Below are positions 1 to 64,000 of a DNA stretch of 64,000 bases, one piece after another. Source of the DNA: Vigna angularis (taxonomy: Eukaryota > Streptophyta > Magnoliopsida > Fabales > Fabaceae); NCBI RefSeq assembly GCF_016808095.1, contig NC_068978.1, forward strand, positions 27,663,306 to 27,727,305, read 5' to 3'. Under the pieces are notes generated by a model that was not told the origin of the DNA, did not search any database, and saw only the letters and a program-made list of their open reading frames with translations. The position numbers and the translations under genes were made by a program. Within the stretch, counting starts at the first letter, position 1; each line of letters begins with the position of its first letter.

Positions 1-525
1 GATTAATCCCCCGGTGTACTTTAGTAGTTCTGATTCTTTTCCTTTAAAGATATAGGGACGTTAGGTATCAGAGAAATTTTTTCATACTTCGAATTATAAT
101 TTTTGAGAATTATGATTATTGTAGTGATTAAATTTTATTTGGTTAGTAAAAGAGTATTATACAAGTTTTTTTTTTTAGATCAAAAGAGTTGTTTATCCTA
201 AAATGTTAATCTATTAACATGTTAAATTATTTAAAAAGAGGAAATTGTATTTTTATCATTCAAGTTTTTATTTCAATTTTGGATATTTTAGATTCTCATC
301 TTTCATAGAAATAAACTTCTTAAAGAAACCTGCGAAAAAATTATTTCCCAAAAACGTTGTTTCCTTTTACTTTTTTTAAGTTAAATCAAACTAAAGAAAC
401 ATTGTTTTTCGTTTTCAGATTCTTGGCAACATCTCTTTCTATGTTGATGTGTGTGTGTTTTATCATATTTTAATTACATTGCCATACGAGTTTAGTTATG
501 ATACATCACGAGTTATAACTCGCAG

Positions 526-614
526 GTGGTGCAACACTGATATTTGACACTGAGCTGGTGGGAGTGAACGGTGTAAGTTTGGATGAAGAGGATAAGACGG
601 GCTCTGAACTGTAG
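526..614 (+). CDS. FKBP15: FKBP15-type peptidyl-prolyl isomerase, last exon only (partial)
   Basis: This is the terminal exon of a gene whose other exons lie before the window. It follows a CAG acceptor at 523-525 and completes a split glycine codon. It reads [15 protein letters not shown] and ends at TAG (612-614) after a short acidic tail finishing TGSEL. The [11 protein letters not shown] stretch is the last beta strand of an FKBP domain and is typical of plant FKBP15/FKBP2 proteins, small ER-lumen prolyl isomerases. Family members usually end in an NDEL/KNEL-like ER retrieval signal; here the end is only GSEL, so retrieval is uncertain. No other exon is visible in 1-525, so the window starts inside the last intron. 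An FKBP62-type gene lies downstream in the same direction, but the two belong to different FKBP subfamilies. Confidence 0.8.
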
Positions 615-1272
615 ACAAATAGAAAGAAATGGAATGTTGAGACTGTTTGCTATCTTAGCTTATTTTTGTTCTTCAATAATGATTATTTTTGTTCTATAAT
701 GATTTTATGACCCGAGGTTTCACTGTTTAATTCTGAGCTTAATTTAGAAAGATTTAGACTCCCTTCCCGTCTTTTATATTCTTCTCACCCTACTTTTTAG
801 TAGTGATCAAGTATATCTTTCACTACTCTTTTTAAAAAATTGCTTTGTTATGGAAAATTAAAATATAATTATTCATTGTTTATATATCATAATTATTTAT
901 GATGAATAAGAAATTATTAAATTTTTATTAATAACATCTAAACGGACTTATGAAACAAATTAACAATTTTGAAAACAATAAAAATGTAAAGTTTAATTTC
1001 TGAAATAATAATTATTATGCAATTATTAGAAAAATAACATGTGTTAAAAACATTCAAGTTAATAAGGTTTGTTTACAGTTAACATGATATTTGATTAGAA
1101 GAAAAAATAAATTTTTTAGTTGTATGCAGTGCTATATTTGTTTTTATTAAATTATTTTGTAGGATAGTGGAAGAAAATTATTTTATAATTTCGATCGTAA
1201 AAAAAGTAAGAATAAAGATAAGAATAAAAAATAAAATAAAATTTGAGCTATAACATTATTATAATAGAGAAA
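615..1272. other. 3' flank of the FKBP15 gene and AT-rich spacer
   Basis: The first ~100 bases are probably the 3' UTR of the FKBP15-type gene. The rest is AT-rich spacer in which I see no coding potential or recognisable repeat. Confidence 0.5.
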
Positions 1273-2908
1273 TTGGTGTTGTCTTTATCTTTTCTATTAT
1301 TCTAATGATAATTATTGGATCTTTGTGAGAGTATATTATGGGTCGTTAACAGTGCATAATTAATGTGAAATTGTATATAAATGAACGTATTAATTTCAAA
1401 GTCCTAACATATTTGGTGCATAGAAAAATATCTAGTTGAGAAGGAAAAATATTGTATATATAGGAAACTTGTTGGTAAAAAATTGGGAAGAGACATGATG
1501 ATGTATGTATTCTTGAGATGAAATCAAAGAAATTATTTTGTTTAGTAATTCTTATTAAGTTTATCAAATAATATTGAATGAAATATTATTTATAAAAAGT
1601 AGCGTCTAAATAATTGAATATACTAAAAGATAACATTAAATAATGTAATGTTAAAATAATTATTTATCCAAAACATTAACATTTGAAATTTAAGACATAT
1701 GTCTAATCAAATCATAAAGCGTCTAAACGATAAATTTGCTCATACATAAAAAGTGTAACATTATGTAGACATCTCTATTAAACAAACATCTAGAAAAGAT
1801 GTCATATACATCAATTTGCCATTAAGCGATGTTTTAATTAAATGATGTTGTCATATGCAAGAGCTCCCTGAATATGTAACGTGTTTGATGATCATCAACA
1901 GTTAAAACAATTAATATTTTACGAAAAGGTGCCTTTATGCTTTCATGCCTCGTTGTATTTTGTGTAGGAAATGACCGCACGAAGCTTCATTCTAAAGCTT
2001 TGCACAAAAATCAAAAAGACGTTGAGAGATAAGAAGATATTCGTAAAATGTTTTCTTAATGCTTTTAACTCATAAATATCGTACAAGTTATTGGTGTTGT
2101 CTTTATCTTTTCTATTATTCTAATGATAATTATTGGATCTTTGTGAGAGTATATTATGGGTCGTTAACAGTGCATAATTAATGTGAAATTGTATATAAAT
2201 GAACGTATTAATTTCAAAGTCCTAACATATTTGGTGCATAGAAAAATATCTAGTTGAGAAGGAAAAATATTGTATATATAGGAAACTTGTTGGTAAAAAA
2301 TTGGGAAGAGACATGATGATGTATGTATTCTTGAGATGAAATCAAAGAAATTATTTTGTTTAGTAATTCTTATTAAGTTTATCAAATAATATTGAATGAA
2401 ATATTATTTATAAAAAGTAGCGTCTAAATAATTGAATATACTAAAAGATAACATTAAATAATGTAATGTTAAAATAATTATTTATCCAAAACATTAACAT
2501 TTGAAATTTAAGACATATGTCTAATCAAATCATAAAGCGTCTAAACGATAAATTTGCTCATACATAAAAAGTGTAACATTATGTAGACATCTCTATTAAA
2601 CAAACATCTAGAAAAGATGTCATATACATCAATTTGCCATTAAGCGATGTTTTAATTAAATGATGTTGTCATATGCAAGAGCTCCCTGAATATGTAACGT
2701 GTTTGATGATCATCAACAGTTAAAACAATTAATATTTTACGAAAAGGTGCCTTTATGCTTTCATGCCTCGTTGTATTTTGTGTAGGAAATGACCGCACGA
2801 AGCTTCATTCTAAAGCTTTGCACAAAAATCAAAAAGACGTTGAGAGATAAGAAGATATTCGTAAAATGTTTTCTTAATGCTTTTAACTCATAAATATCGT
2901 ACAAGTTA
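1273..2908. repeat. Exact 818-bp tandem duplication
   Basis: Copy 1 is 1273-2090 and copy 2 is 2091-2908. I see no differences between them. A third occurrence of the unit's first 7 bases (TTGGTGT) follows at 2909-2915, so the junction has 7-bp microhomology. The unit is AT-rich and non-coding; a 73-codon minus-strand ORF appears identically in both copies but has no recognisable features. The lack of divergence implies a very recent duplication or an assembly duplication. Confidence 0.92.
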
Positions 2909-2915
2909 TTGGTGT

Positions 2916-4020
2916 GAAAAAGCACTGCTACTCTACAACATAGATCTGAGTTTGATCAAGCTACCTAAAAAGGCTAAGAAGACTATCTGAAAATCACTCT
3001 ATGTCCAACAGTCATCTCTTGTTAAAGTTTATACAAAGATGTCTCATAAAAGAGAAGAAGATAATGGAAGAGTGCACAAGTTAGAGCAAGAGAGAATGTG
3101 AAGAATAAGAGAGATGAGCAAAACGAAAGAGAAGAAAATGAAAGAAAAAGAGAGTTATCATTGCATACTTACCTTGTTACTCTATCTTCAAGATCATAAT
3201 GTCAAAAGCTTCAATTCAAAGAAAAGTACAAGAAAGATATCATTGAATATCTTCTCCAAAGGCCTATCTTCAAGCTCATGGCGTCTAACGCTCATACGAA
3301 GAAGGTGAAAATAGAAAAGAAAAGGATAGAGAGAGATCATGCACGAGTAAGATCATTAAACATTAGCTCTACTCTACCTCAAAACTTATATCGTCTAATG
3401 CTCTTCAATCTAAGAGAAAGAACTTCATAAGTTCACAGATTGTATTGTATTGGTCCTCTCATTAAGAGTAACTCAAATATGTATTTGTAATCAAACATTA
3501 AATGTGTTTGTATTAAATCCTTCTCTTGAGTTAAATATTTTAGTCAAGATTGACTAGGGAAACCATGAGTGGTTGACAATGCCTAGTGTAAACCAGACAT
3601 GATTATAATACTTAGAAACTAATAGTGGGTAAACTTGGACTAGTCAGGATTGACAAGGGATACTAGGAGTGGTTAGAATACTTGGATAGTAAGAATGGTT
3701 AAACTTGGACTAGTCAGGATTGACTAAGGGACTAAGAGTGGTTAGAATATTCAGTGTATACCAGGAGTTGTTTGTACTTGGTTGTGATCTTGGATAAGAT
3801 TAGTGGAACCTCTCAAGAGTTCTTGAGGGAGACTAGATGTAGCTAAGGTTGAGTGAACCAGTATAAAAGCACATGTGTTATTTTCTTTTCTATTTGAAAC
3901 GTTTTCTTAAAATGCTTTATTGAAAATACAATTGTCTAACAGTTATAGCAAATTGTTTAACCCTTGCTATAGTTTATAAGCGTTGTTTTGCAGAAGAGTT
4001 TAGAAATTGGAGGTTGTTAA
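2916..4020. repeat. Probable decayed retrotransposon fragment
   Basis: This purine-rich stretch has repeated modules of the type 'gactagtcaggattgac' at about 3545, 3640 and 3710. It ends with a segment near 3825-3870 (gagggagactagatgtagct, then gtgaaccagtataaaa) that resembles terminal sequence of legume LTR retrotransposons. I found no LTR pair, TSD or protein, so the assignment is only a guess from the sequence style. Confidence 0.3.
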
Positions 4021-6479
4021 ATATTGGACTAACCAAATGAATGGTGATGAAATTGTGGAACATACGAAGAAGACCCAACATGTCGATAATAACTTTATGG
4101 TTGGGGTTGCTTAGGAAATGTATGTATGTGGTTTGTCGTATTATTGAAATAAATAGAAAATGTTAGATAAATAAAAATAAATTGTAAAAAATTGTTAAGA
4201 AGTCAACTTACAACCCCAAAGAGACCTAAGCCTAATCCACAAAAGGAATTGACAATATTCTTTACCAAAAATCTTAAAACAATTGGTTTATGGGCTTCAT
4301 ACATATGTGGTACTCAACTTTCTCATATCTACCTAATGTGAGACTTTGACTCATACTTGAATCTAAATATATAACATTGAAAATCATTTTAGTTCCTTTT
4401 AAGCACATAATAATATATTTACATGTTTGTACAAAACAAAGGTATTTTCGCACTAGTTCTTTCTGATTTTACAAATCACAATGGAATGGATGAAGGAATA
4501 AAACTCAAAGTTAGTGAAAATAAATTGAGGAGGAGTTCATTTTGGAGTAAGATATTTTTTTGATGTCATCCACCCAACAAGTTCATTCATTTAGTTAGTA
4601 ATGCCAAAATATTCAATTTGAACTTTCAAAAGAAATGTGTTTCAATTCAAAATAAGTTACTTATAGTGTGACCATTGGCCAAAATTATACATTTGTGGTC
4701 ATCAAATCCAAACACATATGTATAGGGATGACAAAAGAAACCTGCAATAGAATTTGGGACTGAGATAAATCATGTAATGTAAATGGTTGCAAATTGTACA
4801 ACAATATGTTTTGGACACAATTGTATAACATTTTACTTGTCTTTATATTGTTAACAATGTTCAAGACACCTTCTCATACATTTTGGAACATGTATTTACA
4901 ATCTCAAGCCATGTATTGATGATTTCAACTATTTCAAACTAATAGTACAAGTTGATAGGGCATTTTTATTCGAAAATATCATAACAATTTTGTTAACTAT
5001 AATTGGTTTAGATAAAAATCGAAACACATTTTCTTTAGCTTTTAAAATTACTGAAAGTAAAATAGAGTAAGTTACAATATGATTCTTTCAATTGTTGTAG
5101 GCATACATCACATCTCAACCAAATATATGTATGATAACTGACAAAGGAACAATCATATTGTTATCATCATCAAAATCTCCCTAAGTTGGTTTGGGAATGA
5201 GATGATATTGTCTCAACATACTATTGCATCAATCATAAAAAAAATTATGAGTTGAAGAAACAACTAATAAACATTAGTATATTTATTCCTTAACTTCCAT
5301 TGCTTAATATTGAATCAATCACAATTTATTTATATAATTTTATTTATTACATTGCCATAGGTTATGAAATGAAACAACCCACTTTTCAAGCTAAGTAAAC
5401 AATAATGAGATTAGAATTATGATGAGTAGTTTCCTATATAAGATAAAATACCTTTAGAAAAGTTAAATATATGTACATATGACAACAAATCTAGCCAAGT
5501 GCATGAACTTTATTTTAAAGAGAACACCATCCTTATCTATTTGTGTTCTTGCTAAAACAACTTTAAAAGAACAAAATCATAGTTTGTTGAATGAAAAAAC
5601 AAGATAGAATACGAGGAGTTTATCAATATTTTGAAAAACATTATTAATTTATTAAAAAGAAAGTGAAAATTCATCATTTGTTATGCTCAAAGATATAATC
5701 GACAAAATTCAAAGTTAGATGTTTACAAGATAGCCACTCCCCAACTTAGACACCGACTTATATCATTCACAAAATATAAAACGATTGATAATATGATTAT
5801 TATAATTCTTATATTGATCTAATCTACATCCTCCATAATATTTATAAGGTTTATAGGATACACTTTTATCCAATTTAAAATAAAAATTATGAATATATTT
5901 ATAAAAATTAATTTCAGTATATAAAGAATTAGACAAACTCATAATCTCTTAAAAATAAATTAACCAATTCTAATAAATAAAGAATTAGACAAACTCATAA
6001 TCTCGTAATGAAATAAATTAACCAATTCTAATAATTATAAGACGACTCTTTCTCATATTAAGTTTGATTACTTAACTTTTAATATATATAATTTATTCTT
6101 ATAAGTATAAATTATAATGCAATGTAAATATCTTATAAAAATAATACAATAATGTGACATACTCAAATGAACCAATATCTATAATTAATTATTACTATAT
6201 AGATTGACCTAATAATAATAATTTATATTTCTTAATCAAATAGTGTATATAAATTGATTATTGACTTATGGATCCAAGAATTTTAACGGTGATAAACATT
6301 TACAGCTAAAACTAATAATAAAATATCATTAAGATTAATTGAAAATAGTATGTTAAAAAAGTATACTCTTAAATTCTTAAATAAAAGCACATTCAAGAAT
6401 TTTTAGTTAGAAAAAACAGTATCAAAAAATAAAATACACACCTATATTTAAAAAGTAATATTAGTTAGCTAAATCTGGA
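4021..6479. other. AT-rich intergenic region
   Basis: No gene or element is recognised. The only clear structure is a small tandem duplication with 56-bp period at about 5921-6033, built on the block 'ataaagaattagacaaactc'. Confidence 0.55.
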
Positions 6480-6667
6480 ACCATCCTAACCCTGAATTCT
6501 CGAAACTACCCACACACTCTGAAACGCTCGCTGTAGAACTCTCTGGAACCTCTCCTCTTCTCACCTCCCTTTTAAACCCTCTTTCCACTTTGCCCTTTCC
6601 CTATTCGCTTCTCTCTTAACCGCTAACCACACAAGCCTTCTTTCTTCCGTTCTCCGCAATTTAACAC
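6480..6667 (+). promoter_or_regulatory. Promoter-proximal region and 5' UTR of the FKBP62-type gene
   Basis: The sequence turns from AT-rich to CT-rich here, as is usual for a plant 5' leader. GAATTCTCGAA at 6494-6504 contains the inverted TTCnnGAA pair of a heat-shock element. Members of the ROF1/ROF2 family are known to be heat inducible, so a heat-shock factor site would be in keeping. A TTTTAAAC stretch near 6570 is a weak TATA candidate. The transcription start is not determined. Confidence 0.4.
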
Positions 6668-7137
6668 ATGGACGAAGATTTCGACATGCCGCCGGCGGAT
6701 TCCATGAACGACGATTTCGACTTCGCCGGCGCCGACGGCGGGGACATTGACCCTCCCGTTCTCAAGGTTGGTGAGGAGAAGGAAATTGGAACACAGGGCT
6801 TGAAGAAGAAACTCCTCAAGAAAGGTGAAGGATGGAACACTCCTGAAGTTGGTGACGAGGTTCAAGGTACCACTCGTCCCCCCTTTTTTTTTTCTGAACT
6901 AAATATTTTTTTTTTCAGAAATTAATTAACTTGCGAGACACTGTTAATGTACATTTTATATTGGGCGTGTCACCTCTCTTAATTCAAACAAATCTTATTC
7001 TTTTTTATTTTCACGTTGTTTAAATTAGCTTCTAAGTGTTTTATAATAAACTTCTCCTAATTACTTCTAGAAGGGAAGATAAATGCTGGAGATCTCATGC
7101 TCTCTCTCATTCATATATATATATATATGTATGTATG

Positions 7138-7170
<33 letters not shown>

Positions 7171-10100
7171 ATATTGGTCTTGTTTGGATTTTGTGAGGTT
7201 GAGATAAGAGTAAATTATTTATTTTTGAACAAGTGCTTCTAGAAAGGAAAAAGAAGAGAAAAATAGGTGATTTGACACTCTTCCTTAGTAAAAAAATTAG
7301 CTTATGATCATGTTAAAGAAATGTAGAGAAGTTACATGTAAGAATTTCTACATATTAGCTTTAGCTTTCCTTATTCATAGGGATGTTTTAACTCGTAAGA
7401 GAAGTTTGTCCAAAGACGTGCCTGATTCTCTTTGGTTACGTTTTCATTTCTTTAGCATTTACATTTCGTAATTTTGTAAGTTACTTTTCTGTGATTAGCT
7501 TGATAAAAACACGCGGCTACACACTTTTAATTGTCTGTTGTAGTTTTGTTTTGTTTTGCATGATCTCTAATTTCATTTTCTTATATTCTACATTTCCATT
7601 TGCATTTGTTGCATTTCCATTTCTATATTTGTTACATCCCTGTATTCTGATTGAGAAATGGTAGTCGTTTAATGATTTATTATGGGTGGAAATTTATGAC
7701 GTAAGATATTTAATGAATTTTAATCACAATTGTGGCTTTTAGTTAATTTTATTTTAAAGTAAAGACTATGGAAGAGTGACTTAATTATCTAAAAGATTGT
7801 GTTAGAGAGTGTGTAACTTTGCACTTTTTTTGCCTAGCATGTTTGAGTTTCTTGTTTTTTTTTTTCTTTAATTTCTTAATGATTTATTGGATTTTAATTT
7901 TTTGTAGTTCACTACACTGGGACGTTGCTTGATGGCACTAAGTTTGATTCCAGCAGAGATAGGGGAACACCTTTCGGTTTCACACTTGGACAAGGTGAGT
8001 TTCTTTATTATTTGAGAACTGTGGGGTGCTGTGATTTAATGCGTTGGAAGTTCGAAGAGTATGTCTGTTTGATTTGTTATGAAGTGGGGACTTAGCTATT
8101 AGCATTTCAGTGTGTATTTTAGGAGTTTAAATGAGGCTGTCGTTGTGATGATCAATTTGGGAAATTACTGTTGAATGCATAATCATGATTTGATGGTATC
8201 AATAACTATTAATAGGAGAGTTGAATGAACACTGTATGTTTGTTTACACTTTATTTTTTGGAACAATATATTTTGTTTTGATCGGAAATTTGGAAAACAC
8301 TATGTTTCGATGTATTGGTGCCTCGGAAATGCAGGGCAAGTTATTAAAGGATGGGATCAAGGTATTGCAACTATGAAGAAAGGTGAGAATGCCCTTTTTA
8401 CCATCCCAGCCGAGCTAGCGTATGGTGAATCTGGTTCTCCTCCAACAATTCCCCCCAATGCAACTCTTCAGTTTGACGTGGAGCTGTTGTCTTGGACTAG
8501 TGTTAAGGACATATGTAAGGATGGAGGTTTATTTAAGAAGATAGTTACTGAGGGGGAAAAATGGGAGAACCCCAAGGATCTTGATGAAGTTTTAGGTATG
8601 AAGTATGAAATATTGTTAAATATTTAATTTTTCTATTTTGGTATTATTCAAGTTTGACTAAACTATGAATGCATTCTTGCTGTTGCAGTGAATTACGAAG
8701 CACGTCTTGAAGATGGGACTCTAGTAGCAAAATCTGATGGAGTGGAGTTCACAGTCAAAGATGGTCAGTGCATGCTAATTTTGTCACGCTGTTCTTGTTA
8801 AATTGGGCTTTTCTGTGATTGTACATTAATGTTTACTCTATTACAGGTTATTTTTGTCCTGCTTTGTCAAAGGCTGTTAAAACCATGAAGAAGGGAGAGA
8901 AAGTGATTTTGACTGTGAAGCCACAATGTAAGTTGTCTGCTAAAAGTTTTGGTACCTATTGGAAAACCTTTCTCTGCTTTTATCTTTTACTGAAATGGAG
9001 ATAAATATAATTAGTCATTTACCTATTTAGTTGAAATTTTTATGCATTTATTCATCTATTTTGTAGATGGATTTGGTGAGAAGGGTAAGCCAGCACATGG
9101 TGATGAAGGCGCTGTTCCTCCAAATGCATCATTGGAGATTTCTCTTGAGTTAGTTTCTTGGAAGACTGTGTCAGAGGTAACTGATGACAAGAAGGTCATT
9201 AAGAAGATCATCAAAGAAGGGGAAGGATATGAGCGTCCAAATGAGGGGGCAGTTGTGAAATGTAAATACTTGTAATTCTTAATCTGGATGATAACCTTTT
9301 CATTGTTCATGGATTAGAACATGGTTTTGATGTTTCCTTACCTCCTTTTGCATTCTTGTAGTGAAAGTAATTGGTACGCTGCAAGATGGTACCTTGTTTT
9401 TGAAGAAGGGTCATGATAACGAAGGGGAGCTGTTGGAATTCAAAACTGATGAGGGTAACTCGAAAAATGTCTCAATGTTTTCTCTGCTTCACACCATTTC
9501 ATTCATAATGCTAACAAATGTGTGTTATGGGTTGAGCAGAACAAGTAATTGATGGGCTTGACAGAGCTGTGTTGACTATGAAGAAGGGTGAGGTGGCATT
9601 GTTAACTATTGCGCCTGAGTATGGTTTTGGCTCATCGGAGTCTAAACAGGAACTTGCTGTGGTTCCTGCTAATTCTACTTTGTATTATGAGGTTGAGCTA
9701 GTATCGTTTGAGAAGGTAAGTTAATAAAAATCAATGGTTTGCAACTATGCATTGATCTTGTGCTTCAATTTTACATGCTTTTTTTTTGCCTGTTTTTGTT
9801 CCCATATATTAAATATTTGCATTCTTTTTCGTGTACTTAACTGAATTAGCATGATCAATATGAGTGTTGAAGTCGAAGTCCGATGAAGTTCTCTACCGAA
9901 TAATAGTTGATATTGTTGTCTCCTTCCAGGAAAAGGAGTCATGGGACATGAACACACCAGAGAAGATTGAAGCTGCTGGCAAGAAGAAAGAAGAAGGGAA
10001 TGCATTATTTAAAGCTGGTAAATATGCAAGAGCTTCTAAAAGATATGAAAAGGTAATCGAAGATAAATTAAACACCATTCATCATTCATTCTCCTCCATT

Positions 10101-11551
10101 CCAATGCGACTTCTGAGGCATTCTTACTGTCACAGGCTGTAAAGTTCATAGAATACGATACCTCCTTCAGTGAAGAGGAGAAGAAGAGCTCCAAGACCTT
10201 GAAGGTTGCCTGTAATCTAAACAATGCAGCGTGCAAATTGAAGCTAAAAGATTATAAACAAACAGAGAAATTGTGCACAAAGGTGTGACTGCAGTTGCTG
10301 TATTCCCATCTGATAATTATGGTAAAATTTACAAACGTGAAAACTGATTTTTGATTTGGACCCGCAGGTACTGGAACTTGAGAGCACTAACGTGAAGGCT
10401 CTCTATAGAAGGGCCCAGGCATATAGCCACTTGGCTGATTTAGATTTGGCTGAATTTGATATTAAGAAAGCTCTTGATCTTGACCCTGACAACAGGTAGA
10501 TAATTTGATGAATTTAATTGAATAAACTGATTGGAATGATTAGAAGTTGCTAAATCTTGTATTTACCTTGAATTTTACTTAAAGATCATATTTATTAGAG
10601 TCATGGATATGTTATAGTATACGAATATTTACTCATATTTTATTTGAATCACTATTGTTGGCTATGATAGGACGATAGTTTGTGAATGGGTTTATAACTT
10701 CGAATATCATCTATTTGTATATTGAATGATTTATCACTTTTTATATTCAGTGGTTTTTTTGTAAAGACACTTACATTTGCTTTTGATTTATAAACCAGGG
10801 AAGTCAAGCTTGAGTACAGGACCCTGAAGGAAAAGATGAAGGAATACAACAAAAAAGAGGCAAAATTTTATGGAAATATTTTCAACAAACTGCATAAGCT
10901 AGATTCTTTGGACAATAACGTGAGTATTCTGCACTCTAGTTTCTCTTATATGTGTGCCTAACATATATGTAGGTACACATCTCCGAGTTTTCCATTTCCG
11001 ACCTTCACATTCTAATGTTTGAATTTGAATCTCTCTCCGAGCTTTTTAGTTGTTTCATCCCTCAAACCAATTAGAATTTTTCAATTTTTCGTCTCAATAA
11101 TCTGAAGTTTAAAGGGACAAGTACTGTTAAATAAATACTCTTAAAAAGGAAAAAGATAGGTTCTAATTGTGTAAAAGAAAATTTACATGCAACAATTTAT
11201 TGAATAAAATGCTCGTGTTGTTTTATGTTCTTTACTATATATTATGCCTGTTTATGAAAAAGACGTTTACCGGTGTGTGTGTGTGAGTGTGTGTTTTGTG
11301 TGTATTTATATGTATTCACGTGTTACCGAGTCACTTGTTTGTGTGTGCTACTAAAGTTAACTTAATTGGAAAATAGTATATATCTAGTAGTTGTAACTTG
11401 GTTCCAAGTTTGTGATTAGTGAGATAAAGTTTGAGGTTTGGTTTTGTTTTGAACCGAGTGTTTTCTAACTTACCTTATTTGTTTAATGTTTGAGATACAG
11501 AAAGCAGAGTCGAAGGATGCCCAACCCATGAATGTCGACAGCAAGGCATAA
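6668..11551 (+). CDS. FKBP62: FKBP62/ROF-type multidomain peptidyl-prolyl isomerase co-chaperone
   Basis: Thirteen exons join in frame to 578 codons: 6668-6866, 7908-7994, 8335-8595, 8689-8763, 8847-8927, 9067-9261, 9362-9454, 9540-9715, 9930-10052, 10136-10282, 10368-10495, 10799-10919, 11501-11551. All introns are GT-AG. An acidic N-terminus (about 1-45) is followed by three FKBP domains at about 50-157, 175-275 and 290-388, then a TPR region (about 400-540) and a basic, charged tail. Domain 1 keeps the active-site signature ([43 protein letters not shown]). Domains 2 and 3 have diverged (for example [10 protein letters not shown]), so their isomerase activity is doubtful. Arabidopsis ROF1 (FKBP62) and ROF2 (FKBP65) bind HSP90 through the TPR and tune heat-stress transcription factors. 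The length fits either paralogue and I cannot tell which. The ATG at 6668 opens the canonical acidic N-terminus. Confidence 0.95.
7112..7174. repeat. AT / GTAT microsatellite in FKBP62 intron 1
   Basis: An (AT)n run passes into (GTAT)n and (GTATAT)n. It lies within the 1-kb first intron and is a likely length-variable marker. Confidence 0.9.
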
Positions 11552-14160
11552 ACATCATGGAAGTTCATCTAATTTCTAGGGTCTGCTTTCTTATTATTAT
11601 TTGTGGACATTTGGAAATTATGATGGATTATGAAATGTGATTCCGGACAATTTTTGTTTAATTGTTCTGGGAAAATGAAGTTCTAATAATCAAAACCAAA
11701 AGTTAGTTATGTTTCTTGAGTCATAAGTCTCTTATGCAAATTATTATATATTTTTAATTTATTTAGTCTAAAATGTCTATATATTTAATTTAAATCAATG
11801 TCCTATTTAACAAAATGTCTAGAACAAAATAAACATTTTTATAGTTAATTTTTAAATGGTTTATTTAAAATTGAACATTTAAAAGTAAAATGTGTATATA
11901 ATTTCACTGAGTTTACCAGTTTAATTTCCTGTAAATAAGCTAAACATCGAAGTATGTAAGTTTAAAATAATAATGGAAAGAAACAATCAAATGTTCAACG
12001 AAGAATAATACAGAATAGACATGAACATTTTGAAGAATAAAATAGACATGAACATCAAATTGAGTCTTTGATAAAGAATAATGTGTATAGAAATTGAATC
12101 TGAAATGTTATTATTATTTTTATTTTGGCTTTACGAAAATTATTGACGTTTATATTTATCAATGACTTACGGTGGTACATGTTTATGAGATGTTTTTCTA
12201 TTTGTAAGTCGGTTTCTCATGACTTCAATACCTTATAAATAGTTGTGTTGTTTTTTATTTCTTTTAGCTTTTTTAAGGATTAACCATATTTTTTTTAATC
12301 ATTATGAAAACGTATCTAGTGTTTAAATTAATTTTTTTCAGAAATTATGTTTTAATTCATTATAAAATTTGCTTTATCATATAAAAGATATCTTCCATGT
12401 TCTAGGTTGAAATTATGTTTTACACTACTTTTTACAAGATACAAACCAAAAGTTATAATTTAATTTAGAAATGAAACATAATGTTTTAAAATAGGTTGAA
12501 ATCCATTAAATGAAACCACCTTCAACACAGGTAAATGTCTATTTGTTCAAAACATCAAATATCTCAATGTTCTTTATTTTCTCTTTTTTATTTTACTAAC
12601 AACATGAGAGAAATAATTGCGTTATGATATTTATATATAATTCATTTAGTTTTTTTTTTCAACACTGTTCAAAAGAATATCTTTTTCTCATTTTATTATA
12701 TACTTATATTCTCTTGAACAGAAATAGTTTTCCTTATATAATCTAATTGTTGATATTTAAATATCTTTTTCTTATTTTTTTCTTCTCTTTTTAATAACAA
12801 CTGTCATTTTATTATCAAAATTAAAGAGCAAGTGTATGTATATTTCTCACTTGAAAAAAACCTTTCAAGATAACAACTAAAGCAAGATAATAGAACTCCT
12901 AGACTTGAAACATAAATCTTTAATTAAATGTAGTGATTTATAAGATCTTTTTACATATGCAAGGGACTTGACCAAGAGTAAACAAGAAAAGAAAAATGAG
13001 TTAGCTTCGTTAATCCTAAAGTTAATCATGATTAGCACATACAATTCCTTGAAATTAAGGAATGCTCATGGGTAATTTCTTAAATCTAAAAGTAAATTAA
13101 TGATTGATCCTTTTAAGAGTCATCTATTTATTCCCTCAAGTTTCAAACATCTCTAAAGTTTCTTTAAATTCTATAATACTCCAAGTAAACAACGCAAACA
13201 AAGAATATACTATGTACATGTCTATTTGTCGTTTTATCTTGTTTTCCATAATTCGAAGTTTTTCTCGAAATTGTTTTTATCACTCGCTATATATTCTTTC
13301 TTTCTTGCATTTATTTCTCTTATTTTCTCTTCTTCATTTTTAACAAGTTCTTTCTCATTTTTATTTATATCAGACTCCAAAATGTATAAATCATTGTTTA
13401 GGACTCATCTATGTCATTCCTCTCAAGACTCAATCTCAAAACAAAATGAATATAGAATAAAAGAAAAACCATTCAATCTCCTATTTATTTTAATAGGTCA
13501 CTTTGGATTAAACTTCTCCAAATTTGTACTTCATTCACCCTTTAACTCATAATTTATTAGACCTCACTTTAACATATAGGATTTGCAATATTATTAAAAT
13601 TAGCAATCCTATCATACATTAATAATATATAATTATAATTAGACAACAACAAAAATATTTTAAAGCTCTAATTTGAAAAAAAATTAAAACTTGTGTCCCG
13701 ACAAATCTTTTATTAAAGATTTTCATTTTATTTTTTTACGTATGTCATTGTCTTTTATTTTTGGTATAATTACATATATTATAATTAGACAACAATAAAA
13801 AGATTTTTCAACGTTAATTTGGGAAAATTTTTTGAGAAAATTTAAAACTTTTGTCCCGAACAAATCTTTTATTGAAGATTTTCATTTTTTTTTGTATGTA
13901 ATTGTCTTTTATTTTTGGTATAATTCGATCTAGATCTAACATATTCACTCAAAAAACCATAAAAATAATTTAATTAAACATAAAATTTCTTTTTTGTAAC
14001 ATCTGAAAACTAAAATTAGGGAAAGAAAAGAAGATCAAAATCACAAAATAGAATTTAACTATGATAAAAATGATAATATTTGTTTTACCTATTTCTTAGT
14101 TTTGTTTTAAAAAGAGCTCCAAATTGGTCCTAGACAATTAGTTTGAATTTAAATTGGGCT
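11552..14160. other. 3' UTR of FKBP62 and intergenic spacer
   Basis: The first ~150 bases are the probable 3' UTR. The rest is AT-rich spacer. Two long plus-strand ORFs near 13100-13550 are low-complexity hydrophobic readings of T-rich DNA and do not look like genes. Confidence 0.5.
13630..13925. repeat. Diverged tandem duplication, about 146-bp period
   Basis: Two copies share the blocks 'ataattagacaacaa', 'tgtcccga', 'caaatcttttatt' and 'attgtcttttatttttggta' in the same order (copy starts about 13633 and 13779). They have diverged by substitutions and small indels. Confidence 0.75.
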
Positions 14161-14166
14161 TGATTC

Positions 14167-14245
14167 TGGGCCGGGAGAGTGGAGTTGGATCAGCAAAAGG
14201 TAGGGTTTCGTTTGTTGAAATATATAAGGCGTAATATTAGGGTTT
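14167..14245 (+). promoter_or_regulatory. RPS8 promoter: site II, TATA and two telo-boxes
   Basis: TGGGCC (site II type) is at 14167-14172. TAGGGTTT, the complement of the telo-box AAACCCTA, occurs at 14201-14208 and 14238-14245. TATATAA is at 14221-14227. Site II plus telo-box is the known arrangement in promoters of plant ribosomal protein genes active in dividing cells. Its position just before the RPS8 start codon at 14317 fits that. Confidence 0.75.
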
Positions 14246-14316
14246 TTTCAGGGAGCCAAGAAGCAGAGAGATACAATACAGAGTGTGTTGTTGCTTCTTC
14301 GCCACAACTCAACAAC

Positions 14317-16505
<2,189 letters not shown>

Positions 16506-19500
16506 TTTTAGGTTTTCCCCAATTTTTATATATGGCTTTAGTCGTTTTTATTTGTTGCTGGTACCATTCATGCAGATGTTTTGTGCCACAGGACATTTAG
16601 TGCAAACTATCATCCTAGTATTTCAAATTGACACTTAATTTTGTTTTTAACTGTTTTTTGCTTCTGATGAGTTACAATTTTATAAATGAATGTCTTTTAA
16701 TCCTTATTGTTGGGGTAGTCAGGGAAGGTGTCTTCAATATAAATGTGAAGATATATCAGATAGGTTCCTCTCTTTTTTAAAATAAGCAGTATGATTTAAT
16801 ATTAACAATCTTATTTAGATTTTATTTAGAAATAAGAATGAAGCAAAATCATGAATATCAGTTTATTGGGTGATTTCTGAAAAAAATTGTTTCTATTTTC
16901 CTTTAAATGTGACGGGCTAAATTAATATTAATGTTTAATATCCATCGAGGTTTCGAACTCCCAGCCTAAAAGTTTGGTTATCATTGTAAAAATAACTATT
17001 CCCAAATCGTATACATCATCAATTGTTTAGTAAAACCAAAAGCACTAAGGTAGAATACTTAACCTATATTTAAGAAATGAAGATGCATGCATTGAATACT
17101 TCACTATTTAATAAATAGTTACCAACACCATAGAAAATTAATATTTCTAAAAGCAACGAGGGTTGTACATTCCAAATGTCATATCCCGTTTCTCAAATCT
17201 TTTGATTAAAAAAAGAAAGGGAAAAAGGATGAAAGGAGGAGAAATATTAATCGCACAAGTGATTATTGTTTTCAAAAACAAAAAATTGCACAATTATTAA
17301 TTTAGTTCTGATTAAAAGTACACTCGTTGAGCAGAGTTGCTCTTTGATGGAATGTGAATTTGATGAGCGGATTACGTAGATATTCGAAATTCCTTATTAT
17401 TTTCTTATATAATTTAGTGGAGTAATTTTTTTTTCTGCATAATTTTGTCGAGAAAGTTGATGCAGTTGAAATTCGTTACATATTTATTCATGATTTGTTA
17501 AGTGAAGCCTATTTTATGTAACATATAGAGGAAATTTCTAACTTCCTATTCTAGATCCGTTTAGCAAAATAAGTTAAATGTATTGATCTTATAAGGACTT
17601 TGCATTTTTTTGGATTTTACATGAAAATCTATGGCTGTTACAAAATATAATCCGTTTAAGCTATTGAATATTTTGAGGTGTGTGGACACCACATGACTAT
17701 TGGTTGTGATATTGCATAATACAACAATAAATAAAATCCTTTCGTCACTTCTTCAATATTTGTTATTTTTTTTTATATATTTGATAAATTTTCTTATTTT
17801 CCTTTAATTCTTTAACAGTTCCCGGATCAAGGAGATTGGTTAATCAAAACTTTAACAATAAATGATGAAAATGTATATTGGATAACCCCTTGATAAATCT
17901 AAGATCTATATTTTCTTCGGTGATTTTTTGTTGGTAAGACAATTTTTGGTGTATCATCAATGTCATAAATAAAACCGTAAACAACAGTAAACATAGAATC
18001 ATAATCAGAAATATAGATCAAACAATCACTATAGTTCATAAATATATACTAAATTAAATCAAAATCATAATCGTTAAAGGTGGAATAATCCAACTAGTTG
18101 TAAAATAAATTCACATAGAATGCTTAAGTATAATTGATTCCTTAAAAATCATTTTCAGTGTACATCTACTCCAAATAAAGTAAGGTTTCAAGAAAAAAGG
18201 TAACAATTCTAATTTTCATGTTCACATAATCACACAATTTAAAATATTTCACACTCTTATAAGGTTATTATCAAAATCTCACTTCTTATAAATTATCAAA
18301 ATCTAACTTCTTATAAGGTTATTATCAAAATCTCAAAAATATGAAATCAGTTTATCCTACAACATAACCTTAAAAGATATTTTAAAAAAAAGAAAACGAA
18401 AGTAGTTTCAAAATGCATTTAAAAATACAACATTTATTCTTCTCACTAATCTTGGTAAGAAAATAGGAGAAGGAAAATGTAAAAAATGGTTAAGTGTGGA
18501 GATGAACTGTACAATACAAAATTCTAGAAAGGTTGGATCTATTCTAAGGAAGGAGGTTAGATCAAACTATAGAGAACTTTTAGTTAGTGACTCTCAAGAG
18601 TTTAATGTTCTAAAGTAATCTTAACAAAGTTTCACTAAACATCAAGAGTGCTAGTAAAATGATGGAGATCTCTTCATTTATAGGAAAATAGATCTCTCTT
18701 GACGCTAATGAAAACTGCGATATGCTCTATTTTCATGCCTTGATTCATGGATTAGATGACATGAACACCTCATGTTTATGATGCTTTAACCCATGTGCAA
18801 AATGTGCTAAACATGTTGTGTTCTAAAAGGAAGAACATTATATAAAGCTCGACAACCTGACCTTTAGAGAGGAGCTTGATAGCCCAACCTTTAGAAAAAG
18901 TTCGACAACCCGATCTTCAAGATGAACCTTGAGTGTAAGAAGACATGTCAGCTTAAGAGCCTGGTTGAAACATGAAAACCTGATAGGTCGACCTAAGAGC
19001 CTGACAAAAAGCAGGAGAGCTCGACAAGTGACCTAGAAAATCACTTGGAAACAAGAAAGCCTTATAAGTTGGTCTAGGAGTCTGAATTGAAGTAGGATAA
19101 CTCAGCCAAATAAAGAAGAGCTCGGTTGGAACAAGGAGAGCTCAACTGGTAACGAAAAAAGGTCAACATACAACTTAATCCACAAATATAAGATCCAAAA
19201 AATACAAGACTCAAGAAATGTATAAGACACCCTATACAATTTTACGTTATTTATATATTCAGAGACAAGGAAATTAAAATTAAATCTAGCCATGTTGTAT
19301 GTTGTAAGTCCTTAGTGTACATCACTCTAGGTATTTGAAATTGTTAAGAAAAATATCTATTTTAGTTTACAGTTAAGCTAAAACATTTCATACTTATATA
19401 ATAACAGAGACCTCTATAATATCAAAATTCACAATAAATCCAATAAAAATTAATTTCTGCATTATATAAACTTTTATTTACTCAAAACATATTAGATTCT

Positions 19501-21503
19501 TGCAAAATTAATTCTTCTAATACAACCCTTCCTGTTTTGTATAATTGAAAGCATCTTCATGCAAAGTTTATTAAAATTTTAACTTAAAACGCATCACTAA
19601 ATCTAAAAATCTTTTTTCAATAACTTCATCGATCATTTACCAAAGCTCAATATATATATTGAAAAACAAAATTTTACTTTCCAATAATATTTCCAGAAAA
19701 ATTCGCTCAAGTCAAAACATTTAAGTAATAGAAAAATGGAACTTTAATCTGAAATGATGAAATATCTTAAATTTAAAAGTACATAGCTAATTTTAGGGAA
19801 AAAAAATTAATATATTTTCTCGCCTTTCACTCTTAAACCCAGTGAAGTTTTGTGGGGAAAAAAAGATAACAAGATTAACAGGAAAAACAACCAAATCAAA
19901 AGTTTAATAATCTGAAATGATAACTTCCAGATTATTCTCATTGGTACCTAATTATTCTAATTATGTTGCAGAATAATCTCTCTCTCTTTTTTTTTTTCTA
20001 TCTAACCACTTGAATAACGTCAATGTTCACTTCAAGTAAGAATCTGATCCATAAATTAGAAACATTCTTTTTAATCATGAGTCAATAAAAAATTGCATTA
20101 GTTTTTATATTGACTGAATATGTAACTTACATTCTCATTCTATAGATGATGATCGTAGCTGTTAAGATGAAATGAAGAAAAACAAAATCGAAATATATAT
20201 ATTTGGATTTTGTTGATATTAAACAGCATTATGTACCCTCCTTTAATTCTTTAGTATTTGTTATTTTATGTTATTTACAAAATTTTCCTATTTTTTTCTC
20301 GTTGCTTCAACAATTTTATCCCTAACTAATTTTACGAAGAGTCGACGCATTAGTAAATTGACGTTGATATGAAGCTTTTTATATTCAAATAAAAATAAGT
20401 TCAGATTCCCTAAGTTGCTTACATGGAACAATTGAACCAGAAAGGAAATGTTATGCAACTTTAACTACCAAAAATTACAAATCAAGCCAAAACAATTATT
20501 GAAAATTACTTACTATTTTCTTACCTGCAATTTAGATGAATTTTGTTAAAATTCTATATTTTCCTTTTGTGAGCACCAATGCATTACTCCCTTCATTTTT
20601 GAACTTTTAAACGTGTCGTTTAAGATTAATTTTAGAGTATTTAATAATAAAATAATTTTCTTAGTAAAGTGATTGTAAGATTTTCTGTTTTCTTCTTTTA
20701 ACATTATAATAAATACATATATAAATTAATTAAAAATTAGATAATTAACAAGAAAGTAATTAATATTATGTTGATCTTTAAAAATAATATTGAAATAAAA
20801 ACAAAGAACTTAAAACCAGTTAAAAAAATGGGTAAGTATTTTATAGCCTTAGCAATAGATACATTTGTGATTGCTAGAGATCCCCTCTCACATGCATGTA
20901 AAACCAGCACAAATTTGAATCATCCATTGACAAGGCTCAAAGTTTCATCATAATCAGGTGTACAAAATTAAACCATGATAAAGACAACCAATAAAATTAA
21001 AAATGCTTGCTGATTGGTGTCAAAAACCTCACTGCCTGATAACAAATACCAATAGAGCAAAGCCACAATGAACTATATGTGATTGTACAGTTTGTCAATG
21101 AAAAAGAATAACAAATGTTATAATCTAACAATCTCCACCCTTTCAGTTCAGGAAGGCAAGTAATTGTATATTGGCATTTTATAGGTCAGGAACGTTGAAC
21201 CCTTTTCTTTTCCAAAGTGTGGATACGATTTGCCATTAGGAACTGAAACAACTTTTATGTAACTTTAAGGCATATGCTTGGCAACAACAATGAGGCATAA
21301 GTCTTTACACCAAAAACAAACAGAACTGCAAGTTTGGCGTGTCAAGCAGCAACTGATTTGCTTTAATTGGGAGCTAAAAACCACTGAACAGCTTAGGCTC
21401 AAATCAATGTGTTCAGGATGGTTTAAGGTTTGGCCATTCTGACCTTTATCAATGAGGATCTGAGAAGAGGATTTGTATGCACATAAAATCCAAAATCTGG
21501 ACA
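16506..21503. other. Intergenic region between RPS8 and CSLC (convergent genes)
   Basis: The region begins with the RPS8 3' UTR and ends with the 3' flank of the minus-strand CSLC gene. Most is AT-rich spacer. At 18840-19145 there is a GC-richer degenerate array of short modules such as 'agctcgacaacctgac', 'gagcctga' and 'ggagagctcgac', possibly debris of a transposable element. At 18250-18335 a short segment with 'cttataaggttattatcaaaatctca' type units is repeated. I see no gene. Confidence 0.5.
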
Positions 21504-24500
21504 TCAACTTACCTGCTCTCCGATCAAATCAAGACCAACAACCAGAAAACTTATCCCTTGAAACAAGAGGAAGTAGAAGTGAATTCCTTGGGCAGATAGT
21601 AAGCTTCTAACTGAGGCAGTCAACAAAATAAATGCAAGACAAAGTTCTTTCCTGAAGAGACGATTTCTCTTGGTCTTCCCAGTTTTCTTTGACAATTCTA
21701 GTTTGCTTAGTTCCTCAAGGCCTGAATCTGAGTTTGATCTATGGAGACTGTTAGATCGCATTAGGGGTTCAGATTCTTTCTCAAAGGCAACCAAATCTGT
21801 CTCTGATGATCTTCCCAACTTTTTTGTAACCACCCACTCATAAGAACTTCCAAAGCGAAATAATCCAGATACCATGGCATTGAACTTAGTTACTGACATA
21901 GTGTTCTCAAATAGAAGATAAGGAACTATAAATGGAAATGAACGTGGAGCTGGGAGAACACTTAAGAGGGACATAACTCCAGGAATGTAACATACAACCC
22001 AGGCTGGGAGCTCAGCTTCGGGAAGGAACATGGTCAATGGAAGAATTATGCAGAATAGGGTGAATGAATAAAATGGCAGGATAAGTTTCCTCAGGAGGAA
22101 GAAAAGAAATATCAAATTGAACTTCTTTGCCCAACTAACCTGGTAGAAATGGAAATAACATCATACAAGTCAAATTATTTTAATAAAATGGAGGACAAAA
22201 TGAATCAGTATTCCCTATAGTGCAAGATGTAGACAAATAACAGAACAAAAGTTTCGTACTGAATTTAATAGCACTTTTAAGGTAAAGAAGAAGAAAAAGA
22301 AACACGTTGAATAAACCTGTACTCCATTATTCCACTGCCCTAGATGCTTTAATAGTGTTGCTTGCCTTAAGCATAACAAGATGTTTGATACAGATAAAAA
22401 TTACCCCATGGATCATGACTGTTCTTAAAACATCAATTACTTTATAACTGCCTTACCAATGATGTTCTGGGGGTTTTAATAAGTGATCTTAGAACCCATT
22501 TTAAATTATTGGGCTGAACTGGGATTGAAATAATTTTTCGGCATTTGTATGACCTTATTTCATTGTTTTAAGCCTAACTTGAGTTGTATATTTGCTACAG
22601 GTGTTCTTTATATGCCAGTAAAGATGATCGACAAATTCTGCGAACTGTTAAATTGGAAAAAATGGGATTTTTAATGGCTAAATTGGAGCAGAGCAGCCAT
22701 GCATATTGAAGGTACCCTCATCGTTATAAACATATCTCACCTATTTTAAGCCTGGCCAAGGCAATGAACACTCCTTCGAAATTTTATTTCCTAGGCTATC
22801 TTTTGAACTAGGTTTAGACTGGGGATAATGAAAAGAACAGCATCTGCAATATAGGGAACTTAAAATAAAAGTTGACAACTCATTGTTTAGTGATTTTGAA
22901 AGTTCCAAGATTCTTCCCTTTAAGATTGCCGTGCTGTTGGATTTCTGCAGTCTTCTTTAAGCTTTTCCGATGGCAATTGTTGTGAGATACCCAAGACCTT
23001 ATAAATCTAAAGGATTTAAGGATTGTCGTTTGGGTATTTTTTTTCTATGCTTTGTCTTTGTTTTGTATGAATTATCTATATCTATTCTTCTTCAGAGTTC
23101 TCTTGCAAAGATGAATATGTTTGACATATTTGTGACTGGATCTATATTTATATAATTGAAGCAATAAAAACTAGCATCGATTAATCAGACACCTAGTTAA
23201 GGTTAGTTCAATTGATTGTTAATCGACATTAATTGAATAAAATAAACACAAATTTAGGATAGTGATTATGACTTTGCTTAGTTAATTGAAATCTAGGCCA
23301 TTATATGGTGGAAATTCAAAAATTAATAAATAAAAAAAAAAACTACATATGAATTTAATGCCCAGGATTAGTGATTTGCTTTCTAGATTTGAAATTCTTA
23401 ATTACATTTCTATCTGGATTTTCTTTGCTTTCCTGATTTGAACACAAACCCCACCCTCTCCCGAAATCCGTAACTTTTTATCGGACTAGAAATGCAATGT
23501 GTTTTTGGAAAATACTATATATAATTAAGCAACCTGGTCATATTTTGGCTTTAGTGCGGCATTGTGTCACATCCCAGGCTACAATTTACTTGTCTTTAAA
23601 TTCCTAAAGGGTAGACAGAAAGGTATGGAGTGAGTAGTAGGTATTTGACAGCTTTATGAGAAGTATCTAATGATTTTCTTGCAAGATACTATCAAATCCC
23701 ATTGTTTAGCAGGAGATACAGTTCTTTGTTTTTATTATTATTAAAAAAGGATGAGAGTGTGTGTGTACATGAATGGGACTGGACGAACATAACAGATTAA
23801 AATACATAACTGGAGCATTAAGAGCTATGACCTTAAAGGCATACAAGATGTTATCCTAGGAGAGGCATATCATGAGCATTACTAAGACTAAGGCATGAAG
23901 CACGGTTGATGGACTTTACATTCTTCTAGTATACAGTTGGTGGGTTAAGCATTTAAGTTTTAACCTCTTACACGTCTTCTCAAGAAAGAAGATGAAAAAC
24001 ATACTACACATAATATAGTCAAACATTCAGTAAAATGATTAGTAAGAAGCATATAATTCAAAGTTGGGAACATTAACTAATACTATTTGTTCCTTCCTCA
24101 GCTTAATAGTAAGTAAACTACTTTACAGTCATATTTTCATTGAAACAAATCAGCATAAAATATTTATCTAGCCTAAATATATTTGATACCATCAACTCAT
24201 CAAGTAAGCTCTTTTCTTATGCTAATCTACCTACTCATGTCTTAAACTAAGCTAATAATGACCACAACAGTTACCTTCATGTTGTGCACATGATTCTAAG
24301 TGGATTTATCCGATAACAATTCAAATTTTAATATCAAGAACTGGATATTCTCACTGATTAACAATTTGGATATATAGTTCTGGAAGTTAAATTACTGAAA
24401 AGGATCAAACTATATTTATATTCTGATAGTAATAGTAATAATAACATTAACAAAAACATCAACATAATAACAACAGAATGATAGTTTCCAGATTTAAAAA

Positions 24501-27468
24501 CATTCAATTTCTCTGGAAAGAAAAAATGTGCTGAATTCAATACCTTTGAACGAAGTATATCAAAAAAACATAAGCGAAACAACTGCATTGGACCTGAATG
24601 CCACCGGTGTTGTTGTTTCTTATATGCCTCGTAGGTCTCTGGAAGTTCACAAAGACACTACAAGAAGCAAAATAGTAATATTAAAGTCTAATAATGTATG
24701 ATTAGCAACCAAAATTTGAAATATAGTGCACCTTAACATCATTGACGAATATAAACTTCCATCCACAAAGATGAGCACGAACAGCAATATCCATATCCTC
24801 AACAGTCGTTCGCTCCAACCAACCACCACTTTCCTCAAGGGCCTTTATTCTCCACACACCAGCAGTTCCATTAAAGCCAAAGAAGTTAAGGAAGATACCA
24901 TTCACCTGTTGTTCTACCTCAAAGTGGAAAGACAAATTGATATTCTGCAATCTCGTAAGCAAGTTCTCGTCCTTGTTTACAAATGCCCATCTTGCCTGAA
25001 CTAATGCCAAATCATCCCTTCCCTTCAGTTAGAGCATAACAAGGGGAAAATTCGTTAGACAAGATGCTTAATACAGGAGCCAAAAAGAATTTTCATTTAA
25101 AATGACATAGTAATAAATAGAAATTGTCTACTATTTGTTTACACTGTTGAAAACGTTTTTTCAGTATTTATTTAGTTTGTGATATAAATATAGTCTTTAT
25201 ATCTAGAACAGATTTTGTTTACTGCATTCAACTATAAGTCATCAATTGCTTTATAGCTCTAACAATGATGCACTGTGAATAATATATAAGCAAAGACAGA
25301 AGTAGCATCAAAGGAGCTGGAATTAATAATTCAAACTAGTTTAGAATTGGGGGAAAAGTGGAGATTCTCAACATATTGGAAGAATTTCAAAATAACATTA
25401 TTATATTTAAATTTTTTAACTTTGGTAGGAGAGCTAGGATACTATGTAGTTTAATCAGGGAAGGGAGCTGGTTTAATTAGTTCTATCATTTGTAAATAGA
25501 GCACTTGCTTTTTACGAAAGGAGAAATCCTTATTGGAGGAGGAGTATTCTTTCTCCTAGTATCCATTTAACTAATATAATCTTTCTTAACTAAAACGCCT
25601 CCCTCTTGAAGTTCAACTTTGTCCTCAAGGATGGAGTGATAGAGCTATGTTTTCGGAGCACAAATGGGAGAGGACGATGCTGAGTTTTTGCTAAGCATGC
25701 TGCTTGTAACACAAAATGGGATCTTTGCAGATTGTTGAGCCCCAACGCCATTAACAATGAGACAAGTTACTGCAAATGTAAGCCTCAAAGTGTCCCCTTG
25801 GAGAAATTCTTCTTCCTTCAGTTACACCAATATTTTTCAGCCTCTTCAGTCAAGATCTCTCTGGTGGCCTGGGCTTCGCCAATCTGGTTATGAAATGAGA
25901 TTGATTGGTGTAATTCCAATTATTGCCTCTTCTCTTCATTTGCAAAGTCCTTGTTGCCATCATTGGATCTTCGACCAGCCCATTGACTGACATATAGACT
26001 TGAATCAAGCAGTTTAACCAGTAGAAGATTGACCAATATATGTGACTTGGTTGTGTAACAAAAATTGATATGGACTAAATACAACACTGATGGTTCAAAA
26101 CTTCAGTTAGGAATGAAAGGATGGTGGATTGCTGTGCATGTGTACAACCCATAACTCTTTTCTCTGAATGATTAATCCGATTTTAAATCAGCAATTATAC
26201 CATTACAGGTACCATTATATACTTACATGATATGCTAGAACCTATAGATCCAAAAGTGCACTAATCTTAATTTTTATAGTGAGAAAATCATGCATAGCAT
26301 CTCCAAATTAAAACTCAAAGCTAAAGCACCTTCAGGTTCTACTACTTAGACTAATTTTAAGGATGTGTTTATCTAAAACATAAAATCATTATAATCATTT
26401 TATTAAGTCTAAATAAAAAAAATATATTAATGTCCTTTTTCATATTCAAATATAAGCCAATATATTTACTCGAATCAACAGTGTTTTAACTTCAACTTTA
26501 TAGGCATAAAATTACCTTGAAATAGGGCACTGTTTTCTTTAAGAAATCCGGTGTTGGCTGAAAATCAGCATCAAAAATTGCCACAAACTCATAATCCTTA
26601 ACATAATCACAGCCCATTGCTGATTTAAGATTCCCTGCCTTGTAGCCTGTACGTAGAAGCCGGTGCCTATATATTATCCTAACACCCCTTTGTTGCCATT
26701 TATGCACTTCTGCCTTGATAAGCTGTTGGGTATCTACTTCATCAGAATCATCAAGAATCTGAACGAGCATTCTCTCCTTTGGCCAATCCAGGATACAAAC
26801 TGCTCCAATGGATTGCTGGTAAACCTACAGGCCAACAAGATAAAAATTAAGTAATTCACAAAAAACAGCAGAGGTAGAGTGATATAAAGTTAAGAGTCAT
26901 ATTCTTAATAATCCACATTCTAGGGTGTAGGGAAAGTGCTGATTGGAAGAATATTTTAGTGACATTGGTGATGAGAAGATGCAACTCCTCCTTTGATACT
27001 CATTAATATAGTATTAAAAAAGACAAGAATAGAAGAGGAAACTAGTGAGGTATCATGATATGAAAAGAAAGGGAGAAGACTGTATTTGAAGACACAATAA
27101 TTAGACAAGCAAATTTTTGTAGGACAAGAGTGTATGTGTTACGTGCCTGCTCAAAGATTAAGAACAAGAAAGAGAAAACGTAGACTAAGTTTTTTTCTGT
27201 ATTATTTCATCAATTGTCAACTCTAAACACAAACATCAGCTTACAAAGGAAATCTCTTTTCACACACGGCATGCCATGTCAACTAAAAGTCTTATTATCT
27301 CAACATCCCACCAGATAAGAATATATAGACTTTCTCAAAAAGTCCCCCCATAACAACTAACAATTTAACTACTTTTATTTTTAAATTTCTTCCTATAATA
27401 CACTTTCCAAATCCTTTAATTACTTCACTGCTTAACAGTATGTGAGTGAATGTGCACAAACACACACA

Positions 27469-27506
<38 letters not shown>

Positions 27507-30122
27507 TACACACACACACATATTATGCATCAAAGCATTTGGGTGTTATTATTAATCAAGCATATGAATGTTAAACAAATCTATTGCTTTTTCTTTCATC
27601 CTGTTTTGGTCCGCATAGCCAAGTGCTAGTTGCTTCTATCAGCTAAGCATTGCAATTTCTTCCCATAAGTGGAGCATTAGGAAAAAAATATTTTTTCCCT
27701 ACAACAACCACATACACAGAACAAGTCTCTGCCATTTCCTCTTTCAAATGGAGCACTAAATCCCAACATCTAACCTGGTCTACATCTCATTCTCAGCAAA
27801 CATCCATTCTGTCATGGCTCTAAGCTCCAAGAAACTTGAATCAACCACAATTGCCCATGCCATATGCCCGTACAATACTTATAGCACAAACCACTCAAGC
27901 CAGCAAAATCCCTTCGCATGCATGCACCTCATTTAGTTGAATATCACCCAAACACTATGCAAAGACTGACTTTGTAGGTCTTATGTTTACCTATCTTAAT
28001 ATCTAATTATAATTGATCTTAATATCTTATTATAATTGATAGAATTAAGTGTTTCTCAACTAAATTTATTCTCTGCCTACAAATACACATCCTACATTTT
28101 GAATCTATGCAAATGCTTAGTATTGTTATTAACTAAAAAATTCACCTCATTTAGTTGAACATCGCCCAATCACTGTATTCAAAGAGTGATTTTGCAGGTC
28201 ATGTGTTTACCAATCTTAATATCTTATTATAATTGATAAAATTAAGCCCTGCTCAACTTCTACATTTACTCTCTGCCTACAAATACACACCCTACACTCC
28301 GACTCTGCGGTTTAGTATTGGTATTAACTAAAAAAGTTTTATCCAGATGGTTTTCTTTTTCATTTACCTTTTCTCGGTTTGGTATAAGTAGCTGAACAGT
28401 AGTTCCTTACTTGCTTCCAGAGGTCCAGCATTAGGAAAAAAACAAATATGCTATTATAATTGTTGATACATTGTTTAAGGATCTAGTAGTAGTTGTACAT
28501 GATCAACAGAGCTTCAGGTAAGCAGCATTTAATGATGGCACATAGACAAATCTCTTCTCTTATGCACAAAAAACTATTCTCCACCATACCCGTCTTTATA
28601 ATGGAGCATTGAAATTTAACACCTAAGTCAATCTCACTGAAAATGTCACAGCAAATATCCATTCTCTCATGTCTCCAAGCTCCAAGATACACACTTTCAC
28701 ATTTTACCATCACCAAGCTACCAACGCTCTACCTTTATTACCTAAAAGCATCCCAAACTAAATGCCCTCAAAAGACTGAGTCTGCTTGTAAGAATTTATT
28801 TACAGCTCTTTGGAACTTCCTCAATAATGTAAGGACTTATGCAATGTTTGAGATGGAAATAGCTTATGATATGTCCATAAACTGTTTTCAATATATCTCA
28901 GTAAGCTCCCTGGATAGATTATGAAAACAGCTTACAAATTAAACAAAAAAAATAAACTCAATTTCATTTTTAATGGTAAAAGGTAAAAACAACTTAATGA
29001 CTGCTTGTATAAGTAAGCACTTAAGTTGTTTACCCAAACAAACCCTTATAAAATCACCCAAACCCTTGTCTCAAAAATCTCTCTAGGATAACTTAAGGAA
29101 ACAACTTGAAACTCATATGAAAACAGTTTAACCCAATTTCCTTGTAGAAACATCTTATAACCCTGTGTTTATTTGATAAACACTAATTCAATAAACACTT
29201 AATTAAGTAGTCCGCTCAGAAAGACCCTCATAATACTAAGCACCCAAGCCACAACAGCAGAAACATTCCCATCACTAAAATCTACATCAGTTGAGCACAT
29301 AATTTAAACAAGACACCAGATCACAAACAAATAACAGAACCGACATTGAAGGTCAGCATTCACAGATTCGGACGTTCCAAAAGGACAAAGCAACCTACAT
29401 CTTCTTACCTCCCTCTCATTGCACATGGGAATCTGAACCAACACCATCGGGAAATCCTCCGCGCTAATACCCACAGCATCGTAATCAACACTTGCCACAG
29501 GCTTCAGCCTCCGAAACTTGATCCAGAAGCACCCCAAGATCAAAACGACCCTGTCCACCGACTGCACGATGAACAAAACGGTGCACAAATTCGCCAGGCT
29601 CTGCAACGGCGGCGACATGTACCGGGCGCGGACGTCGACCCACACGGCGTAAACGACGGCGAGCATGCCCAGGACGTCGCTGGGATCGGGGCGCCTGAAA
29701 TGCCACCCCTTGAAATACGCGACGAGCTCGAACCCCAAGAGCACAATCACCACCACGAGGAAGACGCGGATCGCGCGGTAGAGCCGCGACGAGTCGCCCC
29801 GCAGCGACGCTGAGTCCGCGATCCGGCGGTGCGCGGTGCGGGCGAGGTGGAAGACGCCACCGTAGAGCCAGCCGAGCGAGGCGGCGAGCTGCTGGCATTT
29901 GAGAAGGCATACCCAGGAGAGCTGGCGAGCGCTCCTGGAGCGTTCTTTTTTGGATGCGACGGAGGAGGAGGGGGAGGAGTCAACGTCGAGGGCGGTGAAG
30001 GGCGGTGGAGAGGCGGAGTGGGAGTGGTCGAGCTTGGCGTCGTTGAGGGGATCGAGGTTGTTGTTCTTCTCACGCTGCTTGTTCCACCATTCCTGGAACT
30101 CGTAGTTAGGAGTGCGAGACAT
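21504..30122 (-). CDS. CSLC: Cellulose synthase-like C protein (xyloglucan backbone glucan synthase)
   Basis: Five exons on the minus strand join in frame to 687 codons: 30122-29409, 26824-26516, 25022-24732, 24657-24544, 22139-21504. The product is a GT2-family glycosyltransferase. Arabidopsis CSLC4, 5, 6, 8 and 12 make the beta-1,4-glucan backbone of xyloglucan in the Golgi. The N-terminus ([13 protein letters not shown]) is typical, followed by membrane spans at about 120-140 and 180-205. The catalytic motifs are DD at 263-264, DAD at 323-325, ED at 416-417 and QQHRW at 453-457. Several C-terminal membrane spans follow, and the end ([10 protein letters not shown]) is typical. Family length is about 670-700 residues. 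The first exon is strikingly GC-rich compared with the rest. The stop lies inside a CAG|GTAAGT-like donor sequence, but the C-terminal match argues for ending here. Which CSLC clade it belongs to is not resolved; it looks closest to the CSLC12 type. Confidence 0.95.
27459..27521. repeat. (CT)n(CA)n microsatellite in CSLC intron 1
   Basis: A (CT)n run sits between (CA)n runs in the 2.6-kb first intron. It creates an artefactual minus-strand ORF. Confidence 0.92.
27925..28345. repeat. Diverged 218-bp tandem duplication in CSLC intron 1
   Basis: The copies start at 27925 and 28143. Each begins 'cacctcatttagttgaa' and carries 'tctctgcctacaaatacaca' and 'attaactaaaaaa' in the same order. Flanking sequence at 27670-27860 and 28425-28700 also shares modules ('cattaggaaaaaaa', 'atccattct', 'aagctccaaga'), so the duplication may be larger and older. 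Confidence 0.75.
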
Positions 30123-30250
30123 GGAATGAGAGAAGAAGAAGAAGAAGTTGAATTGGATGATTAAGAAGAAAGATAAGAGAGATCTTTCTTCTTTATTCTT
30201 TCTCTCTGTCTGTGTCTGCTTGATCCAAATGGAGACCTATAATTAAGGTA
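30123..30250 (-). promoter_or_regulatory. 5' leader and proximal promoter of CSLC
   Basis: Read on the minus strand, the ~100 bases before the start codon are rich in CTT/TCT, as in many plant 5' UTRs. An AT-rich stretch at 30233-30247 could hold the TATA element. The exact start of transcription is not visible. Confidence 0.35.
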
Positions 30251-31284
30251 CCACCAAGTTTTTAGCTGCATGTGTTGCTCTTTTGTTCATTCTCAGTTTC
30301 AGGGGCCAAGAATTCAACTTCCTTCTACGATTTTATTTTAACTACCATAATAATTATAATAAATTATTTATAACTATATAAAAGATATTTTCTTTTTTTA
30401 CATATTTTACTTTCCTATATATATTTGCTTAATATATGTAAAATTACTTTATTTATTTTCTTCTAGTTTATTGCCCTCCTCACATAATCTGATTCGATCT
30501 CACTTTTTATGCCTCATTTTTATTTTCTAACTTATAAGTATTTTAGTATCTCACATTTAATTTGTGCTTTCTCTACTAATGAGTTCAATATCTTAAATAT
30601 TGTCTCAAATTTTAACTCGATAAAATAAAATATGAACACAGAGCGTCTTATTCTTTCGTTAATAAAATAATAATAATAATTTACAATGTATATCTCTTTT
30701 ATGGAACTGTTTTTCCAATCGTACATTTGATAATAATATTTTAAAGTCAAAATACAAAATTCACAATAAATATAAATTTAAAAAATACAAAACAAAATTA
30801 TTTAAAATATGAAGGAAAAGAGAAAAATAAGAAATTAAATAGCTAATAGTGAGAACTTTCTTCCATCTAGACTAAGAAGGGAACTAATTCAAACTAATAT
30901 AGTGAAAAATTATTTAATGAAATTTTTCTTGTTTCTTTATTTTTAATTGAATTTTTATTTTATTTAAAAGGAATTAATGTGATTTTTTCATTAAATTGAC
31001 ATTGATGTCAATAAGAGAATGATGATTAGAAAGTTAAAGATATGGTAGATAATTTGAAAGATAAGAACATTGTCATATTTGTTCATTTTACATAGCTATC
31101 TTACCTTCTTCACCTCTTCTCGGTTTGCCATTCATTCCTTATCAATGACTCTTTCAATCATCATCCTTGATATGCACACATAAATTACATATATTACAAA
31201 CCAATCCAACAACATATATATACTAATAAATAACTTACTATAAATGTTACACGATATCTACCTAAGTTAAAAATGTCCCATTCG
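30251..31284. other. AT-rich spacer upstream of CSLC
   Basis: I see no gene or element. The spacer ends at the target-site duplication of the large retrotransposon. Confidence 0.5.
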
Positions 31285-31289
31285 TACCA

Positions 31290-34214
31290 TGTGACATCCC
31301 AAAAATACAGTCAAAACTATAAATTTGGAAAATCACCTTTAATAATAATCCAGTACAGTTTTTTCACTAAAATTTAAAAACGAATGAACGTGCCCAAACC
31401 GCACGTCTTACATCAAGAGTCACAATCTGAAGTCGAACGCACAAATAAAAACCTGAACGAACGATTTACACAGTACAATTACCGAACGGTCAAACTTAAA
31501 AGAAAACGAGTGAGTAGGTCGAACGACCACTCACGCCAACAACTAATAGCCGAGCGTCTCCCTGCTCAGTCTTCACTTTGACTTCAACCAAGATCTCTTC
31601 GTTCAGCACCTCTTCCAAACGCTCGTCTCCATCTGCTCACATCCACACGGATGATCATTGCAATGACCAGACGGACGTACAGGTACAATAGACCACACAA
31701 GGAAAACGAAAGGGTAAGCTTACGTAATTTAACTCATGCATCAACATATAAATTTAGGTAAACAATTCAACATACATGCATATTTCAACATACACATTCA
31801 GAACATGACAACCCACTTAAACGTGCACATTAAATAAAACTCAACACGACTGACTGTCCGGACTGTATGAACTCTGTGTAGCTTCGGTGTTCGTGCACCT
31901 GGGTGATGTAGTAACTGGAACTCTCATCAGCTGCCACCCGAGGTTAATCCTATCTGTCCAAATAATCATCAGGACTAGGACCTCCTGCCGTTCCCACACA
32001 TGACGTACCCCCTCTACATGAGGACGAGTACTCACGGAACATCAGGATGAACAACCGGCTAAGCTTACCACATTCATACATTACAAATCTCAATAATCAA
32101 GTTCTGAGTCGTTCCTCCTTGGAACGCTCACTTAATCATCCATACTTTCATTTCATCTCATATATAGTTCATCATTCACTTTTGATCATATATTCATAAT
32201 TCACTAGTCATCATTCCATAATCATTTTCATCATTCATAAGGAAGCCATTAAAAAGGAATGTTCTTTCAAAAGTCACAATATTTCCATTCATCTCATGCA
32301 ATCTTCATCATTTAATATTTGTCATTTTACTATTCATCATTTACTGTTCATCATGAACTATTCATCATTTAAATACCGAACGTTCCATCACAAGGGGAAC
32401 GAGAACGAACGCTATTTTGCGAGACAAGAAGACGCTCGTTCGGATCAAAGAACGAACGTTAAGAGTGAGACCAAAAGACGCTCGTTCGTGTCAAATAACG
32501 AACGCTAAGAGCGAGACCAAAGACGCTCGTTCGTATCAAATAACGAACGCTATTTTGTGGAAAATGAGAACGAGCGCTCAAAACAATAACTAGTGTCATT
32601 TTAGGACGAACGCTCAGCATAGGGCCGAGGCTCAATTTGAGCGAGCGCTCAGTTCAAAACCGAGCACTATTTGGACGAACGCTCTTCTCAAAACCGAGCA
32701 CTATTTGGACGAACGCTCTTTCAAAACCGAGCACTATTTGGACGAACGCTCTTTCAAAACCGAGCACTATTTGAACGAACGCTCTTCTCAAAGCCGAGCA
32801 CTATTTGGACGAACGCTCTTTCAAAACCGAGCACTATTTGGACGAACGCTCTCTCAAAACCGAGCACTATTTGGACGAACGCTCTTCTCAAAGCCGAGCA
32901 CTATTTGGACGAACGCTCTTCTCAAAGCCGAGCAATATTTGGACGAACGCTCTTTCAAAACCGAGCACTATTTGGACGAACGCTCTCTATGAAAACGAGC
33001 ACCAGGACGAACGCTTAGTGTGAAACCGAACGCTAGTAGACTTTAGACACGAGGACGCTCGTCCTCAACAAGGGATCGATCCAAATGAACGAATCCCACT
33101 TCTGTTATTTTCATCAGAGAAACCGAACGGTCAGAGACCGTTCAGCAATGAACGTACGTAATTACAGGGGATTGTTTTCTTATTTCATTCCATATACCTT
33201 CCAGTTCAAAATCTCATTAAAATCACATGTAACATAGTCATATATCATTTTCATTCCATACAAACGAACGTTCATGCATCTTAGAATCCAATATCATGCA
33301 TTATATTCATACAATCAAATAACGAACGTTCACAAAAGCATACATCAAAAACAGTTAAATTAAGTAAGCTTCCCTTACCTGGAATGAACAAACGTTCACA
33401 GGCGCACACAGATGCTCTCTACTCAAATCCTTATCACCAATGCTCGTTAATCCACTATATATGAACGAACGCTCAGAAACCCACCTATATTAGGTCATAT
33501 ACTGTTAGGACGAACGTTCAGAATATTTAAGAACGAACGCTCAACATGTAACTTAAGGACGAACGCTCGACAACACTGTTTGGACGAGCGCTCGGTACTA
33601 AGACGAACGAACGTTCAGAAATGAACGCTCGACAAAGAAAAAAAAGACGAGCGTTCAAAACAACGTGGACGAACGTTCAATTTGTCAAGTTTTGGACGAA
33701 CGTCCAATTTGAAACCAAATTGGACGAACGCGATTCTGCAGATTCTGCAGAATCACAGGTTTTCCAGAAAACCCGAAAAACCTCCATTTTTAACTCTAAA
33801 GCTTTTAGATTTCTACAAAAACAATAAGATTAACTAATCAAAACGAAAAATCTAGCACCCCTTACCTCTTGAAGACTTCCTTTGTAAATCTTTGAACCTA
33901 TCTTCTCCAAGACTTGCAGCTCCAAGCAATTCCACCAAGCTTTGAACTTCTCCTTCTCTTACAAAAAAAATGGCAGCAAGGTAGCAAGGATTCTTCCCCT
34001 TCCATTGCAGAAACTCTCCCAGTGCAGAACCCCTCAACTCCTTTTATCTTCCAAGCTTGCATGGTGCCAAACACAAAAGGGAAAATCACGGACGTTCTTT
34101 GCTCCCCACTTCCAAAAAAAAACAAAACGCGTGACTTCCTAATTGCGTCCCCCACCCCTTCTAAAAATAATATTAAAATAAAAAAATAAAAAAATAAAAT
34201 ACTAGGTCCTTACA
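31290..34214 (-). repeat. 3' LTR (left copy) of the chromovirus-like element
   Basis: It is 2925 bp long; in element orientation it starts TGTAAGGACCTAGT and ends GGGATGTCACA. It matches the copy at 43339-46163 with roughly 30 scattered substitutions, many of them transitions. It is 100 bp longer because its internal 34-bp array has 10 units instead of 7. Short ORFs inside it are readings of the repeats and not genes. Confidence 0.95.
32660..33000. repeat. 34-bp minisatellite in the left LTR (10 units)
   Basis: Units follow the pattern 'gacgaacgctct', then 'tcaaaaccgagcactattt'. There are ten here and seven in the other LTR (about 44700-44940). CGAACG/GAGCG-rich motifs continue outside the regular array, from about 32370 to 33730. 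Confidence 0.95.
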
Positions 34215-34224
34215 TTCTCCCCAA
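34215..34224 (-). other. Polypurine tract of the chromovirus-like element
   Basis: Read on the minus strand, TTGGGGAGAA lies directly before the TG of the 3' LTR. This is the expected place and composition for the plus-strand primer. Confidence 0.8.
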
Positions 34225-34249
34225 CAACAAAAATTTTCGTCCTCGAAAA

Positions 34250-34410
34250 TTAGGACGGAGTCTCGAACAGATGGGGATACAAATCTTTCATAGCATCTTC
34301 CACTTCCCAAGTAGAGTCGCCCGTCTTCTCGTCCCAGACAACTTTCGCCAATCTGACTGCTTTCCTCTTGTAGTTCTTGGTGAATGTTATCTTCAATTCT
34401 AACGGGTTGC
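34250..34410 (-). pseudogene. pol 3' end remnant (chromodomain-like tail)
   Basis: The minus-strand reading contains YKRKAVRLAKVVWDEKTGDS, then a WEVEDAMKDLYPHLF-type ending and a stop at 34250-34252, just before the PPT. Endings of the form 'VRLVKVVW...TWELE..MR..YPHLF' are typical of plant chromovirus integrase/chromodomain tails. Upstream the frame is closed by stops, so this is only a stub. Confidence 0.7.
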
Positions 34411-34729
34411 ATTTCCAGCGTTATTCTCATCACTTTATAAAAGAGATTGTCGAAGTCTAAGCACATCCTGTCTGATGTGTAGAGTTGTCTCCCACTACTC
34501 ACATAATAAACCCATCCTGGTAGTTCCCACCACTCAAAGAGCTTATCAGGGTAACTTCAACCACTCATACGAGGAGACAATTCTGGACATTATGTACATC
34601 ACATAACTCACACCAAAATCATGGCGTAATTACACTCAACCACATAGCAAGAGACTCTCTCTAATTTGAATAATTCATACTCCCAAAATGTGGCAAAAAT
34701 CGTATAATACAATATTATAATTATTATTA

Positions 34730-34738
<9 letters not shown>

Positions 34739-34784
<46 letters not shown>
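34739..34784. repeat. (AT)n microsatellite
   Basis: A long (TA)n run follows 'ttattatttatttattta'. It sits between the pol stub and the start of the WOX-like cassette. Confidence 0.9.
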
Positions 34785-34785
<1 letters not shown>

Positions 34786-34803
34786 AACCACTACTATTGA
34801 AGA

Positions 34804-35655
34804 TTCCGGTATGCATGACCGGAACTGTGAGCATAGTGAGGTTTTTTGGCTATAAGTAAGGCGTTAGCCGCGTTGGGTGACACGTCGAAACGCTGAGATT
34901 TTCAGAGCGCGTGAGAGAGAGAGAGAGATCTGAGTACCGAGAGTTCTGAGAGTAAAAACTTTGCGAGATCTGAACGCCTGAGTGCTGGAGATCGGAGAGT
35001 CTTCCGGCAAGCTTCAATCTACAAGTTCCTAGGCTTTGCTCCGCCTCGAGTAAGTACTTCCTTTCTCTTATCTCTTCTTTTTCTTTACTTCTCGCTTCTT
35101 TTCTTCCCTTTCTTCTTTCTGCTTCCTTTCATGTACTTTTCTTTTTTCTTTTTCTTTTCTGAGCTTTTATTTCCCGCAATTTTATTCTGCTTTCTTCTTT
35201 ACTTTCCGTTTTGTTATTTTTACTTTTGCTCCTGCATTTACTTTCTTCTTCTTCTATTTTCCTTTTATTAACAAAGACTAAGAACACACTGTCTTAACAA
35301 AGATAAGGGGTATATCGGCTGGAAACCAGACGTTAATCTCCCTTCGTTTGAAGGTATGGTAGAGACAATCCGGTAGAACAACGCCACGTACCCCATGAAA
35401 ACAGAAAACTTTAAAAAGAGAAATTTATTTGTATGAACCGGACATGGACAAATTGACATAGATCCGTTTAGGAACCTTTGCGAGGACCGTGAAACAGATC
35501 TGAGACTAGACACTAAACAACAATGATTGGCTGGACAAAAGAACCTAAAAGGGAACAAAACAAATAAAGAAAACACTGAATATTTTTGTTCTGTTTTTGC
35601 CCTTTTTATTTTATTTTATTATTTCATTATGCTTTAGAAATACTTTGAGAGGAAG
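34804..35655 (+). promoter_or_regulatory. Promoter-like region and intron-containing 5' leader of the WOX-like gene
   Basis: A perfect inverted repeat, TTCCGGT-(7)-ACCGGAA, is at 34804-34824. TATAAGTA at 34851-34858 could serve as TATA box. A GC-richer leader with a GA repeat follows. A putative 5' UTR intron runs from GTAAGT at 35050 to a T-rich stretch and TTTAG ending at 35637, leaving a short leader before the ATG at 35656. The signals are all on the plus strand, opposite to the host element. Confidence 0.45.
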
Positions 35656-36196
35656 ATGAATGAGATGGAGATGGAGAGGTACACCAGTCAGCGGTGGAGA
35701 CCTATTGATGATCAGGTCAAAATGATGACCAATATCTTCAACTACGGGGTCACACATCCCAGCAGAGCCCAAGTTGTCGAGATTGCGTCTCGACTAAGGG
35801 CCTTTGGAGAAGTCAGTGAATATAATGTACACTGCTGGTTCAACAATCATGGTAACCGAGTCAGGCGCTGGCAAGCCGACTTAGACCCCACTGGCACCCT
35901 ATTTTCTCAGCTGCCGCTGTACATGTATGGTAAGAACCCTAATTACCACTATTTTTTGTTTGAATTTTACTCTTCCTTCTCCATTATTGACACAAATTTC
36001 TTTGTTGGAAGAATATGACTGGGTAATTATGAGGGCGCCGAGGTTGCTGAATTTGTTCCCAGTTCCGATCATTATTGACGACGATAGAGACGAACGACAA
36101 ATCGCTCCACCCATGCTTCTGACATTCCGAACCAGAGCTCCTTCGACGGAGCTCTCCCTTAGGCCACCACAACCCGCTCGAGAATTTTTTCACTAA
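35656..36196 (+). CDS. WUSCHEL-related homeobox (WOX)-like protein inside a retrotransposon
   Basis: Two exons (35656-35929 and 36012-36196, GT-AG intron with matching phase) give 152 residues. Residues 12-72 read as a WOX-type homeodomain: QRWRPIDDQV opens helix 1, SRLRAFGEVSEYNV leads into helix 3, and CWFNNHGNRVRRW is the recognition helix. WOX proteins normally have NVFYWFQNHKAR there; the invariant W, F, second N and H are kept, while Q is replaced by N and K by G. Residues 103-109 (LLNLFPV) resemble the WUS box (TLxLFP). Residues 138-144 (ELSLRPP) resemble an EAR repression motif. WOX proteins are nuclear regulators of stem-cell identity. It is shorter than normal WOX proteins and lies antisense between gag and pol stubs, so it is a transduplicated gene copy. 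The frame is intact, but whether it is expressed is unknown. Confidence 0.7.
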
Positions 36197-37171
36197 ATAT
36201 TATTATTTAATGGTCTGTAATATTAACGATCAGCATTGATCGAACCCCGAACATCTTTTATTTGCTTTTGTTTATTTGCTTATTTGCGTATTTTATGGAC
36301 TGTAATATTTAACGATCACTTATGATCGACTCTAGAACATCTTTATTTTAATTATGCATTGTAATATTTATCTGCCCTGCTAGTTTGATGATTATTATTT
36401 TTATTATCTGCCCTGCCAGTTATATATTTTTCTAACGATTTATTTACAGGTTAACGTCTTACCAAACTCAAGAGTATCAGAAGAGAAAAACCTCACAGAA
36501 ACACAACCACCTGTTTGTAATTTTTATTGTATTTATTTAAAATATATATATATATGTACTTGTTCATAAATTCATATTAATTTATTACACAATTTTGAAA
36601 TTTGACTCAGAGTTATTCTCAACTATTTTTATTTTTATCTGGCCCCAACGAAAAACATAATAAGTTATCAATGAGTTTGAAACGCATTAAAATTATGTCT
36701 AAAAATTTATCAAGATTTTAACGATACTTCAATACTCGATGAGGTAAACAAAACACTAATTTGCCCCAAACTTAAAACAACCTTTGTGTTCGCAGACTCT
36801 AAATTAATCAATAGAATTTCACATTAAGGCAAAAATAACAAAGTATTAATGAACTTTGAAAACATAGAACACATACGTTTAACACAACCTGAACTGGGTG
36901 AAACTGAAAAATTATATTGGCTCACAATGACATTGAAAACAAAAGACATATGAACGGGGGCCGAAATCTGGTTTAGACACATAGAGGTTGATAACCCAAA
37001 ATTGATACATGTTAATGAAATGAATGAATGTTTAAGGTTGAACATGACTGGATTAAAACATTATCTTGATGAAAAAAACGGTTTAAACAGTGTTTAGGCT
37101 TAAACACGAGCGATGGACCAAACACAGCACATCTAGGTTAAGACAGGGAGAATTAAGCTCATAGTGGATAA
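36197..37171 (+). other. 3' flank of the WOX-like gene up to the nested solo LTR
   Basis: Just after the stop, a block is repeated imperfectly: 'tgtaatattaacgatcagcattgatcgaaccc' type sequence at about 36212 and again near 36302 ('tgtaatatttaacgatca...gatcgactct'). 36541-36555 is an AT microsatellite. No coding sequence is recognised, and I could not assign the remainder (36600-37171) to the host element or to the captured gene. Confidence 0.45.
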
Positions 37172-37798
37172 TGTCGCAACCGGAATCGCGACGGGACGAC
37201 GATCCAATAAAAAAAACGGATAAATATATTGAAAAGAGATTTTTTGGAGTCGCCACCATAGTTTATTCTGGAAAACTACGGAAAAACCATAAAATGATAA
37301 GGCATGGTCAAATTGAACCAGATTCTTGGTTCGGGAGTCGGTTACGTGTAGGGAAGGTATTAGCACCCTACAACGCCTGCCCTAAGGCAGTACCTTTAAC
37401 TAAATGTGCGAATGTGGATGTGGTTTTCAAAGTGTTTAACTTTCCCTTAAAATAAAACTCGAAAGAAACAAACAATATTTTTTAGCTTTTTGGGCCCGAC
37501 AAGGATTGACCTTGCTCCTACGTATTCTCATGTGAGAAATCAGGGTTACGTAGTTCTTTTAGAAACTGTTGAGAAATTTGTTTGAAAATTTGTTTCAGAA
37601 TTTGTTTGGAAAATGATTTGGATTTTTGGGAAAGTGAGCCTGACAAGGACTGGCCTTGCTCCTAGGTATCTCCACTTTTGATGGAGAATCAAGGATCACG
37701 TAGTTCTGGAGGCGATATTGTTTGTTGTTTGAAATTGTTGATGTTTTTGGCTTTTGAGGATTTTTATATTTTTTTGGTATTTTTATTTAGGAAAAAGA

Positions 37799-38767
37799 AA
37801 AGGTTTTTGGCACAAGGACGATGCGTGCGATCACACATGTGCCTAAACCTTTAAAACATATTTTTTGTAATTTTATTTAAAAGAGAGATAAGGTTTTTAG
37901 CACAAGGACGATGCGTGCGATCACACATGTGCCTAAACCTTTGGAACATATTTTTGGGATTCTGAAGAAAGAGAAAAGATTTTCGGCACAAGGACGATGC
38001 GTGCGATCACACATGTGCCTAAACCTTTAAAACATATTTTTTTGGTATTTTTGAAGAAAGAGAAAAGGTTTTTGGCACAAGGACGATGCGTGCGATCACA
38101 CATGTGCCTAAACCTTAAAAATATATTTTTTGTATTTTGAAGAAAGAGAGAAGGTTTTTGGCACAAGGACGATGCGTGCGATCACACATGTACCTAAACC
38201 TTTAAAACATATTTTTGTAATTTTTTGATGAAAGAGAAAAGGTTTTTGGCACAAGGACGATGCGTGCGATCACACATGTGCCTAAACCTTTGAAACATAT
38301 TTTTGGCGTTTTGATGAAAGAGAAAAGGTTTTTGGCACAAGGACGATGCGTGCGATCACACATGTGCCTAAACCTTTAAAACGTATTTTTGGTATTTTGA
38401 AGAAACAGAAAAGGTTTTTGGCACAAGGACGATGCGTGCGATCACACATGTGCCTAAACCTTTAAAACATATTTTTTTGGTATTTTTGAAGAAAGAGAAA
38501 AGGTTTTCGGCACAAGGACGATGCGTGCGATCACACATGTGCCTAAACCTTTAAAACGTATTTTTGATATTTTGAAGAACGAGAAAAGGTTTTCGGCACA
38601 AGGACGATGCGTGCGATCACACATGTGCCTAAACCTTTAAAACGTATTTTTGGCGTTTTGATGTAAGAAAGAGAAAAGGTTTTTGGCACAAGGACGATGC
38701 GTGCGATCACACATGTGCCTAAACCTTTGAAACATATTTTTTTGGTATTTTTGAAGAAAGAGAAAAG
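37799..38767. repeat. Minisatellite of 11 copies, about 85-90 bp, within the solo LTR
   Basis: The core 'ggcacaaggacgatgcgtgc' followed by 'gatcacacatgtgcctaaacc' occurs 11 times, starting near 37809 and ending near 38730. The cores are almost identical; the spacer (aaaacatatttttggtattttgaagaaagag type) varies in length. Each core contains GGCACA...TGTGCC as an inverted repeat. Confidence 0.95.
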
Positions 38768-41764
38768 TTATTATTTTAATTATTTATTTTTTTGTGATTT
38801 CTGTTTATTATAAAAAAGTGAGTGTGTGTAGTGTTTGACAAATAAAAGATACAAATACAGTACAAAAGGGATGGGAGTTATCTTACAAGGGGATTACACA
38901 ATAAAAATTAATGACCAGACAAAAAAATAAAATTAAGAAACTAAAGCGTAAAAAAAAATAAAACAAGAGAAAAGCTCAAATAAATTAGGGGTACAGAGAT
39001 AAAAACCAGGGGTGCCAAGTGAAACTGAAGCTCCTTTGTTTGGGTCAATTCCTTTTTCTCCAACTTTGAATCTGCCAAGGTGTGAAGACGAAATTTGGGG
39101 GTGCCATTGGGTATTTGCTTGTCTGGCCCAAAGCCTCTTTTCGTTCTTTCATCAGAAATCTAGAGACCTGAAGCCTCTCTCCCGAACGAGCAAGCAAAAA
39201 GAGGGATGTGCCTCGTCCTCCAACACACATGCGCCACTGCCTCCGTCGAAGCCGTGAACCGCCGTTTGCGGCGTCGCCAGTAACGACGCGTGCCACCGGA
39301 GCCATCGTCAGCCACGGCGCTAGGTTCTCCTTTTCCTCTTCTCCCGCGCAAAGTTCACCAAGGGCGATAGAGACGGCGTCGCGGTTTGCTCCTGTTGGGT
39401 TCATCATTGATGGCATATGGGGCCGTCGGGGGTATCACCAATTTCAACACAAACCTTCCTTCTTCGTTCCAAATTAAACGCCACAATTCTGGGCACCTGG
39501 GTCACGCTGCTACTGTTCTTACTAAGGGCATCACCAGAACTACCATTGTCACGCTTTTCGCCCACATTTTCCACTTTATTTCATTCTCATTGGTTTCTCT
39601 TGTGGTTGTAGAGTGGAACAGGACATGAGCGGGTCATGGTTCGATTTTGGTAATGGATGCTCCGCGTGTTTAGGTTTGGATAGATGGAAGATGAAGATGG
39701 TCGTGAGGTCAATGTATAAGGTGTGGAGATGATGGTCTGAGGTGAATGCAAATGAAGGAAGATTAATGGAGATGAATGTCTATGGTATCTGGATGAAGAT
39801 GAGGGTGATGAACGGAGAAGAAAAACGGCCTTGGCCGGGTGTGTGGTTGGGAGTGATGAAGTTTGAGGTTAGGCCGTGATATCTGGTGAATGAAGATTAA
39901 GATGATGGGTTGATGAAAAGGGAGGAATATAGCAGTGAGTCTCAACGGAGATGGAGGCCAGAGGTGTATGGTTGCTGATGGATGCGAGTTTGCTGGCTGG
40001 GATAGATGATGATGGGTGGAGATAGGTAGTGGCCGTGAGTGCGGATATAGCTATGGTGACTGGTGCATATGGATGTTTGGTAATAATAGATGGGTACGAA
40101 TATTCACACAGCATCTATTTAACTTAACACATGCAAACTTAACACATGCAACGTAGCAGCAGTATAACAAAGATACATTCAAAGACGACTAACCAAACTC
40201 AGTAAAACATGGAGCGGGTGACATTACTTACCTCTTGAAGCATAGTTCACTGTTTGCTAATCCCGTACGTCCGGTGTCTTCTTCTTCCTAGTGGTTGGCC
40301 TGCCTTTTTCGATAAGGTGCTCCTCCCTCTGAATGTGGAGTGTTGTAGTGGTCTCTCAGTCGTTGGGAGTGACGGCGTAACGTGTTGCTGGCAGCACCTC
40401 TCCCGAACACTCCTCTAGCCGTTGGATGCTCCCTGCTGGAATGTTGTAAAGCGTTTTCAATGATGGATGAAGGCTTGCTGGATGAAGATAAGCGTGATGG
40501 AGCTGGAGTTGCTATGTGGATGGTGTTCGAGAGGAATATCAGCAGTGATGAAGCTGGAGCTTGTGTCTGGTTTTTCCGTGACAGTGGGTGAATATGGGTG
40601 GTGGAGAGTTACAATGGTGCAACGGTGATGAAGGAGCTAGACGGTAGTATTGAGGATGGCAATGGCGGCTGAGGGGGCTTGGGATGATGACGGCTGTGAC
40701 TCAAAGATGGGTTCCTGGTGGTCCCGTGGAGGTGCAACCCGGTGGCTGATGAGTAAGTCGTGATTGAAGGATTGGCGTGAATGGATAATGATGTTGGTGG
40801 TGGAGTTCGGTTTGAATATGCCCCGGTGACTTTGCTGGAGATTCAGTTTCGTTCTGGTGAGGATGATGGAGATTGGCTGTGAGGTCAAGATGCTGGATAT
40901 GGTGATGATGATAGGTATGGTGAGTGATGGTCGCGTAGTTATGAGGTGTTTTAGGGTGGCTGTGACAGTGGGTGAATATGGTTGGAGATGGTCATTGGGT
41001 GAGGATAGGTGGTGGCCTTTAGGTGTTGGTAGTGGCTGCTCGAGATGGATATGCAGGGGTGGTGATGATCTTGGCTGTGTGCCAAAAATGGAGGATCAAA
41101 GAATCAGGATCATGGTGTTGGCCCCCCGTATTGGTTATTGGGAATAGGTGAAGATGAGGTGATTAACCGTGAGCCCCCCCCAAAACCAAGGTTGGTGTCC
41201 CCTCCCTGTATCAATGATGATGAAAGAATCCCCCGATCATGGTGTTGGCCGTGGGTGAATGTGGATCCTGGAGATCTTTTTGGGTGTCTCCCTCCTCTCC
41301 TTTTCGTTCCCGCACGTTGTAGTGGTGTAGCCAGCTTTTCAGAGTTGCAAGATGGGTATTACAGAAGTGCCAGATGGGTGCTCGTGGAAGACAAACTCCG
41401 GTGGGAGTGTCAGAAAAATGATTCCCTTCTTCTGCAGAAACCCATACTGTGAGTGGCTTTTTTTTTACTTTGGCCGCCTGGTGTTCTTGATCATGTGCCC
41501 CCAGCAGTTACTATGATGTGGTGTGCTTCTCTTCCAGCCGGGCCCTGAATATGGAGCTGCCCATGCTGCCAACGTGTTGCTCGTGTATCTATTTCCAGCC
41601 ATGCACCCACCTTTCTCCAAATTAAAAATCCAAAAGTGAAAGCCTGCCAAAAATATTCTCTTGCACCCATACTGCAAATAGCTTTTCAGACGGTTAATGG
41701 CGGACACGGCAGCATGAAGGTGGGAATCTTCGCTGTCATATCAATTTTAAAATGCAGCCAGTTT

Positions 41765-42431
41765 TGGACGTTCGGTCAAGAGCCCGCTACCAAAACGAAC
41801 GACCATTACAAAGATGAACGAATGTCCAGATCGAACGTTCACGAGGTAAACAATCTGATACAGGCCGAACGCAAACAGTAACAAAGAACGAACGTTCAAA
41901 TAGTCAATGAACGAAAACCGAACGTTCACTAACACAAAACAAGACCGAACGTTCACTAACACAAAACACGACCGAACGGTAAACTTGTCGGGCCGAACGG
42001 TTGCACAGTGCAAAGGACGAACAGTCACTGTTTGGACGAGCGGCCACAGTAACAGTGGGTAAGGACGAACGGTTACTGTTTGGACGAGCGGCCACAGCAA
42101 CAGTGGGAAAGGACGAACGCTTGATCAAAGAGGACGAACGCTCGCAAGCTTGAATACTGGACGAACGGTTGAATAGTGAAAAAGGACGAACGGTCGCATA
42201 AGGGAGAGGACGAACGTTCGCACGAGGCAAGGACGAGCGGTTTGAAACTGAGGACGAACGTCCCAAATTAACACATGGCCGAACAGCCGAATACTGAAAG
42301 ACCGAACGCTCAAGCAGTCGATTCTGGGCGAACGGTCGCAGAAACAGTGGGTGAGGACGAACGGTCACTGTTCGGACGAACGTCCTCAGCAACAGTGGGA
42401 AAGGACGAACGGTCACTGTTTGGACGAACGA
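41765..42431. repeat. GACGAACGG-rich array near the end of the solo LTR
   Basis: Irregularly spaced motifs of the form (g/c)gaacg(g/t)tc alternate with 'cactgtttggacga' and 'cagtaacagtgggtaa' blocks. The region is followed by a long T-rich tract. The same CGAACG motif dominates the LTRs of the host element. Confidence 0.85.
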
Positions 42432-42649
42432 CCATCCCCTTTTTTTTATTTTTATTTTTTTATTTATTTTTTATTTATTTTTTGCTATTTTATTTTTTTT
42501 ATTTTTTTTTTAATTTTTGTTATTATATACCCTTTTTTTTTTTTTTGATATTTATTTCTTTTGTTGGTGAAAATAAATTTTATTTAATCAACCCGGACGA
42601 AATTGAGTGTTGACAGATAACAATTATTATTTATTTATTTTATTTTATA

Positions 42650-43197
42650 TATAACCGAAGTCGTGGTGTACAATCGGAGCAAGTGCTCGAACCTGTATGC
42701 ATACTCAGTCCCGACCTATTTCCCGGTATTAACTGAAGGAATTCAATCTCCAGGTCATACCTTACACTGTAAGGAAAGTACTCAGTATATGCTAGCTCTT
42801 TCTCATCTGGACATCTCTTAGCACTATAAATTCTCTCAATGTCCCTAAACCACTGATCAGCTTCATTCGAACTGTAGTTCCATCAAACCGGGCTGGATGA
42901 TGTTGTAGAAAGTTTTCCAAGTTCCACTCTTGGACCGGAATAACAGAAGAGAAAACACCCTGAACGGTCCTGCCACTAGTCAATCACTTTAATGGATTGT
43001 CTTTAAGTGTTCTCAGATGTTACTCTCGCGTTCTCGGCAAATACCCTTGCGGCTTCTAGATTATGCAGGGTTATGGTATTTTACTCCACCAATGCAGCAT
43101 TCTGTTCTTGCAACGCTTGGGGCACCGCATTCAGCATCTGATTAGAGTCAGACGGATCAACTCCCTGGGACGAAGTAGGAGAAGAAGTAGATACCAT
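42650..43197 (-). pseudogene. gag N-terminal remnant of the chromovirus-like element
   Basis: On the minus strand an ATG at 43197 opens MVSTSSPTSSQGVDPSDS, then reaches a stop at 43083. After frame changes, gag-type sequence resumes: EWNLENFLQHHPARFDG near 42930, then DQWFRDIERIYSAKRCPDEK and ELAYTEYFPYSVRYDLEIEF around 42855-42740. These are hallmarks of the Retrotrans_gag domain of legume Gypsy elements. The frame is broken by at least one stop and a frameshift, and the capsid half and zinc knuckle are missing. Confidence 0.8.
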
Positions 43198-43320
43198 CTT
43201 CTGTTCATACAGAAAGAAAGACATTTAGCCTTACTCAAATCAACACAACTTCCAACCCGAGACCAAAGTACACAATCACAAACGAAGCGCACCCACAACC
43301 TACAGGTTTCTAAGGAAGAA

Positions 43321-43334
43321 CTGCTCTGATACCA
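43321..43334 (-). other. Primer binding site, tRNA-iMet type
   Basis: Read on the minus strand, TGGTATCAGAGCAG lies four bases after the end of the 5' LTR. It is complementary to the 3' end of plant initiator methionine tRNA and fixes the element's orientation. Confidence 0.9.
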
Positions 43335-43338
43335 CTAA

Positions 43339-46163
43339 TGTGACATCCCAAAAATACAGTCAAAACTATAAATTTGGAAAATCACCTTTAATAATAATCC
43401 AGTATAGTTTTTCCACTAAAATTTAAAAACGAATGAACGTGCCCAAACCGCACGTCTTACATCAAGAGTCACAATCTGAAGTCGAACGCACAAATAAAAA
43501 CCTGAACGAACGATTTACACAGTACAATTACCGAACGGTCGAACTTAAAAGAAAACGAGTGAGTAGGTCGAACGACCACTCACGCCAACAACTAATAGCC
43601 GAGCGTCTCCCTGCTCAGTCTTCACTTTGACTTCAACCAAGATCTCTTCGTTCAGCACCTCTTCCAAACGCTCGTCTCCATCTGCTCACATCCACACAGA
43701 TGATCATTGCAATGACCAGACGGACGTACAGGTACAATAGACCACACAAGGAAAACGAAAGGGTAAACTTACGTAATTTAACGCATGCATCAACATATAA
43801 ATTTAGGTAAACAATTCAACATACATGCATATTTCAACATACACATTCAGAACATGACAACCCACTTAAACGTGCACATTAAATAAAACTCAACACGACT
43901 GACTGTCCGGACTGTATGAACTCTGTGTAGCTTCGGTGTTCGTGCACCCGGGTGATGTAGTAACTGGAACTCTCATTAGCTGCCACCCGAGGTTAATCCT
44001 ATCTGTCCAAATAATCATCAGGACTAGGACCTCCTGCCGTTCCCACACATGACGTACCCCCTCTACATGAGGACGAGTACTCACGGAACATCAGGATGAA
44101 CAACCGGCTAAGCTTACCACATTCATACATTACAAATCTCAATAATCAAGTTCTGAGTCGTTCCTCCTTGGAACGCTCACTTAATCATCCATACTTTCAT
44201 TTCATCTCATATATAGTTCATCATTCACTTTTGATCATATATTCATAATTCACTAGTCATCATTCCATAATCATTTTCATCATTCATAAGGAAGCCATTA
44301 AAAAGGAATGTTCTTTCAAAAGTCACAATATTTCCATTCATCTCATGCAATCTTCATCATTTAATATTTGTCATTTTACTATTCATCATTTACTGTTCAT
44401 CATGAACTATTCATCATTTAAATACCGAACGTTCCATCACAAGGGGAACGAGAACGAACGCTGTTTTGCGAGACAAGAAGACGCTCGTTCGGATCAAAGA
44501 ACGAACGTTAAGAGTGAGACCAAAAGACGCTCGTTCGTGTCAAATAACGAACGCTAAGAGCGAGACCAAAGACGCTCGTTCGTATCAAATAACGAACGAT
44601 ATTTTGTGGAAAATGAGAACGAGCGCTCAAAACAATAACTAGTGTCATTTTAGGACGAACGCTCAGCATAGGGCCGAGGCTCAATTTGAGCGAGCGCTCA
44701 GTTCAAAACCGAGCACTATTTAGACGAACGCTCTTTCAAAACCGAGCACTATTTGAACGAACGCTCTTCTCAAAGCCGAGCACTATTTGGACGAACGCTC
44801 TTTCAAAACCAAGCACTATTTGGACGAACGCTCTCTCAAAGCCGAGCACTATTTGGACGAACGCTCTTCTCAAAACCGAGCAATATTTGGACGAACGCTC
44901 TTTCAAAACCGAGCACTATTTGGACGAACGCTCTCTATGAAAACGAGCACCAGGACAAACGCTCAGTGTGAAACCGAACGCTAGTAGACTTTAGACACGA
45001 GGACGCTCGTCCTCAACAAGGGATCGATCCAAATGAACGAATCCCACTTCTGTTATTTTCATCAGAGAAACCGAACGGTCAGAGACCGTTCAGCAATGAA
45101 CGTACGTAATTACAGGGGATTGTTTTCTTATTTCATTCCATATACCTTCCAGTTCAAAATCTCATTAAAATCACATGTAACATAGTCATATATCATTTTC
45201 ATTCCATACAAACGAACGTTCATGCATCTCAGAATCCAATATCATGCATTATATTCATACAATCAAATAACGAACGTTCACACAGGCATACATCAAAAGC
45301 AGTTAAATTAAGTAAGCTTCCCTTACCTGGAATGAACGAACGTTCACAGGCGCACACAGACGCTCTCTACTCAAATCCTTATCACCAACGCTCGTTAATC
45401 CACTATATATGAACGAACGCTCAGAAACCCACCTATATTAGGTCATATACTGTTAGGACGAACGTTCAGAATATTTAAGAACGAACGCTTAACATGTAAC
45501 TTAAGGACGAACGCTCGACAACACTGTTTGGACGAGCGCTCGGTACTAAGACGAACAAACGTTCAGAAACGAATGCTCGACAGAGAAAAAAAAGACGAGC
45601 GTTCAAAACAACGTGGACGAACGTTCAATTTGTCAAGTTTTGGACGAACGTCCAATTTGAAACCAAATTGGACGAACGCGATTCTGCAGATTCTGCAGAA
45701 TCACAGGTTTTCCAGAAAACCCGAAAAACCTCCATTTTTAACTCTAAAGCTTTTAGATTTCTACAAAAACAGTAAGATTAACTAATCAAAACGAAAAATC
45801 TAGCACCCCTTACCTCTTGAAGACTTCCTTTGTAAATCTTTGAACCTATCTTCTCCAAGACTTGCAGCTCCAAGCAATTCCACCAAGCTTTGAACTTCTC
45901 CTTCTCTTACAAAAAAAATGGCAGCAAGGTAGCAAGGATTCTTCCCCTTCCAGTGCAGAAACTCTCCCAGTGCAGAACCCCTCAACTCCTTTTATCTTCC
46001 AAGCTTGCATGGTGCCAAACACAAAAGGGAAAATCACGGACGTTCTTTGCTCCCCACTTCCAAAAAAAAAAACAAAACGCGTGACTTCCTAATTGCTTCC
46101 CCACCCCTTCTAAAAATAATATTAAAATAAAAAAATAAAAAAATAAAATACTAGGTCCTTACA
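43339..46163 (-). repeat. 5' LTR (right copy) of the chromovirus-like element
   Basis: It is 2825 bp with the same termini as the left copy and 7 units in the 34-bp array (about 44700-44940). Allowing for the array, about 1% of positions differ from the left LTR. With an assumed plant rate of 1.3e-8 per site per year, that would place the insertion a few hundred thousand years ago. Confidence 0.95.
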
Positions 46164-46168
46164 TACCA

Positions 46169-46652
46169 CATTTCCCTCAATCGTTAATTATCACAAAAAA
46201 TGTTCATAAAAATAAAAAAACATTACATTGAATAATTCCAAAAATTATTACAAAAAAGTCCTATTGTAATATAACTTCAATATGCAACAAATAATACATT
46301 TAATTGTCCTATTCATATAAAAATTAAAATCATATGAAATAAGTAATAGTAACACGTACATATTTTGTTTACACAAAATTATAAACTTTTCTAATAAAAA
46401 TTACGGATATATAATTGTCATAGTACTTATGCTTACTTGATATCCTTTTTACACATTTTTCTAAACCCTAAAACATGTAATAGTATTTATTATTTTTCTT
46501 ATGTTTCATCCCCTTTTAAAACTACAAAAACTAATATTTTACCTCATCCTAGTTCTCTCTCTATATATGTGTGGCTTCAATTGTTTTTTTTATCTTAAAT
46601 TTAAATTTCTTAAACAATATTTCAAATTTGAACAATAGCCACGTAAAAATAT

Positions 46653-46697
<45 letters not shown>

Positions 46698-49287
46698 TTC
46701 TTACTCCTTTTGTACCAGCCTAGTATAAAATAATAATTAATATTACTAAAAACTTTAAACAGTGTATTGAATATTCTTTCTAAATTGATGTATTCCATAC
46801 TTAAAACTACATCAATAAGATCCTAAAGTACTTGATTTAGACGCATGCTATTATAGTTATATCAAGAAATGTTGATATTTCTTGTTCTAAATTTCTATAT
46901 TTTTAATTAAAGTAAAATCGTCTTTTGTTAAATATACTTATAATAAATAAATCAGATAAAATTATTATAAAATAACAAAACTTATTTTAATATTTAACAC
47001 ATTTTTAGCAACTTTACACGAGAAAATTAATATATGCAATATATTAACTTATATAGAGTCTAAAGTTTAGACTTTTAAATACAATTAAAGTACATTAAAG
47101 TTTAGAATATCGATTATATGAAAAGTTGACGCAAGTAAAAAATTAAAACATTAATTATTATTATTACTGACTGAAATTATTTTAGGAAAATAATTATACG
47201 TAGTTATATTAATATATTTTTGTTTTCTTCTTATTTCTTAATTTTCTTCTAATTACATATTTTATTATATTCATTACTCTTTTTTTTTCAATCAAAATAA
47301 ATCCGGAAACTAATGGAAGCTTATGATTTTCTTGTGTTTAGTATTATTTAATATTTAAATAGAAAAATATATAAGAAAAAAATCATATAATAAAAATGAC
47401 GAAATAAAAAGTATAGGTATTAATAAAAAGTGAATTTTATTCGGCTTGATACCTCCATTAGTATAGAATTAAGTTTCTAGCGTAATTAATACATTTTTTG
47501 TTTTCATGAAACTAAAGAATAAAATGATATGCTGGCATTTTCGAAAATTTCATGAATATATAATAGATCTTGGTTCAATAAAAATTCAAAGTTGTATCCA
47601 TCTTTTGGCCTTGGTTAAAAAAAATCAAAACCTAAAGGGTGTCAAATAATAATAAAAAATTTTAAAAAATTATATTTTAAATTGACATAAGGTCTATGAC
47701 TTCAATTATTTAAACAATAGGTGTCATAAGATTTTACAAAAATCACTCTAAAAATTGACAAGTATCTAAACAAGGCTTATAGCTTCAGTTATTTAAAGAA
47801 CTACTATCATAGGATTGTGCAATACTAACATTCTTTCTAAAAACTGACATTTTAAGTTAATAAGTCTCTGAACATGGTCTATACTTTGGTTATTTACATA
47901 ACCGTTGTTATAGGATCCTCAAAAACTTACATCCCAACCAATTCAACTTGATGAAAGGGACAAATATATCTCGACAATGTCAAGATACCTTGATGAGAGG
48001 GCCTAATAGATATCGGTTATTGCAATTTGATGAGTATAGGATGAGACTTTATACATCTTGACAATCTTGAACAAGTACATTATGCAAAATATCAACTTGA
48101 TACATGATACTAAAGTTATGAGATGGGAACATCTTGAACAGGGACTTGTTGTATTCAACTAGGAAATAATTCGCCTGCTTAACGTTATGACAATTACAAC
48201 AGAGTATTCGTTAGCATTTTTGAAAGAACATTTTTTAAGATAATTAAAGAGAGCCGGGTATAAAAAAGGGTTTAGTTTCAAGTAAATGGTATCTTAATCT
48301 TTCTAACATTACTAAAATTTTCACATACTTCCCTATCAGTTAGCGTCAGAGTACTTGCAAGTACCCGTTCCTCATTGGCTTACTATAACCATATCAAACA
48401 AGGATATTTCAATCTAGAAGACATAGCACATCTTAGTTAATAGTCTAGGAATAACACTATACCTTGTAATGTAAATCGATTCCACATAAGAACATTTTAG
48501 CATCCATTATAGGGGTTGATAACAAGGTTCTAAGACGAGTCATCGACCCCTTAAGCCCTTCATTGGGATGAACAATCTTTCCCTTTAGACATTGACTAGG
48601 GGGCTTATCTTCCTACCATGCCCAATAGTTTCACAACGCTTAAGAGTCGATGTCAAAAGCAATTTAAATATTCTTTTCTCTTTTCATCTTCTGAAATGAC
48701 TTTTAAGATTAAAATCGTTATATAACTTCAGTATCCAAAGTGAACAATACCTTAAAAATACAGTGATTGATCCTAACTATGTTTCGACGGATTTGGGATC
48801 GAAACATAAGGTTTAATATAAATATGACTTACGTTACATGAATCTGAATATTTATGCTTTATTTTATGTGCTGTATGAATATTTCCTCTCTTAATTTTTT
48901 TTATCACTTTAAATATTAAAGCAATACTAAATGCCTTTAATAATAATAATATCCTAAAACAATAAATGAATTACGGATATTTTAGCTGGAAACATTTTTA
49001 TAGATCTAAAATTATATTTTATTTACCCTTTAATTATAATTGTAAATTTTATATCCAAGTTTCTTTCGAATACTTTTTGCATATTTAAACAGACAATTAA
49101 CTTCTGAATGAAATGTGTTATAAATAACTAGTTTTAAACTCATGTATAGGTATGGGTTGATGATGTTTTTTTGTGTGTTTATTAACTTGAAGAAAAAAAA
49201 TAAACATTATTAAGTTTATAATTAAGTTTTGAATAAAATCAACCTTAAAAATAATTTATAGGTTTAGAAAGTCAATGTATTTATAGA
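46169..49287. other. AT-rich intergenic region
   Basis: There is an (AT)n run at about 46657-46692. I see no gene. At 48440-48660 there is a GC-richer stretch around 'gggttgataacaaggttctaagacgag' type sequence that may be transposon debris; I could not assign it. Confidence 0.45.
47675..47930. repeat. Three diverged direct repeats, possible CACTA-type subterminal remnant
   Basis: The module 'ggtctatgacttcaattatttaaacaataggtgtcataaga' recurs at about 47690, 47775 and 47878 with divergence (for example 'ggtctatactttggttattta'). Phrases of this kind occur in subterminal repeats of plant CACTA transposons, but no CACTA terminus or TSD was found. Confidence 0.35.
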
Positions 49288-49761
49288 AGCATTGTAACAC
49301 CCCGAGTTTTTTGGCGCTACATCGACTAAATTTTTCCGTAAAAAAAATAAATGTAGAAATTTTGAAATTTTAAACTTCAACATAGACAGAAAATAGTACA
49401 TTATTTATTACAATCGATTCTTCCGAAAATAAAATGTCCACATAGTCAGGATCGAAATAAATTTTTAAAACACTAAAATCACAATCCCAAGTCCTTTATC
49501 CCATCTCTCTTTCGACCTTTATGCATGTTCAAAAGCGTCAGCCATCGCATCTGCAATAACATCTGCTCCCGTATAACATCACGCATTATACGATCATCGC
49601 ATTCACATGCACACACAAACAAGTAGGGTGAGCTAACAATTCAATACAATAAACATACCTCGATACCAAACCATACTATGCTCACTATACCAGATCAAAT
49701 TACATAAACAAATATGAGTTACACACTAAACCACATTGCATGCATCAATATATATCAAACA

Positions 49762-49922
49762 CCAAATCAGAATGCATACACCAATATGCATCATGCATAC
49801 ACCAATATGCATCAAACACCAAATCAGAATGCATACACCAATATGCATCAACAACATATCAGAATGCATACACCAATATGCATCAAACACCAAATCAGAA
49901 TGCATACACCAATATGCATCAC
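49762..49922. repeat. Short tandem repeat with unit 'gcatacaccaatatgcatca'
   Basis: Five copies of 'gcatacaccaatatgcatca' alternate with 'aacaccaaatcagaat' type spacers. The overlapping ORFs in both directions are readings of this repeat. Confidence 0.9.
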
Positions 49923-50384
49923 GTCCATCCATCCCAAAAGTCATACAAATTGACTATATCGCATACATTCACATACTCTCCACATAAATCACATCATTAT
50001 AATTCACAATCATGTTCAGATGCATAAATTCAAATCTAATAAAATCCAATTATTTCAGAAATCATACAAACTGAATATATTCCAACAAGATATATTACAC
50101 AATAATTTAACAGTACATAATCTGTTCAATAGGATTTAAGTTAAAAACTTGTCGAGTAAACTTCTAGGAAAGAGAGGTGCGTCACAATGGACAACTTAAG
50201 TACCAAATCTTTCCTTAGCCAAAGCGTTCCTCAACTAGTTTTTAACAAATTTCTTATTTACAGATTTAAAACAACAGCATATAATATTAACACCGAAATT
50301 TAATATAGATATAAAAAACTAGAAATTAAGCAATATTGAGATCCCTGAGAAGATACGAAATTAATATCTATAAATCTGTAACTC

Positions 50385-51040
50385 TGATTTCAAATCTGAA
50401 TGGTCACAATAATTCACTATTTGTTATGAACTACATATTGAGGTTAACTAGATAGATATTGAGGTTTTACCGAGGTAACTCAGGTGCAGAATTTTAAGTG
50501 GTTTTTGGTTATACTCAAAATGTGGAACTAATTTCCCTAAGCACAGACATTTAATTACAAATCTGAACGGTCAAAATGACTTAATATGTCTTATGAATTA
50601 CATACTAAATTTTGGGCTCACTCTAGCGGTAAATAAAAAATATATGAAATTTTTACCATGATAACTTAAGAACAGAAATATAGTGTTCATCAGATTTTTC
50701 AAAACTTAAAAATTAGTTTCTCCAACCATAGACTTTTAATTAAAAATCCGATCGGTCAAAGTGTATTAATATAGCTTAGGAATCATATATAAAATTTTCA
50801 AGTTGATCTAACGGTCAAATGAGTCATAATATATATTTTACCGAGATGACTAAGTAACAGATCTACAGGGGTAATTAATTTACTCAAACATGCAGGATTT
50901 ATTTCTCTAAGTACAGACTTCTAATTACAAATCCAAACGGTCAAAGTGAAGAAATAGGTCTTAGGATTCATATATTAAAATTTTAGTTAAATCCAACGGT
51001 CATAATAATTAAAAGAAAAGTTTTACCATACTAACTCGAA
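50385..51040. repeat. Four diverged tandem repeats of about 180 bp in the solo LTR
   Basis: The phrases 'aattacaaatc(c/t)gaacggtcaaa', then 'ggtcttaggaatcatatat' and 'ttttaccgagataact' recur in the same order four times, at about 50390, 50550, 50735 and 50915. All copies are clearly diverged. Confidence 0.75.
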
Positions 51041-51716
51041 AATAAGAAAATTATAATCATGAAAACTAAATTTATATAAGTGAATAAATAACTACCATTA
51101 CCAAAATTTTAACATACTCATAACTCATTCATTATCGTAACATAGATAAAAATCATATACAAGAAGGATTAGCTCCCCTACCTCTATTCCAGACTTAATC
51201 TCCTGCTCCGAATTTGTTTCCCCCGAAATCCTTCAGAACCTCTACTCTTCTTGCAACTAAAAATTTCTCCCTAACTCTTTCTTCTCTATTTCTCAAACTC
51301 TCACTTGATTCCTCTTTTCTTGGTGCAAAATACCCTTCCCTCCTATGGCTATTTATAGGTAAAAAAATTTACTATTCATTAATATTTTAAAATTATTTAT
51401 TATTTAAATATTATTTAAAAAATATTTTAATCATTTACTTATTAATTCTGATCCTAATTTCTTCCATACTAAGAAATCCTAATTTCTTACATGCTAAGGA
51501 ATCCTAATTTCTTTCATGATAAGAATTTATTTTTACTATTCACTAGTCACTTTTACTATTTACTATTCACTTTTTATTATTCAATTAAAAAAATACTAAA
51601 TAAATTACCAAAAATTTGAACCTCTCCTTCTAAAATTACTATAATTTTATATCCAAAATTTACATTTTTCTATCCACTAAAATTATTATTACTAATAAAA
51701 TGCTAAAATTTACTAC

Positions 51717-51835
<119 letters not shown>

Positions 51836-51929
51836 TATTTTTTTTGTGGGTCTTACAAGCATAAACAGTGAACTTTATAAAAATATAAAGGATAAAACAT
51901 GTACAAAAATAGTAGACGCTTTAAAAGTA

Positions 51930-54290
51930 TAAAGGATATGTAGAAATATATAGAGTTGAATTGCTAAAATACGATTATGTGTATGAACATACTAATGTAA
52001 TGTGTATTGCGACTCGTCTAATTAATATATTGATAAACTTGTTCAATATGTGTTGTTAGACTCGTTTAATTAGTATATAGACACACTCGTCTAATATTTA
52101 TTGTTAGACTTGCCTAATTAGTATGGACAAATTTGTGTAATATATATTGCAAGACTCATATAATCATAGAATGGATAAAGTTGTCCAATGTGTATTAATT
52201 AATAAATTCATATAATATATGTATGAATAGACTTGTCTAATGTATATTGTTAGATTGGTATAATCAATGTATGAACAACTCGTCTAATGTGTGTTGCAAG
52301 ACTTGTTTAATCAGTGTGTGGACGTACTCATCTAATGTGTATTCTTAAACTCATATAATCACTATATGGAATGATTCGTCTAATGTATGTTGCTAGACTC
52401 ATGTAATGTTTGTTGCTATAATCATATAATCAATATATGAACATACTCATCCAATGCATATTTCAAGATTAATCTAATAAGTGAATGAACAAACTTGTTT
52501 AATGTGTATTAATAGACTCATCTAATTTGTGTATGATAAGACTTGTCTAATGTATATTACTAGAGTCGTCTAATCAATATATGAATGACTCGTCTAATAT
52601 GTATTGTTGGACTCATTTAGTCAATACATCGACAAAATATTCTATTTTTTTCCTTTTCTCATCTAATCAATAAATTCATAGACTTATCTAATAATTTTTT
52701 ATACTCATCTAATCAACATATGAAATAACTTGTCTAATACTTTTTGTTATATTTATTTTATGGACAGTCTTGTGTAAATTTTTGCTATATTCTTCTAATC
52801 AATGTATGAAAAGACTCTCTAATGTGTATTTCTAGATTTCTTTAATTAATATATCGACATACTCGCCTATAATATGTATTGTTAGACTTGTTTAATTAAT
52901 ATACGTACACACTTGTATAACGCGTATTAGTAAACTCGTCTAATCAAAATATATTTATAATCGTGTAATGTGTATTGAAAGACTCGTTTAATCAATGAAT
53001 GAACAAATTCATCTAATATGTATTAATAAACTCATCTAATTTCTGTATAAATATACTTGTCTAATGTATATTAATAGACTTGTCTTAATTATTGTATAGA
53101 CATACTCATCTAGTGTTTGTTGGTAGAGTCGTTTAATTAGTACATGAACATAGTCTTTTAATCAATGTATGTGCATAATGATTTAGTGTGTATTGCAAGA
53201 CTTGTTTGACTAATGAATGAACAAAATCGTATAATGTGTATTAATAGACTTGTATAATTTGTGTATGGAAACGCACTTGTGCAATGTATATTTCTAGACT
53301 CATCTTATTAGTGTACGAACAAACTTGTCTAATGTTTGTTGCTATACTTGTTTAATTAGTATATGGATAGACTCATCCAATAGGTATTCCTAAACCCGTC
53401 TAATAAATTTGTGAAATGATTCATCTAATATTTCTTTTGTTATACTTGTCTAGTGATTGGATGAACAAACTCATCTAATGTATACTATTAAACTTGTTTA
53501 ATCAATGTATCCACTAGTGTTGTCAAAATAGGTTGGAACCTATGAGTTAACCTGACCTACCACGGGTTCGGGCTGGGTTGGGTTAAATTTTATTTTGAAA
53601 TTTTGATACATGTCAATTTTGAACCCGGCTTACTAAGAACCCGACTCACTCAGGTTAAATCCATGGTGAGCCGGGTTAGCTTACCAACCCACCTAATTTT
53701 TCTAATAAGTGCTTTTTGTTAGGTTAATTATTTTACAAAATATTGAAATAGGAGCTTTTGTGATTTTTTTTTGTATTAGTTAATATAAAAAATTCACAAA
53801 TCTATACTTAGTAACTAAATTTTTATGCAGAAATAAATTTGAATCTTTATAAAGCCATTAAAAATTTTGTCAAGGAGATTTTGTAATATCTTTGTGTGAA
53901 TGAAATCTTATGTTTGATTGATCGTAAATCTAATGTAAGACCTTTATCTAGATTTGAATTGGAGAATTTTTATTATTATTTAATTGAAAAAAAAATCTTG
54001 TAATTAAATGAGTCACTAAGTCAACCCGTTTAACATACAAACATGTGATAGGTCGAACCAGATTTAAATTTTGTTGGCTTGTTAATAAGTGAGTCGGGTT
54101 GACTCATTAAGTGACCAATCCATTATGGGTCGAGCTTGGTTATGTCGAGTGACCCGTTTTGACAACACTAATATCGACAAATTCGTTTAATATATTTTGT
54201 TATACTCTTCTAGTACATGCTTAGACTCATTTAATAAATGTGTGAAATACCTAATAAAATGTTTTTTTATACTCACCTAATTAATGTTAT
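51930..54290. repeat. Degenerate minisatellite 'gactcgtctaat...', period about 48 bp
   Basis: The motif 'actcgtctaat' (or acttgtctaat, actcatctaat) recurs about every 24 bases, alternately followed by 'caatgtatgaacaa' and 'gtgtattgctag', giving a ~48-bp higher unit. About 1.6 kb lies left of the hAT-like insertion and about 120 bp right of it. Copies are strongly diverged, so the array is old. Confidence 0.88.
53515..54170. mobile_element. hAT-like non-autonomous DNA transposon (656 bp)
   Basis: The terminal inverted repeats are TAGTGTTGTCAAAA at the left and TTTTGACAACACTA at the right, 14 bp and perfect. The flanking 8-mers gtatccac (53507-53514) and atatcgac (54171-54178) match at 6 of 8 positions, as for an aged hAT target duplication. 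The ends are rich in 'gggttcgggctgggttgggtt' type sequence and its complement, as in other plant hAT MITEs. It contains no transposase and sits inside the minisatellite. Confidence 0.82.
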
Positions 54291-55187
54291 TTTTTAAAAT
54301 AACATTATTTTTTAAAATGTATTTTTATTTTTTAAAATAATATTATTTTTAAAAAAAATCTAAATTTACTTTTAGTAAGTAATTAAATCATAAAGTTAAA
54401 AATGAAAAAAATAGTATAAAAAAAGTAATACTTTAAATATAAATTATTCTTTAATAATTTAGAAGTTATAAAAGAATAAAATTAAAAGTGAAAAAAATAT
54501 AGACAAATTAGTTTAAAGATAAAATAAATATATAAAAAAGTAAAATAAATTCTATGTACATAGTGAACTAAATATAAATAAATATAAACTATAAAAAAAT
54601 AAATAAAAAAATAAAATAACTTCTATACACAAAATAAAATATAAATAAAAAAGAAATAAAAAATGTCAAATGATTAAAAGACGAACTTTTAAACACTTAT
54701 TAAGAAAATAAACATAAGTAATCAATAAATTTTTTAGTATATTCTTTTTTATATTATAATTTTGGAACATTTATTAAGAAGATAAACATAGATAATAAAA
54801 TAAATTTTCTAATATCTTTTTTTCCTTTATATTATAATAGATAATATAATAATAGAATAAATTATAGTAAGACTTCAAAATATAAAATGTTTGCATTCGT
54901 TTCTATTTTAGCTTTCTTAGTGGCATATATTGTCAAAAGAATTATTGAAACAGTCTAAAAAATGAAAATTTAAAAGTTTGATGATAAAACATATAGAAAT
55001 TACCATATAATTGTGTCAGTATAACATTATAATAGTTTATTTTAAACGTATATATTATTTTACTTAAATTCATTTTTGGCATATGCAGCTAGATTATGAT
55101 ATTTTGAAAACTTTCTCATTTTATAGAATCATTATATAACTATTCATATTATTATTTTATCTTAAATTTACATTTATATTTATTATT
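54291..55187. other. AT-rich spacer
   Basis: Low-complexity A/T sequence with a palindromic 'tattttttaaaataacattat' region at about 54290-54350. No gene is seen. Confidence 0.5.
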
Positions 55188-55192
55188 ATTAG

Positions 55193-55626
55193 TGTTTCGG
55201 TGGAAAGTTTTGGGACCGAGAAACTAACCTGTTGATGCGTCTGGGCCGCTCGCTCGCCTCCAAACTCCAACTGTTGGTCGATCGGTGTTGACGCAAGCCG
55301 ATCGGTCTCCTTTTGAACGAGGGTGGATGTACCTGCAAAAGGTACTCCGACGCCCAAGTTAGGCGTGTGATTTTGAGGAGCCTCGGCTCTTAGTTGAATG
55401 TTTTGTGAATGATTTTCACTATTGAGTATTTGAGAGTAGCGTAGATTGAATAATGCGTAAGTGGAACGTACCTGGCCTTTGGCCCTGGCTTTGTATTTAT
55501 AATTTACCTCATGGATCTTAAGCTGATATAAGCCCAATAAAATATAAACAGAATAAGATATAAACAGATTACCTGAATATCCGGTTGGTTGTTTGTAACC
55601 ACTCGGTTAATATTTTATACTATACA
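55193..55626 (-). repeat. 3' LTR of the gag-only element
   Basis: 434 bp; on the minus strand it starts TGTATAGTATAAAATATT and ends CTTTCCACCGAAACA. It contains paired 'ccgatcggt' type motifs. Confidence 0.95.
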
Positions 55627-55637
55627 TGCCCCCCAAG
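55627..55637 (-). other. Polypurine tract of the gag-only element
   Basis: On the minus strand CTTGGGGGGCA directly precedes the TG of the 3' LTR. Confidence 0.75.
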
Positions 55638-55689
55638 TCCGAGTTAAGCGGTCGGCTTTAGCCGTGGTTAACTATAGGACTGATGAGTT

Positions 55690-56513
55690 TGAGGGAGGTT
55701 GCGTTGGCGGAACTGAAAGCGTTTTACCGCTCGACCTTCAATAGTAACCGAGCGGAATTTACCGCTCGGTCTTCGACATTTGTCGAGAGGGTTTTACCTC
55801 TCGACCTTCGACAGTAACCGAGCGGGATTTACCGCTCGTTCTTCAACAGGAAACGAGAAGATTTTACCTCGCGGTCTTCGACATTTGTCGAGAGGGTTTT
55901 ACCTCTCGACCTTCGACATTTAACCGAGCGGGTTTTACCGCTCGTCCTTCAACAGGAACCGGGAGGAATTTACCTCTCGGTCTTCGACATTTTGTCGAGA
56001 GGGTTTTACCTCTCGACCTTCGACATTTAACCGAGCGGGATTTACCGCTCGTCCTTCAATAGGAACCGAGAGGAATTTACCTCTCGGTCTTCGACATTTG
56101 TCGAGAGGGTTTTACCTCTTGCCCGAGGGGGATTTACCGCTCGGTCTTCGACCTAGGAGTACTTCCTAGGGAACGGGCTTTACCGTTCGACTTTGAGAGG
56201 GTTTTACCTCTGCTTTGAGCTAGGAGTGTTTCCTAGTGAACGGGATTTACCGTTCGTCGTTGAGAGGGCTTTACCTCTTGCCCGAGGGGGATTTACCGCT
56301 CGGTCTTCGACCTAGGAGTGCTTCCTAGGGAACGGGCTTTACCGTTCGACTTTGAGAGGGTTTTACCTCTGCTTTGAGCTAGGAGTGTTTCCTAGTGAAC
56401 GGGATTTACCGTTCGTCGTTGAGAGGGCTTTACCTCTTGCCCGAGGGGGATTTACCGCTCGGTCTTCGACCTAGGAGTGCTTCCTAGGGAACGGGCTTTA
56501 CCGTTCGGCTTTG
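55690..56513. repeat. Array of short hairpins in place of pol
   Basis: Almost every 25-30 bases there is a small inverted repeat with a loop of type (g)ttttA: CGAGCGG...CCGCTCG, CGAGAGG...CCTCTCG, GAACGG...CCGTTC, GAGAGG...CCTCT, or CTAGGA...TCCTAG. The left part has units of about 105 bp built from two stem types. The right part has two exact-length 159-bp units (56153-56311 and 56312-56470) and a partial third. Linkers read 'tcttcgac(att)' or 'ccttcgaca'. The arms vary between hairpins but stay complementary to each other, including GAACGG/CCGTTC and CGAGCGG/CCGCTCG. Confidence 0.9.
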
Positions 56514-56656
56514 AAATTCTGGTTTGAAATTGGTAACCGATGGTCGAGCGTGAATTGCTCGATTTTATTCATTGCATAACGAAAGTTTAGTAAAATAACA
56601 AAAGTCTAAATCAAGAATTTAAACATGACACTAAATAGAGATGGGGATTCCTATCT

Positions 56657-57970
56657 TTAGTTTACTACTCCGCGAACCGATCGTTCACGATGGCGAGCAG
56701 GACTGCGACTATAGTCTCGCCTTCGTTCGTTCTTCCGATACGCTCGTTCGGGACTTCTTCTTGCTTCCTGTATGTACTTACGGAGGTGTCCTGCCCGAAC
56801 GAGACGTTCTATTTCGTTTTTGAGCGTAATGCATTCTTCTGTAGTATGTCCACGATTCTGATGGAAATGACAGCTCTTCCTTTCATCTGCGTATCTTGGA
56901 GATGGTTTCGTTTGGAGTGTGAGAAGTTCAGCGTTTAGAGCTTCTTCAAGAACTTTTGCCCTAGGTGTGTTGAGGGGTGTATAGTGATTAAATTTAAATG
57001 TTCGGGAAAACTCCCCGCTTTTACCATTATTGCCGAACGGTCGTTTACCGTCCTTTCTACCTCCACTTGCCTCAGTTTCTTGTTGTCGCTTTCTTTGTGA
57101 AATTCGCATGTCCTCCATGCGGATGAATTCGGCTATCCGTTCTTGGAGCTCCCCCATTGTTTTTGGGGGTCGTGCATACAATTTCTCAGCAAAGTACCCT
57201 GGTTTTAGACAGGAAGGCAAATTGGTGATGATAAAAGATTGACTTACCTCTTTGACTCGTCGTGCAGTTTCCATATACCTTTTCATAAAGGCCTTCAAAG
57301 TTTCTCCCTTTTCCTGCTTAGTATTTACCAATTCCGCTGGCGTTACTTCTTGATTACGATTGGAGGCGTATTGCCTTTTAAAAAGATTTTCCACAGTGGC
57401 GAAGCAATCCACTGTGTTTGGGGGAAGAGTGTTATACCACTCTAATGCTTCGTCCTTGAGTGATAAGGAGAAGGCTCTGCACATAACCGGATCACTGTCC
57501 GTGTAGAACATCATTGCATTGGTGAAAACCCTGAGATGATTATCGGGATCTGTCGAGCCATCGTACTTATCCAATACAGGAGGGTTCTTCTCTGGCATTG
57601 GAGCTTGCATGATGATCGCAGTGAAAGGGAGCAGACTGGAGGGCCGATCGGTTCGTAAGGGGGACGGTTCCCTTCTTCCCCGATCGTTCGGGTCGGTATG
57701 CCGAGATGGCTGCTGATTACGACTTCCAGCATTATCATTGTGTTGGTTGTTACCCCGATCGGCTGTGGACTCCGAGTGTTGAGTTGACCGCTCGGCACGA
57801 CCTCGTTCTGCTCTCAACATTGTAATTTCTTCTGCGTGTCTTCGCTGCATCTCCTGTTGTGCATGCGTTTGTGCTTGTATGGTTCTGGCTTGTGCCTGTA
57901 TTTGCGCCTGCATCTGCGCTATCAAATCTCTGGTGTGTTGTTCTTCCTCCATGCTCCTCGTGGTCACCAT
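56657..57970 (-). CDS. gag: Retrotransposon Gag polyprotein (Tat-type Gypsy), intact
   Basis: 437 codons from the ATG at 57970 (MVTTRSMEEEQHTRDLIAQM) to the stop ending at 56657. The frame is open further upstream through the PBS into the LTR (next ATG 58153), but the first ATG after the PBS is the natural start. Residues 8-60 form a Q/R/E-rich coiled coil. Residues 141-243 are the Retrotrans_gag capsid domain (DPDNHLRVFTNAM, ALEWYNTLPP, VENLFKRQYA, KQEKGETLKAFMKRYMETA). Residues 367-380 (CHFHQNRGHTTEEC) form a zinc knuckle of CHHC rather than CCHC type. The tail is rich in arginine and serine (RRRDYSRSPARHRERS). Gag would form the cytoplasmic particle that packages the RNA. No frame continues into protease or polymerase. 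Confidence 0.93.
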   Translation of the reverse strand: MVTTRSMEEEQHTRDLIAQMQAQIQAQARTIQAQTHAQQEMQRRHAEEITMLRAERGRAERSTQHSESTADRGNNQHNDNAGSRNQQPSRHTDPNDRGRREPSPLRTDRPSSLLPFTAIIMQAPMPEKNPPVLDKYDGSTDPDNHLRVFTNAMMFYTDSDPVMCRAFSLSLKDEALEWYNTLPPNTVDCFATVENLFKRQYASNRNQEVTPAELVNTKQEKGETLKAFMKRYMETARRVKEVSQSFIITNLPSCLKPGYFAEKLYARPPKTMGELQERIAEFIRMEDMRISQRKRQQETEASGGRKDGKRPFGNNGKSGEFSRTFKFNHYTPLNTPRAKVLEEALNAELLTLQTKPSPRYADERKSCHFHQNRGHTTEECITLKNEIERLVRAGHLRKYIQEARRSPERAYRKNERRRDYSRSPARHRERSVRGVVN

Positions 57971-57986
57971 TTGGGTTTGCCGCTCG

Positions 57987-58004
57987 GCCCCACGGTGGGC
58001 GCCA
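57987..58004 (-). other. Primer binding site of the gag-only element
   Basis: On the minus strand TGGCGCCCACCGTGGGGC lies three bases after the LTR. The TGGCGCC start is the complement of a tRNA 3' end; I did not identify the tRNA. It is the usual form for Tat-lineage elements. Confidence 0.8.
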
Positions 58005-58007
58005 AAA

Positions 58008-58441
58008 TGTTTCGGTGGAAAGTTTTGGGACCGAGAAACTAACCTGTTGATGCGTCTGGGCCGCTCGCTCGCCTCCAAACTCCAGCTGTTGGTCGATCGG
58101 TGTTGACGCAAGCCGATCGGTCTCCTTTTGAACGAGGGTGGATGTACCTGCAAAAGGTACTCCGACGCCCAAGTTAGGCGTGTGATTTTGAGGAGCCTCG
58201 GCTCTTAGTTGAATGTTTTGTGAATGATTTTCACTATTGAGTATTTGAGAGTAGCGTAGATTGAATAATGCGTAAGTGGAACGTACCTGGCCTTTGGCCC
58301 TGGCTTTGTATTTATAATTTACCTCATGGATCTTAAGCTGATATAAGCCCAATAAAATATAAACAGAATAAGATATAAACAGATTACCTGAATATCCGGT
58401 TGGTTGTTTGTAACCACTCGGTTAATATTTTATACTATACA
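58008..58441 (-). repeat. 5' LTR of the gag-only element
   Basis: 434 bp, identical to the 3' LTR except for G at 58085. Confidence 0.95.
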
Positions 58442-58446
58442 ATTAG

Positions 58447-60696
58447 TATTATACTTCATTATTAAAAGGAGTTGTGAAAGTAATTTTCTGAAAGAAATGG
58501 GTTGCAATCACTTTGCTAAATACAGTCTTACGCATACATAAGATAGTTTTATAAAATATTAAATGTAGTTTTTTGTTTTCAATTTATCAAAAAATGAAGC
58601 GATTTTTTGTTCAGCATTATTATATCATCAAATTGTTAACATAAAATATTAACATATTTGTCAGAATAATAATATACATCAAACTCAATTGTTACATTTT
58701 ATTAATAATAAATTAACAATATTATCATTTCTAAACACATAATATTTTCTATAAGTAATTTGATAATATATTACTAATGGTTAAACAAATTCAAATTTTA
58801 ATATATTGGAAAACCAAATTTGCAATTACAGCTTTATAATTTTGTAGAGATTACACATCAATCAGAAAATTATAAGAAGGAAAACTACATTTAAGCCAAT
58901 TTTTTTAAAATAGCAAGCCAAGTTAAATAATCATTGGTCTACTTTCGAATATTTATAAATATTTTTTTTTATCTTAAGTCTTTTAAATAATATTATTTTT
59001 ATTTTAAGTATGTGAAATAATACTATTAAAGTCATTAATTAAGTATATTAGAATAAACCTTGAAGTCAAATTGATTTTTAAAAGTGTTTGCTCATTTTTT
59101 TAAGGAAGACAATTATTTTAGAATAAAATTAAGATTTTTTTTATATTCGGTGTTAATATTTTCAAAATTTGTTGAGATAACATTGCTAGAATTAATTATT
59201 ATATATAAAATACTTTTTACTTTAAAATGTTAAAATTTTATCACATATTTATTTTTAAAAAAACATCTAAAAAAAAACTATATATTCAAATTCTTATTAA
59301 TTTTCCCACTTAAACCATCTAAAAGTATTAAATAAAGAAAAGAAATATGATTGGAGTGAATAATATCTTTAGCATCCATGAGCGTATCTCATACATTTTT
59401 GACGTATAATGGGAGCGAGGTGATTGGACAAGTCTACTGAAAAGGATGGTAACAGATTGCATGTGGATTGGTTGGTGTATGTTAGCAGACAAAAGGGGAC
59501 GATTCATGTGACTTCAATTAAAGACTCACGTTGGTGTCGCTATTTTAAGTTTGTCACTCATGTTTTTTTTTTTTTTTTTTTTATTATTATTACTGTTAGT
59601 GTATACTATTTGGTCTTTTCATTTAGATTCTTTTATTATTATTGATGCTGGATTGGAGTCAACTAAGGACGGATATATTTATTTTTTGTTTGCGTACATG
59701 ATTATTTATTAATTTAATTATATGCAAGATATAATCAGACTAATTTCATTTGTTTATGTGATATGTTGGTTCATGTATTACGTATATTTAAATAATAATA
59801 TTACTCAACAACATTAGTTGACTCAAATAGTAATTAATGAAAGGGTTCATTATCTAGGTGATATCATCTTGGATTTTGGATACGAAATTAATTGTATGAT
59901 GTTAATTCTTGTTTCCGATCGTGAATAATGTGTATTAATACTGTAATTATAAGAAATATTAAAAATATAACTTAAATTAAGTTATATTTTTAAGTAAATA
60001 ATATTAATATAGACATAATATTGTATTTTACAAATATTATATATTAAAAAAAATTATTATTCAAATGTTAAAAAACACTTTGAAAAAGGTGAAATGGGAA
60101 TGAACTAACACCACTTTTATAAAGTCCTACCTACTAAAGTTTTAAGTTTACGAAAAATGAATATTTTATTTGATTAAGTTAATTATAATAATATAAGTAG
60201 AGAATTAAAATAACGTTTTCTTTATTTTACTATAAACTTCTATCTCTTTATAATTCTATTTTCTCTAACACTTCTAAATTTTTGAAATGATCATTCATTG
60301 ATTTCACTTTTAGAAAAATAACATATATAATATAACATATAATAGACCAAATTTACTTTATTACAATTTTAATTGGAGTAAGTTGTCTTTTTCTTTAAAT
60401 ATCAAATTCTTTGATTTTTGTTCTTTTTAAAATGTGGATGCTTTGTTCTCATATATACAAGACTTAATTAAAAAATATGAAGATTTACTAATCTATGGCT
60501 ATAGTGATATGTTTGATATGAGTACATTGAATGAATTGATCAAAAATTTGTTTTGATAAGTAGAATTAATTTTATCTAAGTTTTTATTTTTTTCTTTCCC
60601 ACTTGAGTGGATGTTTAAAAGGAGCTGATGTTAGTGTAAAATTGAGTTTTTGAAAATTTACCTCAACTATTTAGAGTATTAAAAAGAAATCATTAA
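58447..60696. other. AT-rich intergenic region
   Basis: I see no gene or well-bounded element. A poly-T tract lies at about 59563-59581. The 73-codon ORF near 59424 runs into it and is not convincing. Confidence 0.5.
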
Positions 60697-61171
60697 GGGT
60701 GTGCTCACTTTATAGATTTAAGGGAGAGGGAATAAATCGATTTGAGGAGATTTGAGTGTTGTTTTCTTTGAAGAGATTTGAAGTTGAGTGAAAGTGAATT
60801 TAGAAATAAAGTATGTGAAAGTTAGTATTAGTATAGGATTTCAACGATGTGACAAATAATTTTTTTTTAAATTGATAGAAAATTAAGATTACCAAAATAT
60901 CCTTAGTGATAAAAATAATATAAATGATTTATTAATAACATATTTATTGGTAAAAAATATTATAAAGAAATCAAAATTATTTTTTTAAATAAAATAATTA
61001 AAACAACATATTATTATTATTATTATTATTATAGCAAGGACTATTTTGTAATTTTGTTTTCCATCCCTCAAATCCTCTCATCTTAGGAGGGATTGTTTTT
61101 AATCTTCTTCCACAAATCTCCACAAATCTTCACCCACAAATCCATGCAAATCAGATGAAGTGAACAACATG
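60697..61171. mobile_element. MITE-like element with imperfect inverted ends
   Basis: The left end is GGGTGTGCTCACTTTATAGA. The right end, read in reverse complement, is ATGTTGTTCACTTCATCTGA, an imperfect ~20-bp inverted repeat. Inside are purine-rich 'gattt(g/a)ag(g)ga' blocks at the left and their complements 'ccctcaaatcctc' at the right, the usual composition of a very common legume MITE family. The target duplication is not clear. It contains an (ATT)n run at about 61013-61034. Confidence 0.55.
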
Positions 61172-64000
61172 GATTCTTCCTTTTTCTTTCTCACCAACAG
61201 TGCATTCCCCTAACGTGAATGCAACACAAGAGATTATTAGGTAAAACATCCTTTAATCCAGGTAAGGAGAGTTAATAATACTTTTATGAAATGTGCTGAT
61301 TGTTTTGGGTGTATTATATAAAAATTGAGGATATGTAAATCTTATGTTAAGATTGGAGAGTTATAATGGGTTATTGTGTTGTATGTATGTATATATTGTT
61401 CACTCATGTTAATCTTGGAAAGTTTGAATTCATTGCACAATTGTATATATCTATGAGTGACACTTAAGCAATGCACAATCATTGCACTTGATCACCTTAT
61501 GTGGCTCAAATAATGTGTTAGTTGCTTGAGCATTAGAGATAACACTTAAGTCATATGACTTATGGTTCAAGTGTTGTTTTGAACACTTAAAATGTGGCTT
61601 GAACATGTGGTAGTGCATGATGCATTTCATGAGTGTTGAAGCATTGAATGAACGCTAGAGTGCTCAAAAGTAGTTGAAGAGTTCTCTAGAATGTATTGGA
61701 TTCTTTACAACCAACTATTGTCACTCTGGTGTCAATTAGAACACTTAAGCGACATAATTCTACTTAAGCGCAAAGGATGATACTCTCACCTTCGTTTTCT
61801 TCTCTTTCTCCTTTAACCTCTTCAACTTCCTCCACAATCTATCCATGCCTCTGGTAATCAAGTCAAAACCTAGAAGCTCAATAACAATGATACCCTCACC
61901 ACAAGCGTCACTCACTCAGATGTACCATCGCAAGTACTCCTCCCTCTCTACCTCACCAACACTTTCTTCTTTGGCGCATTCTTTTCAATAGCCTATTTCT
62001 TCCTCCATTCTTAGTGATTATAATGTTGAGTATTGAAACTCATTATTGAAAGGAGAAATATTAACTTTACTAATAGTCTAAATTACATATATGAATACAT
62101 AAAATTGAGAGGTTAGGTTTTATAGAATAGATGCAATGAAATTTTTTGATTTAATTAAATCATCATTAATAAGATAGTACATCATATGGGTTAAATTTTA
62201 ATTTGTTGTATATACATATATGTAATATGTTTATGTTTACATACTTTTGATTATTGGTTTTTTATATAATAACAATTATAGTTATACTTGACTCGAGAGT
62301 AGATAAAATTACAAATTGAAAAAATAAAAAATAAGACATAAGTAATATGAATAAAATACATACAATTTTATTTGAAAAAGCATCTCTTTATATATGTAAT
62401 TTTGTTTTGTGAGACTCAATATTTTTGAGTAACATGTAACACATAATAAATGTACGTAAATAATTATTGTTAAAAGTTATGTAATATAATTATATGGAAA
62501 ATATAGTGTTACAATAAATAGTATAAAATAATTTATATTATTAATCACATATTATTATTATTTTTATAATGATCGTCTTAAATATTGTATTGTGTTGAAG
62601 ATTATTTGTGATTAAATAATAGTATAAAATTTTAACATCTGATCATTATTACCTTTTTAAAAATTTAGATCAGTAAACCATGTTAGGACTTTTAAAAATA
62701 TAAATTAAACCATTATTTAAAATGAATTATTTAAATTGATGAACTAAGTTTTTGTAAAACCAAATCAATAATAAGATGGGTCACGATACTTCTAATAATA
62801 TCACTAAATCGTTGGTATATATATATATATATATATGTGATGAGTGGTAGTGACTTTGATCTTCTTAAACAAGATACTTTCTTCATATTTTACCGATGAA
62901 AAAATTGTAGTTTAAAGGAACGATTTCACTAAAAGTAGTCAATGAAGCGCCACTGATAACCAAAAACATAAATATATACCAAATTTTAGTTAAGAAAATA
63001 TCCTTATGAATTCTAAGTTTTAAAGTTATTTTCAAAACTAGAAAAAAAAAATCTCAAAACCCTTACTCACTTCTCTTTTATTCCTCTCAACTATTTCTCT
63101 TTCATCTCTCACATCAATCTTTTCTCTGTCATTCCTACAATAATACCAACCCGCCAACCGCAATCTCTTAGCCAACAACGACCCAACCATCGGTTAGACA
63201 ACCAACCAAATGTCCAACAATAGCTAGCAACTGCGACAATAGTCGCGACCCGCTAACAGCTCGCTCATTAGCATCCCAACAACGACCTGCCACCATGACC
63301 CACGAGCATCCCACCAATGTCCCGACGACGATGTTATATTAGACTTGTTATCCAATATATGTACAATTCCATTTATAATGCAAATTGAAATTATTGGAAT
63401 TTGTTATCTATTTAATTTATTGAAATTATTGTAGACTTATTGATTCTCTCAAGTATGAGTAATTCTTGACACAACTTACATGTGATTCAAATATATGTCA
63501 TTGAGTACTTCTACAATTTTGGACTTATTGTTAAATTTTTAAACTAGTGAATAATAATAGGACCAACTAAACTAGTGAAAAAAACGTTAAATTATATTTG
63601 GAAGAGTTTCTCCACAAACGCTTTCCAAAAGACAAAAATAATAGAAAAAATTGTAATTGTTTTTTATAAATTAAAATTAACTTATATACAAATTAAAAAT
63701 AAAAAAATTATAAAATTATATAAGAAAATTTCTACATCTTTACAAAATAATTTATACACAAATTACTTTTAATTTATGAAAAGTATATTTTAATTTTTTT
63801 CTTATTTTTCTATCTTGTAAAAGAACTTAAGAAGAAGAAGGTCTTTAACATTAAACTAGTATGTACCCTTTTGCGCAACCACTTTGCAAAATTGGGGTTG
63901 TATGTACTTACCCATTAATAAGGAAGCGAGCCTACATCTACCCAACCCTATCTATATTTCATTCTATGCCTCTCCAGAGCCAAACTACCACACCCTACCA
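61172..64000. other. Intergenic region to the end of the window
   Basis: AT-rich. 62815-62836 is an (AT)n run. 63140-63335 is a C-rich stretch with 'ccaacaacgaccc' type repeats that may be transposon debris. The last 180 bases become more GC-balanced (a 'ccaaccctatct' region), which could be the edge of another unit, but nothing is identifiable. Confidence 0.45.

Follow-up and report, generated by a model that had tools for sequence, protein, structure and literature searches.

A WOX-type homeobox gene lies antisense in LTR retrotransposons of Vigna angularis and is likely maintained as their accessory gene

The DNA analysed here (hereafter the window, a stretch of 64,000 nucleotides from Vigna angularis) contains a two-exon WOX gene that lies antisense in an LTR retrotransposon and recurs in many related elements of the same genome. 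The reading that we consider probable is that this gene is under selection within the elements, likely as their accessory gene, and that it encodes a predicted WUSCHEL-like repressor. The best-supported origin of such an accessory gene is a host WOX gene. The gene and its carrier are described below, followed by the copies elsewhere in the genome, the selection on the protein, and the explanations that compete with this reading.

An open two-exon gene encodes a short WOX protein

Positions 35656-36196 on the plus strand of the window form an open gene of two exons, with 274 + 182 coding bases and a stop codon, for a product of 152 residues. Coding exon 1 (35656..35929) starts with the ATG at 35656 and encodes the homeodomain; a GT...AG intron follows (35930..36011, donor GT at 35930), and coding exon 2 (36012..36196, stop codon at 36194-36196) carries the WUS-box-like LLNLFPVP and, within ELSLRPP, the EAR-like ELSLR. 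The initial annotation had proposed a frame of this length with a WUSCHEL-type homeodomain and with LLNLFPV and ELSLRPP as its repression motifs, and these assignments hold. The Pfam Homeodomain model scores the product at 28.3 bits, which is significant against a cut-off of 22.9, and the nearest solved structures by sequence are WUSCHEL (E 1.2e-10) and STENOFOLIA (E 3.2e-10). The top PDB matches of an AlphaFold2 model are likewise the STF and WUS homeodomains, in a model whose mean pLDDT is only 55, with 73-85 in the homeodomain blocks and low values outside the homeodomain. We take the two exon 2 motifs to resemble the canonical WUS-box and EAR motif, with the first T of the canonical box being L here. 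By its WUS-type homeodomain and its WUS-box- and EAR-like motifs, the product is a WOX protein.

Upstream, a putative promoter and 5' exon (34804..35049, plus strand) are predicted from sequence only, and a predicted 5' UTR intron (35050..35637, plus strand) has GT...AG ends that are seen in the sequence. We infer that a promoter belonging to the gene itself drives its transcription.

In WUS, R38, N90, and R94 are given as the residues that read bases (PMC7203112). Alignment to WUS places these at R13, N64, and R68 of the window protein; N64 and R68 are identical in 31/31 genomic copies (the window and the 30 best others), and R13 is Q in L026. The product is therefore like WUSCHEL and STENOFOLIA in its homeodomain, its WUS-box and EAR-type motifs, and its base-reading residues. 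It is unlike them in being short and in several substitutions, of which Q89 to N, K92 to G, and the changes at the phosphate contacts (K82 to Y and Y86 to C) occur in all 31 copies; A93 is N in the window protein. The first and second of these are the helix changes that the initial annotation had pointed out. LL[ND]LFP[VI] is found in 31 and ELSLR in 29 of the 31 genomic copies. In a tree, the 31 short proteins form a long branch apart from nine canonical WOX sequences.

Two further groups of short WOX-like proteins (P0061-P0077) have intermediate recognition helices and occur in V. angularis, V. radiata (P0071), and V. umbellata (P0072 and P0075). The helix reads WFQNYGYR in P0073-P0077, mostly WFQNHGNR in P0061-P0072, and WFNNHGNR in the group of the window protein.

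The carrying element is structurally complete

The gene sits antisense in a structurally complete minus-strand LTR element at 31290-46163, which has the paired LTRs, TSD, PBS, and PPT of an LTR retrotransposon. The TSD TGGTA lies at 31285..31289 and 46164..46168. The 3' LTR (31290..34214, minus strand, 2925 bp) pairs with the 5' LTR (43339..46163, minus strand, 2825 bp), and the PBS, read from the sequence as TGGTATCAGAGC, lies at 43323..43334 on the minus strand. We take this PBS to be of the initiator-Met type. The PBS, the LTR pair, and the TSD together bear out the antisense orientation that had been proposed for the gene. Alignment of the two LTRs over 2823 bases shows 30 substitutions (K2P 0.0107), equivalent to about 0.4 My at a rate of 1.3e-8 per site per year.

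Two remnants, both on the minus strand and both named by eye, flank the gene: a pol-end remnant (34253..34556), which a PPT-like stretch separates from the LTR, and a gag remnant (about 42643..43221). Pfam searches returned no match for the window's gag pieces and only an irrelevant one for the pol piece. The open gag frame of another copy, L035, matches Retrotrans_gag and finds the window's gag remnant at E 1.7e-17, and relatives of the pol-end remnant are present in L001, L002, L005, L008, and L009. The window's element thus retains remnants only, with no intact gag-pol, and is not autonomous.

The initial annotation had placed the gene between a gag stub and a pol stub. Remnants of both are indeed at its sides, but the gag remnant was moved away from the gene, for the greater part of their present separation, by a later nested insertion (37172..42615) that lies outside the basic element and is flanked by the TSD GATAA (37167-37171 and 42616-42620). 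Bases matching 37171 and 42616-42650 adjoin in 10 of the 15 long clade A loci (L032, L033, L036, L037, L039, L045, L046, L048, L049, and L050; clade A is the window's clade in the gene tree below). The basic element is therefore short, and two of these loci are complete, L039 at 7766 bp (TSD GTTAG) and L049 at 8055 bp (TSD GTATA). The possibility that the WOX gene is cargo of a separate nested transposon was rejected for clade A, in which element homology runs past the gene on both sides and the nested part is confined to 37172-42615.

Other repeats were observed in the window. The nested insertion begins TGTCGCAACCGGAATCG, a start that recurs in L040, and holds an 86-bp-type tandem array at 37696-38741. 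A short element-like unit at 55193-58441 has 434-bp direct repeats that are 99.8% alike. The 515-aa minus-strand frame between them contains a Retrotrans_gag domain, and no pol was observed. An 826-bp tandem duplication with 100% identity at 1272-2915 reflects either a recent event or an assembly effect. Within the LTRs, a 33/34-bp tandem array rich in GACGAACG/GAACGCTC is located at 32600-33020 and 44635-45002. These motifs are frequent in most of the clade A LTRs counted, but the L050 LTR has almost none and clade B LTRs have none; the GACGAACG arrays were rejected as binding sites on this distribution. Self-regulation via WUS sites in the LTRs is not supported either, since motif counts show no enrichment of known WUS sites.

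Copies of the gene are numerous and occur in more than one element type

When the 448-Mb assembly (window on contig C9) was searched with the 152-aa protein, 1008 candidates emerged at first look; 150 of these were scored and gave at least 300 matches. The suggestion that the family had spread is thus supported. By eye, an internal stop is present in the matched stretch of 9 of about 150 rows. Among public proteins there are 59 matches, all named V. angularis and in clusters of up to 62 members, and no relatives of the gene were found in viral and GTDB contigs.

The best 30 copies (L001-L030) were chosen by protein similarity, which favours intact frames. In all 30, exon 1 is exactly 274 nt long, as in the window, a GT...AG intron of 78-135 nt is at the same place, and the frame is open for 149-156 aa, with the C-terminal tail out of frame in L023. 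Retention of the coding intron, as the initial annotation had claimed for the window, is therefore common to these copies. The intron would survive retrotransposition because the gene is opposite to the element RNA and would not be spliced from it. The 16 best copies have collinear homology with the window's element well beyond the gene. Together, the homeodomain match, the complete element, and the junctions shared among copies agree with the proposed WOX origin and capture by a retrotransposon.

Twenty of the 30 best copies were read over 9.9 kb. In 13 of these 20 loci there are paired LTRs that align over 1536-2689 bases and differ at 0-7 of them (K2P 0 to 0.004); in 10 of the 13, one LTR extends off the stretch and the comparison covers the remaining part. 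Eleven pairs belong to the window's element type and two (L041 and L042) to a different type, with a PBS that reads TGGCGCC. The gag-like frame of L041/L042 presumably resembles Athila; Pfam gave no useful match for it. The other seven loci have no usable LTR pair: no pair is present within 9.9 kb in L031, L038, L040, L044, and L045, L043 has only a weak 369-bp LTR match (70%), and a 417-bp match in L032 (99.5%) was left out of the 13. On the strand opposite the gene, 15 of the 20 loci (13 + 2) carry a PBS of one of these types, and these are all the loci with a recognised PBS. No same-strand PBS was found in the 20 loci except one TGGCGCC-type site in L032.

In the gene tree, the window and L001-L016 form one clade (clade A, support 99), and L017, L021-L023, L025, and L028-L030 form another (clade B, support 100), whose flanks are shared with L041-L043. 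A third background comprises clade C with L018 (L018, L019, L020, L024, L026, and L027) and, among the loci read over 9.9 kb, L040 and L044; it has neither an LTR pair nor a PBS in that span. The gene unit occurs in two element types, and what all backgrounds have in common is the gene, which covers 35064-36296 or so at the most and 35283-36191 in most clade B copies. Since the gene alone is shared across backgrounds, it either moved between element types or was captured repeatedly, in each case as a unit.

The gene contrasts with gag in its state. In 12 of 13 elements, the longest sense-strand frame between the gene and the PBS has 74-122 aa, the exception being L035, in which a 466-aa gag frame runs into a protease domain; gag is thus broken in 12 of the 13 elements checked.

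Two WOX copies that encode identical proteins, L008 and L009, are 6.8 kb apart (G000:C6, about 30.866 and 30.873 Mb), possibly as a tandem element array sharing an LTR.

The protein is conserved at the codon level

If the gene were carried without consequence, amino acid changes would be expected to accumulate at a rate similar to silent changes. Instead, dN/dS among the 31 sequences is 0.109 (summed dN over summed dS, Nei-Gojobori), and none of the pairs reaches 1. This value is based on 460 of the 465 pairs, five with dS of 0.03 or less having been left out, and L023 was masked after codon 119, where its tail is shifted. Median dS is 0.51, with values up to 1.16 against the window. Within clades, dN/dS is 0.22 (A), 0.14 (B), and 0.17 (C). 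By region, pN/pS is 0.024 in the recognition helix, 0.09 in the WUS-box, 0.10 in the EAR motif, and 0.38 in residues 114-129. Similarly, 6 recognition-helix changes compare with about 31 expected in a neutral codon simulation of 30 proteins (the window and 29 near-full-length annotated copies), with 0/200 runs as low in either of two settings. A neutral gene would hardly reach a dS near 1 with a dN of 0.07, even given the bias toward intact frames, and the codon comparisons indicate strong purifying selection on the protein. A protein in another frame or strand was rejected as the cause, as all other exon 1 frames are closed in 31/31 copies. With the recognition helix and both repression motifs under constraint, the dominant-negative form that the initial annotation had considered is not supported. 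Against the refuting outcomes that the annotation had set for itself stand the significant homeodomain score, the large number of copies, and the strong constraint.

Low dN/dS could also be a legacy of the host. If host WOX genes had been captured repeatedly and then carried passively, the constraint would date from before capture. The annotated proteins of V. angularis, V. radiata, and V. umbellata include related short WOX proteins, and the two or more element types would allow at least two entries. The relatives in families 2 and 3 may be host genes, and part of the constraint could therefore predate capture. However, clade A traces to one capture, because element junctions are common to its copies, and yet its copies differ by dS of up to 0.31 at the dN/dS given above, where none of the 132 pairs reaches 1 and five reach 0.5. 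The flanks of clade A are, moreover, more diverged than its coding exons; in the region 34804..35049, for instance, mean identity to the window is 63-86% per 60-bp bin in eight clade A copies. Passive carriage is accordingly unlikely as the full account.

A second alternative is that the plant uses the WOX copies, for example in development or stress, so that selection acts on the plant. The Vigna species with WOX bursts are coastal, and the relevant section of the report describes the contribution of the bursts as unknown (PMC10714607). However, the 0-7 differences in the 13 LTR pairs mean that the insertions are too young for the dS between copies to have accumulated at fixed sites, which makes host use improbable. 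Young insertions whose genes are far apart at silent sites would instead reflect selection along lineages that kept transposing, consistent with a gene maintained by the elements.

A 92-nt non-coding block within the predicted 5' UTR intron (35304..35395) has the same length in 29/31 copies; it was missing by pattern search in L028 and L029. It is nearly identical between clades whose silent dS is 0.6-0.9, and is thus more conserved than silent sites. On the minus strand of the window it folds better than 200/200 shuffles (z -3.2), whereas the plus strand, in three copies, shows no such advantage over shuffles (z -1.1 to -1.5). Only 1 of 26 predicted pairs has a compensatory change, and Rfam gave no match to the block. 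A need of the elements for an antisense RNA or for this structured block, in place of the protein, would fit the conservation and the minus-strand fold, and antisense RNA roles have been proposed for such elements in a section of PMC7264820, but the codon-level constraint and fixed exon 1 length indicate a translated product and the pairing and plus-strand results also speak against it, leaving this the least probable of the alternatives by our estimate, and a very improbable one. A role of the RNA or block and a role of the protein can both be true together.

A possible role for the protein

The preferred reading, that of a selected accessory gene, suggests a mechanism. With R38, N90, and R94 kept, Q89 replaced by N, and the phosphate contacts K82, Y86, and K92 lost, the protein may bind shifted sites. 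Through its WUS-box and EAR motifs it would recruit a TOPLESS-type co-repressor, and it may thereby shift the transcription of meristem or germ-line precursor cells so as to promote transposition. In the mechanism chosen here, the targets of repression would be host promoters in the meristem or in germ-line precursors. In its broadest form, the proposal is that a regulator of host stem cells was taken over by unrelated Vigna LTR lineages. The antisense WOX repressor, its recognition helix rebuilt, would then be the last intact gene of many elements, would move between element types as one unit, and would be selected for reprogramming meristem or germ-line precursor cells to the elements' benefit. 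This broad form is tentative, and we regard it as possible rather than probable. A point against the accessory-gene reading is that a trans-acting nuclear protein has no obvious benefit to its own copy over neighbouring ones.

Comparison with known systems

Dispersal of WOX genes by LTR elements in Vigna is already known. According to the relevant section of a 2023 meeting report, WOX genes are amplified in V. marina and V. riukiuensis and are mostly flanked by identical LTRs with TSDs, and V. riukiuensis has more than 1000 copies (talk by K. Naito; PMC10714607). Like the present case, these bursts consist of WOX amplification within TSD-flanked LTR elements of Vigna, and very likely are the same phenomenon as the window's elements. 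That section does not describe orientation, introns, gag/pol state, element types, protein change, or selection (PMC10714607). What is added here is the antisense layout with the retained intron, the presence of more than one element type, the decayed gag, the remodelled recognition helix, and the purifying selection indicated by codon comparisons. Searches of an open-licence PMC library found no account of WOX genes in LTR elements that describes an antisense layout, retained introns, or selection, and a term search of the main text of a 2026 gene-capture review found none of the words homeobox, WUSCHEL, antisense, and intron (PMC13317346). WOX family expansion has also been reported in Vigna reflexo-pilosa (PMC10357499). 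The higher WOX copy number is alike, and the portion of that report on the expansion draws no link to transposable elements; the expansion may be due to these elements.

Host gene sequence within an LTR element is also found in Bs1 and Rider/SUN (PMC7264820, PMC13317346). However, such transduced genes are usually sense and in one or few copies (PMC7264820), whereas the WOX gene is antisense, has kept its intron, is present in very many copies, and appears selected, and thus does not belong to the Bs1 type.

The closer parallel is with antisense accessory ORFs of plant Ty3/gypsy elements, of which Grande gene23, RIRE2, Retand (TRP28), and PvRetro13 are described in sections of PMC7264820 and PMC11963269. 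They share with the WOX gene an orientation antisense to gag-pol, many copies, and a possible nuclear or DNA-binding role. The defining antisense orientation of the aORF-3R class in most copies is seen here in 15/15 loci with a PBS, all of which were found via the gene. The location differs, as theirs is between pol and the 3' LTR, whereas the WOX gene has the gag remnant on one side and the pol-end remnant on the other, the latter separating it from the 3' LTR. Furthermore, theirs are without clear host relatives, in contrast to the recognisable WOX gene. In those sections, antisense accessory genes of plant retrotransposons are described without known origin or function (PMC7264820, PMC11963269). 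Because the WOX origin is clear in the present case and the codon data indicate that the protein matters, accessory-gene function becomes directly testable by way of a well-studied class of transcription factors. If this reading is correct, annotated WOX expansions in Vigna genomes would partly be mobile elements, and a mobile element would carry a relative of a stem-cell regulator.
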